A stretch of 61,664 nt of DNA from Paracoccaceae bacterium (GTDB taxonomy: Bacteria > Pseudomonadota > Alphaproteobacteria > Rhodobacterales > Rhodobacteraceae). Made by a program: the position numbers and the translations under genes. Below, piece after piece: positions 1 through 61,664 of the stretch. Position 1 is the stretch's first letter. The number at the start of each line of letters is the position of its first letter. Where the stretch lies: positions 1-61,664 of the forward strand of contig JAIOYF010000018.1 in assembly GCA_021741245.1 (NCBI GenBank), given 5' to 3'. The notes beneath the pieces were generated by a model. It had not been told where the DNA came from. It saw only the letters and a program-made list of their open reading frames with translations, and made no database searches.

Positions 1-101
1 GGCCCTTGAGACAACAACACACACAAATAACCATACCCAACAGAAACTTTGTTTCCCAGATTCCAGACAAAATTCCGCACAAAAACACACAGTGCAAAGA
101 C

Positions 102-698
102 TCACGCCAGCCGGGCGCGGGGTGACCAGACACGGACCAACAAAAGCGCCCCTACGACAGCCGCATAAAGCAGAGATTCGAGTTGCCAGCCCTTGACCAG
201 AACAACAAAATGCAACGCACCAGCAGTCCCGGCCACATAAGCCAAACGGTGCAGGCGCTTCCACCTTGTAGGCCCGATCTTGCGGATCGCGGCATTGGTG
301 GAGGTCGCCGCCAAGGGCGCTAGGCACAGCAACCCAACCATTCCGATGATGATATAGGGGCGCTTGATAAGGTCTGCGGTGATCTCGTTCCAACGCAGGC
401 CCATGTCCAGCACGACCCAAGCCGAAAAGTGAAGGGCTATGTAGACAAAGGCTAGCACCCCGAGTGCGCGGCGAAAGCGGATCAGGTTCAGGCCGATCCG
501 ACGCAAGGGGGTGATGCACAGCGAGGCGATCAGGAACTGCAGCCCCCAGAGACCAAGGCGCAACTCAATGCCCTTGACCGGGTCGGGGCCCAGCTCATTG
601 ACAGCCGCGGCCCAGACAAGCCAAGCCAAAGGGACAAGGCCACCTGCCCAGACCAAAGCCGTTGGCACCCTGCGGGCAAGGGTATTGATCCGGTCCAT
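102..698 (-). CDS. msrQ: MsrQ, haem-binding membrane subunit of periplasmic methionine sulfoxide reductase
   Basis: MsrQ passes electrons from the quinone pool or a flavin reductase through haem b to periplasmic MsrP, which repairs oxidised methionines. The 198-residue protein is hydrophobic with about six membrane segments and a ferric-reductase-like core; candidate haem histidines lie in ALHFSAWV (about 67) and in RRLHRLAYVAG (about 149). It follows msrP directly: the msrP TGA and this ATG share one base (TGATG), so the two are translationally coupled. An upstream TTG at 701 is possible but unnecessary. Length and neighbour both fit the family. About 100 bases remain beyond its stop to the window edge, with no gene seen there. 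Confidence 0.93.
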   Translation of the reverse strand: MDRINTLARRVPTALVWAGGLVPLAWLVWAAAVNELGPDPVKGIELRLGLWGLQFLIASLCITPLRRIGLNLIRFRRALGVLAFVYIALHFSAWVVLDMGLRWNEITADLIKRPYIIIGMVGLLCLAPLAATSTNAAIRKIGPTRWKRLHRLAYVAGTAGALHFVVLVKGWQLESLLYAAVVGALLLVRVWSPRARLA

Positions 699-1609
699 CA
701 ATAATCTTTCGCGAGGTCTTGCCCGGCATAGAGGCTTGCGACCTGCTCGCCATAGCCGTTGAACATCAATGTATCCTCGCGACCTGCGAAAAGGCCCGCG
801 CCCACACGGCGTTCACTGGCCTGACTCCATCTGGGGTGGTCCACCTGCGGGTTCACATTGGAGTAGAACCCGTATTCTCGTGCGTTTTGCATGTTCCATG
901 TCGCTTCGGGCTGCGTATCGGTCAGGGTGATGCTGACAATCGACTTGATGGATTTGAACCCGTATTTCCACGGCACAACCAGTCGCAAAGGCGCGCCGTT
1001 CTGATTTGGCAGCGCTTCGCCGTAAAGTCCGGTGGCAAGAATAGCCAATGGGTGCATTGCCTCATCCAGCCGCAAGCCTTCGCGGTAAGGCCAGTTCAGG
1101 ATCCCGCTGCGCTGACCCGGCATTTCTTCGGGGCGCACCAAGGTTTCAAAGGCGACGTATTTCGCCCCGGATTGCACACCCACTTTGTTCAGCAGATGCG
1201 ACAGTTCAAACCCGATCCATGGAATGATCATCGACCAAGCCTCAACACAGCGAAAGCGATAGATCCGTTCCTCCAGTGGAGCGTCCTTCAAGATATCTTC
1301 CAGACCGTAATTGCCGGGCCGATCGACCAGCCCACCGATCTGCACGGACCAAGGTGAGGTGGTCAGACCACCTGCGTATCGGGCAGGATCCCCCTTATCG
1401 AGGCCAAATTCGTAATAGTTGTTATAGGTGGTGATCTCCTCCAAGGTATTGGGGGCCTGATCTGTTGAGTAGGCGCTTTTGGCCGCGTCAATCTTGGCCA
1501 AAGCCGGGCCTGCCAGCATTGCCCCCGCCCCGGCAAGCAGTTGCCGCCGGTTCATCCACGTGCATTTTGGCGTCACACTTGACCAACCCAGATCATTCTT
1601 GAACCGCAT
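698..1609 (-). CDS. msrP: MsrP, periplasmic molybdopterin methionine sulfoxide reductase catalytic subunit
   Basis: This molybdoenzyme reduces both diastereomers of protein-bound methionine sulfoxide in the periplasm. A twin-arginine signal ([19 protein letters not shown], residues 20-38) shows export with the cofactor already inserted. The oxidoreductase molybdopterin domain follows, with the expected molybdenum-ligand cysteine at about 121 in [10 protein letters not shown] take the ATG giving MRFKNDLGW as the start, because a six-codon longer version adds nothing family-like. Length of 303 residues is normal. It is the first gene of a two-gene unit with msrQ. Confidence 0.94.
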
Positions 1610-2016
1610 CGCGACTTTTCCTTCCATCTATCTGGTTTCAAACCATGCAGTGACTGCCGGAAAATGCAAAACAATCCGTGTCACGACTGTGGGAAAGGAC
1701 TGAAACAAAGCAGATGGCCAGCGCAGGGGCGCTTCAAGGTTCGGAAAGTGGCAAGGTGGCAGAGGTGCTTTGGATTGGCCCGTGACGGGGGAACGCCGTT
1801 GTGGGGGGCTTTTTAGGGGGACTATCGGCCACCTCAACCTCGCGGCGGGTCACGCTTCATCACAACTCTTTGATTGGAAATCAGTATTTCACAGCGCTTA
1901 GCCCGCAAAAGGCCTTCGTCAATCCAGCCTCACGAATATGTCGGCATGATCTAATGCCCCCATCAGCCCCATATAAGGGCTGCCAACATGGCTTAGATCA
2001 AACGGGAGTGACACCA
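1610..2016. other. Intergenic region between msrP and the fasciclin gene
   Basis: These 407 bases separate two divergent genes and should hold both promoters. A minus-strand frame at 1628-1837 (69 codons) and a plus-strand extension of the next gene from 1801 are open, but both are proline/arginine-rich and without recognisable domains, so I treat them as non-coding. No hairpin, tRNA or clear promoter consensus was recognised. Confidence 0.4.
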
Positions 2017-2493
2017 ATGATCCGCAGAACCTTTCTTGCAATGACCGCCGCCCTTACTTTCTCGGCTCCGGCTTTTGCCGCCGATATGGATATCGTAGAC
2101 ACCGCCGTGGGCGCAGGCAGCTTTACCACGCTGGTCGCCGCCGTGCAGGCCGCCGGTCTGGTTGATACGCTCAAGGGCCCCGGCCCATTCACCGTCTTCG
2201 CACCAACGGACGCCGCCTTTGCAGCGTTGCCAGCAGGCACCGTCGAAGACCTGCTCAAGCCCGAGAACAAAGACCAGCTCGTGGCGATCCTGACCTACCA
2301 CGTCGTGCCGGGCAAAGTGATGTCCACCGACCTGTCCGAAGGGCTGAAGGCTGCGACCGTGAATGGGGCAGAGGTCACCATCACGCTTGATGGTGGGCCA
2401 AAGGTCAACGGCGCGGCAATCTCGACCGCCGATATTGAGGCGACCAATGGCGTGATCCACGTGATCGACGCGGTGATCTTGCCACCAATGTAA
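2017..2493 (+). CDS. Exported fasciclin (FAS1) domain protein
   Basis: The 158-residue product has a signal peptide ([21 protein letters not shown]) followed by one complete FAS1 domain. The FAS1 hallmarks are [15 protein letters not shown] (about 64-78) and the H-box-like [10 protein letters not shown] (about 98). FAS1 domains mediate adhesion or protein contacts at the cell surface; bacterial single-domain forms are mostly uncharacterised. The start is the ATG at 2017, preceded by GGGAGTG; the longer open frame upstream has no coding character. It is monocistronic and closed by a good terminator just downstream. Confidence 0.9.
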
Positions 2494-2515
2494 GGCCACC
2501 TTCACAGGTGCCAAG

Positions 2516-2546
2516 AAGGGGCGGAGCGATCCGCCCCTTTCTCTTT
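2516..2546 (+). terminator. Rho-independent terminator after the fasciclin gene
   Basis: A perfect 10-bp stem (AAGGGGCGGA / TCCGCCCCTT) with a GCGA tetraloop is followed by TCTCTTT. It lies 22 bases past the fasciclin stop. Confidence 0.85.
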
Positions 2547-2587
2547 GCCGCGGCACGGCGCATGTTGGCACCAAATAGGAGTGCCCC

Positions 2588-3334
2588 ATGAAAACCGCCC
2601 TGATCACCGGAGCTGCCCGTGGCATTGGCCATGCGACCACCTTGCGATTCTTGGCGGATGGCTGGCAGGTTGCGATGGTCGACCGGGACGCGCCGGAATT
2701 GATTGCCGCCGCCGCAAAGCTGGACCAAGCCGAGGGATTTGCGGCAGATGTATCGTCCCCCTCATCAGTAACAACCCTGATAGAATGCGTGCTGGCAAAG
2801 TTTGGGACAATCGACGCCTTGGTCAACAATGCAGGCGTGGCCGATTTCGGACCGATCGAAGAGACCGACTTTGACCGCTGGCGTCACGTGATGGACACCA
2901 ATCTGGACGGTGTGTTTCTGATGAGCCAAGCCGCGATCCCCGCGCTAAAGGCCAGTCGTGGCGCGATCGTCAATATCTCATCTATCTCGGGCTTGCGCGC
3001 CTCGACCTTGAGGGTGGCCTACGGCACCTCAAAGGCTGCTGTGATCCAGTTGACGCTGCAACAGGCTGTCGAACTGGGCGAATATGGCATCCGGGCAAAC
3101 TGTGTGGCGCCCGGCCCGGTCCGCACGAAACTGGCGATGGCTGTCCATTCACCCCAGATCATCGCCGCCTACCATGATGCCATTCCGCTGAACCGCTATG
3201 GAACCGAGGCCGAGATTGCCGAAGTGATCCACTTTTTATGCTCGGATCGCGCGACATATGTGACCGGCCAGACCATCGCCGTCGATGGTGGGTTCGAGGC
3301 GACGGGCATCGGCCTTCCGGCCCTGCGCGCCTAG
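2588..3334 (+). CDS. SDR family NAD(P)-dependent oxidoreductase
   Basis: This is a classical short-chain dehydrogenase/reductase of 248 residues. The nucleotide-binding glycine motif TGAARGIG is at residues 7-14, NNAG at 80-83, the catalytic serine at 132 in ISSISG, and the YxxxK pair is Tyr145 and Lys149 (YGTSK). The C-terminal VTGQTIAVDGG is typical of 3-oxoacyl-ACP reductase-like SDRs. The substrate cannot be told from sequence. TAGGAG precedes the ATG. It stands alone between a terminator and the convergent hemY-like gene, so context gives no further clue. Confidence 0.9.
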   Translation: MKTALITGAARGIGHATTLRFLADGWQVAMVDRDAPELIAAAAKLDQAEGFAADVSSPSSVTTLIECVLAKFGTIDALVNNAGVADFGPIEETDFDRWRHVMDTNLDGVFLMSQAAIPALKASRGAIVNISSISGLRASTLRVAYGTSKAAVIQLTLQQAVELGEYGIRANCVAPGPVRTKLAMAVHSPQIIAAYHDAIPLNRYGTEAEIAEVIHFLCSDRATYVTGQTIAVDGGFEATGIGLPALRA

Positions 3335-3448
3335 GGTCGGATCGGCCGTGAAGTCCGTATTTCAGTAGCGAAGAACGTTGCCCAAAGTTGAACGCGAGGC
3401 GGGCTTTCCCGCATCACTCTCTGCCATCGGTGGCGAACGTGCCGCAGC

Positions 3449-4894
3449 TTAGTTTGGTGTCTTGTCCACCGGCTCTGCATCAAGGATTTCGATATCCGGT
3501 GTAGCCACAGGTGCCGGCTTCTGTCCGACGATCAGCGGCAGTAATTCCGTGCCTGTTGCACTGGTCCCCCCGATTTCCGCCACTTCACGCCAGCTTAGCG
3601 TATCGAACCCACCGCAGTTATCGCAGATCGGGTGCCATTGGGCATGAATGGCCTGACATTTATCACAGCACCACTGTGGACCACGCGGCGCAGACAAGGC
3701 ACGGGTCAGCCAAGCGCGCACCACAGAATCCTCGGCACCTTCGCCGCGTTCGATCGCGGCCATGATCGCCAGTGACCGCTGCGTTGGGTGGGTTGTCACG
3801 ATATCGCCAAGGCTACGCCGTGCGGTCGGAAAATCCTCGGCCGCGACATGCAACTCTGCCAAAAGCAGGCGGGTCTGTTCATTCTCGGGCTGAATCGCCG
3901 TCAGCAGCTTAAAGCGTTTGATCCGTGCCACTGGGGTTTCGTCGGGCTCAATCTCCGCAAACGCGGCGGCCAGATCGGGATGCGGATGCGCCTGCCATGC
4001 TTTCTTAAGGACACGCGACGCGCCCTTTTTATCGCCCTTTTGGACCAAACCACGCGCGGCCATGCAGGCCGCCGGGATCAGATCGGGGGACAGGCGGTTG
4101 GCTTCAATCGCGGCCTCTCGCGCCTCGATACTGGCGTTTTCATCCAAGACGATCTTGGCCTCTTGCAAGGCAAGAACGGCATCCCGGCGACGGTAGACAT
4201 CGCGCGGCAACTCGCCCGCCTTTAGCTTTGCCCCCAAGGTGGCGCGGGCGCCTTTCCAATCGGACTTCTCGGCCTGCAGTTTCAACAGAATGTCTTGGGT
4301 TTCTGCATGCTTGGGCTTCATGGCAAAGGCCTTTTCGGCCAGTTTCAGCGCCGTTTCCGTATCGCCATCCGCAAGCTTTTGTTTCAAGAGCCCCCGCACA
4401 CCCACGAAACGCGTTTTGTCATCGCCCAGCAGACGCTTGTATGCCTCGGTCGCCCGTTTCGTATCGCCCGTTGCCTCAGCCGCCTGCGCTAAAAGCAGCG
4501 TCGTCAGTTCGGGCTTGGCCAAGAACTTCTCGGCTTTTTGGGCGCGCGACATGGCAACGCGCCCTTCCCCAGAGGCAAGCGCCATCAACCCTTCGCTCAG
4601 CGCCTGATAGCCCTTGCGCTCCCGGTTTCTGTCGAAATAGCGCGAAATTGCGGTTTCATCGCCATTGAGGAACCGCAATACCGCGACCACAAACCCGACG
4701 ATCTTCAAGACCACCCACAGCGACGCCACAAGCATCAAGGAAAGGATGACCGCCTGTAGAGGGCCAAGCGTTACTTCCCACCCGGCGACGGTGATCTGGA
4801 TGCCCCCGCCCGTATCCAAAAGAAGCCCAGCCCCATAGGCAAGCGCCGCGATCAGGGCGATGAAAATGAAAACCTTCAGCAATGACCAGATCAT
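3449..4894 (-). CDS. HemY-type TPR membrane protein with C-terminal CxxC-CxxC knuckle
   Basis: The N-terminus (MIWSLLKVFIFIALIAALAY) and a second membrane span near residue 50 match the HemY_N region of the inner-membrane protein encoded beside hemC/hemD. TPR-like helices fill residues 100-400. This HemY is not protoporphyrinogen oxidase; its role in haem synthesis is poorly defined. Near residue 422 there is CDKCQAIHAQWHPICDNC, two CxxC pairs ten residues apart, like the rubredoxin-type metal site of LapB. I use the ATG at 4894; the longer frame overlaps the upstream gene. It lies 10 bases after the mitofilin-like gene and is probably cotranscribed with it and hemD. Confidence 0.85.
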   Translation of the reverse strand: MIWSLLKVFIFIALIAALAYGAGLLLDTGGGIQITVAGWEVTLGPLQAVILSLMLVASLWVVLKIVGFVVAVLRFLNGDETAISRYFDRNRERKGYQALSEGLMALASGEGRVAMSRAQKAEKFLAKPELTTLLLAQAAEATGDTKRATEAYKRLLGDDKTRFVGVRGLLKQKLADGDTETALKLAEKAFAMKPKHAETQDILLKLQAEKSDWKGARATLGAKLKAGELPRDVYRRRDAVLALQEAKIVLDENASIEAREAAIEANRLSPDLIPAACMAARGLVQKGDKKGASRVLKKAWQAHPHPDLAAAFAEIEPDETPVARIKRFKLLTAIQPENEQTRLLLAELHVAAEDFPTARRSLGDIVTTHPTQRSLAIMAAIERGEGAEDSVVRAWLTRALSAPRGPQWCCDKCQAIHAQWHPICDNCGGFDTLSWREVAEIGGTSATGTELLPLIVGQKPAPVATPDIEILDAEPVDKTPN

Positions 4895-4904
4895 CTTTGT
4901 GTCC

Positions 4905-6173
4905 TTACCCGTCGATTGCTGATGAAAGATCGGCCACCGCTTTGGCCGCATCTTGCCGTGCCGTGGCCAAGGCAACCCAATCGGCCATTGCCGCCTGCCC
5001 CTCGGGAGGAAGCGCCCCGAGTTCGGTCATCGCCGCGTCCAGATCATCTGCCCTGAGCGCAGCTTCAGCGCGCGACAAGATCGCGTCAGGGTCATTCCCC
5101 TCACGCGGGGTAAGCGACCGCGCCCCGGTTGTGCTTTGCAAGAACGAGCCAAGGCGTTCTGACCATGTGTCGCCCGTATTGGCCCGCAATGACGCCTCAA
5201 GCGCTGCGCGCGCCGCCGCCGGGAATGCCTCGACCAGATCCGCACGGGATGTGATGCCCTCGGCTGCTGCATCGCGCAAGATCGCAGGCACTTCGATACC
5301 GCCAAGGTCGGCAAGCGCGCTTTCAAACGGTGCGCCGCTTTCCAACGCGGCCTGAATGCGACCAAGACCAGCCCGCGCCATGGCCTTTTGCGCGGTTTGC
5401 TCGGCCTCTGCCCTCATCTGCGCGGCTCTTTGTTCGGCTTCGGTCAGGCGCGCCTGTGCCTCAGCGGCCATTGCTTCGATGTTGGCTGTTGCGGCATCAC
5501 CCGCCCCCTTTAGCGACTCGACCTCTTGCCGAAGCGCCTCGACGGTCGCCTCCATCGCCGGAGAGGTTGCTGCCCCCCCTTCGCTGGGCGGACGGTTTTC
5601 GATGGCCGTCAAACGCCCGTCAAGGGCGGTCAAACGATCATCAATATCCGCGATCAGCCCTTGCAGTGGCACAAGATCAACCGGTTCAGCGGGCGCAGGG
5701 GCCGGGGCAGTCTCAAGTGCCACGACCCGCGCTTCCAGCGCCGGGTCAGAGGTTGCAGGCGCGGGGGTTGCTTCCACGGCAGCGATCCGCTCAGACAAAG
5801 TTGCGTTTTCTGCCTTCAGCGCGGTCATCTGGCCATTGAGATCAGATGCTCCCCCCAATGGGGCATAAACAGCAACGCCATATCCAATCGCGGCGGCAAT
5901 GATTCCGCCTACCACCACTCCGACAAAGCCGCCCTGCCCGCCTTGGTTTTGCACGGCGGGCGCGGGCGTCGGGGACGGTGGCTGTATTGGTGGAACGGAA
6001 TCTGCGACAGTATCCGTTGGGGACGCGCCCGATTCCTCAATCGTAACAGTAGCTTCTAGTGGATCGTCTACCATGCTGCGATCCGGTTCTTCGGCAACAA
6101 CAGGCTCTGCCTGATCTACAGCCTCGACCAAAGGGTCCTTTTCTTCGGCGTCCGGGCGATCATTTTCAGCCAT
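4905..6173 (-). CDS. Mitofilin-like membrane protein (COG4223 type)
   Basis: The 422-residue protein has an acidic cytoplasmic N-terminus (about 75 residues), one membrane helix (FVGVVVGGIIAAAIGYGVAV), a long alanine/glutamate-rich coiled coil in the periplasm, and a helical C-terminal domain typical of alphaproteobacterial mitofilin (Mic60) relatives. In alphaproteobacteria such proteins shape intracytoplasmic or inner-outer membrane contacts. The coding order hemD, mitofilin-like, hemY-like is a common arrangement in the group. The start at 6173 (MAENDRPDAEE) is preferred over a six-codon upstream extension. Confidence 0.85.
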   Translation of the reverse strand: MAENDRPDAEEKDPLVEAVDQAEPVVAEEPDRSMVDDPLEATVTIEESGASPTDTVADSVPPIQPPSPTPAPAVQNQGGQGGFVGVVVGGIIAAAIGYGVAVYAPLGGASDLNGQMTALKAENATLSERIAAVEATPAPATSDPALEARVVALETAPAPAPAEPVDLVPLQGLIADIDDRLTALDGRLTAIENRPPSEGGAATSPAMEATVEALRQEVESLKGAGDAATANIEAMAAEAQARLTEAEQRAAQMRAEAEQTAQKAMARAGLGRIQAALESGAPFESALADLGGIEVPAILRDAAAEGITSRADLVEAFPAAARAALEASLRANTGDTWSERLGSFLQSTTGARSLTPREGNDPDAILSRAEAALRADDLDAAMTELGALPPEGQAAMADWVALATARQDAAKAVADLSSAIDG

Positions 6174-6248
6174 TGTTCGTTTCCCCATCAATTCTCGAAT
6201 TTGCGGTCGAGCCTAGGCCTCAACCCTAATCCCGCACAACAACAAGGT

Positions 6249-6980
6249 TCAAGTCTGGAAGATCAGCTTGTCCATTGCATTCACGACACCGTCCTGTGTG
6301 GGCTCCGCCGCTATCTCGACCCTGCAAGTCAAATCAGACAGTATGTCAGCAACAGCAGCGCTTATGGTGACAAAGACAAGACTGGACGAAACGGGCCTCT
6401 CTTTGATCTGTCTGACAAGGATTTCTGCCGTGCGCGGCGAAAACAGAGGAACCAACAAAGTTCCAGCCTGTTCCAAAAGGGTCCACACTGCGTCACTTAG
6501 CGGCTGTTCTTGCTGATCATAAACCACGACGTCGGTCGCCGCCACCTTTGCTGCGCGCAAATGACCCACCACATCCCCGCGTGAGTCGCGGCCCCGCATG
6601 TGAAGAAAGGGGCCGGTGTCGGGGTGCTGCAAAACAAGATCAACCAATGCGCTTGCGTCGCCCTGCGCAGAGATTGCGGTGAAGCCTTGCTGTTTGGCCA
6701 CCCGCGCCGTGCGGTCACCCACGCAATAGGCCAGTTTCGGCAGGTCTGCACCAGCCTGCACCAACTTGCCTGCGGCGATGCATGCCGTTTCTGACGTCAG
6801 GATCAGCGCGCCGAAGGGTCCGTTTGGCAGCGGCGGCGAAAAGAAGGCGGGCACCATCAATGGACACAGCACGGTCTCCACCATTAAGCCATAGCGATCG
6901 ACCAACGCCTGTGCAAACCGCTGTCCCTGTGGCGCGGGGCGGGTGATGAGTATGGGCAAAGCGCGGGATTGCAGGGCCAT
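6249..6980 (-). CDS. hemD: Uroporphyrinogen-III synthase
   Basis: HemD cyclises hydroxymethylbilane with inversion of ring D, giving uroporphyrinogen III for haem and cobalamin. The 243-residue product begins with [19 protein letters not shown], typical of the family, and has two alternating alpha/beta domains; CVGDRTA (about 89) and [17 protein letters not shown] (about 125) are recognisable family segments. Sequence conservation in HemD is always low, so position matters: it is divergent from tsaD by only 45 bases and followed by the mitofilin-like and hemY-like genes, the usual arrangement. Confidence 0.9.
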
Positions 6981-7025
6981 GCCTGTGGTGTTACCTCCAC
7001 AAGACCTTTGGCGCAACGGCGGACC

Positions 7026-8117
7026 ATGCAGGCAACCCTGACCTTTCTTGGCATTGAATCAAGCTGCGATGATAGCGCGGCTGCGGTTGTGCGTGTGGGA
7101 GCACGTGCCGAAATCCTGTCTTCGGTGGTCGAGGGGCAAGTCGCCCTTCATGCAGATTTCGGGGGTGTTGTGCCCGAAATCGCCGCCCGCGCCCATGCAG
7201 AACGCTTGGATCATTGCGTGGAACGCGCACTTGCCGAGGCCGGTGTGCGCTTGGGTGATCTGGATGGAATCGCGGTGACTGCGGGGCCGGGCCTGATTGG
7301 GGGGGTATTGTCTGGCGTGATGTTGGCAAAGGGCCTGGCCGCTGGCAGTGGCTTGCCTTTGGTGGGCGTCAACCACCTTGCCGGGCATGCGCTGACCCCG
7401 CGTTTGACGGACGGCATGGCCTTTCCCTATCTCATGCTTTTGGTCTCTGGCGGGCATTGCCAATTCCTGATCGCCTCTGGCCCGGATCAGTTTCAGCGCA
7501 TCGGTGGCACCATCGACGATGCCCCCGGCGAGGCGTTTGACAAGACAGCAAAACTCTTGGGCCTTGCACAACCCGGCGGGCCCTTGGTCGAGCGTGAAGC
7601 GGCTCTTGGCAACCCCAAGCGCTTTGCTTTGCCACGGCCACTTTTGGATCGGCCGGGGTGTGACATGTCATTCTCGGGCCTGAAAACCGCCATTCTGCGG
7701 GCACGCGACAGCCTGATTTCTGTGCAAGGCGGTCTGACAGTGCAAGACCGCCGCGATCTGTGCGCAGGCTTTCAGCGCGCCGTCACGGATGTGCTGACCG
7801 AGAAAACCCGGCGGGCACTGGCCGTTTATCTGGAGGTCTCCCCCCCCATACCAGCCTTTGCCGTGGCGGGAGGCGTTGCGGCAAATTCTGCGATCCGGGC
7901 GGGGTTGGAGGGGGTGTGCGCGGCACATTCAGTTCGCTTTTCGGCCCCCCCCTTGCGCTTGTGCACCGACAATGCCGCGATGATCGCCTTTGCCGGGATT
8001 GAGCGGTTTCGGATCAGTGGGCAAGATGACATGACCCTGTCTGCCCGCCCGCGCTGGCCCTTGGATCAGACCGCTGCCCCACTTTTGGGATCAGGCAAGA
8101 AGGGGGCCAAGGCATGA
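7026..8117 (+). CDS. tsaD: tRNA N6-adenosine threonylcarbamoyltransferase TsaD
   Basis: TsaD transfers threonylcarbamoyl to A37 of ANN-decoding tRNAs in the cytoplasm, working with TsaB/E. The N-terminal [15 protein letters not shown], the metal-binding histidines of NHLAGH (His117, His121), VSGGHCQF, the [16 protein letters not shown] segment and the C-terminal [12 protein letters not shown] are all present. The 363-residue length is standard. The ATG at 7026 places the motif at the N-terminus; a 19-codon extension would run into hemD. Its last four bases overlap the gpsA start (ATGA). Confidence 0.97.
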
Positions 8118-9061
8118 GCATTTCGATCCTTGGCGGTGGCGCATTTGGAACCGCCCTCGCCGTGGCGATTGGTGCGGAACGTGCGGTCACGCTTTGGGCG
8201 CGGGATGCAGCGGTGGAACAGCGACGGGAAAGCGCGCGACTGCCGGGGGTTGCCTTGCCAGATGGCGTGACGGTGACGTCAGATTTGGGCAATGCTTTGG
8301 AAGCAGAGGTTTTGCTTTTTGCCATGCCCATGCAAAGCCTTGCGCCCTTTGCCAAAGGGGTGCTGCAGGATCTGTCGGAAAAGGCCCTTGTCGCCTGCTG
8401 CAAAGGCATTGATCTGGTCGCCTTGCGCGGCCCATCGGCCATTCTTGGCGAATGCTGGCCCACCGCCACGCCAGCCATCCTGACGGGCCCCAGCTTTGCC
8501 ATCGATATCGCAGCGGGACTGCCAACCGCCCTGACCTTGGCCTGCGCCGATGATGAGATGGGCCAATCGCTGCAAAGCCGTCTGTCTACGCCCACCCTGC
8601 GCCTGTACCGGACAACCGATGTGATCGGTGCGGAACTGGGGGGGGCGTTGAAAAATGTCATCGCGATTGCTTGTGGGGCCTGCATCGGACAGGGCATTGG
8701 CGAAAGCGCCCGCGCGGCCCTGCTGACCCGCGGCTTTTCCGAGATGCAGCGCCTGTCGGTTGGCCTTGGCGCGCGGCCTGAAACCCTTGCTGGCCTGTCG
8801 GGCTTGGGTGACCTTGTGCTGACAAGCACATCGGACAAGTCACGCAACTATCGCTATGGCCTTGCGCTTGGCCACAAGCAAGATTTTGACCCTGCGACCA
8901 CGGTCGAGGGGGTTGCAACGGCGCGGGCGGCCTTGCGCCTTGGCCAACGCCACGGAATCGATTTGCCCATCACGGCGGCATTGGTGAATGTGTTCGATCA
9001 TGGCACAACGGTGCATGACGCGATTCAATCGCTTCTCTCTCGACCTTTGAAACAGGAATAA
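8114..9061 (+). CDS. gpsA: Glycerol-3-phosphate dehydrogenase [NAD(P)+]
   Basis: GpsA reduces dihydroxyacetone phosphate to sn-glycerol-3-phosphate for phospholipid synthesis. The NAD(P)-binding glycine motif [17 protein letters not shown] is at the N-terminus, [14 protein letters not shown] matches the GPSFA signature, [12 protein letters not shown] carries the catalytic lysine, and [16 protein letters not shown] is a family signature. The length of 315 residues is normal. It is translationally coupled to tsaD by ATGA and followed four bases later by the YciI gene. Confidence 0.96.
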
Positions 9062-9065
9062 ACCT

Positions 9066-9338
9066 ATGCGTGTCGCACTGATCTGCAAAGACAAACCCGG
9101 ACATCTGCAAATTCGTCTTGATAACCGCAGCGACCATCTTGCCCATATCCAAACCTCGGGCGTTGTCGAAATGGCCGGACCCTTCTTGGACGCCGAGGGG
9201 CAGATGTGCGGCAGCTTGTTGATCCTTGATGTCGAGTCGGTGGACGAAGGCCGGGCTTGGGCAGCGGCGGACCCCTATGCAAAGGCGGGTTTGTTTGAGT
9301 CTGTCTCGGTTCAGGAATGGAAAAAGGTGGTCGGATGA
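9066..9338 (+). CDS. YciI family protein
   Basis: This 90-residue protein has the small ferredoxin-like YciI fold: MRVALICKDKPGHLQIRL at the start, then the conserved HLAHIQ and the SLLILDVESVDEGRAWAAADPYAKAGLFE segment with the DPYAKAG signature. Members are proposed to be small enzymes or stress proteins with a His-Asp pair, but few have a proven reaction. It sits between gpsA and the EVE gene and its TGA overlaps the next ATG, so all four genes from tsaD are probably one transcript. Confidence 0.88.
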   Translation: MRVALICKDKPGHLQIRLDNRSDHLAHIQTSGVVEMAGPFLDAEGQMCGSLLILDVESVDEGRAWAAADPYAKAGLFESVSVQEWKKVVG

Positions 9339-9757
9339 ACCACTGGCTGTTCAAATCTGAACCCGATGCGTGGAGTTGGGACCAGCAGGTTGCCAATGGC
9401 GTCAAGGGTGAGGAATGGACAGGGGTCCGCAACTATCAGGCGCGCAATAACATGCGGGCGATGAAGGTGGGGGATCTTGGGTTTTTCTACCATTCCAACA
9501 TCGGCAAAGAGATAGTCGGCATCGTTGAAGTGATCCGCGAATCCGCCCCAGACAGCAGCACAGATGATGCAAGGTGGGATTGCGTCGTGATCAAGGCCGT
9601 GAGACCCGTCAAGAAAACCGTCACCCTCGATGCCTGCAAGGTAGAGCCGGGGCTGGCCGCCATGGCGCTTGTGACAAATACACGGCTTTCGGTGCAGCCC
9701 GTCACCGCCGAGGAATGGCGGATTGTCTGCAATATGGCTGGCATCGACCCTATTTAA
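9335..9757 (+). CDS. EVE domain-containing protein
   Basis: The 140-residue protein is a single EVE domain, a PUA-like fold thought to bind modified nucleotides in DNA or RNA. HWLFKSEPDAWSWDQ at the N-terminus, EWTGVRNYQARNNMRAMKVGD and GFFYHSNI are diagnostic. The start overlaps the YciI stop (ATGA). Housekeeping EVE proteins of this type are widespread in proteobacteria and are not by themselves evidence of a defence island. Its last eight bases overlap the end of the convergent pseudo-subtilase gene. Confidence 0.92.
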   Translation: MNHWLFKSEPDAWSWDQQVANGVKGEEWTGVRNYQARNNMRAMKVGDLGFFYHSNIGKEIVGIVEVIRESAPDSSTDDARWDCVVIKAVRPVKKTVTLDACKVEPGLAAMALVTNTRLSVQPVTAEEWRIVCNMAGIDPI

Positions 9758-11147
9758 GGGCGCGCGCAATGCTGTTCATGGCAACCTGTGCCTCTGCTGC
9801 CAATCGGGTTTCCGCAGGCTTTGACAGGCTTGCGCGTCCTTTCATTCCCCAAACGGGAAGCCCGGCCCCTTGTTGATCCGCCGGAAATCCAAGGTCCATG
9901 CACGCACTGCGCAGGTTTGCAAGCAGCTCCAAAAGGCGCACACCTGATCTTGGCGACCGCCGCAATCCATCTTGTGAGTGGAGCAGACACAGGGCGAATG
10001 CGGCCACATGAACGGCCGCCAAAGCACTTCCCGACAAGATGCGGTCATCGGCAACGACCGCAATTCCCGGAGCAACCATATCGATCCCGATGCCCCGCGT
10101 GCCAAGGTGTGGCTGACAAAAGCCATCGCGTCCCTCTGATCCGGTCATGGCAAAATGCGCTGATCCTTTCGGACTGGCTGTGCGGTGGCCAATGGCAGCG
10201 ACCCCGATCGCCTCGTCGCAGGTTGAGGGAAAGGATGGCCTTCCCTGCGCCTCACCCACCGGGCAAATCAGAACGACGCCCGCACGTCTTGCCCTCTTAA
10301 CGGCGGCCAAAAGGGCGTGATCGCAACTGTCATCGGCAAAGCAAAAACAGGCAACATCGATCCCCGACGCAATACACCAGTCAATCGCGGCAATGGCATC
10401 CGATATCGTTGGGCAAAGCGGCATGGGCAGGACTGTGACCTCTGCCTCCGGGGCCGCCAGCTGCAACAGGTTTGCCATCGCCGATACCCCATCCGCAATT
10501 TTGGACGGTTTGGGCACACCCTCTTGAATGCAATGGTCAGAGCTTGCGGCGGCAATGACCTTGGGCTGACCCACTCCATATTGCCCGACCTGCCCAACGA
10601 TCAACGCAGATTTTGCGCGCCCCCCGCCAAGATGCGAGATGCACGGAACCGAATCAAGCCTCATGGCTTCCAGACCCCATGAAACGGAATCGACCGCCGG
10701 CCCTTCGATCGGTTCCAAGAGAACGGCATTGGTTTGCGCTGACGGACCTGTGTTTGCATGCAAGATCGGTCGTTCGATTCTGCGCCCCCAATAGCCCTTT
10801 GCCTCGACCAAAAGTTGCGTGTGATTTTGACCGGGTCCTGCCGATACCTCTAACACCGCCCGGCCATGGCGATCTGAAACGGCGACATCGGTGCCGATCG
10901 CGTGCCCATTTGAAAATGTAACCTCGGCACCTTGAAGGCGTTGCCCACAGGAACCGAAGACAACAACCTCCACCGTTTTCATTTCCGGATCGGTCTTGCC
11001 TGACATGCCATGATGGCTTTTTTGCGAGCCTGTCACAAAGAGCGCAGTCAGCGGCAGGATGGGCCGAAGAACGCCTCCGGCTTCACCAGCCAGAACCTTT
11101 CGGCCTGTAGCATGACCAAGCCTGTTGGCACGACCTGCATGTGGCAT
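9750..11147 (-). CDS. Catalytically dead subtilase-fold protein with N-terminal Ig-like domain
   Basis: Residues about 57-130 look like a beta-sandwich (carboxypeptidase-regulatory/Ig-like: VEVVVFGSCGQRLQGAEV, then GTDVAVSDRHGRAVLEV). Residues about 178-390 follow the S8 subtilase fold: a hydrophobic strand ALIVGQVG, APEAEVTVLPM, AIAAIDWCIASGIDVAC, AVKRARRAGVVLICPVGE, IDMVAPGIAVV and LSGSALAAVHVAA. No catalytic residue survives: there is no Asp after the first strand, Asp219 replaces His of HGT, Glu299 replaces Asn of AAGN, and Ala375 replaces Ser of GTSMA. No signal peptide is seen. I chose the ATG at 11147 because AGGGAGG lies seven bases upstream; an ATG at 11006 is possible. Divergent from the SARP-like gene, with an intact subtilase nearby. 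Confidence 0.7.
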   Translation of the reverse strand: MPHAGRANRLGHATGRKVLAGEAGGVLRPILPLTALFVTGSQKSHHGMSGKTDPEMKTVEVVVFGSCGQRLQGAEVTFSNGHAIGTDVAVSDRHGRAVLEVSAGPGQNHTQLLVEAKGYWGRRIERPILHANTGPSAQTNAVLLEPIEGPAVDSVSWGLEAMRLDSVPCISHLGGGRAKSALIVGQVGQYGVGQPKVIAAASSDHCIQEGVPKPSKIADGVSAMANLLQLAAPEAEVTVLPMPLCPTISDAIAAIDWCIASGIDVACFCFADDSCDHALLAAVKRARRAGVVLICPVGEAQGRPSFPSTCDEAIGVAAIGHRTASPKGSAHFAMTGSEGRDGFCQPHLGTRGIGIDMVAPGIAVVADDRILSGSALAAVHVAAFALCLLHSQDGLRRSPRSGVRLLELLANLRSACMDLGFPADQQGAGLPVWGMKGRASLSKPAETRLAAEAQVAMNSIARALK

Positions 11148-11264
11148 TTCGATGCCTCCCTGTCTCTTCTTCAATGGCCGCACCCCGTGAATAGTCGAAG
11201 TCTAAAGCGAAACTATGACGCCAACCGCAAAATGTGGCGATGACGGCAAGGTGGCGTGGCCGGT

Positions 11265-11282
11265 GTTATCTGCACGTTAGAC
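11265..11282 (+). promoter_or_regulatory. Direct repeat GTTA-N7-GTTA, candidate SARP operator
   Basis: GTTATCT (11265) and GTTAGAC (11276) start exactly 11 bases apart. SARP regulators bind direct heptamer repeats spaced by one helical turn. It is one of two such pairs in the region between the pseudo-subtilase and the SARP gene. Assignment is inference. Confidence 0.35.
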
Positions 11283-11405
11283 GGTTCTCGTGCTTTCCCT
11301 AGCGTAAAGTTTTAAATGGCCTTTCCAGATATCGGCAGCGATGTCCTGCTTTCTTCCGGGTGGGTGCCCTCGCGAATCATGGCGGATTTACGGACCAGAT
11401 AACGA

Positions 11406-11422
11406 CTAACGTTTGTCTAACG
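11406..11422 (-). promoter_or_regulatory. Direct repeat CTAACG-N5-CTAACG, candidate SARP operator
   Basis: CTAACG at 11406 and again at 11417 are 11 bases apart. Read on the minus strand, the second unit contains CGTTAGAC, identical to the octamer at 11275-11282, so the two pairs face each other across about 125 bases. A further TAACG begins at 11400. The rest of the 434-base divergent spacer (11148-11581) shows no other structure; a strong GAGGGAGGTG at 11422-11431 has no ATG at good spacing, only a TTG at 11444. Confidence 0.35.
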
Positions 11423-11581
11423 AGGGAGGTGCCAAAACCATTTTTGTGTTACGATCATGACAGGGGCGCGTTGCACAGAATGGGCTTTTTATTCTCTGAA
11501 CCCAATCCCCACGGGTCGCCGGCTTTGGCGAACCGCAAGAATGGTGAGAAGACGATTGTTAAGAATTTTGGGGCGCTGCGG

Positions 11582-13303
11582 ATGACGGTAGGCCGGCATC
11601 AGGTAACAACAGCCGTATTGCGGCTTTATGTTCTTGGGCCTTTTCAACTTTGCGATGGGTCCAACCATCCGGTGGTTCTGCGCAACCGAAAAGCGCAGGC
11701 CCTTATGGCGTTGCTGGCGATGGCCCCACGTGGAGAGCGGACGCGAGTCTGGCTGCGGGACAAATTGTGGAGCAGTTCGGACGAGCATCGATCCTCGAAC
11801 AATCTGCGTCAAACCTTGTTCGAAATCCGCCGCGATCTTGGTCCGCTTGCGGACAGGGCAATGGAGTTCGGGGTTCAGTCCATATCGCTTAAACCCGGTC
11901 GTGTGTGGATTGATCACGACGCTATACTGTCCGATCCCACACAATTCATCAGACTTGGCCTTTCACCCGGCACAGACCTGTTGGAAGGGTTTGATATTGG
12001 CGATCCGGAATTTGAAGATTGGTTGTCGATGGAGCGGAGCAACTGGGTCGACCGGGCCGAGGGGCTGAGCACGCAACCTGCTCTTGCAGCCTTTGCCGCA
12101 CCCGTTGATGAGCGGACCACAAACCGCCCCGTTCGCAGCCAGACATCTTTGGCCCTGATGCGTTCGGTCTTGCATGGCAGTGACCAATTGGGGGTGCATC
12201 TTGCGGACCGCGTGATGGAAGGCATCGCAAGCTCGCTCAAGGAACTGCAACCTGTCAGCATCCTTGATCTGCGCGAACAAAATGGACCTGTTGAAGACCT
12301 TGCAGCCACGGCGACGACCGAGTTTTACTGTCGGCTGCGATTGCTGCGCATCGGCGACAGTGTCACGCTGACCCTGTTTTTGCACCGCGTGTCGCAAATG
12401 GCGATGGAGTGGAGCCAGTCAATCCAATGCCGCATTGATGAGCTGATCGCCTTTGACGGACAGGTTTTGCAGGGCTTCATCTCGCAAAGCGTGGACCGCC
12501 TTGCGCGTACTTTGCTAGAGGCCCTGCCTGCCGAGGATTCTCAGGCAGAGATGCGGCGCAGCGGATACACGGCACTGAACCTGATCTTCCGATTGGATGA
12601 GACCGCCCTTGATCACGCCCTTGACCTGTTGCGCCCCAGCGACTCGCCTCAGTCAGGCTTGCACACGGCTTTGCGGGCCTATGTCGCATCGGTGCGCGTC
12701 GGCGATAATATCGGTCATCTGACGGATGCCGCGCGAAGGGCGCTTCGGCAGGACTCGGTTGATCAAATGGCCAACAACCCGTTCAACAGCGTGGCGCTCG
12801 CCTGTTTTGGCCATGTTCTTGGCTATGTCTTGCAAGAACATGAGGCCGCAGGCCATCTGCTGGAGCGTGCCGTGCGCCTGAACCCGGCGCAGGCCTTCGC
12901 TTGGGATCATTATGCCCTTCATAAAATGTATATGGGGGACTATGCGGCGGCCCGGATTGCGGCCGAACGCGCCGTCAGCCTTGGGGCCTATAGCCCGTTC
13001 AGCTATAGTTACGAGACAACATTGGCGATGACCGCAACTTTGTCGGGCGACTATGATCGTGCGATCATGGCGGGCCGCAGCGCCTTGCAAAAGCAGCCAA
13101 GATATAACCCGGCCCTTCGCTATCTGATGGTCGCGCATTCTGCGCGGGGGGAACGAGACAAGGCCGAAGAGTTTCGCAACCGTCTTTTGCTTGTCGATCC
13201 CGATTTCCGGGACCCTGAGGTTCAGAAACTGCGATTTGGAAGCCGCGTGATCGAAACGGCATCGCCCGTTTTGCTTCACGTCCGAAAACTGCTCAACGAA
13301 TAG
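11582..13303 (+). CDS. SARP-like (BTAD/AfsR-type) transcriptional regulator with TPR domain
   Basis: The N-terminal part (LRLYVLGPFQL, then NRKAQALMALLAMAPRGERTR, and SSNNLRQTLFEIRRDLG) matches the winged-helix domain of SARP/AfsR regulators. The middle and C-terminus are helical, with TPR-like units from about residue 330 (for example AFAWDHYALHKMYMGDYAAARIAAERAV). Such proteins bind DNA and switch on neighbouring genes, in streptomycetes often antibiotic clusters; proteobacterial members are less studied. I choose the ATG at 11582, a few residues before the domain; 11480 (ATG) and a TTG at 11444 are alternatives. The next gene starts nine bases after its stop. Confidence 0.75.
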   Translation: MTVGRHQVTTAVLRLYVLGPFQLCDGSNHPVVLRNRKAQALMALLAMAPRGERTRVWLRDKLWSSSDEHRSSNNLRQTLFEIRRDLGPLADRAMEFGVQSISLKPGRVWIDHDAILSDPTQFIRLGLSPGTDLLEGFDIGDPEFEDWLSMERSNWVDRAEGLSTQPALAAFAAPVDERTTNRPVRSQTSLALMRSVLHGSDQLGVHLADRVMEGIASSLKELQPVSILDLREQNGPVEDLAATATTEFYCRLRLLRIGDSVTLTLFLHRVSQMAMEWSQSIQCRIDELIAFDGQVLQGFISQSVDRLARTLLEALPAEDSQAEMRRSGYTALNLIFRLDETALDHALDLLRPSDSPQSGLHTALRAYVASVRVGDNIGHLTDAARRALRQDSVDQMANNPFNSVALACFGHVLGYVLQEHEAAGHLLERAVRLNPAQAFAWDHYALHKMYMGDYAAARIAAERAVSLGAYSPFSYSYETTLAMTATLSGDYDRAIMAGRSALQKQPRYNPALRYLMVAHSARGERDKAEEFRNRLLLVDPDFRDPEVQKLRFGSRVIETASPVLLHVRKLLNE

Positions 13304-13311
13304 GTGTTGCT

Positions 13312-14187
13312 ATGGTCGATTTTTCAGTGTTGCAAAGCCACCGCTTTGTGGTGACGGAAACGGCGCTTGTGCTGGAGGGCCCTTTGGACGCAACCACTGG
13401 CGCCCTTGCAGACCCGGCGGGGGCAGCGGCCGGGGGGGCGTCACTTTTTGCGCTGAACCGGAACAGAAATCGTAATCGTAATCGCAACAGGAACCGCAAC
13501 CGTAACAGGAACCGAAACCGGGCCATTGCAGGGGACGGCGGCCCCGATTTGTCGATCCTTGATCCGTGGGAAGAGCGGGATGCCCTGCACAAGTTGCGGG
13601 CCGAGTGGATCAATCTGCCCGTGCCACTTCCCCCCACGATGGAGCAATTGCGCCTTGAAGCCATCGACCTGTTGGAAAAGCAGGTCCGCCGTGGCCTGCC
13701 CGAAGGGGTGATGCGGCGCGACGAGATCCTGATCGAAGCAAATCTGGAACTGTCTGGCTATCTGCGCCCCTTTGGCATCGAAACCCATGGTGGCTATGAC
13801 GCCACCATTTCCCTGATGCTGACAATCCTCGCCCTGACCGAGGAAATAGGCATGCGCTACAAATCACGTTGGCAGGTGCTGCGGCCAAATCAGGTCGAGC
13901 CAAGGCTGCGTCCGTTTATCCCCAACCCCGCGCATGCAAGCTATCCCAGCAACCACTCGTTCCAGTCTTTCACCGTGGCCTTCTTGTTCAGCCGGCTTTT
14001 GCCCGAACACCCGGCAAGTATGATGCTGTTCCGGTCTGCACGTCGCATTGCGCAGAATCGCGAATGGGCAGGGGTTCATTATGCAAGCGACACGCTGTGC
14101 GGTTACGACCTCGCCCGCATGGTGACGCCTGTCCTGGAGAAAGTTTTGCAAAAGAACATGATAGCCGCACAAGCGGAATGGTTTTGA
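13312..14187 (+). CDS. PAP2 / vanadium-haloperoxidase-like protein with Asn-Arg repeat
   Basis: The C-terminal two thirds carry the three vanadate/phosphate motifs of the PAP2 superfamily: KxxxxxxRP (Lys184, Arg191, Pro192), PSNH (212-215, where PSGH is usual) and RxxxxxHxxxD (Arg250, His256, Asp260). These fit vanadium-dependent haloperoxidase relatives or soluble acid phosphatases; sequence does not separate the two. There are no membrane helices and no signal peptide. Residues 49-70 are eleven Asn-Arg dipeptides, joined by a Gly/Ala-rich stretch to an N-terminal piece of about 30 residues that I do not recognise. It lies between the SARP-like gene and the intact subtilase, with gaps of 8 and 10 bases. 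Confidence 0.75.
   Translation: MVDFSVLQSHRFVVTETALVLEGPLDATTGALADPAGAAAGGASLFALNRNRNRNRNRNRNRNRNRNRNRAIAGDGGPDLSILDPWEERDALHKLRAEWINLPVPLPPTMEQLRLEAIDLLEKQVRRGLPEGVMRRDEILIEANLELSGYLRPFGIETHGGYDATISLMLTILALTEEIGMRYKSRWQVLRPNQVEPRLRPFIPNPAHASYPSNHSFQSFTVAFLFSRLLPEHPASMMLFRSARRIAQNREWAGVHYASDTLCGYDLARMVTPVLEKVLQKNMIAAQAEWF
13456..13521 (+). repeat. Eleven tandem hexanucleotide units encoding (Asn-Arg)11
   Basis: The 66 bases are eleven AAY-CGN or AAY-AGR units. Codons vary between units (AACCGG, AACAGA, AATCGT, AATCGC, AACAGG, AACCGC, AACCGT, AACCGA), so the peptide repeat is kept while the DNA repeat has drifted. Any copy-number change stays in frame. Confidence 0.97.
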
Positions 14188-14197
14188 AGGGGGGCGC

Positions 14198-15607
14198 ATG
14201 ATGATTTCAGCAACGCAAACAGGCCACAGCCCCACCTACCCGGCCTATGATTCCCTCTGGCACTTGGTGACGATGGGGGTTCTGAACCCCGAACACCTCC
14301 CCAATGAATGGGAACCTACGCCGCCCAGTCCGCGGGCAACCCGCGTGGCGATGATTGATACATCGGTTGCCTACGATCACCCGAACCTCAAGGATGCCGT
14401 CAACCTGAACTTGGCGCTGGACCTGTTTTCGGCAAGGTTGGGGTCTTTTCCGGGATATCCAGCCGACGCTGCTCTGGGCGATTTGCACCTTGGCGACTCG
14501 ACCATGGTCGCCCAAGGATTACCCCATTGTGCCAGCCTGTTGGCAGACCTTACCGCGCGGTTGTTCGCAGGTCAGCCTGTCAGCTACAAAGGAATCGCCC
14601 CGGCAACATCGCAAGTCTTTTCCGCGCATGGAACGGCCATGGCGGGATTGATCGGCGCGCGCCCCGTTGCCCCTGCGGGCGAAGTCACGACCCCACCGGA
14701 TGCGGCGCAGCTTGTGTTGCCTTATTGTGGCGTTGACCCATTGTGCGACGTGGTGCCGATTTCGACCAATTTCGATACTGATCCCGAGGCATTGATCCTT
14801 GCCTTTCTTTATGCGGACCTGATCGAAGCGGATGTCATTGTTTTGCCACGCGTGATTCCCGATCCAAGTCGCACTGTGCCGGAACTGTCGTCATATTTGG
14901 CGGACGACAGCACAGGCACATCCCTGACGGATGCGGTCGCGCATTGTCCGATTTCGACGGCAGAGCGCGAACAATGGGAAGAGCTTTTGGAACTGATCGT
15001 TCGCATTTCCTTGCGCAGGCCCGTTGTCTGCGCCGCCGGGAATGCAAATGAAGAATATGGGGTCTATCCGGCCAATTTTGCTTCGGATGAGAATGGGATC
15101 ATCTCGGTGGGGGCGATCAACGCCAAGGGCTGGAACTGCAGCTATTCCCCCACACGTAACCTGACCGTCTGGGCACCTTCGACGGATGCTGAACGAGTCG
15201 ACCGCGCCGAGGTTCGAAAAGATGAGCGACGCTATGACTATGATGCCGAAACCGCGCCGGTTCCGAACGTCAATGATCGTTATTCATACTATGACCTGAT
15301 CGCGACGGATGTTCCGGGGATGGGCGGATATGCCACCAGCCCGTTTCCGGGAACGGATTTGCCAGCCGACGGCAGGCTGCGAGAGTTTGGATCATACTAT
15401 TGCCGCTTTGGAGGAACCTCGGGGGCTAGTGCGCTTGTGGCTGGTTTTGTCTCATTGGCCTTCAGCACGGGGCGGCTTTCGCGGGGCTGTGGCGGGGTAG
15501 AGGCGAAGGCATGGCTGCTGTCATCGTCAGTTGCCTTGGGGCCAGACCACGGAACGATGGTTATGCCAGTCTTTAGCGGCAGCCCGGTTTTCCCGGACCA
15601 AGACTGA
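14198..15607 (+). CDS. Subtilase (S8) serine peptidase, no signal peptide
   Basis: The full S8 catalytic set is visible: Asp54 in RVAMIDTSVAYDHPNL, His144 in SAHGTAMAG, the oxyanion Asn282 in CAAGN and Ser408 in GGTSGASALVAG. The 469-residue protein starts about 50 residues before Asp54, too short for a usual prodomain plus signal, and no secretion signal is seen, so it is probably cytoplasmic. An insertion rich in charged and aromatic residues (about 331-400) precedes the Ser motif. Two adjacent ATGs (14198, 14201) are possible starts. It ends the plus-strand run that begins with the SARP-like gene; a dead relative is encoded divergently from that run. Confidence 0.88.
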   Translation: MMISATQTGHSPTYPAYDSLWHLVTMGVLNPEHLPNEWEPTPPSPRATRVAMIDTSVAYDHPNLKDAVNLNLALDLFSARLGSFPGYPADAALGDLHLGDSTMVAQGLPHCASLLADLTARLFAGQPVSYKGIAPATSQVFSAHGTAMAGLIGARPVAPAGEVTTPPDAAQLVLPYCGVDPLCDVVPISTNFDTDPEALILAFLYADLIEADVIVLPRVIPDPSRTVPELSSYLADDSTGTSLTDAVAHCPISTAEREQWEELLELIVRISLRRPVVCAAGNANEEYGVYPANFASDENGIISVGAINAKGWNCSYSPTRNLTVWAPSTDAERVDRAEVRKDERRYDYDAETAPVPNVNDRYSYYDLIATDVPGMGGYATSPFPGTDLPADGRLREFGSYYCRFGGTSGASALVAGFVSLAFSTGRLSRGCGGVEAKAWLLSSSVALGPDHGTMVMPVFSGSPVFPDQD

Positions 15608-15620
15608 CTGCGAATATGAA

Positions 15621-15653
15621 ATGGAGGGCCCAAACCCCAAAAGGACCCTCCAT
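15621..15653 (+). terminator. Hairpin after the subtilase gene
   Basis: An 8-bp stem ATGGAGGG / CCCTCCAT encloses a 17-base loop 13 bases after the stop. There is no T-run, so it may act as a 3' stabiliser or a factor-dependent end rather than an intrinsic terminator. Confidence 0.4.
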
Positions 15654-15796
15654 CCACCCCACGTGCTCCCCTGGCACCACACGTGTTCATGAAAAGGGTC
15701 CCGGGCATACTGCCCTGATATCTAACGCTAGCAAAACCTGAGCCGCCGTTCAATCGCGGCACGTCTAAAACTGGATGCGCTTTGTTTGCCAAATAG

Positions 15797-15824
15797 AAAG
15801 CCCCGCCGGAAACAGCGGGGCTTT
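15797..15824 (-). terminator. Terminator, probably bidirectional, after the DUF2853 gene
   Basis: A perfect 10-bp stem AAAGCCCCGC / GCGGGGCTTT with an 8-base loop lies 20 bases past the minus-strand DUF2853 stop. Weak T-rich stretches flank both sides. Confidence 0.7.
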
Positions 15825-15844
15825 GGGTTCTTGATTGGTGGCAT

Positions 15845-16186
15845 TCAGCCGTAGACGGATTCTTTGCCGAAATGCTTGACCAGCATGTAATAGACAACTG
15901 CGCGATACTTGCTGCGCTCTGACCGGCCATAGGTGTCGATCACGGCATTGATGGCTTCGATCAGCTTTGGGCTGTCTTCAAGCCCAAGTTTCTTCATCAA
16001 GAAATTCTTGCGCACCGTTTCAAGCTCCGCTGGATCGCTGCCCGCCACGGTTGAGCTGTCTGCATTGTAGATCGAGGGACCGCAGCCAATCGTCACCTTG
16101 GTTAGCAGCGCCATATCGGGCTGCATTTTGCATTTCTCGGTCAGATCACTGGCATATTTTGCGATCAACTCGTCACGTTTGCTCAT
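15845..16186 (-). CDS. DUF2853 family protein
   Basis: The 113-residue cytoplasmic protein begins MSKRDELIAKYASDL and carries the family's central VTIGCGPSIYNADSSTVAG and C-terminal KYRAVVYYMLVKHFGKESVY. DUF2853 has a known helical fold but no assigned role. The ATG at 16186 is supported by AAGGAG eight bases upstream; a GTG three codons earlier is unlikely. It is a single-gene unit with its own terminator. Confidence 0.9.
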   Translation of the reverse strand: MSKRDELIAKYASDLTEKCKMQPDMALLTKVTIGCGPSIYNADSSTVAGSDPAELETVRKNFLMKKLGLEDSPKLIEAINAVIDTYGRSERSKYRAVVYYMLVKHFGKESVYG

Positions 16187-16306
16187 AATGAACACTCCTT
16201 ACTGTGGACCCGGCCAATTACATGACCTTGCCCACGACGCTATTCTTTTGGAATGCCATAATCAAAGAAAAATCTTTGCTACACCCAAAGGTCTGGGATC
16301 AAACAC

Positions 16307-17836
16307 CTAAATCAAAGTCCCAAGCCAGACCCCGAGTGTAAGCAGAGCAAGGCCAATCAAAACTGCGACCACTGCCCGCAAGGCCCAGGGTTTGGGCTTT
16401 GCCGGGGGGGGAGAAGATTGCGCAATAAGGGCGGCCTCGACCATCCGGGGCAGTTTTGGGCCAAAGCGCGCCAGCACCAAAGCGGTCTTGCCCAAATCGC
16501 GCAGCAACGCGCGTGGACCAACATTTTTGGTGATATATCCCTCAACAACCGGCTTTGCGACTTCCCAGATGTTGATATGCGGGTCCAGACCGCGTGCCAC
16601 ACCCTCGACCACCACCATCGTGCGTTGCAACAAGATCAGTTCGGTCCGTGTTTCCATCCCGAAGCGTTCTGTCACTTCGAAAAGATAGGCCAAAAGGCGC
16701 GCCATGCTGATCCGGCTGGCATCCATACCGAAAATCGGCTCACCCACGGCACGCAAGGCCCGGGCAAATTCGTCGATATCACGGTCGGCAGGAACATAGC
16801 CTGCCTCAAAATGCACCTCGGCCACACGGCGGTAATCTTTGCGGATAAACCCGAACAGAATCTCGGCATAGACGCGGCGCGTATATTCATCGATCCGGCC
16901 CATGATCCCGAAATCATATGCGATGATATCGCCATTGGCCGCGACCTTCAGGTTGCCTTGGTGCATGTCAGCGTGGAAATACCCATCCCGCAATGCATGG
17001 TTCAAAAACAACTGCAAAACGCGCGCGCCCAAGACTTGCCGATCATGGCCGGCCGCATCAATCAGATCGTTATCGTTCAGACTGATCCCTTCGGCCCAGC
17101 CAAGCGTCATCACCTGTCTGCCCGACAAGAACCAGACGGGACGCGGCACCTGAAAGCCCTTGTCCTTTTCGGTATTGGCCGCAAATTCGGCGGCCGCACT
17201 TGCCTCAAGCCGGAAATCCAACTCGCCGACCACGACGCTTTCAAAGTGCTTGATCACATCCATCGGGCGCAACCGGCGGGCAAAGGGTGCCAGCAGTTCG
17301 ATCACCTGCGCCGTCAGGTAAAAGGCATCTATATCCTTGCGAAACGCCTTTTCGATGCCCGGACGCAGGACCTTGACCGCCACCTCACGCCCATCTTCTG
17401 CCAGCCGCGCCTTGTGCACCTGCGCGATCGAGGCTGCGGCAACGGGTTCGGAAAACTCGGTAAAGATTTGATCGACCGGAACCTGAAGCTCTTCTTCGAT
17501 CATCCGCTTGGCAATTGCGGTTGGAAACGGCGGCAGCTTGTCTTGCAGATATTTCATCTGCAAGGCCAACTCATCCCCCACCATATCCGGACGCGTCGAA
17601 AGGATCTGGCCGAATTTGATATAGGCCGGGCCAAGTGCAGTCAGCGCCCGAGTGACTGGCGGCAACGCCGGATCACCCTTTAGCCCTAAGGGCTTGAAAG
17701 GCCAACCCAACACACGGGCGACAAATCGCAGGCGCGCTGGCGTCTGAAACGCTTCCAGCACAACGCCAATCGCGCCCGTGCGTTCCAGCGTGGCAAGCGT
17801 CCGGATCAACCGCCAGATATTATGGGGACCGCGCAC
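16307..17836 (-). CDS. ubiB: UbiB, atypical kinase/ATPase required for ubiquinone biosynthesis
   Basis: UbiB supports the ubiquinone hydroxylation complex at the inner membrane. The N-terminal MRGPHNIWRLIRTLATLERTGA, the KxGQ motif (AYIKFGQILSTRPDM), the AQVHKARL segment and AYDFGIMG (the kinase DFG equivalent) are clear; two C-terminal membrane helices follow (ALRAVVAVLIGLALLTLGVW). Length of 509 residues is normal. The start is GTG at 17836, immediately after the ubiE TAG, and no ATG nearby keeps the conserved N-terminus. Confidence 0.95.
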   Translation of the reverse strand: MRGPHNIWRLIRTLATLERTGAIGVVLEAFQTPARLRFVARVLGWPFKPLGLKGDPALPPVTRALTALGPAYIKFGQILSTRPDMVGDELALQMKYLQDKLPPFPTAIAKRMIEEELQVPVDQIFTEFSEPVAAASIAQVHKARLAEDGREVAVKVLRPGIEKAFRKDIDAFYLTAQVIELLAPFARRLRPMDVIKHFESVVVGELDFRLEASAAAEFAANTEKDKGFQVPRPVWFLSGRQVMTLGWAEGISLNDNDLIDAAGHDRQVLGARVLQLFLNHALRDGYFHADMHQGNLKVAANGDIIAYDFGIMGRIDEYTRRVYAEILFGFIRKDYRRVAEVHFEAGYVPADRDIDEFARALRAVGEPIFGMDASRISMARLLAYLFEVTERFGMETRTELILLQRTMVVVEGVARGLDPHINIWEVAKPVVEGYITKNVGPRALLRDLGKTALVLARFGPKLPRMVEAALIAQSSPPPAKPKPWALRAVVAVLIGLALLTLGVWLGTLI

Positions 17837-18589
17837 CTAGATCTTCCAACCAGAGTGAAGGGCCGCCACACCCATGGTCAGGTTACGATACTTGACCTGT
17901 TCGAACCCGGCTTTGCGGATCATGGTGGCGAAGGCCTCTTGATCCGGAAACTTGCGGATCGATTCGACCAGATACTGATAGCTGTCGCGGTCCCCTGCAA
18001 CGATCTGACCCATGACCGGAATCACGTTGAAAGAGTAAAGGTCATAGGCCTTTTGCAGCAGATCGTTCGGAATCTGGCTGAATTCCAACACCATCAACCG
18101 CCCACCGGGACGCAGCACGCGGTAAGCCTCGCTCAGGGCATCCGCAATCCGCGTGACGTTTCTGATCCCAAAGCTGATGGTGTAGACGTCAAAGGAGTTG
18201 CTTTCAAACGGCAGGGCCATGGCATCACCCACCACCCAATCCAGTCGGTCCGCCATGTGGTCAGCCTCGGCGCGTTGACGCCCGGCGATCAGCATGGATT
18301 CTGTCATGTCGCACACGACAGCCGTCGCCGAAGGCGCCCGGTTCAAGAAGCGAAAGGCGACATCGCCAGTACCACCCGCCACATCCAGCAGACGCTGACC
18401 GGGTCTGGGTGCCAGCCAATCCATCATCCCATCTTTCCAAAGACGGTGCAGCCCCCCAGACATCAGATCATTCATGATGTCATATTTGCTGGCCACGCGC
18501 GTAAAGACGCCGTGAACCATGCCCGCCTTGTCGCCCTCTGGCACGGTTTGGTATCCGAAATGCGTGGTGCGATCAGTTTCATCGGTCAT
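17837..18589 (-). CDS. ubiE: Demethylmenaquinone/2-methoxy-6-polyprenyl-1,4-benzoquinol methyltransferase UbiE
   Basis: UbiE C-methylates the quinone ring using S-adenosylmethionine. The 250-residue product has [37 protein letters not shown] and the SAM-binding [13 protein letters not shown], with the later [10 protein letters not shown] and FGIRNV signatures. The ATG at 18589 gives the family N-terminus; the open frame upstream runs into the divergent mutM leader. It is directly followed by ubiB. Confidence 0.97.
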
Positions 18590-18687
18590 GGGACTTGCCG
18601 TTCCTTGTGTCAGCGCCTTCTTATAGGTCGCACAGGCGCCTCTGCAATGCGTCCCCCTGTCCATATTATTCGCATCAAGGGCCAAAA

Positions 18688-19539
18688 ATGCCAGAACTTC
18701 CCGAAGTTGAGACTGTTCGCCGTGGCCTTTTGCCCGCGATGGAAGGGCAGGTGATCGCGCTTGCGCAGGTAAATCGTGCTGATCTGCGCTGGCCCTTCCC
18801 GCCCCAAATGGCAGAACGGCTGACGGGGGCCCGTGTGCTGCGCCTGAGGCGACGGTCGAAATACATCCTTGCCGATCTTTCCACCGACGAGACGTTGCTG
18901 ATCCACCTTGGCATGTCGGGTCGAATGCTGATTTCTGGTGATCTATTGGGCGCGTTTCACCATGACCATCCGGCACCGCAAAAACATGACCACGTGGTTC
19001 TGACGATGGAAAGCGGCGCTCGGGTCACTTTTAACGATGCCCGCCGCTTTGGTGCGATGGATATGTTTCCGACGGCCACCGGCGAGGCGCACCCCCTTTT
19101 GGCGGCTTTGGGCCCCGAACCCTTGGGCAATGCCTTTGATGAGGCCTATCTTTCCGCCCGCCTGAAGGGGCGCAACACACCGATCAAATCTGCCCTGCTG
19201 GATCAGCACATCGTGGCAGGTCTGGGCAACATCTATGTCTGTGAAACGCTGTATCGTGCGGGCATTTCGCCCAAGAAAAAGGCAGGTGATCTTACTGTCA
19301 AACGCGCCTCAGCCTTGGTTCCCATAATTCGTGATGTCTTGACAGAGGCGATTGAGGCGGGTGGTTCTTCCCTGCGCGACTATCGCCAAACGGATGGCGA
19401 GTTGGGGTATTTTCAGCATACGTTTCAGGTCTATGGTCGTGAGGGAGAGCCCTGCCGAACCCCCGGCTGCACCGCACAGATCGAGCGTATCGTGCAATCA
19501 GGGCGATCCAGCTTCTACTGCCCCACGTGCCAGCGGTGA
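18688..19539 (+). CDS. mutM: Formamidopyrimidine-DNA glycosylase (Fpg/MutM)
   Basis: MutM excises 8-oxoguanine and nicks abasic sites. The catalytic N-terminal proline follows the start Met ([14 protein letters not shown]), and the C-terminal zinc finger has CRTPGC and CPTC with KYILADL and [13 protein letters not shown] in between. The 283-residue length is standard. It diverges from ubiE across 98 bases, a common alphaproteobacterial arrangement. Confidence 0.97.
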
Positions 19540-19600
19540 CTTGCCATTGGGACAATAGATGCTAGGAGTCACGCCAAAGTGAAACGCTCGGAGACTGCGC

Positions 19601-20377
19601 ATGGCCTATGAACATCTGATCGTCGAGGTCGAGGATTACGTCACCCTCATCCGCCTCAACCGGCCCGATGCGCTCAATGCGCTCAATGCAAAATTGATGT
19701 CAGAACTGGCCTCCGCCTTGGCTGCGGCGGATGCGGATTCAAACACACGATGCATTGTTCTGACTGGGTCGGAAAAGGCGTTTGCGGCCGGGGCAGACGT
19801 GCGGGAAATGTCGGAAAAGACTTTTACTGAAGTCTTTATCGACAACCTTTTCGCGGATGAAATCGGCGTGATCTGTCGTGTCCGCAAGCCCATCGTCGCG
19901 GCTGTGTCGGGGTATTGCCTTGGCGGTGGATGTGAATTGGCAATGATGTGTGATTTCATCATCTCGTCGGACACAGCAAAATTCGGACAGCCCGAAATCA
20001 ACCTTGGTATCATTGCCGGGATGGGCGGCACGCAGCGCCTGACACGCTTGGTCGGCAAGTCGAAGTCCATGGACATGCATCTGACCGGCCGCTTCATGGA
20101 ATCCGCCGAGGCTGAGCGCTGCGGTCTGGTCAGCCGTGTCTTCCCAGCCAAGGATTTGATGACCGAAGTCCTGAAGATCGCGCAAAAGATCGTCGAGAAA
20201 TCGATGATCTCGACCATGGCCGCCAAAGAATCGGTCAATCGCGCCGAAGAAACATCGCTGACCGAAGGACTTTTGTTCGAGCGTCGCCTGTTCCACGCCA
20301 TGTTTTCGACCGAAGACCAGAAAGAAGGCATGGCAGCCTTCCTTGAAAAGCGGCAACCGCAGTTCCGCGACAAATAA
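19601..20377 (+). CDS. Enoyl-CoA hydratase (crotonase family)
   Basis: The enzyme hydrates trans-2-enoyl-CoA in beta-oxidation. The 258-residue protein has NRPDALNALNAKLM, KAFAAGADVREM (oxyanion loop), GGGCELAMMCDFI with the first catalytic Glu, and GQPEINLGIIAGMGGTQRL with the second. Both glutamates being present argues for a true hydratase rather than an isomerase. It follows mutM and precedes rpsT; it may be its own unit. Confidence 0.93.
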   Translation: MAYEHLIVEVEDYVTLIRLNRPDALNALNAKLMSELASALAAADADSNTRCIVLTGSEKAFAAGADVREMSEKTFTEVFIDNLFADEIGVICRVRKPIVAAVSGYCLGGGCELAMMCDFIISSDTAKFGQPEINLGIIAGMGGTQRLTRLVGKSKSMDMHLTGRFMESAEAERCGLVSRVFPAKDLMTEVLKIAQKIVEKSMISTMAAKESVNRAEETSLTEGLLFERRLFHAMFSTEDQKEGMAAFLEKRQPQFRDK

Positions 20378-20535
20378 CGCCTTTCCTTTCAGACGGCTTT
20401 GCCCTATATCCCGGCCCCACATGCGCGTGGGCCCGCTTAGGCAAGAAATGATTCCGCCCTCGGAATTCAATCCGGGGTGGAGCCTTGGGTCTTTTGTGCA
20501 GATGAAATTTAACTGACCCTAGGAAACCAAAGCCC

Positions 20536-20811
20536 ATGGCAAATACCACCCAGTCCAAAAAGCGCGCCCGCCAGTCTGAAGCCCGCTACGATGTGAACAA
20601 GGCCCGCCGTTCGCGGATCCGTACGTTTGTCCGCAAAGTTGAAGAAGCAATTGCTTCTGGCGATTCTGCCGCTGCGGCCGAGGCTTTCAAAAACGCTCAG
20701 CCAGAACTCGCCCGTGGCGTGACCAAAGGTGTGCTTCACAAGAACACCGTGTCGCGTAAAATCTCGCGTCTGTCGTCCCGCGTAAAAGCACTTTCGGCCC
20801 CATCGGCCTGA
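20536..20811 (+). CDS. rpsT: 30S ribosomal protein S20
   Basis: S20 binds 16S rRNA in the body of the 30S subunit. The 91-residue product starts [21 protein letters not shown] and is rich in Lys, Arg and Ala as expected, with the conserved [20 protein letters not shown] near the end. rpsT before dnaA is typical for alphaproteobacteria. A good intrinsic terminator follows. Confidence 0.97.
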
Positions 20812-20835
20812 TTGTTCGAATAGATCAATGTCAAG

Positions 20836-20862
20836 GGCGTTCCGGGTTCGGGACGCCTTTTT
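20836..20862 (+). terminator. Rho-independent terminator of rpsT
   Basis: GGCGTTCC / GGGACGCC forms an 8-bp stem with one G-U pair and a 6-base loop, followed by TTTTT. Confidence 0.85.
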
Positions 20863-21329
20863 CATTGGTACAGGCGGAAAACACCATGGTTTTAAAGCGC
20901 AATGTGGCGGATTTGCCTACCACCCCGGATTCGCAGACGCCAAAGGTATGTCAATATCGAAGTTCTGTTGCGAATACCTTCACGGAGTTGCTAGCTTGGC
21001 CCAACGATTCACCTCGTCTGGGGGACATGACGAGATCTGAAATCTAGCCCAAAGGAAAAGCTGCCAGGCAACTTTTGTGCAAAGTGTTTCGGGTCATTGG
21101 GGATGTGACATGTGCGTTTTTTTTCGCACATAGAACGAACCTTTGGGCGGCAGTATATTACTGTCGCTTCTAATTATGTCTTGCTCCCATTTCGTAAGGA
21201 CCAGAAACATCAATGCATCAATGCGGTGCAATTGGTGCTGTGCTCTGTGGGTCGTGTGTGTGTAGTGTTAGAACAGGGTATGCCGGCTGCCGGCTTTTAT
21301 AAGCCCATAAAGACAACAGGTTAGATAGT
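20863..21329 (+). promoter_or_regulatory. dnaA upstream region
   Basis: This 467-base stretch holds the dnaA control region and no convincing gene. It contains two GANTC methylation sites (GATTC at 20928 and 21006), a 7-bp hairpin ATGTGCG / CGCACAT closing on a loop of eight Ts (21110-21131), and an inverted repeat CAGTA-TAT-TACTG at 21151-21163. No good match to the DnaA box TTATCCACA was seen, so I do not call an origin here. Confidence 0.55.
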
Positions 21330-22736
21330 ATGACGGACGACACGTGGGGACAGGTTCGTGAAGAACTCATCAAGCGGGTGGGCAAAAATAACTACAAGAC
21401 ATGGATAGAACCGCTGCGTCTTTCGGGCCTTAAGAATGGCGTCGCACTCTTTGAAGTGCCAACATCATTTTTCGGCGATTGGGTGTCGCGCAATTTCGTT
21501 GACCAGATCCGGGGACAGTTGTCCCTTGCTGGCAGCCCCGTTGATCGGGTGGAATTCACTGTAGCTACTGGGCAAAGACCGGTCGCTGACCCTGCACGCA
21601 TTTCAGCAAAACCCGCAGTGACCCGCGAGGTCCCTCGTCGGCCTTTGGCAGCACACAGCGTGCCGATGCGCCCACGGATCACCGGCGAAGGCGACATCTC
21701 TGGCGCCCAACTTGAGCCACGTTTTACCTTTGAGTCCTTCGTTGTCGGCAAGCCGAACGAATTGGCCTATGCCGCCGCACGCCGTGTCGCAGAGGGCGGG
21801 CCTGTCGCCTATAATCCGCTGTTCCTTTATGGCGGCGTCGGTCTGGGTAAAACACACCTGATGCATGCCATTGCGCATGAGCTGCAACAAAGCCGTCCCG
21901 ATCTGCACGTGCTTTATCTATCGGCAGAGCAGTTCATGTATCGCTTTGTGCAGGCGCTTCGCGACAAGCAGATCATGGATTTCAAAGAGCTCTTCCGATC
22001 GGTCGATGTGCTGATGGTGGATGATGTGCAGTTCATCGCAGGCAAAGATTCGACCCAAGAAGAATTCTTCCACACGTTTAACGCGCTGGTCGATCAGAAC
22101 AAACAGATCGTCATTTCGGCCGACCGTGCGCCGGGAGAGATCAAGGATCTGGAAGAGCGCATTCGCTCGCGGCTTCAATGCGGCTTGGTCGTCGATCTGC
22201 ATCCGACCGACTACGAACTGCGTCTGGGGATCTTGCAGGCCAAGGTCGACCACTACCGCAATCAGTATCGCGGCCTTGTCATGGCTTCGGGCGTGCTGGA
22301 ATTTCTGGCCCATCGGATCACGACCAATGTCCGTGTGCTTGAAGGGGCTTTGATGCGCCTTTTTGCCTTTGCCAGCCTTGTCGGGCGCGAGATCAACCTC
22401 GACCTCGTTCAGGAATGTCTTTCCGACATCCTGCGCGCCTCGGACAAACGGGTCACGATTGAAGAGATTCAGCGCAAGGTGGCGGAGCATTACAATGTGC
22501 GTCTTGCCGATATGATCGGCCCAAAGCGTCTGCGGACCATCGCGCGGCCCCGTCAGGTTGCAATGTATCTCGCCAAGCAAATGACGCAACGCAGCCTGCC
22601 TGAAATTGGTCGCCGTTTTGGCGGTCGTGATCACACCACCATCATGCACGGCATTCGCAAGATCGAAGAGCTGATGGTGGCTGACAATCAGCTTGCTGAT
22701 GATGTGCAATTGCTAAAGCGTTTGTTGCAAAACTGA
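21330..22736 (+). CDS. dnaA: Chromosomal replication initiator DnaA
   Basis: DnaA binds and melts oriC. The 468-residue protein has domain I (WGQVREELIKRVGKNNYKTWI), a proline-rich linker, the AAA+ domain with Walker A GGVGLGKTH and Walker B VLMVDDVQFIAG, and the C-terminal DNA-binding signature FGGRDHTTIMHGIRKIE. The ATG at 21330 starts the conserved domain I. A terminator follows, so dnaN probably has its own promoter. Confidence 0.98.
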   Translation: MTDDTWGQVREELIKRVGKNNYKTWIEPLRLSGLKNGVALFEVPTSFFGDWVSRNFVDQIRGQLSLAGSPVDRVEFTVATGQRPVADPARISAKPAVTREVPRRPLAAHSVPMRPRITGEGDISGAQLEPRFTFESFVVGKPNELAYAAARRVAEGGPVAYNPLFLYGGVGLGKTHLMHAIAHELQQSRPDLHVLYLSAEQFMYRFVQALRDKQIMDFKELFRSVDVLMVDDVQFIAGKDSTQEEFFHTFNALVDQNKQIVISADRAPGEIKDLEERIRSRLQCGLVVDLHPTDYELRLGILQAKVDHYRNQYRGLVMASGVLEFLAHRITTNVRVLEGALMRLFAFASLVGREINLDLVQECLSDILRASDKRVTIEEIQRKVAEHYNVRLADMIGPKRLRTIARPRQVAMYLAKQMTQRSLPEIGRRFGGRDHTTIMHGIRKIEELMVADNQLADDVQLLKRLLQN

Positions 22737-22765
22737 CCTTCTGGGGCAGACCACGTCTTTCAGAC

Positions 22766-22793
22766 AAGGGTTGCCAATACGGCAGCCCTTTTT
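22766..22793 (+). terminator. Rho-independent terminator of dnaA
   Basis: AAGGGTTGCC / GGCAGCCCTT forms a 10-bp stem with one G-U pair and loop AATAC, running into TTT. The next 260 bases before dnaN (22794-23054) hold the dnaN promoter region and nothing else I recognise. Confidence 0.85.
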
Positions 22794-23054
22794 GATTCGG
22801 GCCAAGGGCATGGGATACCGTTTGTGGCTGCTCGGGGGTCGTTGAAAAGGTGTTTGGCTCACGGCAGCTTGGTCACGCAACAACACTATATCTGGCGTAA
22901 TCATCGCTGCTTGCGCCAAGAAGGCCGCAAAATCTGTGACCGCCATGCAATGCAGCCGTTGCACCATGGCCTTAGGCGGCCTAAACCCTTGTTAAACTCG
23001 CCAAAGCGGCTAATTTGACCGCCCCAAGCGCGGGCAAGACCAAGGGATGGCATC

Positions 23055-24173
23055 ATGAAGCTTAGCATTGAACGTGGCACACTTCTCAAGGCCCTGTCGC
23101 AGGCGCAATCCGTGGTCGAGCGGCGCAACACAATCCCGATTCTGGCCAATGTGCTGATCGAGGCCGATGGCGCGCAAGTCAGCCTGCGGGCAACCGATCT
23201 TGATATCGAGGTGGTTGACCGCGCCCCCGCCATGGTGGAACGCGCCGGCGCCACGACCGTTTCAGCGGTCATGTTGCATGAGATCGTTCGCAAATTGCCC
23301 GACGGCTCGCTGGTGAACCTGATCGAAGATCCGGCCTCGGGACGGCTGACCATTACGGCGGGGCGCTCGACCTTCAGTCTGGCCACCTTGCCCAAGGAAG
23401 ATTTCCCGGTCATGGCCACGTCGGAATATGCTACGAACTTTTCGGCCCCTGCCCCGGCACTGCGCCGCCTGTTCGACAAGGCGAAGTTCGCAATCTCGAC
23501 AGAAGAAACCCGCTATTACCTCAACGGCGTGTATATGCATGTGTCCTCGGGCGAAGACGGCCCCGTGTTGCGCTGCGTAGCCACCGATGGTCATCGCCTT
23601 GCGCGCATTGATGCCGCCCTGCCAGAGGGCGCGAATGGCATGCCCGGCGTGATCGTACCGCGCAAAACCGTGGGCGAGTTGCGCAAGCTTCTGGATGATG
23701 ATGAGGCGATGATCGCCGTATCGGTTTCCGAAACCAAGGTGCGCTTTGCAACTCCGGCAATCACGCTGACTTCAAAAGTCATCGATGGCACCTTCCCCGA
23801 TTACACGCGTGTGATTCCCACCGGAAACACCCGGCGTCTGGAAGTTGACGCCAGCGAATTTGCCAAGGCCGTCGACCGCGTGGCCACGGTGTCCTCGGAA
23901 CGCAGCCGTGCGGTCAAGCTGTCGCTGGATGAAGACCGCCTTGTGCTGTCGGTCAACGCCCCCGATTCTGGCGCGGCCGAAGAAGAGCTGGCCGTTGCTT
24001 ATTCGGACGAACATCTGGAGATTGGCTTTAACGCCAAATACCTGTTGGAAATCGCAAGCCAAGTGGATCGCGAGAACGCCGTGTTCATGTTCAACTCCTC
24101 GGGCGATCCGACCCTGATGCGTGAGGGCAATGACACCAGCGCCATCTATGTGGTCATGCCGATGCGCGTGTGA
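23055..24173 (+). CDS. dnaN: DNA polymerase III beta sliding clamp
   Basis: The clamp tethers polymerase III to DNA. The 372-residue product shows three repeated clamp domains, starting MKLSIERGTLLKALSQAQSVVERRNTIPIL, with YYLNGVYMH and ATDGHRLA in domain II, and ends in the typical VVMPMRV. It lies between dnaA and recF, the canonical order. Confidence 0.98.
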   Translation: MKLSIERGTLLKALSQAQSVVERRNTIPILANVLIEADGAQVSLRATDLDIEVVDRAPAMVERAGATTVSAVMLHEIVRKLPDGSLVNLIEDPASGRLTITAGRSTFSLATLPKEDFPVMATSEYATNFSAPAPALRRLFDKAKFAISTEETRYYLNGVYMHVSSGEDGPVLRCVATDGHRLARIDAALPEGANGMPGVIVPRKTVGELRKLLDDDEAMIAVSVSETKVRFATPAITLTSKVIDGTFPDYTRVIPTGNTRRLEVDASEFAKAVDRVATVSSERSRAVKLSLDEDRLVLSVNAPDSGAAEEELAVAYSDEHLEIGFNAKYLLEIASQVDRENAVFMFNSSGDPTLMREGNDTSAIYVVMPMRV

Positions 24174-24186
24174 CGATCTGCGGAAC

Positions 24187-24261
24187 GGGGGGTTTTGCAC
24201 CCCCCACGACATTGGCGTGACCGCCAATGTCTCCCCCCGCAGGATATTTTTGAACAGATGA
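24187..24261 (+). repeat. Family repeat: hairpins plus GGATATTTTTGAACAGATGA tail (copy 1)
   Basis: The element comprises a 6-bp hairpin (GGGGGG / CCCCCC, 24187-24205), a perfect 10-bp hairpin (GACATTGGCG / CGCCAATGTC, 24208-24231) and a 20-base tail at 24242-24261 repeated exactly at 35472-35491. Placed between dnaN and recF it may also terminate dnaN transcription. Confidence 0.7.
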
Positions 24262-24274
24262 AGGGGGGGCTCGC

Positions 24275-25363
24275 GTGAGCGGTCTGGCCATCACGCAGCT
24301 GAGCCTGTCGCATTTCCGCAGCCATCGCCTGACGCGGCTGGTCTTTGATGGCCGGCCCGTGGCAATTCATGGACCCAATGGGGCGGGCAAGACCAATATC
24401 CTTGAGGCGGTTTCCCTGTTGTCGCCCGGTCGCGGGATCAGGCGGGCAGCGGCGGATGAACTGGCGCGCAAGCCCGAGGCGATCGGCTGGAAGATCGCGG
24501 CAAAGATCGACGGTCTTGCGGCGGGTCATGAGGTTGAGACTTTTGCCGAAGGCAGCGACGCCCGCGTTGTCCGCATTGATGGCAAGGCAGCGACGCAGGT
24601 CATGTTGGGCCGGATATGCCGTGTGCTTTGGCTGGTGCCCGCGATGGACCGTCTGTGGATTGAGGCGGCGGAGGGGCGCAGACGGTTTCTTGATCGTATG
24701 ACCCTGTCATTTGCCCCTGATCACGCAGAGGCGACCCTTGCCTATGAAAAGGCGATGCGCGACCGCAACCGTTTGCTAAAAGATCAAGTGGCTGACCCAC
24801 ATTGGTACACTGCGCTGGAGGCGCAGATGGCGGATGCGGCCGCTTTGATCATGGCCAATCGGACGCTCGCGCTTTCTCGGTTGGCCGCGGCGCAACAGGG
24901 GGCCGAGACGGCGTTTCCTCGCGCAGACTTGTCCCTGATGCATCCTGAGGGCGAGGTCGACGATCTGTTGGCACATTGGGGTCAGAACCGCCGCCGGGAC
25001 ATGGCGGCAGGCCGGACCTTGGTCGGGCCGCACCGGGTGGATCTTTCGGCGATCTTCAAGGCCAAGGGTGTGGCCGCCGACCAATGTTCGACAGGGGAAC
25101 AAAAGGCGCTGTTGATCAGCCTGATCTTGGCAAATGCCCGTGCGCTTGCCGCCGATCTGGGCCGCGCGCCGATCCTGCTGTTGGATGAGGTGGCCGCCCA
25201 TCTGGACGAAAACCGCAGGGCGGCCCTCTATGACGAAATCTGCGCCTTGGGGGCGCAAGCCCTGATGACAGGCACGGAACCGGGGCTGTTTGACAGTCTG
25301 GGCCAAAGGGCGCAAAGCTTGGGCGTAGCTGAGGATGGCGGACTTTCAAAGGTGTCGGAATGA
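24275..25363 (+). CDS. recF: DNA replication and repair protein RecF
   Basis: RecF is an SMC-like ATPase that loads RecA at gaps with RecOR. The 362-residue product has LSLSHFRSHR, Walker A GPNGAGKTN, the signature-like CSTGEQKALLISLILA and Walker B LLLDEVAAHLD. The start is GTG at 24275 with AAGGGGGGG upstream. Its TGA overlaps the next ATG. Confidence 0.96.
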   Translation: MSGLAITQLSLSHFRSHRLTRLVFDGRPVAIHGPNGAGKTNILEAVSLLSPGRGIRRAAADELARKPEAIGWKIAAKIDGLAAGHEVETFAEGSDARVVRIDGKAATQVMLGRICRVLWLVPAMDRLWIEAAEGRRRFLDRMTLSFAPDHAEATLAYEKAMRDRNRLLKDQVADPHWYTALEAQMADAAALIMANRTLALSRLAAAQQGAETAFPRADLSLMHPEGEVDDLLAHWGQNRRRDMAAGRTLVGPHRVDLSAIFKAKGVAADQCSTGEQKALLISLILANARALAADLGRAPILLLDEVAAHLDENRRAALYDEICALGAQALMTGTEPGLFDSLGQRAQSLGVAEDGGLSKVSE

Positions 25364-25782
25364 CCCCACAACGTGTGACCCTGATTACCCTTGGTGTGGC
25401 CGATCTGGTCTCGGCCAAGGCCTTTTATGCGCGCTTAGGATGGACGGAACATTCCGGGACCGAAGGGGTTGCCTTTTACCAGATGCACGGGGTGGTTCTG
25501 GGGCTGTTCGGGCGGGCGGATCTGGCGCGCGATCAGGGCCGCGAGGGGGCTGATCTGGGGACAGGGGCCATAACCCTGGCGCAGAACTTCGCCACCGAAG
25601 CCGAGGTGGATGCGGCCTTTGACGCCGCAATCCGTGCCGGGGGCACCGCATTGAAGCAGCCCGAAAAGGTCTTTTGGGGCGGTTATTCAGGGTATTGGGC
25701 CGATCCGGACGGGCATGTCTGGGAAGTGGCGATGAACCCCTTTTGGCCACTGAATGACGATGGGTCGCTGACCCTTCCATGA
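25360..25782 (+). CDS. VOC family (glyoxalase/bleomycin-resistance fold) protein
   Basis: The 140-residue protein has paired beta-alpha-beta-beta-beta units of the VOC fold: VTLITLGVADLVSAKAFYARLGW at the start and GYSGYWADPDGHVWEVAMNP at the end, where Glu is a likely metal ligand. The substrate is unknown. It overlaps recF by ATGA and the LysE-type gene by ATGA, so it may be carried on the recF transcript. Confidence 0.88.
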   Translation: MTPQRVTLITLGVADLVSAKAFYARLGWTEHSGTEGVAFYQMHGVVLGLFGRADLARDQGREGADLGTGAITLAQNFATEAEVDAAFDAAIRAGGTALKQPEKVFWGGYSGYWADPDGHVWEVAMNPFWPLNDDGSLTLP

Positions 25783-26399
25783 CGGTGACTTTTCATCAAC
25801 TGTTTCTCTATGCCGGTGGCATGGCTGTGCTGTGGGTGATCCCCGGCCCGGTCTGGGTTGCGCTGACCGCCCGCGCGCTGTCGGGGGGCATGGCAGGGGC
25901 ATGGCCCTTGGCCGTGGGCGTGGCCCTTGGCGATCTGATCTGGCCGCTTTGTGCGATCTTTGGCCTGTCGTGGGTCTTGTCGGTCTATGGCGGTTTTCTG
26001 GAGGCCTTACGTTGGATCGCCGCAGCGGTGTTTCTAACGATGGGGATCATGCTGATCCGCAAGCCCGCCACAGCCATGACGGCAGACAGTCGTCTGACCA
26101 AACCGGGCCTTTGGGCAGGCTTTGCCGTGGGGGTGGCGGCGGTGATTGGAAACCCCAAGGCGATCTTGTTCTACATGGGCGTGCTGCCCGGCTTTTTTGA
26201 CCTGAGCCGTGTGACGCCCCTCGACATCTGCGCCATCATCGCCGTCTCGGCCACGGTGCCGATGCTGGGCAACCTTGGCCTAGCGCTGTTTCTGGATCGT
26301 GCGCGCAAGCTTTTGTCCAGCCCATCGGCCCTGCGCCGCCTGAACCTGATTTCGGGGGGTTTACTGGTGGCTGTCGGCCTGATCATTCCCTTCACCTGA
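25779..26399 (+). CDS. LysE/RhtB family translocator
   Basis: The 206-residue protein has about six membrane helices and the LysE-family features VIPGPVWVALTARALSGG near the N-terminus and NPKAILFYMGVLPGFFDL in the middle. The family exports amino acids or related metabolites. The substrate is not predictable. It is coupled to the VOC gene and is the last gene before gyrB. Confidence 0.9.
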   Translation: MTVTFHQLFLYAGGMAVLWVIPGPVWVALTARALSGGMAGAWPLAVGVALGDLIWPLCAIFGLSWVLSVYGGFLEALRWIAAAVFLTMGIMLIRKPATAMTADSRLTKPGLWAGFAVGVAAVIGNPKAILFYMGVLPGFFDLSRVTPLDICAIIAVSATVPMLGNLGLALFLDRARKLLSSPSALRRLNLISGGLLVAVGLIIPFT

Positions 26400-26451
26400 C
26401 ACCCTAAATATTGTGTCCAAGGGGTGACATTTCCCCCCCAAACCGCTATAA

Positions 26452-28932
<2,481 letters not shown>

Positions 28933-28965
28933 TCGCGTCAGCATTCAAAGGCCTACAAAGCAAAA

Positions 28966-28984
28966 GGGCGGCCATTGGCCGCCC
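28966..28984. terminator. Bidirectional terminator between gyrB and the convergent polyamine genes
   Basis: GGGCGGCC / GGCCGCCC forms an 8-bp stem with a 3-base loop. On the minus strand it is followed by TTTTGCTTT, and on the plus strand by a TTTT nine bases on. Confidence 0.8.
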
Positions 28985-29007
28985 GATGCGTTTTATGGGG
29001 TTCCGGT

Positions 29008-30243
29008 TTAGAACGACAGCGCGCGATCGCCGCTTGCATCCTTGATACGGGTCGGCAGGCCGATCTCGTTCAGCAGGTTGATAAAGGGCTTTGGGTCCAT
29101 ATCCTCGACATTGGCCATGTGGCCCACGTCCCATGTGCCATCCGCGATCAGCAGGGCCGCGGCCACCGGGGGCACGCCTGCGGTATAGCTGATGCCTTGG
29201 CTGCCCACCTCTTCATAGGCCTCCTTATGGTCGGCCACGTTATAGATCAGCACCTCAACCGGTTTGCCATCCTTGACGCCCTTTACCACATCGCCGATGC
29301 AGGTCTTGCCCGTGTAATTCGGCGCAAGGCTGGCAGGGTCGGGCAGCACGGCCTTGACCACCTTTAGCGGGATCACCTCTAGCCCTTCGGCGGTTTTCAC
29401 GGGCTGTTCGGACAACAGGCCAAGGTTTTTCAGCACCGTAAAGACGTTGATGTAGTGGTCGCCAAAACCCATCCAGAACCGCACATCGGCCTGCGGATAG
29501 CGGGCGGAAAGGGAATGCACCTCATCGTGGCCGGTCAGATAGGTCTTTTGCGCACCCACAACCGGCAGGTCCCATGTCTGACCCACCTCAAACATCGTGT
29601 TGGTCTGCCACGCGCCGTTTTGCCACGAATAGACGGTGCCAGTGAATTCGCGAAAGTTGATCTCGGGGTCAAAGTTGGTCGAGAACCATTTGCCATGCGA
29701 TCCGGCATTGATATCCACGATATCGATGGACTGGACCTCATCCATCATGCCTTCGGCCACGCGGGCATAGGCATTGACCACGCCGGGATCAAACCCCACA
29801 CCCAGAATCGCCGTCACCCCTGCCGCACGGCATGCCTCACGCCGCTTCCATTCGTAATTGCCATACCACGGCGGGGTCTCACAAATCTTGGCCGGGTCTT
29901 CGTGAATGGCGGTGTCCATATAGGCCGCGCCCGTCTCGATACAGGCCTGCAAAACGGTCATGTTCACAAAGGGCGAACCCACGTTGATCACGATCTGGCA
30001 GCCCGTGGCCCCGATCAGCGCGGCCACAGCGGCGCTGTCCATTGCATCCACACCATGTGCAGTGAACACGCCCGGCACCTTCATCGCCGCTTTGGCATGC
30101 ACGCTGTCGATGATATCTTGCGCCTTGGACACCGTCCGGCTGGCGATATGCAAATCGCCCAAGCGGTCATTATGTTGCGCGCATTTATGCGCCACAACCT
30201 GCGCCACGCCACCTGCACCAATGATCAGAACATTCCGTTTCAC
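29008..30243 (-). CDS. Carboxynorspermidine/carboxyspermidine dehydrogenase (saccharopine dehydrogenase family)
   Basis: This enzyme condenses a diamine with aspartate semialdehyde and reduces the imine to carboxy(nor)spermidine. The Rossmann motif VLIIGAGGVAQVVAHK opens the 411-residue product; VNVGSPFVNMTVLQACIETGAAYMDTAIHEDP and ILGVGFDPGVVNAYA are characteristic. The start is GTG at 30243 with AAAGGAG upstream. The decarboxylase for the next step lies 43 bases upstream in the same direction, which fixes the pathway. Confidence 0.93.
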   Translation of the reverse strand: MKRNVLIIGAGGVAQVVAHKCAQHNDRLGDLHIASRTVSKAQDIIDSVHAKAAMKVPGVFTAHGVDAMDSAAVAALIGATGCQIVINVGSPFVNMTVLQACIETGAAYMDTAIHEDPAKICETPPWYGNYEWKRREACRAAGVTAILGVGFDPGVVNAYARVAEGMMDEVQSIDIVDINAGSHGKWFSTNFDPEINFREFTGTVYSWQNGAWQTNTMFEVGQTWDLPVVGAQKTYLTGHDEVHSLSARYPQADVRFWMGFGDHYINVFTVLKNLGLLSEQPVKTAEGLEVIPLKVVKAVLPDPASLAPNYTGKTCIGDVVKGVKDGKPVEVLIYNVADHKEAYEEVGSQGISYTAGVPPVAAALLIADGTWDVGHMANVEDMDPKPFINLLNEIGLPTRIKDASGDRALSF

Positions 30244-30286
30244 TTCGAACCGTCTCCTTTAAGGACAGAGGGAAGGGGGCACCCTT

Positions 30287-31381
30287 TCAACCAAGGTTGC
30301 CTTCAAAATCTGCATAGCCGAACTCACGCGCGACGGTCATGGAGCCATCAAGTTCCTTGATGACGATGCCGGGCATCTTGACGCCGTTGAACCAGTTTTT
30401 CTTGACCATCGTATAACCCGCCGCATCCGCGATGCTCAGCCGATCGCCCACTTGCAGGGGCTTGGGGAAATCAAATTCGCCAAACACATCGCCCGCAAGG
30501 CAGGATTTGCCACAGATCATGAAGGGGTGGTCGCCCGATGTCTCCATCTTGGCGCCGATCCGGTAGATCAGCAGATCCAGCATATGCGCCTCGACACTGC
30601 TGTCGACCACGGCCAGATCCTTGCCGTTGTTCAATACGTCAAGCACGGTGACTTCCAGCGAGGCAGCCCCGGTAATCGCGGCCTCCCCCGGTTCAAGATA
30701 GACCTGCACGCCGAATTTGTCGGAAAACGCGCGCAGGCGGGCGGCCAGTTTGGCCACCGGATAGCCCGGCCCGGTAAAGTGGATCCCACCGCCCAAAGAC
30801 ACCCATTGCAGGCGGTGCAGAAGGGGGGCGAATTCGTCCTCGATCCGAGTCAGTTGCTGATCGAACAGGTCGAAATCGTCATTCTCGCAATTGTAATGGA
30901 TCATGAAGCCGGAAATCCGGTCCATCACCGTCTCGATTCGGGCCGCATCCCATTCGCCCAAACGGCTGAACGGCCGCGCCGGATCGGCCAGATCAAAACC
31001 ACTGGTGGAAAAGCGCGGGTTCAGGCGCAGACCCCGGCTGATGCCGGCGGAATGATTATCGAACCGCTCCAGCTGACCGATGGAGTTGAAGATGATCTTG
31101 TCAGCATAGCCAACGGCCTCGGCAATCTCATGATCGGCCCAAGCCACGGAATAGGCGTGGGTCTCTTTGCCAAACCGCTCACGCCCCAGCTTCAGTTCAT
31201 AAAGGCTGGACGAGGTGGTGCCATCCATATGCTGGCGCATCTGGTCAAACACGCCCCATGTGGCAAAGCACTTCAGCGCGAGTAAGGTTTTAGCCCCGGA
31301 CGCCGTGCGCAGCTCATCAATGATGGCCATGTTCCGCGCAAGTTTGGCGCGGTCGATCAGGTAGAACGGTGTCTGGATCAT
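30287..31381 (-). CDS. nspC: Carboxynorspermidine decarboxylase
   Basis: This PLP-dependent fold-III decarboxylase releases CO2 from carboxy(nor)spermidine to give spermidine or norspermidine. The lysine in TLLALKCFATWGVFD binds PLP, and SLGGGIHFTGPGYP is the phosphate-binding glycine loop. The ATG at 31381 gives MIQTPFYLIDRAKL, the family N-terminus; 27 extra codons upstream are not family-like. The 364-residue length is normal. It is the first gene of the two-gene polyamine unit. Confidence 0.94.
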   Translation of the reverse strand: MIQTPFYLIDRAKLARNMAIIDELRTASGAKTLLALKCFATWGVFDQMRQHMDGTTSSSLYELKLGRERFGKETHAYSVAWADHEIAEAVGYADKIIFNSIGQLERFDNHSAGISRGLRLNPRFSTSGFDLADPARPFSRLGEWDAARIETVMDRISGFMIHYNCENDDFDLFDQQLTRIEDEFAPLLHRLQWVSLGGGIHFTGPGYPVAKLAARLRAFSDKFGVQVYLEPGEAAITGAASLEVTVLDVLNNGKDLAVVDSSVEAHMLDLLIYRIGAKMETSGDHPFMICGKSCLAGDVFGEFDFPKPLQVGDRLSIADAAGYTMVKKNWFNGVKMPGIVIKELDGSMTVAREFGYADFEGNLG

Positions 31382-31581
31382 CGAAATCCCCCCACAATTA
31401 CAACTTGCTGGCCACAATTGGACAAGAGGGGGCGATATAGGGCCCTGCCCCCCCAGATGCAAGCCTTTTGGGGATGTTGCATGTCAGTGTGGTGACATCA
31501 TCGGCCCGTCGCAGAGAATTCTTGACGGACCCCAGTGCGTGATCAAAAGGCCGACCCCTTGCCGGTATCGGCCCCATGCAA

Positions 31582-32286
31582 TCAGACCATTCGGATCACG
31601 TCTTTGCCAACGGACAAGACGTAGCCACGGCGCGCGATGGTCTTGACCAGCAATTCGCTGACCAACTGGTTGCCCAGCGTATCGCGCAGGCGTTTGACGC
31701 GGGTGGCACCTGCTGCCTCGTCACAATCCACTTCGTTGCGGCCCGAGATCACCGCCTCGATCTGCGCGCCCGTCAGCACCTCATCATCCATCCGCGCCTC
31801 GGCAAGAACGGCCATGGTTTCCAGCGCGGCTTCGGTCAGCTGGAACTCCATGTCATTGATGTAAACCGCGCGCGCCTCACGGCTGATCATCAGACTGGCC
31901 ACCTGAATACCCGATCTCTGAATAGCCGAAATACGACGGTTCAACGCGATGATCATGACCAAGAACACCAAGGCCGCCACCAAAAGCGCGGTGGAAAAGA
32001 TCAGCAGCACAAAAATCACCACACGGTAACTTTGCAGCACCTCGGAAAATGAGGTGCCTGATTGCGCCAGAATTTCCAAAAGCTTGATCTCGGCCCCGGT
32101 TGTCAGATTGTCGTTTTCCACAAACAGACGTTCGACCTTGGCGTTAAAGGCGTTTGCGTCGGGCAGGTTCAAAAACAGAAAAAGTGCCGCCCCGAACAGG
32201 ATCAACACAATGGCGACAATACCAAAGGCCACAACGCGGTTCCCCGCGCGAAGGCTGTCAGTAACGGAGGAAGTATTCTCCTGCAC
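31582..32286 (-). CDS. Membrane-anchored winged-helix protein
   Basis: From the GTG at 32286 the product is 234 residues with two membrane helices (about 18-42 and 88-116) flanking a short periplasmic loop, then a cytoplasmic C-terminal domain. That domain (FQLTEAALETMAVLAEA, ATRVKRLRDTLG, IARRGYVLSVG) resembles the OmpR/ToxR-type winged helix, including the recognition-helix and GYVL wing signature. Unlike ToxR/CadC, the DNA-binding domain is C-terminal. It would be a one-component membrane regulator; targets are unknown. A TTG at 32319 is an alternative start. It overlaps the preceding small gene by 29 bases. Confidence 0.7.
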   Translation of the reverse strand: MQENTSSVTDSLRAGNRVVAFGIVAIVLILFGAALFLFLNLPDANAFNAKVERLFVENDNLTTGAEIKLLEILAQSGTSFSEVLQSYRVVIFVLLIFSTALLVAALVFLVMIIALNRRISAIQRSGIQVASLMISREARAVYINDMEFQLTEAALETMAVLAEARMDDEVLTGAQIEAVISGRNEVDCDEAAGATRVKRLRDTLGNQLVSELLVKTIARRGYVLSVGKDVIRMV

Positions 32287-32542
32287 TCGCTTGCCTTTCC
32301 CCCAAACCTTCGGGGCCAAATGTGGTCAATACGTTCAACAAAGTCCAACCGGCCGAAGAAAGACGGCCGCGCAATTCGGCTTCGGCTTTGCCACGCGAAC
32401 AATTGGCGTCGCTGACTTGTGCCACTCCATAGTGCAGGCGCAAGGGGGCGTCCTGCTTTGCTTTGTAATCTGCGTAGCATTCCGCCGAGGCGGGGCCTGC
32501 CAACGCCATCACAAAGGCGATGATCAGGGGGGTGCGGGTCAT
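32258..32542 (-). CDS. Small exported protein of unknown function
   Basis: The 94-residue product has a signal peptide (MTRTPLIIAFVMALAGPASA) and a mature part with two cysteines (ECYADYKAKQDAPLRLHYG, DANCSRGKAEAELRGRL) that could form a disulfide. I do not recognise a named family. It overlaps the membrane winged-helix gene, so the pair may be cotranscribed; one could speculate that it is a periplasmic partner of that regulator. Confidence 0.75.
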   Translation of the reverse strand: MTRTPLIIAFVMALAGPASAECYADYKAKQDAPLRLHYGVAQVSDANCSRGKAEAELRGRLSSAGWTLLNVLTTFGPEGLGERQASAGEYFLRY

Positions 32543-32791
32543 ATCTGGCTCCTTTCCGGAGACGGCTGATGTTGCACAAAGCATTGCGCCAGACTGTGCG
32601 GATATTCAATAACAACAGGGCCTTTGGCGGGTTGTTATCGCCTATCAAGACCCGGATGCCGGTCTGCTATCCCATAACTTTCCGCCGTTATTGCCTGTCT
32701 GAACCGGATTGCAGCACGGTTGGGTCATCAAGTCCGGCGCGGTGGTCGTGTCGGGCAAACCCCCAAGACCCAAACCCGAAAGGTGACTGAC

Positions 32792-33361
32792 ATGACCCGC
32801 ATCCATGCACCCTCCTATACGCTTGCTGAAACCGTTTCTGTCACCCGCGCCATGCCAAGCCAGTCCGCGCGCCCGGTCAAGCGCTTTATGGCCACAGTGA
32901 CGGCCGGTGTGACCGCGCTGTCGATGCTGGTGGCCACGGCAATCCCCGCGCATGCCGACCGGGCCAGCGACAATCTTGCCAAGGCCCTTGTCGGTGCATT
33001 GGTCATCGGGGCTATTGTGAATTCGGCAAATCGGGGCCATGCCCAGCCCGCGCCGCCAGTAGAAGCCCCGGTTCAGGTGCGCCACCCCCGCGTGCCATCG
33101 GCCTGTGCAATCGAAATTTCGGGTAAGCGCCGTGATGTGACCGTATACCCCGAGCGTTGTCTGCGCCGCGAAGGGTTTGACGCCCGTTTGCCCCGCTCCT
33201 GCGCGTTTGAAGCCCGTATTTTTGGCCGCCCCGATCGTGTCTATGGCGAAGATTGCCTGCGCGATGCCGGATATCGCGTCGGCGGTCGTTCCAACGGATA
33301 CGGCAATGGCCGGGATGATCGCGGCTGGAACAATCACGGAGGCCGCCGTTTCAATCACTGA
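32792..33361 (+). CDS. Exported basic protein of unknown function
   Basis: The 189-residue product has a long N-region and hydrophobic stretch (VTAGVTALSMLVATAIPAHA, about 41-60) that suits a signal peptide. The mature part has four cysteines in two similar blocks (CAIEISGKRRDVTVYPERC and CAFEARIFGRPDRVYGEDC), which look like a duplicated unit, and ends in a Gly/Arg/Asn-rich tail. AGGTGA precedes the ATG. No family is recognised. Two tandem hairpins end the unit. Confidence 0.8.
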   Translation: MTRIHAPSYTLAETVSVTRAMPSQSARPVKRFMATVTAGVTALSMLVATAIPAHADRASDNLAKALVGALVIGAIVNSANRGHAQPAPPVEAPVQVRHPRVPSACAIEISGKRRDVTVYPERCLRREGFDARLPRSCAFEARIFGRPDRVYGEDCLRDAGYRVGGRSNGYGNGRDDRGWNNHGGRRFNH

Positions 33362-33369
33362 ACCGCGTC

Positions 33370-33399
33370 AAGGTATGGCCATGCCCCTCGCCATACCTT
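33370..33399 (+). terminator. Hairpin after the exported basic protein
   Basis: AAGGTATGGC / GCCATACCTT is a perfect 10-bp stem with a 10-base loop, 8 bases past the stop. No T-run follows; a stronger terminator comes next. Confidence 0.55.
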
Positions 33400-33402
33400 C
33401 TC

Positions 33403-33437
33403 GGGGTGGATGGGTGAGCAGCATCCACCCCCTTTTT
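33403..33437 (+). terminator. Rho-independent terminator upstream of rnhB
   Basis: GGGGTGGATG / CATCCACCCC is a perfect 10-bp stem with a 9-base loop, followed one base later by TTTTT. Confidence 0.88.
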
Positions 33438-33466
33438 CTTTGGGCAACCGCACGATAATCAGGGCC

Positions 33467-34099
33467 ATGGCCCGCATAGTTCCAGATTTCACCAGAGAGA
33501 TTGCCGCCCTTGCACAAGGGGCGGCTTTTGTCGTTGGTGTGGATGAGGTGGGCCGAGGCCCACTTGCCGGCCCGGTGACGGCGGCGGCCGTCCGGCTGAT
33601 CCCCGGTCAAATTCCCCAAGGCCTTGCCGACAGCAAGACGCTAAGCGCAGCGCGTCGTGAGTCCCTTTTCGCCCAGTTGATGACGATGGCCGAGGTTTCG
33701 ATTGCCCATGCCAGTGTGGAAGAGATCGACAGGCTGAATATTCTGCGCGCCAGCCATCTTGCCATGGAGCGGGCCATTGCTGGACTAAAGGCGGACTATG
33801 CGCTGATAGACGGTAACCTTTTGCCAAAAGGCCTGACCATCCCAGCCTTAGCGGTGGTGAAGGGGGATACGAAATCGTTGTCCATCGCAGCGGCCTCTAT
33901 TTGCGCAAAAGTCACACGTGATCAGCTGATGGTGGATTTGGCGCAACAATATCCGGGCTACGGCTGGGAGGCGAATGCAGGTTACCCAACCAAGACCCAC
34001 CTTCAAGCCCTTCTAAATCTTGGGGTGACCCCCGTGCATAGACGAAGCTTCAAGCCGGTCCACAATATCTTGTATCAAGAGAAAAACGTAACTCCTTGA
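33467..34099 (+). CDS. rnhB: Ribonuclease HII
   Basis: RNase HII removes ribonucleotides from DNA-RNA duplexes. The 210-residue product has the catalytic [17 protein letters not shown] with the paired Asp-Glu, [19 protein letters not shown] with another acidic residue and the C-terminal PTKTHLQAL. The ATG at 33467 gives a usual short N-terminus. It is immediately upstream of ccrM, a neighbourhood seen in other Rhodobacteraceae. Confidence 0.95.
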
Positions 34100-34136
34100 T
34101 TCAATAAAGAATTTGACGGCGAATCGCTGATGACTC
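34098..34136 (+). promoter_or_regulatory. Three GANTC sites in the ccrM leader
   Basis: GATTC (34098-34102), GAATC (34121-34125) and GACTC (34132-34136) fall in 39 bases between rnhB and ccrM. GANTC is the target of CcrM itself, so methylation state could feed back on this promoter. A TTGACG at 34114-34119 may be a -35 element. Confidence 0.6.
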
Positions 34137-34168
34137 ATCCTCAGGTCAAAGAACGGCACACAAAATGA

Positions 34169-35311
<1,143 letters not shown>

Positions 35312-35386
35312 TCGCCGCCCTGCGCGAGGTTTCCCCTTTTCGCATAAGTTTACGCCAGCGTTGCAGTCCGCCTGCAACGCCACTTG

Positions 35387-35416
35387 CCCCGCCATGTCTT
35401 CATGGCGGGGTTTTTT
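35387..35416 (+). terminator. Rho-independent terminator of ccrM
   Basis: CCCCGCCATG / CATGGCGGGG is a perfect 10-bp stem with loop TCTT, followed by TTTTTT. Confidence 0.95.
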
Positions 35417-35448
35417 CTGTCGGCTGCAGGCCCCGCGTAACGGTCGCC

Positions 35449-35491
35449 CCGGGGCTCTGCCCCGGACCCCGGGATATTTTTGAACAGATGA
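35449..35491 (+). repeat. Family repeat: hairpin plus GGATATTTTTGAACAGATGA tail (copy 2)
   Basis: CCGGGGC / GCCCCGG forms a 7-bp hairpin (35449-35465), followed by the same 20-base tail as copy 1 (35472-35491). It lies seven bases before the stop end of the HNH gene, in the space between ccrM and that gene. Confidence 0.7.
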
Positions 35492-35497
35492 TGGTGG

Positions 35498-35812
35498 CTA
35501 GCGTTTGCGACTGCCCCCCGGCACGCGGGACAAAAAGCCCGGCGGACGCTTGGCCACCCAGTCCAGAAACGGGCGCAAGCGGTCACTGTCGCGCAGAGCC
35601 TCGGGCGTGTTGAAGCTGCGGGCAAGCTCGGCCTCGGTGAACCGTGCATGGAGTTCCTTGTGGCAGATATGGTGCAAAAGGACCGTCGGCCCATCCTTGC
35701 CACCCTTCAGCTTTGGAATAAGGTGATGCAGGCTTTGTGGCACCCCATCTGGTATGGGGCGCAGGCAAAGCGGGCAGATTGGGATGTTGTTTAAGTCTGG
35801 CTTGCTTGTCAT
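35498..35812 (-). CDS. HNH endonuclease-type zinc-finger protein
   Basis: The 104-residue protein has CPLC at 13-16, the HNH-like HHLIPKLKGGK at about 29 and HHICHKELH at about 47, giving the two metal CxxC/CxxH pairs and the catalytic His-His. The classical central Asn is not obvious. It could be a nicking enzyme or a degenerate HNH domain. It is divergent from the MscS-type gene by 59 bases. Its position downstream of ccrM is probably not a restriction pairing. Confidence 0.8.
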   Translation of the reverse strand: MTSKPDLNNIPICPLCLRPIPDGVPQSLHHLIPKLKGGKDGPTVLLHHICHKELHARFTEAELARSFNTPEALRDSDRLRPFLDWVAKRPPGFLSRVPGGSRKR

Positions 35813-35871
35813 CGCGCGTCTTCCGCGCCAAAGGATGGGGCAAGCGTTTTCAAAGGCAAGAGGCGTTTAGA

Positions 35872-37194
35872 ATGGATGGACAACCCGAGATCGTGACGAA
35901 ACTGCTGGGCTGGCTGGATCAGGCCGGGCAGATCGCCTTGGGCTGGCTGTCATCGCCCGCAGCTTGGTCACAATTTGCGCTTTTGGCCGTGGCCTATCTG
36001 GTGGCGCGGATCATCGCAGGGCGGCTATCAAATGCCCTGACGCGTTTGCTGACCCCCACTGCCGGCAAAGAGGGTCTGCTGCAGACGATCCGCCGCTTTG
36101 CCCTGCGATTTTTGCCCTTGCTCTTGCCGCTGATCGCCTATGGCCTGACGGCGGGGGGTGAGACGGTCACACGGTCGATGTTTGGCTCTGGCGACGTGAT
36201 CGCCTTTGGTAAGCGCGTGTTCATCTTTATCGCCGCGCGTCTTCTGGTGGCCGAGGTCCTGACCGACGGGTTCCTCAAGCTGCTGGGCCGTTATGTGCTG
36301 GTTCCCGTGGCGGGCCTTTACGCGCTTGGCGTTCTTGACCTGATCACGACGCGGCTGGACGAGACGATCATCGCCCTTGGCAATATCCAGTTTTCGGTGA
36401 TGGCGCTGATCCGGGGTTTGATCGCAGGCTCGATCCTGTTCTGGCTTGGATCATGGTCGAACCGCACCAGCGCCGACTACATCAAGGCGCAACCCGCCCT
36501 GCGCCCGGCCACCCGCGAGTTGGCAGTCAAGGCGGCCGAGATCGGGATCTTTGGCGCTGCGTTCTTGTTGTTGATGAGCATCATGGGCATCGACCTGACC
36601 GCCATTGCCGTTTTGGGCGGTGCGCTTGGTGTCGGGATCGGCCTTGGCCTGCAACAGATCGCCGCGAATTTCATCAGCGGGGTCATCTTGCTGGTCGAAG
36701 GGCAGACGACGGTTGGCGATTTCGTCGAGCTGGATGGCGGCGAAAAGGGCACCATCGTCAAGATGACCGCCCGCGCCTGCATTCTTGAGACGTTTGACGG
36801 CAAATGGATCATGGTCCCGAATGAGCATTTCATCACCAGCCGAGTGGTAAACTATTCTGATCAGGGCAGCGCCAACCGCTATGAGGCGGCATTTTCCGTC
36901 AGTTACGACACAGACATCAACCGCATTCCCGACATCATAAACCCGGCGGTCGGGGCCCTGCCCTTTGTCCTTGCCAAACCTGACGGGCCGGATTGCGAAT
37001 TGGCAGGTTTCGGCGAAAGCAGTGTCGATTTCGTGGTCGAATATTGGGTAAGCGGACTGGATGATGGCAAGAACAAATACAAATCGCACGTCCTTTACGC
37101 GATCTGGAACGCCTTGAAGGCCGAAGGGATCGAGATGCCGTATCCTCAGCGTGTGCTGCATCACCGGGGTTTGCCTGGTCTGGTCGGGGCATGA
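35872..37194 (+). CDS. Mechanosensitive ion channel (MscS) family protein
   Basis: The 440-residue protein has about six membrane helices, then the pore-lining TM3-like ALGVGIGLGLQQIAANFISGVILL and the beta domain GDFVELDGGEKGTIVKMTARACIL with IMVPNEHFIT, the MscS signatures. The C-terminal domain is the alpha/beta cage. It releases solutes under osmotic down-shock. The ATG at 35872 is chosen; a 45-codon upstream extension overlaps the divergent HNH gene. Its TGA overlaps the next ATG. Confidence 0.93.
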   Translation: MDGQPEIVTKLLGWLDQAGQIALGWLSSPAAWSQFALLAVAYLVARIIAGRLSNALTRLLTPTAGKEGLLQTIRRFALRFLPLLLPLIAYGLTAGGETVTRSMFGSGDVIAFGKRVFIFIAARLLVAEVLTDGFLKLLGRYVLVPVAGLYALGVLDLITTRLDETIIALGNIQFSVMALIRGLIAGSILFWLGSWSNRTSADYIKAQPALRPATRELAVKAAEIGIFGAAFLLLMSIMGIDLTAIAVLGGALGVGIGLGLQQIAANFISGVILLVEGQTTVGDFVELDGGEKGTIVKMTARACILETFDGKWIMVPNEHFITSRVVNYSDQGSANRYEAAFSVSYDTDINRIPDIINPAVGALPFVLAKPDGPDCELAGFGESSVDFVVEYWVSGLDDGKNKYKSHVLYAIWNALKAEGIEMPYPQRVLHHRGLPGLVGA

Positions 37195-38429
37195 CCCAGA
37201 CCATAGAACAGATCGACGCGCTGGTGATCGGCGCGGGCCCTGCTGGCCTGATGGCGGCGGAAGAGCTGGCGCGGTTTGGCCGCGTTGTTGTGGCCGAGGC
37301 CAAGCCAACAGCCGCGCGCAAATTCCTGATGGCCGGAAAATCAGGGCTGAACGTCACCAAGGCCGAGGCCCCTGCCGCCTTCATGCGCCACTATGACAGC
37401 GACTGGCTTGATCCGATGCTGGCGGATTTCGGACCCGATGAGGTAGCCCAGTGGTGCCGTGATCTGGGGCAAGAGGTTTTCACCGGATCATCGGGCCGTG
37501 TCTTTCCCGTTGCCATGAAAGCCTCACCACTGTTGCGCGCTTGGCTGTCGCGGCTGTCGTCAAGCGGGGTTGAGGTGCGGACCCGTTGGATCTGGACAGG
37601 CTGGCATGACGGTGCCTTTACCTTTTCCACCCCCGATGGACCGCGCGTCTTGCGGCCCCGCGTCTGTGTTCTTGCCCTTGGCGGGGCCAGTTGGCCGCGA
37701 TTGGGCTCCGACGCGGCTTGGACGCCGATCCTTGCCGCGCAAGGGGTTGAGATCGCACCCTTCAACCCAGCGAACATGGGGTTTCGCGTGGAATGGTCGC
37801 CTCATATGGCCCGCCACTTCGGGCAGGCGATCAAGGGAGCCATGCTGCGGGTCGGACCACAAAACGAGCGGGGGGAATTCGTTCTGTCCGCCCATGGTTT
37901 GGAAGGCGGGGGCATCTATGCGATAAGTCGCCGCCTGCGTGAGGGAGAGGATGTGTTCCTTAACCTGCTGCCCGATCTTACCGACGATGAATTGAGCGCA
38001 CGTCTGGCACGGCTTCGATCATCGGACAGTCTGGGCAATCAATTGCGTAAGTTGGGCCTGTCCCCGGCGGCTGTGGCCTTGGTGATGGAATTTGGCCGTG
38101 GCATGCCCATCAAGCAGGCCCTCCGGGCGCTGCCCCTGCGCCACAATGGCCCCCGCCCTTTGGCCGAGGCGATCTCTTCTGCGGGAGGGGTGGTCCGCAC
38201 TGCGGTGACGGATGGATTGGAGTTGCGGGCGATGCCCGGTGTCTATGTCTGCGGAGAGATGCTGGATTGGGAGGCGCCAACCGGCGGCTATCTGCTGACC
38301 GGCTGTTGGGCCACGGGCAAATGGGCGGGGCGTCACGCCGGACAAAATGTTTTGGATCATGAACGCCGGGCGGCGCAGGAAGCATCACCTGTGGCGCAGG
38401 GTCTGGGACAAAAGCCGGATCAAATCTGA
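37191..38429 (+). CDS. FAD-dependent oxidoreductase, BaiN/HI0933 (TIGR03862) type
   Basis: The 412-residue flavoprotein opens with the dinucleotide-binding ALVIGAGPAGLMAAEELARF, then AARKFLMAGKSGLNVTKAEAP, the family's diagnostic segment, LALGGASWPRLGSDAAW and the C-terminal VCGEMLDWEAPTGGYLLTGCWATG. The reaction is unknown for most members. It overlaps the MscS gene by ATGA. Its 3' end overlaps the convergent HPP-CBS gene by 45 bases (38385-38429), which makes part of both C-termini antisense to each other. Confidence 0.9.
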   Translation: MTQTIEQIDALVIGAGPAGLMAAEELARFGRVVVAEAKPTAARKFLMAGKSGLNVTKAEAPAAFMRHYDSDWLDPMLADFGPDEVAQWCRDLGQEVFTGSSGRVFPVAMKASPLLRAWLSRLSSSGVEVRTRWIWTGWHDGAFTFSTPDGPRVLRPRVCVLALGGASWPRLGSDAAWTPILAAQGVEIAPFNPANMGFRVEWSPHMARHFGQAIKGAMLRVGPQNERGEFVLSAHGLEGGGIYAISRRLREGEDVFLNLLPDLTDDELSARLARLRSSDSLGNQLRKLGLSPAAVALVMEFGRGMPIKQALRALPLRHNGPRPLAEAISSAGGVVRTAVTDGLELRAMPGVYVCGEMLDWEAPTGGYLLTGCWATGKWAGRHAGQNVLDHERRAAQEASPVAQGLGQKPDQI

Positions 38430-39464
38430 CCGCGTGATGATGCCAACCAGCTTTCCGTTGTCGACAACTGGGATGACGCGGCGATGGCCCTGCGTGAGCG
38501 CAGGCAAGATTGCGGGCAAGTCTGCCTGCACGGTCAGGGCGGGGACCACATCCATCACTGTGGCGGCGGTTGCATCGGCGGCCACCTCCATCACAGCGTT
38601 CTGGAAAATTACCCCCCGATAGGTTCCGTCCTGTTCCGCCACCGGAATGGCTTGGAATGGCTTCTCGCGAAAGGCATCGCGAATGGAGTGCAAATCTGCA
38701 TCTGGGGTCATACAGAACGGGTTGGCTGTCATCATCACTTCTGCGGTCTTTTGCCCCAGATGATGGGCCGCAGCCTCGGTTTCGGCGGCGATGATCAGCC
38801 GGGACAGGTCGGCCACGCCGATGTTGGCCGATAGCCGGAACCGCTCCAGAATTGTCGCCAGATACCCCGCCTCTTTCGGCAGCGCCTCATTGGGTTGTCG
38901 AAACGGATAGCGCCGCGCCGTCAAGGGATTAAAGACCGCCCCAAAGGCAACCAGAACAATGGAACCGGCCATCACCGTCGCTATGAAGAAGGCAGGGCCG
39001 GTGTCGGCTCCCGATTGCGTCAACAGCACGGCATTCAGGGCCATCGCAGCCGCCGGGGGGTGCAGGGCACGTGCAATGGCCATCGTGATCACCGACAGGG
39101 CCACCGCAAGCGCCGCCGCCATGACAGGAAAGGGCAAAAACGTGATGCAAAGAACGCCCGAAGCCGTTCCAAGTGTATTGCCGATGATCACCGACCATGG
39201 CTGTGCCAGCGGGCTGTTGGGAACGGTCATGATCAAAAAGGCGGAGGCCGCAAAAGGGGAAACCACAATGATCTCGCTCAGCGGATCGCCCATCCCCCCC
39301 GGAAGCAGGGCTGAGTAATGCCGGATTGCCCACAAGATCAGATCGCACAGCATGATCGACAGACCCACCCCAACCGAGGCCCTGAGCAGCTCTTTGCGGT
39401 CTGTGGTTCCCATGGCCGGGGCGAAAAGACCCAGCCGCATGATGATCTGGTTTCGATTGATCAT
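38385..39464 (-). CDS. HPP family membrane protein with C-terminal CBS domain pair
   Basis: The 359-residue protein has an N-terminal HPP domain with about four membrane helices (VGVGLSIMLCDLILWAI; GTASGVLCITFLPF; ALHPPAAAMALNAVL, where the HPP triplet gives the name) and two CBS motifs at the C-terminus (MTANPFCMTPDADLHSIRDAF and VMDVVPALTVQADLPAILPALTQGHRRVIPVVD). HPP proteins include chloroplast nitrite transporters; CBS pairs bind adenosyl nucleotides and often gate transporters. The ATG at 39464 overlaps the upstream stop (ATGA). Confidence 0.9.
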   Translation of the reverse strand: MINRNQIIMRLGLFAPAMGTTDRKELLRASVGVGLSIMLCDLILWAIRHYSALLPGGMGDPLSEIIVVSPFAASAFLIMTVPNSPLAQPWSVIIGNTLGTASGVLCITFLPFPVMAAALAVALSVITMAIARALHPPAAAMALNAVLLTQSGADTGPAFFIATVMAGSIVLVAFGAVFNPLTARRYPFRQPNEALPKEAGYLATILERFRLSANIGVADLSRLIIAAETEAAAHHLGQKTAEVMMTANPFCMTPDADLHSIRDAFREKPFQAIPVAEQDGTYRGVIFQNAVMEVAADATAATVMDVVPALTVQADLPAILPALTQGHRRVIPVVDNGKLVGIITRSDLIRLLSQTLRHR

Positions 39465-39799
39465 TGGGCTGTGAACCTTTCCGTCCGCTGTACCTGCCAT
39501 CCCGTGGGCAGCAGGGGCGCGGTGGGAAAGTCGCCTTGCCAGAACAGCATACGGATCAGCGCGGTATCGTCTGAAATGCTCCGAAGGGCGTCCCATTGCA
39601 TCGAAAACCCTTCCATCAACAGACCCTCGGCATAAAAGGCGATTTCTTCCGCCTCCAGCAACTCTCCGGTTCCATCGGACCATTGGCCGTCACGATGCCA
39701 CAGAACCTGCCCCTCGATATCCTTGGAGGTCAGGCAGATCGCGGCCAAAGGGGCTAGAAAGGCCTCAATCGGGGTCTGGGTGGGGCGGATCTTGGCCAT
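39461..39799 (-). CDS. Small protein of unknown function upstream of the HPP-CBS gene
   Basis: The 112-residue soluble protein (MAKIRPTQTPIEAFL, VLWHRDGQWSDGTGELL, MLFWQGDFPTAPLLPTGWQ) is rich in Trp and acidic residues and has no signal peptide or membrane helix. I do not recognise a family. It is translationally coupled to the HPP-CBS gene, so it is probably a partner or regulator of it. Confidence 0.75.
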   Translation of the reverse strand: MAKIRPTQTPIEAFLAPLAAICLTSKDIEGQVLWHRDGQWSDGTGELLEAEEIAFYAEGLLMEGFSMQWDALRSISDDTALIRMLFWQGDFPTAPLLPTGWQVQRTERFTAQ

Positions 39800-39886
39800 G
39801 GCGGATATCCTTTGTGTCCTTGCACCCCACTGCGCCAAGCCATCAGGGCAAGTCAAGTATCACAGGCAGTTCCTTGGCCCGGATCG

Positions 39887-40900
39887 CTACCGCCGCATCA
39901 TCGAAAGCCGGATCAGCGCGCGTTCCATCACCGCCATCCCCGGCGCGCGGGAGGCCGAGCGCAGCGTAAGGTCGGTGTCGAGCAGCAGAGTGACCGCTCC
40001 CTCCAGCGACCGCATGCCCCATGCGCTGGCCTGCCGTTGCATCTGATCGCGCCGAGGGCCAAACACCCGCGCTTTTTGCAGCCCCGCCCCCGGACCGCCG
40101 GGATCAGAGGCGGCCATATGCAGCGCCCGGAAATGGCGCAACGCCTGAATGCACAGCGTGACGGGCAGAACCCCCTGCCCCTCCAGCCGCCGCATCAGCA
40201 TCCCCACATCTGGCGCGCGACCGTCCGCCACGGCCAAAAGCAGATCATCCACCTCTGCCTCGATCGTCGCGGGGGCCATGGCCGCCACTTCGGCGGAACT
40301 GAGCGGCGTTGAATCTCCGTGTTTGTAGAGAGATATTTTTTCCAGCGTCTGCCGAAAATCACCCGGATCAAGGCTTCGGGCCAAAGTGTTCAGATCGGTC
40401 ATCGCCTCGCGATCAATGCTGGCAAGACCGGCCTTTCGCAACGCCTCTTCGATTTCCTCACGGCTGGGCGGATCGTCATACAGCACCGCGCAAAAGGCGT
40501 TGGGATGCTTTTCAAACAGCGCGCGCAGGCTGGATTTCGCGGTCAGATTGCCTGCCGTCACCACGATCTGGGAATCGCCCGGCTTCCACTCTTTCATCGC
40601 GGTGGCGATTGTTGGGGTGAGGGTATCGGTTGCCTCTTCCACAAAGGCCACGCGCGGGCCGGGAAAGAACCCGACCGCCTTGATCGCATCCAGTAGGGCC
40701 GCACCATCCTTACGCAAATCCCCCGCGGGAATACGCGCAAGCCGCATTTCAGCCTCGCCCTCCGGGCCAATCAGGGCGGCGATCACCTCTTGCCGCTTTA
40801 ACGCCACCCGCATGGAATCCGCCCCGGCAATCAATAGACCGGCCTTTGTGGGATCAGGCTTTGCGAAATAGCGGCTGGCCTCGACCCCCTTGAGGATCAT
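39887..40900 (-). CDS. holA: DNA polymerase III subunit delta
   Basis: HolA is the clamp-loader subunit that opens the beta clamp. The 337-residue protein has the expected three-domain layout: ATPase-like N-terminal domain with VAFVEEATDTL, DSQIVVTAGNLTAKSSLRALFEKHPN, a middle helical domain starting IEEALRKAGLASIDREAM, and the C-terminal collar domain. The ATG at 40900 overlaps the lptE stop by ATGA. The leuS-lptE-holA order is typical. Confidence 0.93.
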   Translation of the reverse strand: MILKGVEASRYFAKPDPTKAGLLIAGADSMRVALKRQEVIAALIGPEGEAEMRLARIPAGDLRKDGAALLDAIKAVGFFPGPRVAFVEEATDTLTPTIATAMKEWKPGDSQIVVTAGNLTAKSSLRALFEKHPNAFCAVLYDDPPSREEIEEALRKAGLASIDREAMTDLNTLARSLDPGDFRQTLEKISLYKHGDSTPLSSAEVAAMAPATIEAEVDDLLLAVADGRAPDVGMLMRRLEGQGVLPVTLCIQALRHFRALHMAASDPGGPGAGLQKARVFGPRRDQMQRQASAWGMRSLEGAVTLLLDTDLTLRSASRAPGMAVMERALIRLSMMRR

Positions 40901-41382
40901 GCCCAAGAGCCTGCGGTTGCGATCAGCCGCGTCACGATCTGATCGGCCAGCATCTGCATCAGGCGAAAGGCGGCATCCTCTTCGGCCGTAAGGCCCGCTA
41001 CGGTTGACCCGGTTGCCGAATACGCGGTGAAGGATTCCACCTTGCCCCCAGTCACCCGCGCGCCATCCTCACGGCTGATCAATGACCATTCGACCATGCC
41101 CGTCAGGTGAAAGCGGTTGATCGCATTCTCGGGCGAGATGCCCACGCCAAGGGGGATGGTGGTGATCGTATAGGTCAGGTCAAAGCGCGGAGCATCAGCC
41201 CGGCCAAGGCGTTCTTCCAGACGGCTCACCAGATCAAAGCCGTTCTTGGTGTCCGGATCAGCAATCCTGATCCGCCCCTGCAAGCCAGCGGCGGACCCGT
41301 TTGGCCCATAGGCGGGGGCAAAGCCGCAGGCGGCAAGCGCCAGCGGCATCAAGATCACGGATCGGCGGTTAAACAACGACAT
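40897..41382 (-). CDS. lptE: LPS-assembly lipoprotein LptE
   Basis: LptE is the outer-membrane lipoprotein plug of the LptD translocon. The signal peptide ends in the lipobox LAAC (Cys19), followed by [19 protein letters not shown]. The 161-residue size and weak similarity are usual for the family; position between leuS and holA supports it strongly. Its start overlaps the leuS 3' end by 14 bases. Confidence 0.88.
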
Positions 41383-43924
41383 TGATGATACGCCCCGGCA
41401 CCACGATGATCTTCTTTACCGGTTGCCCGGCAAGGAACTTGATCACAGCTTCGTCTGCCAGAGCGATCTTTTCAACCTCGGATGCGGGCATATCGCGTGG
41501 CACGGTGATTTCCGCCCGCCGCTTGCCGTTGATCTGGATTGGCAAGATCACCTCGTCATTTACCAACAGCGCCGGATCAGCCTTGGGCCACGGGGCCTGA
41601 CAGCACAATCCTGTGCCGCCCTGATACGACCAGATCGATTCCGCGATATGCGGGACCATCGGCTGCATCAGCTGTGCCAATGTCCGGATCGCGTCCTTCA
41701 TCGTGGCGGTGGATGCGTTAGCCTTCGACAGGGTGTTGGTAAACTCATAAATCTTGGCAATCGCCTTGTTAAAGGCAAAGCCCTCGATCCCAAGGGTCAC
41801 ATCATTGACCGCCCGCGCCATCGCCTTGCGCAGGTCAAGATCGCCTTCGCCCACATGATCGGCCGGCATATCGCCGATGCGTGAGCAAAGCGTCCAGATC
41901 CGGCCAAGGAACTTATAGGCCGCCTCTGCACCCGAGCTTGTCCATTCCACGTCCCGCTCCGGCGGGCTGTCCGACATCACGAACCACCGCGCCGTATCAG
42001 CACCAAAGGCCGCAATGATGTTCATCGGATCAACGACGTTTTTCTTGGACTTCGACATCTTGGCCGAGGGGATCACCTCAACCGCCGTGCCATCCGCCAG
42101 CGTCGCCCCGGCATCCGAGCGCACGATATCTTCTGGCAGGTGATAGACCGGGCGCCCCCGCGCATCCGTGGTTTTATAGATTTCGTGCGTCACCATGCCT
42201 TGGGTGAACAGGGCGTCAAACGGCTCGATCGCCTTGGCGGGCAGGTGACCAGTCTTGTTCATCGCACGGGCAAAGAAGCGGGAATAGAGCAGGTGCAAGA
42301 TCGCGTGCTCGATCCCGCCGATATACTGGTCGACATTCATCCAATAGTCGGCATCTGCAGCGCTGGTCGGCGTGGCGGCACGGGGGGCTGTAAAGCGGGC
42401 GTAATACCATGACGAGTCGACAAAGGTATCCATCGTGTCCGTCTCGCGCCGCGCCTCTGCCCCGCATTTGGGGCAGGTGCAATCGCGCCAGGTTGGGTGA
42501 CGGTCCAGCGGGTTGCCGGGAATGTCAAAGGTCACATCATCGGGCAGGCGGACCGGCAGGTTTTCCTTTGCCTCGGGCACCACGCCACAGGTGGCGCAAT
42601 GCACCACCGGAATGGGGCAGCCCCAATAGCGCTGACGCGACAATCCCCAGTCACGCAGGCGGAACTTGGTCACCCCCTTGCCATAGCCCTGCGCCTCGGC
42701 ATGCGCGATGGCCGTTGCCACGCCCTCATCCCCGGTCTGCACATCTGCCCCGGCAAAGCCGCGAATATAGCGCACGCGCTCGGATTTCAGGGGCACATAG
42801 GCTTCGGTCAGGGCGACGATGGGTTCATCATTCGGCTCAAACACCGCCTTGATCGGCAAGTCGTATTTCGTCGCAAAGTCAAAGTCGCGCTGGTCATGGG
42901 CAGGGCAGCCGAAAATCGCGCCGGTGCCGTAATCCATCAGGATGAAGTTGGCGATCCAGACCGGAAGTTCCCAATCAGGGTTAAGCGGGTGCTTGACCCG
43001 GATGCCAGTATCAAAGCCGATCTTTTCGGCCGTCTCGATCTCTTCCGCGCTGGTGCCACCCTTGCGGCAAAGCGCGACAAACTCGGCCACGGCAGGGTCT
43101 GCCTCCAACGCCTTGGCAAGCGGGTGATCGGGGCTGATCGCGGCGAAGCTTGCCCCCATCAGCGTATCGGGGCGGGTGGTATAAACCTCCAGCAGATCAA
43201 ACCCCGCGGGCGCGCCCACGGTTTCAAAACCGAACTGCAACCCGCGTGACCGACCGATCCAGTTGGCCTGCATCAGGCGGACTTTTTCGGGCCAGTTGGT
43301 CAGGCCATCCAGCGCATTGAGCAATTCTTCAGAGTAGTCGCTGATCTTGAAGAACCACTGCGTCAACTCGCGCCGTTCCACCGCAGCGCCCGATCGCCAG
43401 CCCTTGCCGTCGATCACCTGTTCATTGGCCAGCACCGTCATATCGATCGGGTCCCAGTTCACCACCGCGTTCTTGCGATAGATCAGGCCCGCCTCCATCA
43501 TGTCGATAAACATGGCCTGCTGCTGGCCATAATACTCCGGGTCACAGGTGGCAAATTCGCGGGTCCAGTCGATGGACAGACCCAAAGGCTTCATCTGCCC
43601 GCGCATGTCGGCGATGTTGGAATAGGTCCAGTCCTTTGGATGGCCGCCTCGTTCCATCGCGGCGTTCTCGGCGGGCATCCCGAAGGCATCCCAACCCATC
43701 GGGTGCAGCACCGAAAACCCCTGCGCGGTCTTATAGCGCGACACCACGTCACCCATGGTATAGTTGCGCACATGGCCCATGTGGATGCGCCCCGACGGAT
43801 AGGGGAACATCTCCAGCACGTAATACTTCGGGCGGGCCGGATCGCGCTTGGCCAAGAAGGCCTGCGCCTCATCCCAGGCCTTTTGCCATTTCGGTTCGAT
43901 TACACTGGGTTCATAGCGCGACAT
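41369..43924 (-). CDS. leuS: Leucyl-tRNA synthetase
   Basis: LeuRS charges tRNA-Leu. The 851-residue class I enzyme has the HIGH variant in [15 protein letters not shown], the editing domain, two zinc-type knuckles (CATCGVV and CPKCGAEA), and KMSKSKKN near residue 617. The start [14 protein letters not shown] is the family N-terminus. It is first in the leuS-lptE-holA run. The 224 bases between it and dctM hold no gene I can support. Confidence 0.97.
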
Positions 43925-44148
43925 CTTGGGGCCTCCGGGGTTGGGCGAGGAATTACACCGATGCGGGGGGCAAGGTCCAGTGGCCGCTGTAAAACAACGC
44001 GAAAAGACAGGCGTTGGCCATCAAAAGGACCCTTGACCCCAAGCCTGCGGTTTTTCCCTGCGGCGGCGCATCGCGACCGTTGACCATCGCCCGGCCCTGC
44101 ACGGGTAACGCCCACCTGTGGCCCGCCCCAGTGGTGACGGACCTTCCT

Positions 44149-45444
44149 TTACCCTGCATATCCAAACAGGCGCGGAAGCCACAAAACGATTCCGGGCACC
44201 AGCACCAGCAGCAACAGGGCCGCAACAAGAACGCCAAGAAAGGGCCATATCTCGCGTATCATCTCAGACAAGGGGATCCGCGTCACCGCGTTGATCACGA
44301 AAAGCAAGATGCCATAAGGCGGCGTGATCAGACCGATCATGCAGTTGACCACGGCGACGACACCGAAATGCACCAGATCAATGCCCAGTTCCCGACAGGC
44401 AGGCAAGAAGAGCGGGATGATGACCAAGATGATCGTCGTTGCATCCAAGACGCAGCCCAAAAGCAGCAACAGGAGCATCACCCCCAGCAAGAACATCGTG
44501 GGGGTTACATCAAGGCCGACAAGGCTTTGTGCGACAAGGGCTGGGATGTTTTCTGACGCCACCACATAGTTCAGGATCAGCGCCCCGCCGATCACCAACC
44601 CCACAGCGGCGGACGACCGCGCGCTTTCGACAAGGATGTGGAACAGCGCAACGGGCGACAGCGCGCGGTAAAACAACGCCGACAGCAGCAGGGCATAAAA
44701 GGCGGCGACGGCGGCAGCCTCGGTCGGGGTCGTGACCCCTCCATAAATGCCATAGAGCAAGATCGCAGGCATCAAAAGCGCTGGAAACGCATTGACAGTG
44801 CGCGCGGGCAGTTCCGAAAACGGCACCGGGGTTTCCAGCGCAAAGCCCCGGCGATGCGCCAGCCAAGAGTTCATCGCCATAAGCACCGCGCCCATCAACA
44901 GCCCCGGCACGATCCCCCCAAGGAACAGGTATCCGATCGAGGTATTCGAGACGAGCGCATAAAGCACCATGGGAATGGAGGGTGGGATGATCGGCCCGAT
45001 GGTGGCCGAGGCGGCGGTGATGGCGGCGGCATAGCCGCGCGGATATTGCCCACCTTTCGTCATCATACCGATGATGATCTTGCCGATCCCCGCAGCATCG
45101 GCGACGGCAGATCCCGACATGCCCGAAAAGATCAGCGAGGCTACGATATTCACATGCCCCAGCCCACCCCGGAACCGCCCCACCAAGGCGACGCAAAACC
45201 CCAAAAGCCGGTCGGAAATCGTGCCTGCGTTCATGATATTGGCAGCCACGATGAAAAGCGGCACCGCCAGCAGGATAAAGCTGTTGTACATCCCATCCAT
45301 CAAGATCTTGCCCGCAATCCCGATGCCCTGCCCGCCCGTGGCAAGGTAGACAAAGGAGCCGATCAAGATGGCATAGGCAATGGGTGCGCCGATGGCAGCC
45401 AACACGAACAGTGTGGTCAGGCAGGCAATAAACTCACCACTCAT
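44149..45444 (-). CDS. TRAP transporter large permease DctM
   Basis: This 431-residue protein carries about 12 membrane helices and catalyses sodium-driven solute uptake with DctQ and the periplasmic binding protein. Family segments include ALVGRFRGGLGHVNIVASL, SGMSGSAVADAAGIGKI, ASATIGPIIPPSIPMVLY and LITPPYGILLFVINAVTRI. The ATG at 45444 overlaps the dctQ stop (ATGA); a 62-codon longer frame overlaps dctQ and is rejected. Confidence 0.95.
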   Translation of the reverse strand: MSGEFIACLTTLFVLAAIGAPIAYAILIGSFVYLATGGQGIGIAGKILMDGMYNSFILLAVPLFIVAANIMNAGTISDRLLGFCVALVGRFRGGLGHVNIVASLIFSGMSGSAVADAAGIGKIIIGMMTKGGQYPRGYAAAITAASATIGPIIPPSIPMVLYALVSNTSIGYLFLGGIVPGLLMGAVLMAMNSWLAHRRGFALETPVPFSELPARTVNAFPALLMPAILLYGIYGGVTTPTEAAAVAAFYALLLSALFYRALSPVALFHILVESARSSAAVGLVIGGALILNYVVASENIPALVAQSLVGLDVTPTMFLLGVMLLLLLLGCVLDATTIILVIIPLFLPACRELGIDLVHFGVVAVVNCMIGLITPPYGILLFVINAVTRIPLSEMIREIWPFLGVLVAALLLLVLVPGIVLWLPRLFGYAG

Positions 45445-45986
45445 AGCGCATCGTCCTGATCGGGCACGCCATGGCGAAAGGCGGTCCAGACCGCCCAAAG
45501 ATAGCGCAGTCCGACAGCCCCCAGAAACAGGATGTAGACCACATAGACGTCGCGCATTCTGATCCAGTCCCCAAAGACATGGGACAAGGTCGCCGTCTTT
45601 TTCAGCCGCAGGATATAGAATTTCTCCCATGTGGGCCCGATAGAGACAAGCAGCCCGATGGCAATCGCCAGCCCGGCCAGAATCGCAAACCAGCGGCGCA
45701 GGCCTGCGGGCACGGCCAGATAAAGAATGTCAAAGCGCACATGATCTTGTTCGCGCACCACAAAGGCATTGCCCCAAAACACCAGCCAGACCCAGAGCAG
45801 CAGGCAGAATTCCAGTGTCCATCCATAGCGTGACGGGTCGAGCAGGGGCACAGCCTCTGCCAAACCGGGCAGGCGCGCCGTGTAGCGCACGGTGATCTGC
45901 AGCACAAAGGTCAGGAACATGGCAGCCATCAGGGCGGCGGCCACACCTTGGGCGATGCGGGACAGATTGGTTTGCAGCGATTTCAT
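45441..45986 (-). CDS. TRAP transporter small permease DctQ
   Basis: The 181-residue protein has four membrane helices and the DctQ pattern VAAALMAAMFLTFVLQITVRY plus WGNAFVVREQDHVRFDILY. It is the membrane scaffold between DctP and DctM. It is coupled to dctM by ATGA and separated from dctP by 69 bases containing a hairpin. Confidence 0.93.
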   Translation of the reverse strand: MKSLQTNLSRIAQGVAAALMAAMFLTFVLQITVRYTARLPGLAEAVPLLDPSRYGWTLEFCLLLWVWLVFWGNAFVVREQDHVRFDILYLAVPAGLRRWFAILAGLAIAIGLLVSIGPTWEKFYILRLKKTATLSHVFGDWIRMRDVYVVYILFLGAVGLRYLWAVWTAFRHGVPDQDDAL

Positions 45987-46018
45987 GTCAAATCCGACGG
46001 GGCAAGGCAGAAGAAGAA

Positions 46019-46037
46019 GGGCGGCAAGAGGCCGCCC
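46019..46037 (-). terminator. Hairpin between dctP and dctQM, possible attenuator
   Basis: Read on the minus strand, GGGCGGC / GCCGCCC with a 5-base loop is followed by TTCTTCTTCT. A partial terminator here would give more binding protein than permease, as is common in TRAP operons. Confidence 0.6.
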
Positions 46038-46055
46038 CTCCCGGTTTGGGCGTGA

Positions 46056-47051
46056 TCAGTTGCCCAAGGCGTTGATTTTTTCCAACGCACCCTCGGGCCA
46101 GGATTTGGCAAATTCCGAACCGACATATTGCGCCTGAACATGCTCACGGAATGCCTTCAGGTCCGGCTCATAGATCGCCATGCCTTTGCCTTCAAGGAAC
46201 GAGACAAGATCAGCCTCCTTCGCCAACTGCTTTTGCCGACCGCTTTCGGCTGCATCTTCTGCAGCTTTTTGCACCGCCGCCTGCTGTTCTGGCGTCAGCT
46301 TGTCCCAAACCGCCTTTGAAAAGGCGACATAGTTCAGGTCAACCAGATGCGAGGTCAGGGCGATCTGCTTTGTCACCTCATAGAATTTCGCATCCACCAC
46401 GGTGGGCAGGGGGTTGTCCTGACCATCGACCGACCCGGTTTGAAGTGCGGTGTAGATCTCGGTAAAGGCCATCGGCGTTGGGTTGGCCCCCAATGCCTTG
46501 CCAAGGAACTGCCACGCATCCGTGCCGGGCATCCGCAGGTTCACGCCCGCCAGATCGGCAGGGGTCGTCACGGTCAACTCTTCCTTGGATTGGCGCAGGT
46601 TCACATGGCGGCGGCCAAGGTACATGACAGCCAGCAGCTTGACCCCCAACTCGTCTTCGACCTTTTTCTTGAACGGGTCCATCAAGGCGTCGTTGAAAAC
46701 GGCAACCTGATGCTCTGCACTTTGATGCACATAACCCGTGGCAAAGATCGAGAATTCGGGGAAGAACTGCGCCAGTTCCTGTGCCGAAGCGATGGACATT
46801 TCCAGATCGCCCGCGTTGATGGCCTCAAGCTCGGCATTCTGCGCGATCAGCGAGGCATTGTAATGCGGCTCATAGGTCGCGAATCCTGCCACGGCTGGCG
46901 CGAACACCTCGGCCAGTGCGACCGCGCGCTGGTCGGTTTCTGATGCGGGCGTGGACATGCGCAGCGTGATCTTGTCTTGCGCAAGGGCCGGGGTGGCCAA
47001 TGCCGCGGCGGTGATCGCCAACAGGGCGCGTCGGGTGAAATTCAGGGTCAT
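46056..47051 (-). CDS. TRAP transporter substrate-binding protein DctP
   Basis: The 331-residue periplasmic protein has a signal peptide (TRRALLAITAAALATPALAQ) and the DctP/SiaP fold. The TTPADLAGVNLRMPGTDAW segment holds the conserved Arg that binds a substrate carboxylate, and MAFTEIYTALQTGSVDGQDNP is diagnostic. The ligand should therefore be an organic or sugar acid; it cannot be named from sequence. A strong GGAGGAGG precedes the ATG. It follows the gntR gene by 69 bases. Confidence 0.93.
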   Translation of the reverse strand: MTLNFTRRALLAITAAALATPALAQDKITLRMSTPASETDQRAVALAEVFAPAVAGFATYEPHYNASLIAQNAELEAINAGDLEMSIASAQELAQFFPEFSIFATGYVHQSAEHQVAVFNDALMDPFKKKVEDELGVKLLAVMYLGRRHVNLRQSKEELTVTTPADLAGVNLRMPGTDAWQFLGKALGANPTPMAFTEIYTALQTGSVDGQDNPLPTVVDAKFYEVTKQIALTSHLVDLNYVAFSKAVWDKLTPEQQAAVQKAAEDAAESGRQKQLAKEADLVSFLEGKGMAIYEPDLKAFREHVQAQYVGSEFAKSWPEGALEKINALGN

Positions 47052-47120
47052 AGTCGTTCCTCCTCCAGTTTTGCGGGTGTGTTACCGCGGGATCGCACAG
47101 GATTTTCCTGCGGAATTCAG

Positions 47121-47768
47121 CTACAGTCCAAGCGCACGGCGTTTGGCGCTGTCAATATGGGCGTGCATCGCGGCGACGGCCCGGTTTGTATCCCGTGCGA
47201 CCAAGGCGTCGATCACACTCAGATGTTCATCCAATACGGAAACCGCCAGCTCTGGCAACATTCGCGTATCGGAATTGCGGATCAAACGGATCTTGATCGC
47301 ATTGACCCGGTGAATGTCGGAAATGATCCGGTTTCCCATCGCGTCAACCACATGGTCGTGAAAGGCCCAGTCCATGCGCTGTGCCTGCGCCAAAAGATCA
47401 GGGGTTACCCCAAGGGCGGCACGGGCGCGGGTCTCGCGGTGCTCGGCAGCGATGCGGGAGATATCGCTTTCGGGGGCCGAGTCACAAAACACGGCCACCG
47501 CCTCGCCCTCGATGATGCGTCGCAACTGAAACGCATTGCGCACGAGCTCAAGATCAATCGTCAGGATTTGCAGCCCGCGCTTGGGAACGGTCTTGATCAG
47601 GCCATCGGCCTCCAGCCGTGGGATCATCTCGCGGATGGCCCCCAAGGGCATTCCCGTCAGATCAACCAACTCACGCTGTGAAACGATCTGGCCGGGTTCA
47701 ATATCTCTGGCCAGCAGCCTTTCGGTAAAGCTGGAATAGGCGTGATCACGCTGGCGCGAATCTGCCAT
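47121..47768 (-). CDS. GntR family transcriptional regulator (FCD type)
   Basis: The 215-residue protein has an N-terminal winged helix (IVSQRELVDLTGMPLGAIREMIPRLEADGLI) and a C-terminal FCD ligand-binding domain with metal-binding histidines (FHDHVVDAMGN, DEHLSVIDAL, AMHAHIDSAKRRAL). FadR-like GntR proteins usually repress nearby catabolic genes until a carboxylate binds. It starts two bases from the dapA-like stop and is followed by dctP. Confidence 0.93.
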   Translation of the reverse strand: MADSRQRDHAYSSFTERLLARDIEPGQIVSQRELVDLTGMPLGAIREMIPRLEADGLIKTVPKRGLQILTIDLELVRNAFQLRRIIEGEAVAVFCDSAPESDISRIAAEHRETRARAALGVTPDLLAQAQRMDWAFHDHVVDAMGNRIISDIHRVNAIKIRLIRNSDTRMLPELAVSVLDEHLSVIDALVARDTNRAVAAMHAHIDSAKRRALGL

Positions 47769-47769
47769 G

Positions 47770-48639
47770 CTAGACACGGGCAGGCGCGCCTTGCAGGTAA
47801 TCAATCACTTCGGCGCGCTGAACGTCGACCAAGGGCGCAAGCGGTGCGCGCGTCCGCTCCCATCCCGCATGTCCGGTGGTCTTGGCCATGATCAGCTTGA
47901 GCGCCGGAATGACGGGGCGCCCAACGATCAGATCAACCTCGCGCGACAGCGCGATATCCTCTTGGCCCGTCTCGAACAGTGTCCGCATCCGGGCGGGGTG
48001 AAGGTTGGCCATGCCGCAGATCGACCCGACCGCGCCAAGCGCGACAGCCTTGTGCAACAAACGCTCATCCCCGATCATCACCGGAATGCCCCCATGCTCC
48101 AACATCTGGCGACCATTCTCCCAGTTCCCGGAACTGTCCTTGATCGCCAGAACCCGATCAGGAAACGCAGTCTTCAGGCCAATGACAAGATCAAAGGACA
48201 AAGGCACGGCCGTGATTTGCGGAATATGGTACAAGATGAACTGCGCGCGCGGGTCTGCCTGTGCAAAAAGTTGCGCATGCCAGTCGAAAAGCCCCGCGTC
48301 CGTGGGGCCCGGAAAATAGAACGGCGGCAGCAGCAAAAAGCGCGTGATGCCATGCGCAAGCGCCTGATTGACCTGCGCCAAGGTATCGCCAAGAGATGTG
48401 GCGCAGAGCCCGATGAAGATGCGGTCAGGTGCGATCCCACTGCTGATCAGGGCAGAAATCGCCGGCCCACGTTCGGCAAAGGCGACTGACGCGCCCTCCC
48501 CCGTGGTGCCAAACAGCGTGACGCGATGCGCACCCGCGTCAAGGACACTGTTTGCATGGGCAGCCAACAATGGCAGGTCGATGGCACCCGCGTCGGTGAA
48601 CGGCGTCAAAAGCGCCACTGAAATGCCGAAAGGTGCCAT
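47770..48639 (-). CDS. Dihydrodipicolinate synthase/N-acetylneuraminate lyase family aldolase
   Basis: This 289-residue TIM-barrel enzyme has the GTTGEGAS motif (44-51), catalytic Tyr137 in ILYHIP and the Schiff-base Lys167 in LAIKDSSG. These fit pyruvate-dependent aldolases or dehydratases of 2-keto sugar acids and sialic acid as well as DapA. Being first in an operon with GntR and a TRAP transporter argues for catabolic use, not lysine biosynthesis. The exact substrate is open. Confidence 0.88.
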   Translation of the reverse strand: MAPFGISVALLTPFTDAGAIDLPLLAAHANSVLDAGAHRVTLFGTTGEGASVAFAERGPAISALISSGIAPDRIFIGLCATSLGDTLAQVNQALAHGITRFLLLPPFYFPGPTDAGLFDWHAQLFAQADPRAQFILYHIPQITAVPLSFDLVIGLKTAFPDRVLAIKDSSGNWENGRQMLEHGGIPVMIGDERLLHKAVALGAVGSICGMANLHPARMRTLFETGQEDIALSREVDLIVGRPVIPALKLIMAKTTGHAGWERTRAPLAPLVDVQRAEVIDYLQGAPARV

Positions 48640-48675
48640 GTTAGCCTCTGTTGAAAACGAACGATCTCGGTCAAT

Positions 48676-48715
48676 ATGTTACTGAGTGCAGGTTGACTGT
48701 CAAGCTAACATGTTA
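48676..48715 (-). promoter_or_regulatory. Promoter of the aldolase/GntR/TRAP operon with overlapping palindrome
   Basis: On the minus strand TTGACA (48703-48698) and TAACAT (48681-48676) are separated by 16 bases. The perfect palindrome TAACATGTTA lies just upstream at 48706-48715, and the same ATGTTAC word occurs at 48676-48682 in the -10. These are candidate GntR sites controlling both divergent genes. Confidence 0.55.
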
Positions 48716-48753
48716 CAGCCTGCCATCGCGGACGCGTTTGAAAGGTGCAGGAC

Positions 48754-49641
48754 ATGGCAAGGGTCGCCTGCGGCGGGTTGATCACCGTCGATATGCTGTT
48801 TGATGTGGCCACCCACCCGCAGCACGGTCTGAAGACACGCGCCACGGGCAGTCGGATGGTGGCCGGAGGCGGCGCGTTGATCGCGGCCTCGGCTGTCGCG
48901 GCCCTGGGCGGGCAAGCGTCTTTGGTGGGCTGTGTGGGGGATGATACGTTGGGGGCCTTTGTGCGGGGCGAATTGGCTGCACGCGGGGTAGATCATACAT
49001 TGATGCGCAGTTTGTCAGGGCAAGGCACCGCCCGTTCGGCAGTCCTGATTACACCCGATGGTGAACGGACGATCATCAACCATCGGGATGATGCGCTGTT
49101 TGCAATCGCGCCGGAGGTTCCGGACCCCTTCCCCTTTGACGCGGTATTGGTGGATACCCGCTGGCCGACCAGCGCGGCCGCCCTGTTGCACGCAGCCCGA
49201 CAGGCAGGAAAGCCGGGCGTTCTGGACGGCGAAGCGCCTGTTCGCCTGGCCGAAGATGCCCTGCGCGCGGCAAGTCACATCGTTTTCTCGGAACAAGGGC
49301 TGATCGACTACGCCGGGGCCTGCACGGCCTCAGCCCTCGCTGACGTGGCTTTGCAGCTTGGCACGTTCGTGGCGGTCACACGGGGGGCCGCACCCGTTTT
49401 GTGCCATGGGCCTCATGGAGCCTTTTCGGTTGAAACCTTCCCCACGCTTGCCGTTGATACATTGGGGGCGGGCGATGCGTGGCATGCCGCCTTTGCCTTG
49501 TCCTTGGCGCGGGGGCAGGATTCATATTCCGCCGTTCGCTTTGCCAATGCGGCCGCCGCGCTAAAGGTTGCAACAAAAGGCGGATATCCAACAGATGCGG
49601 CGGTTCTGGCCCTTCTGTCACAGCGCGCAAACGGAGCCTGA
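48754..49641 (+). CDS. PfkB family sugar kinase
   Basis: The 295-residue protein has the PfkB N-terminal GGG pattern (MVAGGGALIAASAVAALGG, 35-53) and the C-terminal signature DTLGAGDAWHAAFA (235-248) with catalytic Asp241. It would phosphorylate a sugar or keto-sugar acid entering through the nearby TRAP system, consistent with a 2-keto-3-deoxy acid route, but this is inference. I use the ATG at 48754; an in-frame GTG lies nine bases upstream. It diverges from the aldolase gene over the shared operator. Confidence 0.9.
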   Translation: MARVACGGLITVDMLFDVATHPQHGLKTRATGSRMVAGGGALIAASAVAALGGQASLVGCVGDDTLGAFVRGELAARGVDHTLMRSLSGQGTARSAVLITPDGERTIINHRDDALFAIAPEVPDPFPFDAVLVDTRWPTSAAALLHAARQAGKPGVLDGEAPVRLAEDALRAASHIVFSEQGLIDYAGACTASALADVALQLGTFVAVTRGAAPVLCHGPHGAFSVETFPTLAVDTLGAGDAWHAAFALSLARGQDSYSAVRFANAAAALKVATKGGYPTDAAVLALLSQRANGA

Positions 49642-49677
49642 GGCGGGCCAAGTGAACCGCAAGGATCCTGGCCCGCC
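49642..49677. terminator. Hairpin between the PfkB gene and the convergent cytochrome b561 gene
   Basis: GGCGGGCCA / TGGCCCGCC is a perfect 9-bp stem with an 18-base loop directly after the PfkB TGA. No T-run is present. Confidence 0.45.
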
Positions 49678-49717
49678 CAATACAGACCCAAAACCAACTC
49701 CGTTCGCCCAAAGGCCA

Positions 49718-50227
49718 CTATTCCGGTTTGAGCATCCGCAACAGCAATCCGTCTTTCTGCCAGAACTGGTGATACAGCGAGGCAGCAACATGGAGCGCGA
49801 TCAATCCGATGAACACCGGTTTGGCATAGGCGTGAAGTTCGCCATAGGGATCACCATAGTAATACCCCAGCAATCCCGTGATCGGCACACCAACCAACAG
49901 CACGTAAAACAGCCAGTGAGACACTTTTCCGGCCAATTCGATCATGCCGCTTGATGCGGGTGGTGGCGGCGCGCCGTTCTTCAGGCGCAGGGCAAGACGG
50001 ACCGCGACCAGAACAAGAATGGCGATCCCGAAATAGTAGTGAGTCCAAGCAAAAGTGCTATCAAACGCTGATGGCACTTGCCTCTCTTCAGCGGCTTCAA
50101 TGACCTCGGCCATGCTTTCGCCAAAGATAAGTTGCACAAAAACGAGGGCCGCGATCAGCCAATGCAGGCCGATCTGATATACGGAATAGCCCCGCACTGC
50201 GCCTTTTCGATTTTTCGTCGTGGTCAC
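49718..50227 (-). CDS. Cytochrome b561 family protein
   Basis: The 169-residue protein has four membrane helices with haem-b histidines in YQIGLHWLIAAL (His22), AWTHYYFGIAIL (about 62), KVSHWLFYVLL and LIALHVAASLYHQF. Prokaryotic b561 proteins pass electrons from quinol to superoxide or to periplasmic acceptors. The start is GTG at 50227 with AAAGGA upstream. It is the last gene of the minus-strand metal/redox run, 108 bases after the VIT gene. Confidence 0.92.
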   Translation of the reverse strand: MTTTKNRKGAVRGYSVYQIGLHWLIAALVFVQLIFGESMAEVIEAAEERQVPSAFDSTFAWTHYYFGIAILVLVAVRLALRLKNGAPPPPASSGMIELAGKVSHWLFYVLLVGVPITGLLGYYYGDPYGELHAYAKPVFIGLIALHVAASLYHQFWQKDGLLLRMLKPE

Positions 50228-50335
50228 GTCAATTTTCCTTTTGTCTCTCGTGATGAATGGATGGTTCGGCTTGGAACGCGGCGTGTGACCTTACTTTTTT
50301 GCTTCCGATCCGTGATTTGGGGGGCAAGGCTCGGC

Positions 50336-51034
50336 TTAGGCTGCCACGCCAAAGATCATTCCGACGGCGGCAGTGGCGGCCATGGCAAGGGCACCCCAGA
50401 ACGTCACGCGCAGGGCCCCCTTGACGATCCCCGCACCACCAGCCGAGGCCCCAAGGCCCCCAAGCACCGCAAGGCCGATCAGGGTCGTGCCCGCAACAAA
50501 CACCGATGTCTGAGCGACAGGGGTCACAAGCGCGATGATCAGCGGAATGACCGCCCCTGCGGCAAAGGTCATGGCCGAGACGACTGCCGCCTGAATAGGC
50601 TGGGCCATCACCGTCTCTGAAATGCCAAGCTCATCGCGCGCATGCGCGCCCAAGGCGTCTTTCTGGGTCAGTTGAACTGCAACCTGTCGGGCCAGATTTT
50701 CGTCCAACCCACGCCCGATATAAATACCGGTCAGCTCGTCCAACTCTGCCTCGGGCGTGTCCTCCAGCTCTTTAGCCTCGCGCGCCAGATCGGCCTGTTC
50801 AGCGTCTGTTTGCGAGGAGACAGAGACATACTCCCCCGCCGCCATCGACATGGCTCCCGCAACAAGTCCGGCCAATCCGGCGATCAGGATTTCCCCTTGC
50901 GCCGAGCCTGCAGCGGCCACGCCCACCACAAGGCTGGCTGTTGAAACAAGACCATCATTTGCGCCCAAGACAGCAGCACGAAGCCAGCCAATGCGGTGCA
51001 CCATGTGGATTTCGGAATGGGTCAATCTGCTCAT
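50336..51034 (-). CDS. VIT1/CCC1-family iron/manganese transporter
   Basis: The 232-residue protein starts LTHSEIHMVHRIGWLRAAVLGANDGLVSTASLVVGVA, the family's N-terminal signature, and has five membrane helices (SMAAGEYVSVSSQTDAEQADL in the cytoplasmic metal-binding loop). VIT/CCC1 proteins move Fe2+ or Mn2+ out of the cytoplasm. The ATG at 51034 is chosen. It follows the P1B ATPase by 16 bases, so two predicted divalent-metal exporters share one transcript. Confidence 0.92.
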   Translation of the reverse strand: MSRLTHSEIHMVHRIGWLRAAVLGANDGLVSTASLVVGVAAAGSAQGEILIAGLAGLVAGAMSMAAGEYVSVSSQTDAEQADLAREAKELEDTPEAELDELTGIYIGRGLDENLARQVAVQLTQKDALGAHARDELGISETVMAQPIQAAVVSAMTFAAGAVIPLIIALVTPVAQTSVFVAGTTLIGLAVLGGLGASAGGAGIVKGALRVTFWGALAMAATAAVGMIFGVAA

Positions 51035-51050
51035 TTTTGGGCTTTCCGTG

Positions 51051-52943
51051 TTAGGATGCGGTTTGGGGCAGCGGGGCATCGCTGTCGGCGGTGATCTGCC
51101 CGGTTTGTTTGGGCATGATGCGCAAGGCCCTCAGCGCATTGAGGATGACCGCAACATCGATCACCTCTTGCAGCAGCGCACCTTGCACAGGTGTCAGATA
51201 GCCAAATGCAGCAGCGATCATCCCAAGGATCGAAAGGCCAATCCCGACCGCAACACTTTCCAGCGCAATCCGGCGCGACCGTTGCGCGACCTCGATCCCC
51301 GGCAGCAGCCGATCAAGGTGGTCGACCAGCAGAACCACATCCGCCGCCTCGGCCGAGGCGGCAGCGCCACGCGCACCCATCGCCACGCCAATATCGGCAG
51401 CAGCAAGGGCGGGCGCGTCATTGACGCCATCACCCACCATCATGACGGGGCCATTCTTCCGCTCTGACAACACCAACAGCACCTTTTGGTCGGGGGTCAG
51501 ATCGGCGCAGACCGCATCAAGGCCCAGCCCCTCTGTCACCGCCTCGGCCACGGCACGACGGTCGCCAGTGGCCAGCAAGATGCGCTCCAACCCCAGCCGC
51601 CGTAGCCCGGCCAACAGGTCTGCAGTCCCAGACCGCAGCGCATCCGCCATGATGATATGGCCCATGATCTTTCCGTCGACGCCAAACGATACGACGACAG
51701 ACCCCGCAGCGATGACCGCCGAGTCAACACCCGCACCGCCCGTCGCTTTGGCCACGAAAGCCGCCCCGCCCACCACCACCTTGCGACCATCAATGGTGCC
51801 GCTGACCCCTTCACCGGGGGTTTCGACAACATTCTCAGGGATCGGCAAAGTGCCGCCATGCGCGCGCGCAGCGGCCACAATGGCCTGCGCAATCGGATGT
51901 TTTGACACCTGATCCAGCGATGCCGCGAAATGCAGAATGTCGTCCTTTGACATATCGCCTTGGGTCTGAACCGAAACGATCTGCGGGCGGCCATCGGTCA
52001 GGGTGCCGGTTTTATCAAGGATCAGCACCTTTATCCGCGCCAATGCCTCCAGCGGTTTTGCGCCTTTGATCAGCACACCAAAATGCGCCGCGCGCGACAG
52101 ACCGGCCACCAGCGCCACCGGAACGGCAAGGATCAGGGGGCAAGGTGTGGCCACCACCAGAACTGCCACGGCACGGATGGGGTCCCCGGTGAACCACCAC
52201 GCCGCTGTCGCAAGCACAACCGTCACCCCCAGAAACACCAATGAATAGCGATCCGCAAGCCGGGCCATAGGGGCCTTTGACGCCTGCGCCGCCTCGACCA
52301 GCCGGACGATCCCGGCATAGGTGCTGTCAGATGCCGCACGCGTGACGCGCAGATCAAACGCCTCCCCCGCATTGGTGGAGCCGCTCATCACATCTTGATC
52401 GCGGTTCATGCGCAGGGGCATCGACTCACCGGTCAGGGCAGACTGGTCCAGCATCGCGCTGTCGCTCTGGACGGTGCCATCGACCGGGGCCACGTCACCT
52501 TGGCGGATCAACAGCAGGTCGCCGGGGGCGATATCGTCCAGCGGCACCTCCTCCAGCGCGCCGTTCTTGTGGCGGGTGGCGGTGCGGGGCACGCGGGACA
52601 AAAGGTCGCTCATCTCGCGCCGGGCGCGACCCTCGGCAAAGCTTTCAAGGAAGGTGCCGCCCGAATACATCAACGCCACAACAGCCGCCGCCAACCCCTC
52701 ACCAAACAGCAAGGCGGCGGACATCGACAAGGCCGCGACGATGTCGAGGCCGACCTCGCCCTTGGCCAGACTGCGCAGAATTTCCACAACAAGCGCGGCA
52801 AGCACCGGTAACACACCCGCCGCCCAAACTTTGGTGGCAAGATCGGCTTGGCCGGATAATGAAAAGGCGAGGCCTAGGATCAGACCCAGCAGCGCCAAGG
52901 CCAGCAGGGCAATGTTCAGGCGGTTGATGGCTGCGGCGTTCAT
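51051..52943 (-). CDS. P1B-type heavy-metal ATPase with TPCP and QEVID signatures
   Basis: The 630-residue pump has the actuator LTGES (170-174), the transmembrane TPCP (266-269), phosphorylation site DKTGTLTDG with Asp310, the SKHP motif and GDGVNDAPALA. The C-terminal membrane segment has QEVID (592-596). There is no N-terminal metal-binding HMA domain and no Cys pair of the CPC type. TPCP plus QExxD is the signature I know for the P1B-5 group, linked to nickel and iron; the usual C-terminal haemerythrin domain is absent here. Its ATG overlaps the apbE stop (ATGA). Confidence 0.9.
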   Translation of the reverse strand: MNAAAINRLNIALLALALLGLILGLAFSLSGQADLATKVWAAGVLPVLAALVVEILRSLAKGEVGLDIVAALSMSAALLFGEGLAAAVVALMYSGGTFLESFAEGRARREMSDLLSRVPRTATRHKNGALEEVPLDDIAPGDLLLIRQGDVAPVDGTVQSDSAMLDQSALTGESMPLRMNRDQDVMSGSTNAGEAFDLRVTRAASDSTYAGIVRLVEAAQASKAPMARLADRYSLVFLGVTVVLATAAWWFTGDPIRAVAVLVVATPCPLILAVPVALVAGLSRAAHFGVLIKGAKPLEALARIKVLILDKTGTLTDGRPQIVSVQTQGDMSKDDILHFAASLDQVSKHPIAQAIVAAARAHGGTLPIPENVVETPGEGVSGTIDGRKVVVGGAAFVAKATGGAGVDSAVIAAGSVVVSFGVDGKIMGHIIMADALRSGTADLLAGLRRLGLERILLATGDRRAVAEAVTEGLGLDAVCADLTPDQKVLLVLSERKNGPVMMVGDGVNDAPALAAADIGVAMGARGAAASAEAADVVLLVDHLDRLLPGIEVAQRSRRIALESVAVGIGLSILGMIAAAFGYLTPVQGALLQEVIDVAVILNALRALRIMPKQTGQITADSDAPLPQTAS

Positions 52944-53911
52944 GCCGCGCGCTCGGGATATGCGCGGGCGGTGAAGAGGCCCCCGACGGTGGTTTCGCGA
53001 TAGCCATCGCCGTCACGGTCGATGAAGAGGGCGTTCAGGTTGTGTTTGCGGGCAAGGTCGGCGCCCACGGCACTGCCCCGCACCATCAAGGCGGTGGCCC
53101 AAGCGTCAGCCTCCATACAGGTCGCGGCCACCACCGTGACCGAGGCAGGCGAGGTGGCAAGCGGGCCACCACGTGCCGGGTCCATCGTATGGGACAGCCG
53201 CTTGCCGCCCACATCGACCCAATGGCGATAGTCGCCCGAGGTGGCGATGGCTGCGTTTTCCAGCGCCACAATGGAATGAGGGGTGCGGCTGTCGTGATCG
53301 GGGCGCTCGATGGCCACCGACCAAGGCGTGCCGTCGGGTTGCAGGCCCAGCGCACGCAACTCGCCATCAATCGCGACAAGCGCATCTTGGATACCGTGGG
53401 CCAACGCCACTTCGGCCAAACGGTCGACGCCATAACCTTTGGCGATGCCGGAGAGGTCCAACGTGACAGGCGCGTGTTTGCGGGCGCGGGCCACTGCTGC
53501 GTCAAGCTCCAGCACCTCATGGGCGGCGCGCCGGGTGGTGGCTAGGGCGGCGCGGATGGCGGGTTCGCTGGCCGGGTTCGGGCCATACCCCCATGCGGTG
53601 ACGGCGTCGCCCACCGCAATGTCAAAGGCCCCGTCCGAAGCGCGACCAATGGCCAGCGAGGCCGCAAGCACCGCCATCAGATGCGCGGGCAAGTCGACCC
53701 ATGTGCCGGGCGGGGCGGCGTTCAGGCGCATCAGGGCAGAGGTGGGCTTCCATGTCGACATCTGTTCATCGACCTGCGTCACAGCGGCAGCCATTGCGGC
53801 GGCGATGGGGCGGTCGTCATCCAGCTGTGCATGGAACAGCGCGGACCAGCGGGTGCCCATGGTTGGCCCGTTCAGGGCATGGCGGGTCAGGTCAGTAAAC
53901 GTCTTCGGCAT
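52940..53911 (-). CDS. apbE: FAD:protein FMN transferase ApbE
   Basis: ApbE covalently attaches FMN to Ser/Thr of extracytoplasmic redox proteins. The 323-residue protein has VDEQMSTWKPTSALMRLN, DLSGIAKGYGVDRLAEVA (the Mg/FAD loop), HTMDPARGGP and CMEADAWATALMV, all family hallmarks. No lipoprotein signal is evident, so export is uncertain. It overlaps the PepSY-reductase gene by 20 bases and lies in one transcript with a DUF2271 gene that carries a flavinylation-like motif. Confidence 0.95.
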   Translation of the reverse strand: MPKTFTDLTRHALNGPTMGTRWSALFHAQLDDDRPIAAAMAAAVTQVDEQMSTWKPTSALMRLNAAPPGTWVDLPAHLMAVLAASLAIGRASDGAFDIAVGDAVTAWGYGPNPASEPAIRAALATTRRAAHEVLELDAAVARARKHAPVTLDLSGIAKGYGVDRLAEVALAHGIQDALVAIDGELRALGLQPDGTPWSVAIERPDHDSRTPHSIVALENAAIATSGDYRHWVDVGGKRLSHTMDPARGGPLATSPASVTVVAATCMEADAWATALMVRGSAVGADLARKHNLNALFIDRDGDGYRETTVGGLFTARAYPERAA

Positions 53912-56096
53912 AGCGTCCCTCTGCTTTCAGGCGGGCGGGTGTCAGACCTTGGGGGGCAAGGATATCGGCAAGCGCCTCGGTCACGCCAACCGCCATGTCG
54001 CGCCCGCCGCACACAAGGATCTGCGCCCCATCAGCCACCAGTTGGGCCACGCGAGCCCCGTCACGGCGCAGCGCGTCTTGCACATAGCTGCGGGCAGCCG
54101 TGCGGGAAAAGGCGGTGGTCAGGGTGGCAAGGTTGCCGTCCTTGGCCCAATCCGACAGATCCTCGCCATAGAGCATGTCGCTGTCAGGGTGCCGTGCGCC
54201 GAACCACAGATGCATCGGGCGGTGCTGACGATTGGCGCGGACAAAGCCTGCCAGCGGGCCAATACCGGTGCCCGCACCGATCAGCAAAACGGGGCGGCGG
54301 CCACGGGCTGGGCGGAAGTCAGGATTGCGGCGCACAAAGGCCCGCGCTGTTTGACCCGGTTGCATATCCGTCAACTGGCCCGAGCACAGCCCATCAGGAT
54401 GCTTGCGAACGCAGATCTCCACAAAACCGTCGGCGGTGGCCGAGGCGAGCGAATAAAAGCGCGGGATCTGGGAGCCGTGCGGTACGACGCCCAAAAGATC
54501 GCCGGCTGCAAACTTCATCACGCCAAACCCGGTCAGACGACGCCACAGGGGCACTTTTGGCAGGGCAAAACGCAAGATGGCGGTGGGGGCTTGCACCTCA
54601 GTCCCATAGTCGCGGCGAGAGATCAGGGTCAGGCTCTCTGTCCGTGGGGTGACAGGTTGGTGGTGCAACTCCAGCACAAGCCCAAGTGCCGCGCCAAGGG
54701 CCCGGCCCCAACGGGCGAAATCTTGCGGGGATTGGCGGTCAACGCTGTCCATCGGCAAAAGGGTGTTCCACCCCTGCGCCTGCGCTGTGGCCGCGACCTC
54801 GCTGGCAAAGCCGCAATAGGCGGGAAAGCTGCGGTCGCCAAAGCCCAGAACAGCCAGCGGGATGGGCAAGGCGGGGGCGGCGGCAAGACGGTCCAGAAAC
54901 CCCTTGGCCGAGGATGGCGCGGTGCCATTGCCATAGGTTGCAGCCAGCACGATGATCCGGGCAGCATGGGCATAGCGGGTGGGCGCAAAGGCCGACATTG
55001 GCGCTGTATGAACCTTTTGCCCCGCCGCCGTCAGTGCGGCATGCAAGGTTGCGGCAAAGCCCCAGGTGCTGCCCCCCTCACTGCCGACCAGCAAGACGGT
55101 CTCGGCCTGACCGGCGCTGATGTTATGGCGCAGACGGGGCCGGGCGCGGCGTGCAGCAATCCACATGATTGTTCCTGTTGCCGCCATGATCGGCACGCCA
55201 AGCGCCATCAGGCCCAGCACAAGGCCCAGAACCATAGCGCCTTGGCCCGTGTGCAGCATGTAGATCGTCTCGGTCACCTGGTCCCACGCCGAAAGAGGCT
55301 GCCATGCCACAAGCATACCCGTACCTTGATCCACAAATCCTTGACCTGCGTCAGTCTTCAGCGTGAATGCATCGGTCAGATCGCCGGGATAGGGGAACGT
55401 CAGGTCGCGCAACGCCGAGACAGGGGTATCGTGCAGCGCCTGCATTTGGGACAGACTGAAACCACCCTGCCCGCTGACCTCTGGGAAAGGGGGCGGGCCA
55501 GAGCCTTCGGGCACAAACCCAAAGGTCGAAGCTGTCATCCAGAGCGCCGTGATCGACGATAAGGTAAGGCCAATTACGGCAATGCGGGCAATCTCGACGT
55601 GCAACCGTCCGGCAAGCGGGCCTTTCAGGCGCACAAGCACACGCCGCCAGCCGCCCGTCCGCCGCACAACAAGGGCGATACCGCTGATCGACAGCAGCAG
55701 CATGGACGCCGCCCCTACCGCCGCCACGATCCGCCCGGTGTCATCCAAAAACAGCGACCGGTGCAGGCTGGTCAGCCACCGCTGCACCGGCGAGATATCG
55801 GCACTGCCCACACCTTGGCCTGTTGCCGGGTCAATCACGGCACCACCGGGTGTGCCCGCGTCAAACCAAAAGGCCGTAATCTTGCCCGAGGGGGCGCGGT
55901 GGATCTGCTCCACCCCCGGATAGACGCCTTGGATCCGCGAGGCGAGCTCTGCCACGCTGAGCGTTGCCTCTGACTGCGCAGGTGCGCTTATGACCTCAAT
56001 CGCCGGAAAAACCGACAGAATGGAGCCTGACACGGCCAGCATGACAAGCAGCAACGCAGCGAAAAGACCGGGCCAACGGTGGACAGAGCGGATCAT
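53892..56096 (-). CDS. PepSY-TM / flavodoxin / ferredoxin-NADP reductase fusion
   Basis: The 734-residue fusion has an N-terminal PepSY-TM region (VHRWPGLFAALLLVMLAVSG, with other spans near 170 and 320), a flavodoxin domain starting ETVLLVGSEGGSTWGFA with ATYGNGTAPSSA, and a sulfite-reductase-flavoprotein-like FNR module with RFYSLASA, GAGTGIGPLAGF and an aromatic C-terminus. It should carry electrons from cytoplasmic NAD(P)H through FAD and FMN to a membrane acceptor. The ATG at 56096 is chosen over a longer frame that overlaps the DUF2271 gene. Next genes: DUF2271 14 bases before, apbE after. Confidence 0.9.
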   Translation of the reverse strand: MIRSVHRWPGLFAALLLVMLAVSGSILSVFPAIEVISAPAQSEATLSVAELASRIQGVYPGVEQIHRAPSGKITAFWFDAGTPGGAVIDPATGQGVGSADISPVQRWLTSLHRSLFLDDTGRIVAAVGAASMLLLSISGIALVVRRTGGWRRVLVRLKGPLAGRLHVEIARIAVIGLTLSSITALWMTASTFGFVPEGSGPPPFPEVSGQGGFSLSQMQALHDTPVSALRDLTFPYPGDLTDAFTLKTDAGQGFVDQGTGMLVAWQPLSAWDQVTETIYMLHTGQGAMVLGLVLGLMALGVPIMAATGTIMWIAARRARPRLRHNISAGQAETVLLVGSEGGSTWGFAATLHAALTAAGQKVHTAPMSAFAPTRYAHAARIIVLAATYGNGTAPSSAKGFLDRLAAAPALPIPLAVLGFGDRSFPAYCGFASEVAATAQAQGWNTLLPMDSVDRQSPQDFARWGRALGAALGLVLELHHQPVTPRTESLTLISRRDYGTEVQAPTAILRFALPKVPLWRRLTGFGVMKFAAGDLLGVVPHGSQIPRFYSLASATADGFVEICVRKHPDGLCSGQLTDMQPGQTARAFVRRNPDFRPARGRRPVLLIGAGTGIGPLAGFVRANRQHRPMHLWFGARHPDSDMLYGEDLSDWAKDGNLATLTTAFSRTAARSYVQDALRRDGARVAQLVADGAQILVCGGRDMAVGVTEALADILAPQGLTPARLKAEGRYAEDVY

Positions 56097-56109
56097 TCCA
56101 GCAACTCCC

Positions 56110-56580
56110 TTACATGTCGTAAACAAGCGAGGCGATATAGCGCCGCCCCGCATTGGACTTGCCCGCGCCATCGGTGGTCAGGGGAACGGCAACTTCGGAC
56201 GGGCCGTCGCGCATATCTTCGACAGCGGCATCGACATGCAGCACATAGCCCGCGTCAAACAACGCATCCGACAGATCAAGCGTGATGGACAGCTGACGCC
56301 CAGACCCGACGCTGGCCCCGGTTATGCCGTTGATTTCGGCGGTGTTTCCGCCCGTTGCGCGATACCAGTCGCTCAGATGCGAGTAATATTTCGTTTTGCG
56401 CCCAGCCATCCAAAGGCTGCCCTTATAGGCGCCGTTTGCGTCCGTCACATAAAAGGCAAGATAGGCCCCATTGCCCCCATAGGCGTTCAAGGTCGTCGTC
56501 ACTGTGACGGGGCGCGCCAGCGCCATGCCTGGGGCAATAAGGGCGGTGGTCACGGCCAAGGCGGCAAAAAGGGTCTTCAT
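56110..56580 (-). CDS. Exported DUF2271 protein with ApbE-type flavinylation motif
   Basis: The 156-residue protein has a signal peptide (MKTLFAALAVTTALIAPGMALA) and a beta-rich DUF2271 domain (YLAFYVTDANGAYKGSLWMAG, YSHLSDWYRA). Residues 84-93 read NGITGASVGS, close to the ApbE target pattern DxxSGATxT, with Thr87 as the likely FMN attachment site or Ser90 as alternative. Being first in the operon with the PepSY reductase and apbE makes it the obvious flavoprotein acceptor. No promoter consensus was picked out in the 188 bases upstream. Confidence 0.88.
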   Translation of the reverse strand: MKTLFAALAVTTALIAPGMALARPVTVTTTLNAYGGNGAYLAFYVTDANGAYKGSLWMAGRKTKYYSHLSDWYRATGGNTAEINGITGASVGSGRQLSITLDLSDALFDAGYVLHVDAAVEDMRDGPSEVAVPLTTDGAGKSNAGRRYIASLVYDM

Positions 56581-56768
56581 GGGTCATTTCCTTTCAGGTT
56601 TGGTGTCTGTGGATCTATGGGACCCAAGGCTGATGTCGTGCTGACGGATCGTCGAATATCGTGTCAGCTTGCCGTCAACGGGCGGGGTTTCTGGGGTCGG
56701 GACTGCTTTTGATCGACCGGCTTTCCCCTGCCCGCTGACGGGTGTTCATTGAGTGGTGTCGCGCCGGG

Positions 56769-57128
56769 TCAGTTCACCTGAACCTGAGGCGCAGCCCCGT
56801 TGCCGAAAAGCCCGTTGGCCGGGGGGGAAACCGTCCCGGCGGGTGCGGGGCTTGCACCCATGGCACAGGACCCTTCGTCCCCATCTTCATCGTCACAGTC
56901 TTCATCCTCGTCGTCATCATCATGATCGCCGTGATCGTCGTCATCGTCGTCGTCGTCATGGTCCCCACTGGCCAGCCAGAGCTTTTCGCCCAGCGTGGCC
57001 TTTGCATCGGCAAAAAAGGCCAGCGGGGCGCTTTCAGCGCCCAAACGACTGTTGGCCGCGATGGCGGGAATGGTCACCAGCGCACCAAGGGCTGTCGTCG
57101 CGGCAAGAATTGCGAATGTCGTCTTCAT
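56769..57128 (-). CDS. Small exported Asp-rich protein
   Basis: The 119-residue product has a signal peptide (MKTTFAILAATTALGALVTI) and an acidic block at residues 56-85 of Asp and Glu with four His and one Cys (starting DHDDDDDDDDHGDHDDDDED). A second Cys follows at about 88. The block should bind several divalent cations. No family is recognised. The DNA of the block is GAY-rich trinucleotide repeat. It is 148 bases downstream of the small PepSY gene and 188 bases upstream of DUF2271. Confidence 0.78.
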   Translation of the reverse strand: MKTTFAILAATTALGALVTIPAIAANSRLGAESAPLAFFADAKATLGEKLWLASGDHDDDDDDDDHGDHDDDDEDEDCDDEDGDEGSCAMGASPAPAGTVSPPANGLFGNGAAPQVQVN

Positions 57129-57276
57129 CGTGATCTCCTGATGTTGTGTTGGTGCCTGAAGGATTCGCACCCCGGACTGATCGCTTGCTGACGAAAGACG
57201 GCTTTGTGCTTCAGGTTGCGGTCAGAAAGCGGATGGGAGGGGGATTTCTCAACGGGGCCCGAGAGTCAGGTGCGCG

Positions 57277-57549
57277 TCAATCTTCGTATTCCACCTCCAG
57301 CACCTTGAGCGTGCTGGGATCAACCTTGACCTCGATGCCGCGACCCGTGGAATCGCGGCCTTTGATCTCATAGCAGCCATCGTCAATCTTGATGCGCCGG
57401 ACCGTCCAGCCCTGCGCCTCGGCCATTTCCTGAACTGCGGCGCGCGGTTGCCAATCGGCCATCGGCACGGTGCAGTCAACTTCGGCACGTGCGACACCTG
57501 TCGCCACAAGGGTTGCCATAACAATCACAATGGTCAGCGGGGCGCGCAT
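57277..57549 (-). CDS. Small exported PepSY-domain protein
   Basis: The 90-residue protein has a signal peptide (MRAPLTIVIVMATLVATGVARA) and a single PepSY_2-type domain (VQEMAEAQGWTVRRIKIDDGCYEIKGRD, then VDPSTLKVLEVEYED) with a Cys pair that could form a disulfide. Such proteins are often controlled by the neighbouring two-component system and are thought to bind metal or modulate sensors. It diverges from the response-regulator gene across 143 bases. Confidence 0.9.
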   Translation of the reverse strand: MRAPLTIVIVMATLVATGVARAEVDCTVPMADWQPRAAVQEMAEAQGWTVRRIKIDDGCYEIKGRDSTGRGIEVKVDPSTLKVLEVEYED

Positions 57550-57592
57550 CCTTCATACTCCGATCAAGATCAATTTATGTGGTTTGCGCCGC

Positions 57593-57638
57593 CAAGCTGA
57601 CGGCGGCCTGAAGCCACGGGCGGCCCTTCGTCAGCTTG
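57593..57638. promoter_or_regulatory. 10-bp inverted repeat in the PepSY / two-component divergent promoter
   Basis: CAAGCTGACG (57593-57602) and CGTCAGCTTG (57629-57638) are perfect inverted copies 26 bases apart. A short GCCGCC-N8-GGCGGC hairpin overlaps the left arm. Its place between regulator and target suits an operator for the response regulator; no T-run follows, so it is not a terminator. Confidence 0.5.
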
Positions 57639-57692
57639 ATGTCAGGCGGGCAGGTGAAACAGAGGGACCGCAACAGAACGGACGAGCCAAAG

Positions 57693-58352
57693 ATGCGTAT
57701 CTTGCTGATCGAAGACGACCTGGTGTTGGGGGCCGCCGTCCGCGACCAGATCGCAGCAGACGGCCACTCGCTTGATTGGGTCACACGGTTGGACGGCGCA
57801 CGTGATCACCTTGCAGTCGCGGCCTATGATCTGCTGCTGCTGGATCTGATGCTGCCAGATGGGCGCGGGATCCCGTTTCTGCGCGGCCTGCGGTCACACG
57901 GCAACGCATCACCCGTAATTATCCTGACGGCACTGGACCAGATTTCTGACCGGATCGAGGGGCTGAATGCCGGGGCCGATGACTATCTGGTCAAGCCCTT
58001 TGATCTGTCCGAATTGTCGGCGCGGATCGGGTCCGTTGCACGGCGCTATTCCGGCAACCCCAACCCGATTGTCACATTGGGCGAACTGGAGATTGATCTT
58101 GCCGCCCGCTCTGTGCGCGCAAAGGGCCGCGCGGTTCCGCTGACGGCCAAGGAATGGGTCTTGTTCGAGGCCTTCTTGCAACGCCCACAGCAACTGTTGT
58201 CCAAGGCGCAACTGGAAGAACGGCTGTACTCTTTCGACACCGAGATCGAAAGCAACACGATCGAGGTCCATGTCAGTCGATTGCGCAAAAAGCTGGGTGC
58301 CGCGGTGATCGAGACGGAACGGGGCCTTGGCTACAGGCTTGGCACGGCATGA
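57693..58352 (+). CDS. OmpR-family response regulator
   Basis: The 219-residue protein has a receiver with phosphoacceptor Asp51 (LLLLDLMLPDGRG), the acidic pair in LIEDD and the conserved Lys in YLVKPFDL, and a C-terminal OmpR/PhoB winged helix (VPLTAKEWVLFEAFLQRP, NTIEVHVSRLRKKL, IETERGLGYRLG). The ATG at 57693 gives a regular N-terminus. Translationally coupled to the kinase (ATGA), it likely controls the adjacent PepSY, Asp-rich and redox genes. Confidence 0.95.
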   Translation: MRILLIEDDLVLGAAVRDQIAADGHSLDWVTRLDGARDHLAVAAYDLLLLDLMLPDGRGIPFLRGLRSHGNASPVIILTALDQISDRIEGLNAGADDYLVKPFDLSELSARIGSVARRYSGNPNPIVTLGELEIDLAARSVRAKGRAVPLTAKEWVLFEAFLQRPQQLLSKAQLEERLYSFDTEIESNTIEVHVSRLRKKLGAAVIETERGLGYRLGTA

Positions 58353-59692
58353 TAGGCATGCGCTCGCTTCAGGCGCGGTTGGCGCTGGTGATTGGGCTTT
58401 GTGTGACTGTGCTTTGGGCGGGTGCGGCAACTGTCACCGCGAACCTTTTGCGTCGTGAGATGGATGAGGTCTTTGATTCAGCCCTGCAAGAAACGGCGCA
58501 GCGCTTGCTGCCGCTTGCCGTGCGCGACATCGTCAGCCGCGACGAAGAAGGCGTGGAACAACAGATAGCGCCACTGCGCGAACATGATGAGTTCTTTACC
58601 TATGTGATCCGTGATGCACAGGGTCGTCTTTTGCTGACCTCTCATGCCGCCGATCCGGCGACGTTTCCGGCCTTTGCAGGTATGGGCTTTCGCCAGACAC
58701 CAACACACAGGCTTTACTATGACGCCGCGCTGCGAGGGACGATCACAATAGCGGTGGCAGAGCCGCTTGATCACCGATCAAAGATCGCACGTGAAATGCA
58801 ACTTGGCCTTGGGCTGCCCCTCCTGGTTGTCATCCCGTTAAGCCTTTTGGCGATCTTTGTGGCGGTGCGACTTAGCTTTGCGCCCCTGCGGCGATTGCGC
58901 GATGCCTTGGCCAGCCGGGGACCGCGTGACCTGTCGGCATTGCCCGAAACCAACCTGCCCAGCGAGGTGGCCCCGATTGCCTCGGCCGCCAATCAACTTC
59001 TTGCGCGCCTGAGTGCCGCGTTTGACGCGGAACGCAGCTTTGCGGCCAATGCGGCACATGAGTTGCGCACCCCCGTGGCCGGGGCCATTGCACAAGCCCA
59101 GCGCCTGCAACATGAGACGAAAGACCCCGAAGCCGCCCGTCGCGGTGCGGAGATTGAGGCGGCGCTGAAACGTCTGACCCGTCTTTCGGAAAAGATGATG
59201 CAGCTTGCCCGCGCCGAGGGCGGCCGCCTGCGGACCAGCACGGAAAAGGACCTGCGCCCCATTCTTGGGTTGGTCGTCAATGATTTCATACGTTCCGCCG
59301 GGGCGGAGCGGGTGGCTTTTGAAAACGCCCAAACGCCCGTCTTGTCCGACCTTGACCCCGACATCTTTGGAATACTCTGCCGCAATCTGATCGAAAACGC
59401 GATCAAGCACGGGGCGCCAGAGCATCGCGTCCAAATCAGCATGACGGACCGGGGCGTTCTTCGGGTTACAAACGAAGGTCCGGCGATTTCCGCCGAGACG
59501 CTTGAAAGACTGACCTCTCGGTTTGAACGCGGGTCGGGCGCTGGGGATGGCAGTGGCCTAGGCTTGACGATTGTGCGCACCATTGCCGAACGCGCCAACT
59601 GCGGCTTTACCCTGACCTCACCCATCAAAGGCCAGACAACCGGGATCGAGGCTGCCTTGGACGTGTCAGGCAACCCCGCGACGCCGTCTTAG
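58349..59692 (+). CDS. Sensor histidine kinase
   Basis: The 447-residue kinase has two membrane helices (LALVIGLCVTVLWAGAATV and LGLPLLVVIPLSLLAIFVAV) flanking a periplasmic sensor of about 120 residues, a HAMP-like linker, HisKA with His237 in NAAHELRTPVAG, and an ATPase domain with NLIENAIKHG and GDGSGLGLTIV. The QseC/PmrB-type layout suits a metal or redox sensor. The longer open frame upstream lies inside the response regulator and is rejected. Its end is six bases from the convergent cytochrome c gene. Confidence 0.94.
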   Translation: MIGMRSLQARLALVIGLCVTVLWAGAATVTANLLRREMDEVFDSALQETAQRLLPLAVRDIVSRDEEGVEQQIAPLREHDEFFTYVIRDAQGRLLLTSHAADPATFPAFAGMGFRQTPTHRLYYDAALRGTITIAVAEPLDHRSKIAREMQLGLGLPLLVVIPLSLLAIFVAVRLSFAPLRRLRDALASRGPRDLSALPETNLPSEVAPIASAANQLLARLSAAFDAERSFAANAAHELRTPVAGAIAQAQRLQHETKDPEAARRGAEIEAALKRLTRLSEKMMQLARAEGGRLRTSTEKDLRPILGLVVNDFIRSAGAERVAFENAQTPVLSDLDPDIFGILCRNLIENAIKHGAPEHRVQISMTDRGVLRVTNEGPAISAETLERLTSRFERGSGAGDGSGLGLTIVRTIAERANCGFTLTSPIKGQTTGIEAALDVSGNPATPS

Positions 59693-59698
59693 ACCCGA

Positions 59699-60427
59699 TC
59701 AGTCGTCGTCACCACCATCCCCTTCGCGGCCTTCGCCACCTTCTGTATGGGTGTCCCGGTGACACGCCACACAATTGTCGATGTTGCGAATGCCTTCCTC
59801 CAGATGCTTGCGGATCAGGTCGGTTTCCTGATGTTCGTGGCAATTGAAACACGTGAATTTGCTGAAGTCATTGGCCGTCGTATGGCATGAGGTGCAGGCG
59901 GCACCATGTGGGCCGGTCAGGGCAAAGAAACGACTGTGATCAATGGTGGCGGCCGCCCAATCCGTTTGCTTGTGACAGGTGCTGCATTCCGCACTGATGC
60001 CTGCATGCAGCGTATCCTTGGGGGCGGCGTGGCACCCCGAACAGGCCGCCCCTGCCAAGGGCGTCAGCATGCTATGGGCAAAGGTGTGACTGTGCGCAGG
60101 CACAAGGCTGGCCAGTGGATGGTCCGTATGACAGCCCATGCAATCCGAATCCGCCAGACCCTGATGGAACGGGGGCATTGGTGTGCTGTGCGCAAGCGGG
60201 GTTCCCGCGACCGTGCGCAACCCGATGTCACCCACGGCGTGACACGATGTGCAACGCGCCTCGACCGCGCCCTGCATAGGCGCGTGGCAGGCAAAACAAT
60301 CGGTGGCAAGGCTTGCATGAGCCGGGATCAGCGCGCCCGGACCCAGCATTGGGTCAGGATAGGCAAAGGCCAACGCCACTATCCCCACAAGATTTGCGGC
60401 GACAAGCGCCATGATCCAGCGCTTCAT
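59699..60427 (-). CDS. Octahaem c-type cytochrome, membrane-anchored
   Basis: The 242-residue protein has one N-terminal membrane anchor or signal (WIMALVAANLVGIVALAFAY) and eight CxxCH haem sites: CFACH, CTSCH, CMGCH, CSGCH, CSTCH, CTSCH, CFNCH and CVACH. Extra histidines such as HSTPMPPFHQG, SHTFAHSM and HEHQETD can be the distal ligands, so bis-His haems are likely. The acidic C-terminal tail (GGEGREGDGGDDD) is unusual. It resembles class III/cytochrome c3-like multihaem wires. It is coupled to the cytochrome b gene by ATGA. Confidence 0.92.
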   Translation of the reverse strand: MKRWIMALVAANLVGIVALAFAYPDPMLGPGALIPAHASLATDCFACHAPMQGAVEARCTSCHAVGDIGLRTVAGTPLAHSTPMPPFHQGLADSDCMGCHTDHPLASLVPAHSHTFAHSMLTPLAGAACSGCHAAPKDTLHAGISAECSTCHKQTDWAAATIDHSRFFALTGPHGAACTSCHTTANDFSKFTCFNCHEHQETDLIRKHLEEGIRNIDNCVACHRDTHTEGGEGREGDGGDDD

Positions 60428-61008
60428 GTCCACCCCCAGAAGATAACGGAACTGACGATATGCGCGGTGCCCAGAACAGCAAAGGCAAGGGCAACCGGAT
60501 AGTGCACAACCCGCCATTGTTTGACCGTATCATAGGTCAGGCTGTCCCAATAAAGCCTGTCCTCCAGCGCCTGCGCCGTCAGCCCCTCATTGCGAAGGCG
60601 CACGGTCGTCGCCGCCAGCCGGACGCCAGCCCGGCGCCACAGAAACTTTCCCGTAAGCCCGCTGGCGACATTCAAAAGCATCGCCCCGACGGCAAGCCAC
60701 GCCAGCACTGCGTTAAAGTGGATGCCCGCATGCACAAGGATCAGCAATGACCCGGGCCAAGCCATCCTCTCATGCAAATGCAACAAGGTGACGGGCCGAC
60801 CCTGCTGGATCAACTTGCGCTTGTGCAAGGAATAGCCAAAGGAAAAGCAGATCAGCAGCACCCCCGGTATCCCCAGCCACGTGCCGATCCAGACCAGATC
60901 AGCCAGATGCAAGAGGGCATCAACGGCCAAGGCCGCAAACAAAAGCGCAAGAAGGGACAAATAAAACGGCACCACCTCGCGGCTGAGCAAACTGCCCCTG
61001 AACGTCAT
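60424..61008 (-). CDS. Cytochrome b membrane subunit
   Basis: The 194-residue protein has about five hydrophobic spans and haem-b-type histidines in LHLHERMAWPGSLL, VHAGIHFNAVL, VVHYPVALAFA and GTAHIVSSVIF. It should carry electrons between the quinone pool or the flavin reductase and the octahaem cytochrome encoded next. The ATG at 61008 overlaps both neighbours by ATGA. Confidence 0.85.
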   Translation of the reverse strand: MTFRGSLLSREVVPFYLSLLALLFAALAVDALLHLADLVWIGTWLGIPGVLLICFSFGYSLHKRKLIQQGRPVTLLHLHERMAWPGSLLILVHAGIHFNAVLAWLAVGAMLLNVASGLTGKFLWRRAGVRLAATTVRLRNEGLTAQALEDRLYWDSLTYDTVKQWRVVHYPVALAFAVLGTAHIVSSVIFWGWT

Positions 61009-61664
61009 GCGTCCAACTCCAATGCTGTTGCGGGGGTTCCGACGCACAGCAGGCAATGGCCCGCTGCAATGTCGAACTCTGGCTTGACGGCATAAAGAAC
61101 GCTGCCCGATATCAGGCGCGTCTCGCAGATGCCGCAGGTGCCATTGCGACAGCCCGTGTCAACCTCGACGCTTTGCCGTTCGGCGAAATCCAGAAGGTTG
61201 GCATCCTAACCCGTCCAGTCAATCGTGCGGCCAGAGCGGCGAAAACCGATGGGAAAGACGGGGCCTACAATCGTGGGTGCCAACGGCGTTGGCACCGCCG
61301 TTTGCGGCCCAAAGGATTCGCGATGAATGTCGGCGTTATCAACGCCCCAGTCCAAAAGCGCCGGGATCAGCGCCTTCATCATCGGGTCAGGGCCACAGAT
61401 GTAAAAGTCATGGCGGCCGTGCCGAAGCGTTTGTTTCAAAAGATCAAGCGTGATGAATCCCGCCTGATCGTAGTCCCGCCCCAGCACATCCGCCGCCCCC
61501 GGTTCGGCATAAAGAAAATGCATATCTAGCAGGGTGCTGAAATAGTTGGCTCTCGACCTGTTTTGCGGAACATGATTCACTCTCTGCACATCAATGGCGA
61601 GGGTGAAGATGCGTGGGACGGATGAGGCAAGTGGGTCGCTGTTCAGCTTTGTCGATCTTGAAGA
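61005..61664 (-). pseudogene. Flavin/2Fe-2S oxidoreductase, partial at window edge, with in-frame TAG
   Basis: The frame enters from the right edge and codes for the C-terminal part of a ferredoxin-NADP-reductase-like protein: FYICGPDPMMKALIPALLDWG (NAD-binding) and DIHRESFG. After GRTIDWTG there is TAG at 61208-61206, and the same frame continues as DANLLDFAERQSVEV with 2Fe-2S ligands CRNGTCGIC and GHCLLC to TGA at 61005. Only a single codon, probably CAG originally, separates the halves. It may be a nonsense mutation, a sequencing error or readthrough. It overlaps the cytochrome b ATG. Confidence 0.85.

Follow-up and report, generated by a model that had tools for sequence, protein, structure and literature searches.

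A widespread bacterial module combining a TPR regulator, a PAP2 enzyme with an N-terminal peptide array and a protease

Genes of the locus and the conserved operon

The window, i.e., the whole stretch of 61,664 nucleotides analyzed from a Paracoccaceae bacterium, harbors a locus of four open reading frames (ORFs), all of which were confirmed, and a tandem peptide array encoded within one of them (Table 1). A sequence-only reading had described a subtilase-fold protein devoid of its catalytic residues, divergent from genes for a regulator, a haloperoxidase-like enzyme and an intact subtilase spaced by 8 to 10 bases. The spacers measured 8 bases between the regulator and PAP2 genes and 10 bases between the latter and the live subtilase gene.

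Table 1. Features of the locus in the window.
Feature	Position	Strand	Evidence
Degenerate subtilase-fold pseudoenzyme; also contains a weak CarboxypepD_reg/Big_1-like region	9750..11183	-	Pfam Peptidase_S8, E 1.1e-4
SARP-like regulator, TPRs at the C terminus; opens the core operon	11360..13303	+	TPR_19, E 1.2e-7
Acid-phosphatase-like PAP2 enzyme, peptide array near its N terminus; module core	13312..14187	+	Pfam PAP2, E 1.4e-10
Perfect (Asn-Arg)11 tandem array inside the PAP2 gene	13456..13521	+	Repeat read from the sequence
Type I subtilase with intact catalytic residues; putative cognate protease	14198..15607	+	Pfam S8, E 6e-12

The regulator gene lies upstream of the PAP2 gene in 90 of 93 loci and the subtilase gene downstream of it in 92 of 93, showing that the three genes form one conserved operon; a regulator of the window's family is present at 138 of 145 loci. 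Gene order thus indicates that the conserved unit is composed of regulator, PAP2 enzyme and protease, and that it is a widespread bacterial module rather than a pair of dead and live subtilases. It occurs in marine and soil Alphaproteobacteria, with some relatives in other classes. The question of whether the four genes recur together can therefore be answered positively for the regulator, PAP2 and subtilase genes, but not for the degenerate subtilase gene, which is found near few of these loci.

Alignment of the degenerate subtilase with intact orthologs and a motif check showed that Val, Lys, Glu and Ala replace the catalytic Asp, His, Asn and Ser, so that, as first read, nothing remains of the triad and oxyanion Asn of an active S8 peptidase. 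Its start codon is uncertain (GTG at 11183 or ATG at 11147). The catalytic positions are also lost in one other locus (L050; L and G denote our loci and genomes) and are kept in six other aligned orthologs. The homology cluster of this gene has 14 members near the module among 92 core loci, 3 of which are differently built; the 11 true orthologs comprise 9 intact proteins and 2 dead ones, those of the window and L050. A profile search of 149 genomes of the family found an ortholog of the dead gene in two, including one (G081) without a PAP2 match. These comparisons identify the degenerate subtilase as an ortholog of the relatives' intact accessory subtilase, outside the conserved core, and it may be a relic of such an accessory protease.

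A complex of the dead and live subtilases as the core of the system was rejected, as most loci have no ortholog of the dead gene and most of the orthologs that do occur are intact. The earlier proposal that the dead protein acts on the live one as a scaffold, inhibitor or substrate guide appears very improbable. Although the dead gene retains a long open frame, adjoins the module in the same divergent position in two genera and belongs to the same block as the module, a block that is missing in a same-genus genome, the protein is dead in just 2 of the 11 ortholog-bearing loci and no ortholog was found near most core loci, which speaks against an essential role. The live subtilase is intact, as had been claimed, its triad and oxyanion Asn (D54, H144, N282, S408) being invariant among 53 aligned homologs.

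The PAP2 enzyme, which had been labeled vanadium-haloperoxidase-like, has seven residues that are invariant in 54 sequences (K184, R191, S213, H215, R250, H256 and D260). The PDB structures closest to its model were the acid phosphatases 7f17 and 7f18, and the first vanadium haloperoxidase came at rank 29, behind 28 phosphatase chains; neither fold nor size brings the model close to haloperoxidases. The enzyme thus probably has a phosphatase rather than a haloperoxidase fold, and the supposed protease-oxidase system is better described as a regulated protease-enzyme module. In agreement with the statement that the PAP2 and live subtilase proteins lack signal peptides, a crude test, which flags only 3 of 6 regulator-less PAP2 controls, detected no strong hydrophobic segment at the N terminus of either. 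The PAP2 enzyme is probably cytoplasmic.

The designation of the regulator as a SARP/TPR protein was only partly upheld. The TPRs were found and public records call relatives of this protein SARP, but the window regulator itself has neither a winged helix nor a BTAD match (Pfam, E ≤ 1). Some relatives have N-terminal domains of these types, Trans_reg_C and BTAD being found in minorities of 6 and 3 of 30 family members, respectively. Unlike SARP/BTAD-TPR regulators, others match Guanylate_cyc (5 of 30); in 4 of these, looked at individually, the domain is N-terminal.

Perfect peptide arrays under selection and their replacement between lineages

The main feature of the module, which the sequence-only reading did not mention, is the array that precedes the PAP2 domain. 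In the window it is a perfect (NR)11 repeat encoded by varied synonymous codons; it falls in a low-confidence part of the structure model and is probably disordered. Relatives have NR or another unit at this place, with 61 units in 170 loci, including NK, SR, RG, NRG, LHKG, GNT, GHE, ENW and NSF. Units were collapsed by rotation, those of four imperfect arrays (L117, L084, L105 and L113) were labeled by hand for the protease-group and tree comparisons below, and the 61 include the HT run of a PAP2-subtilase fusion (L161), which may be an unrelated linker. A perfect run of at least 12 residues was found in 137 of 145 PAP2 proteins, all distinct in sequence but with near-identical loci left unthinned, compared with 3 of 1446 neighboring called genes and none of the 145 PAP2 N termini shuffled once each. 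Both the 145 and the 170 exclude L032, a duplicate of L087, and L090, whose PAP2 ORF was missed by the gene caller and has a 10-residue TK run; the arrays of L248, L250 and L252 and the array-less L254 also lie outside the 170. Two loci, L115 and L149, appear broken, part of the MA array being in a separate ORF (L009) in the latter. The array is associated with the regulator: 152 of the 170 loci have both, 9 have neither and 9 are discordant.

The array peptide is under selection at the amino acid level, as judged from its codons. Adjacent units differ by 2196 synonymous and 12 nonsynonymous changes, a ratio exaggerated by an array definition that favors perfect runs, and identical codons in adjacent units are rarer than in shuffles (1070 of 2969, compared with 1292.6, sd 21.4). 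The dominance of synonymous differences and the avoidance of identical neighboring codons led us to reject a DNA-level repeat or recent slippage. For the same reasons, it is hardly credible that slippage gave rise to the arrays as neutral linkers, of which length alone matters. The great diversity of unit chemistry and the copy number in Phaeobacter, which differs by whole units (6 or 7 NSF), would fit such an origin, but the association of the array with regulator and protease would not and, even with an inflated ratio, perfect runs are present in nearly all PAP2 proteins.

The unit has been replaced between lineages. On a tree of 155 of the 160 unit-bearing rows, i.e., those with the active-site motif and at least 150 residues, it was exchanged wholesale at least 64 times. 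In the subtilase-I clade, to which the window belongs, it changed at least 10 times, with Lys/Arg lost once. A repeat that is exact and selected, yet replaced wholesale, is hard to fit to an ordinary linker, scaffold or enzyme.

Protease exchange and possible roles of the array

The third slot of the operon nearly always encodes a protease, which has been exchanged among three unrelated families, S8 (two groups), A4 and C1; the subtilase-I profile does not detect the other groups. No protease was found within 4 kb of the array in L170 and L185, and one genome (G119) has a type-II subtilase but no PAP2 match. The theme of the unit follows the protease group. Lys or Arg is present in 10 of 11 distinct units paired with subtilase I (9 of 10 if the imperfect LHK array of L117 is not counted apart) and in 3 of 49 with other proteases, a figure in which two units shared by two protease groups are counted twice. 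All three units of C1 loci (4 loci) consist of NGG plus one residue, compared with 1 of 57 elsewhere, and all three units of A4 loci (5 loci) are GNA, GNT or SNT, a class that includes 4 of 57 elsewhere. Part of this match reflects inheritance, because the protease groups largely coincide with PAP2 clades.

We also looked at the presumed S1 pockets. Type-II subtilases are paired with 43 different units while their presumed S1 wall (S289, G291 and D298) is nearly invariant, arguing against simple S1 readout, which is thus unsupported as a rule for all subtilases. In subtilase I, D222 presumably lies near the S1 pocket, by analogy with furin. Asp occupies this position in 79 of 91 partners; of the 12 that lack it, 11 are paired with arrays labeled as Lys/Arg, and the partner of the sole (MA) array retains it. 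Residue R218 and the array period agree in 86 of 86 rows, which proves little because both traits have just two changes each on the tree.

Array, regulator and interchangeable proteases point to a specificity system. Our tentative reading is that the array could be the dedicated substrate of the partner protease, with the regulator sensing the array or its product. Each unit would be one cleavage or recognition site; the protease would trim the PAP2 protein and free many copies of one small peptide, in the window's clade by cutting at the Lys/Arg retained in the unit, and the regulator, sensing the array or peptide through its TPR half, would drive the operon. This reading is suggested by the exact, selected repeats, the array-regulator association, the unrelated proteases in the third slot and the unit theme tracking protease group; we also counted for it the prevalence of Asp at position 222 and the similarity of regulators in same-unit pairs described below. 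Against it stand the inherited part of the theme match, the type-II S1 data, the D222 exceptions, the weakness of the regulator signal and the fact that we saw no route of export or uptake. The array-less PAP2 genes that adjoin a type-II subtilase gene (L162 and L254), the G119 genome and the two loci with no protease nearby were also counted against it.

In the largest regulator group, eight pairs of loci with the same unit have regulators more similar than predicted from PAP2 distance (percentiles 0.81 to 0.98), six of them sharing GGA. Three NSF pairs in a smaller group gave percentiles of 0.53 to 0.67, and the regulators of a GGF pair are far less similar than expected, so that these comparisons give only a weak hint of a link between unit and regulator. 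This hint bears on another explanation, which we find doubtful: the array would remain uncut and serve as a repeated docking site for the TPR regulator or the protease, the unit tracking its partner's groove. Selection for identical copies, the TPRs of the regulator, the low-confidence modeling of the array region and the GGA pairs, in which regulators but not proteases are more similar than expected, are consistent with docking. It leaves unexplained, however, the near-constant presence of a protease from unrelated families in the third slot and the unit theme that tracks its group.

The genomic context bears on two further explanations. At two Rhizobium loci, the genes directly downstream are a HEXXH "putative peptide modification" gene and one of the ThiF family, and some relatives have haem-peroxidase neighbors, as if the protein were a fused multicopy precursor whose array core is modified by the PAP2 domain or neighboring enzymes and released by the protease. 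This is improbable, given that such neighbors are rare (a haem-peroxidase cluster at 10 of 145 loci), that no exporter is common to all loci and that units as simple as GGA or AK have few residues open to modification. We likewise hold it quite improbable that the module serves in defense or conflict, with a trigger causing the protease to remove the array and thereby turn on a toxic cytoplasmic phosphatase. Its distribution is patchy (52 of the 149 family genomes contain a PAP2 relative, whatever its kind), some copies are on plasmids, one genome of the window's genus has the same flanking genes without the block between them, and the units turn over fast, all of which would suit a defense system. 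Nevertheless, PADLOC gave no match for the PAP2 enzyme or the regulator and only weak ones for the subtilases (E 0.012 and 0.0011), the examined flanks in the window are housekeeping genes, and no relative of the module was found in viral contigs, a result that also led us to discard spread in viruses.

Comparison with known systems

Searches of the open-licence PMC literature turned up no description of this module. The degenerate subtilase partially matches QhpE (NF049966), the subtilase of quinohaemoprotein amine dehydrogenase maturation, but its score of 36.7 bits is far below the model cut-off of 165 bits, and the six flanking genes scanned include no qhp genes.

Class A nonspecific acid phosphatases (PhoN/PhoC; PDB 2akc, 9qcj and 1iw8) and Pseudomonas 7f17 share the fold of the window PAP2 enzyme, with target-normalized TM scores of 0.65 to 0.73 for the top matches, and the residues of the motif KX6RP...PSGH...RX5HX3D, except that the window's clade has PSNH instead of PSGH. 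Whereas class A enzymes are periplasmic and have a signal peptide, the crude test, which misses half of its controls, gave no sign of a strong hydrophobic segment at the N terminus of the window PAP2 enzyme. This enzyme also differs from them by its N-terminal peptide array and its operon with a regulator and a protease. Vanadium-dependent haloperoxidases belong to the PAP2 superfamily and share its oxyanion-binding residues, but they match the fold less well (E 1.4e-3 or worse, target-normalized TM 0.19 to 0.34) and their chains are far larger.

A more specific form of the cleavage reading, which we regard as unlikely, is peptide-barcode signaling in Gram-negative bacteria, in which the dedicated protease would cut the array into identical di- to pentapeptides read by the TPR half of the regulator. 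Each lineage would then own a private peptide signal, with a specificity that turns over faster than that of the enzyme. RRNPP peptide-sensing systems, which consist of a TPR regulator and a small exported pro-peptide, similarly place the regulator next to a possible peptide source. Unlike them, the module has no small exported pro-peptide, its candidate peptide being an array inside an enzyme that has no strong hydrophobic segment by the same crude test. In fungal dikaritin precursors, a repeated short core is cut by the Kex2 subtilase. The module shares with them the repeated core and the subtilase processing, predicted here, but it is bacterial, its array is fused to a phosphatase fold, and its units follow one another with no spacers.

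The locus and its recurring core

All four open reading frames were found where the sequence-only reading had placed them, with the tight spacing it had claimed for the plus-strand operon (gaps of 8 and 10 bases). The dead subtilase and regulator genes are separated by 176 bases. Pfam supported subtilase, TPR, PAP2 and subtilase assignments. The minus-strand subtilase has indeed lost its catalytic Asp, His, Asn and Ser, and the second subtilase, which had been described as intact, retains all four.

Coordinates of the window's genes and of features in compared loci
Feature	Location	Positions	Strand
Dead subtilase	window	9750-11183	-
TPR regulator	window	11360-13303	+
PAP2 gene	window	13312-14187	+
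Live subtilase	window	14198-15607	+
Second module	window's genome, contig 22 (L030)	9543-10568	
Rhizobium plasmid locus	L028	11556-14173	
Rhizobium plasmid locus	L029	11415-14148	
Haem peroxidase neighbor	L026	11407-13221	
PAP2-subtilase fusion	L161	7488-10259	-

Recurrence of the genes was analyzed in 93 loci, namely, the window, 8 family-genome stretches, 4 plasmid records and the best 80 of 207 relatives from a genome scan. In this set, 90 loci have the regulator gene upstream of PAP2 and in the same orientation, and 92 have a subtilase gene downstream; no additional gene common to nearly all of these loci was seen. The idea that the four genes travel together holds for the regulator-PAP2-protease core and not for the dead subtilase, whose homology cluster has 14 members among the genes flanking 92 core loci. 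Sequence analysis establishes this association, as it does the selection, unit turnover and protease exchange described below. In G135, a genome of the window's genus, the EVE and DUF2853 genes are approximately 0.3 kb apart, and the same flanking genes are approximately 6 kb apart in the window, a difference consistent with the four genes having been gained or lost together in a single block. The stretch examined in G035, a more distant genome, did not contain an identifiable DUF2853 gene.

Three of the 14 dead-subtilase cluster members (L034, L036, L085) have a different architecture with intact motifs. Nine of the other 11 are also intact, and the dead copies are restricted to the window and L050 (Pararhodobacter), each next to the regulator gene and divergent from it. 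When 149 family genomes were searched with a profile of this protein, only the window's genome and G081 matched, and G081 gave no PAP2 match in the family-genome search. We read the dead subtilase as an accessory protease turned pseudoenzyme in some lineages.

Individual loci have neighbors of their own. Animal-type haem peroxidases, a cluster present in 10 of 145 loci, adjoin L026, L036, L037, L079, L081 and L187; that of L081 has an N-terminal TARDA repeat of its own. A gene annotated as a C1 peptidase, with no Pfam match, comes after the peroxidase in L026, L079 and L081, as does a caspase-GDSL gene in L079 and L081. Downstream, the Rhizobium plasmid loci L028 and L029 run on into an HEXXH "putative peptide modification" gene, a gene of the ThiF family and a small ORF encoding 65 to 73 residues.

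Peptide arrays and turnover of their units

The PAP2 protein of the window contains a perfect tandem array, (Asn-Arg)11, and such an array precedes the PAP2 domain in nearly all relatives, often with a different unit. In the window clade, NR (42 loci) and NK (26) are common; the other units include SR, SK, AK, RG, TK, NRG, NRD, LHKG and, once, MA. More distant relatives, including a few that belong to different classes of the phylum, have further units that are often locus specific. Runs of at least 12 residues occur in 137 of 145 loci, with 50 distinct units, 42 of which come from the distant loci (51/54 with such a run). Shuffled N termini (one shuffle each) never reached a 9-residue run, and only 3 of 1446 other called genes had a run of 12 or more.

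With 25 more loci (170 in total), regulator and array occur together in 152. Four loci have an array and no regulator (three at contig ends, and L179), five have a regulator and no perfect array (four with imperfect arrays, and L162), and nine have neither: six regulator-less PAP2 genes, L142 and two apparently broken loci, L115 and L149. The 170 loci have 61 distinct units, none containing Cys or Pro. Outside this set, three additional arrays were found (GGSH, GVH and AGR), as well as a PAP2 gene without an array that adjoins a type-II subtilase (L254).

The codons of adjacent units differ at the third position in 62% of comparisons, and identical codons in adjacent units are rarer than after shuffling (1070 of 2969 versus 1292.6, SD 21.4). 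In extended arrays, 2196 differences are synonymous and 12 are nonsynonymous, a ratio exaggerated by an array definition that prefers perfect runs. Six translated Phaeobacter plasmid records all have the unit NSF in 6 or 7 copies, with synonymous array changes only. A PAP2-domain tree (155 domains, quick method) implies at least 64 changes of unit, with 10 over 89 subtilase-I-clade rows and 53 over the remaining 66. Among PAP2-domain pairs at 60 to 70% identity, the unit is shared in 1 of 11 in the distant set and in 523 of 526 in the window clade.

Some genomes harbor two modules. The second module of the window's genome has the unit (LHKG)n, with a TbpB-like and a Slam-like gene upstream; members of the homology clusters of these two genes also adjoin LHKG loci L105, L112, L116 and L119. 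L042 and L116 share one contig (REBU01000044.1), with units NR and LHKG, and G073, G001, G004 and G063 likewise have two modules with differing units.

Partner proteases, the regulator and the unit

The third gene of the module codes for a type-I subtilase in the window clade and for a Peptidase_A4, a type-II subtilase or a papain-like C1 protease in distant loci, Peptidase_A4 accounting for 5 of 10 in one scan of these. Forty of 52 picked third genes, scanned together, yielded 31 S8, 3 C1, 1 trypsin and 5 without a match; four C1 partners matched when scanned singly, L148 and L152 under the curated cut-off. With profiles built from the same loci in which they were counted, a member of one of four protease groups lies within 4 kb in 153 of the 160 unit-bearing loci (91 S8-I, 53 S8-II, 5 A4, 4 C1). 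Among the seven without a group match, L088 and L169 are at contig ends; Pfam identifies a subtilase in L144, L161 and L141, that of L141 being divergent and past the regulator; and no protease was found within 4 kb in L170 and L185. All 19 extra loci with a regulator have a type-II subtilase. In the family sample, this type occurs in 35 of 149 genomes, all with a PAP2 match except G119.

L161 has a single ORF fusing PAP2 and subtilase, with a seemingly Tat-like signal at its start, followed by a trypsin-like gene. The plasmid copies L197 and L202 (Phaeobacter inhibens M647 and Parasedimentitalea) look broken, with split or short genes, the M647 copy being partly cut off by the start of the record. 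Seven type-II subtilase matches, including the third genes of L153, L157 and L180, contain in-frame stops and may be pseudogenes or alignment overruns.

We propose that the protease reads the array, mainly because the unit theme matches the protease group; the partner would cut or recognize each unit. Lys or Arg is present in 10 of 11 distinct units with subtilase-I (9 of 10 if the imperfect LHK array of L117 is merged with LHKG) and in 3 of 49 with other proteases (Fisher P = 4e-8, descent ignored). The subtilase-I clade lost Lys/Arg once in at least 10 unit changes. Each of the three C1 units, from 4 loci, consists of NGG and one further residue, a form taken by 1 of 57 units elsewhere; the three A4 units, from 5 loci, all belong to the class GNA, GNT or SNT, as do 4 of 57 elsewhere. 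Against such reading, type-II subtilases are paired with 43 units, yet their putative S1-wall stretch is nearly invariant, and D222 of subtilase-I tracks the unit only loosely.

Most scanned regulators have TPRs (TPR_2 in 20 of 30), with N-terminal Trans_reg_C (6/30), Guanylate_cyc (5/30) or BTAD (3/30) matches. In the largest regulator group, the regulators of 8 same-unit pairs, six with GGA, are closer than PAP2 distance predicts (percentiles 0.81 to 0.98); in a smaller group, three NSF pairs are at percentiles 0.53 to 0.67. Over all 12 same-unit pairs, both protease (mean 4.6, due mainly to NSF) and regulator (4.4) had positive residuals; one GGF pair had a strongly negative regulator residual. 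These values give only a hint that regulator similarity goes with the unit. The TPR regulator might sense the array or the peptide.

Comparison with known systems

No description of the module was found in open-access PMC papers, the literature covered by our search, and the public records examined name the genes by family only or as hypothetical. Within that literature, we rate the system as new in kind. The AlphaFold model of the live subtilase (mean pLDDT 89.5) resembles many subtilases, including NisP and EpiP. In that of the PAP2 protein (mean pLDDT 86), the PAP2 bundle is modeled confidently and preceded by a small N-terminal hairpin, and confidence is low in the array region. The enzyme had been described as PAP2/haloperoxidase-like, of which the PAP2 part stands, and a phosphatase fold is more probable than a haloperoxidase: acid phosphatases are the top structural matches, and the first haloperoxidase appears at rank 29.
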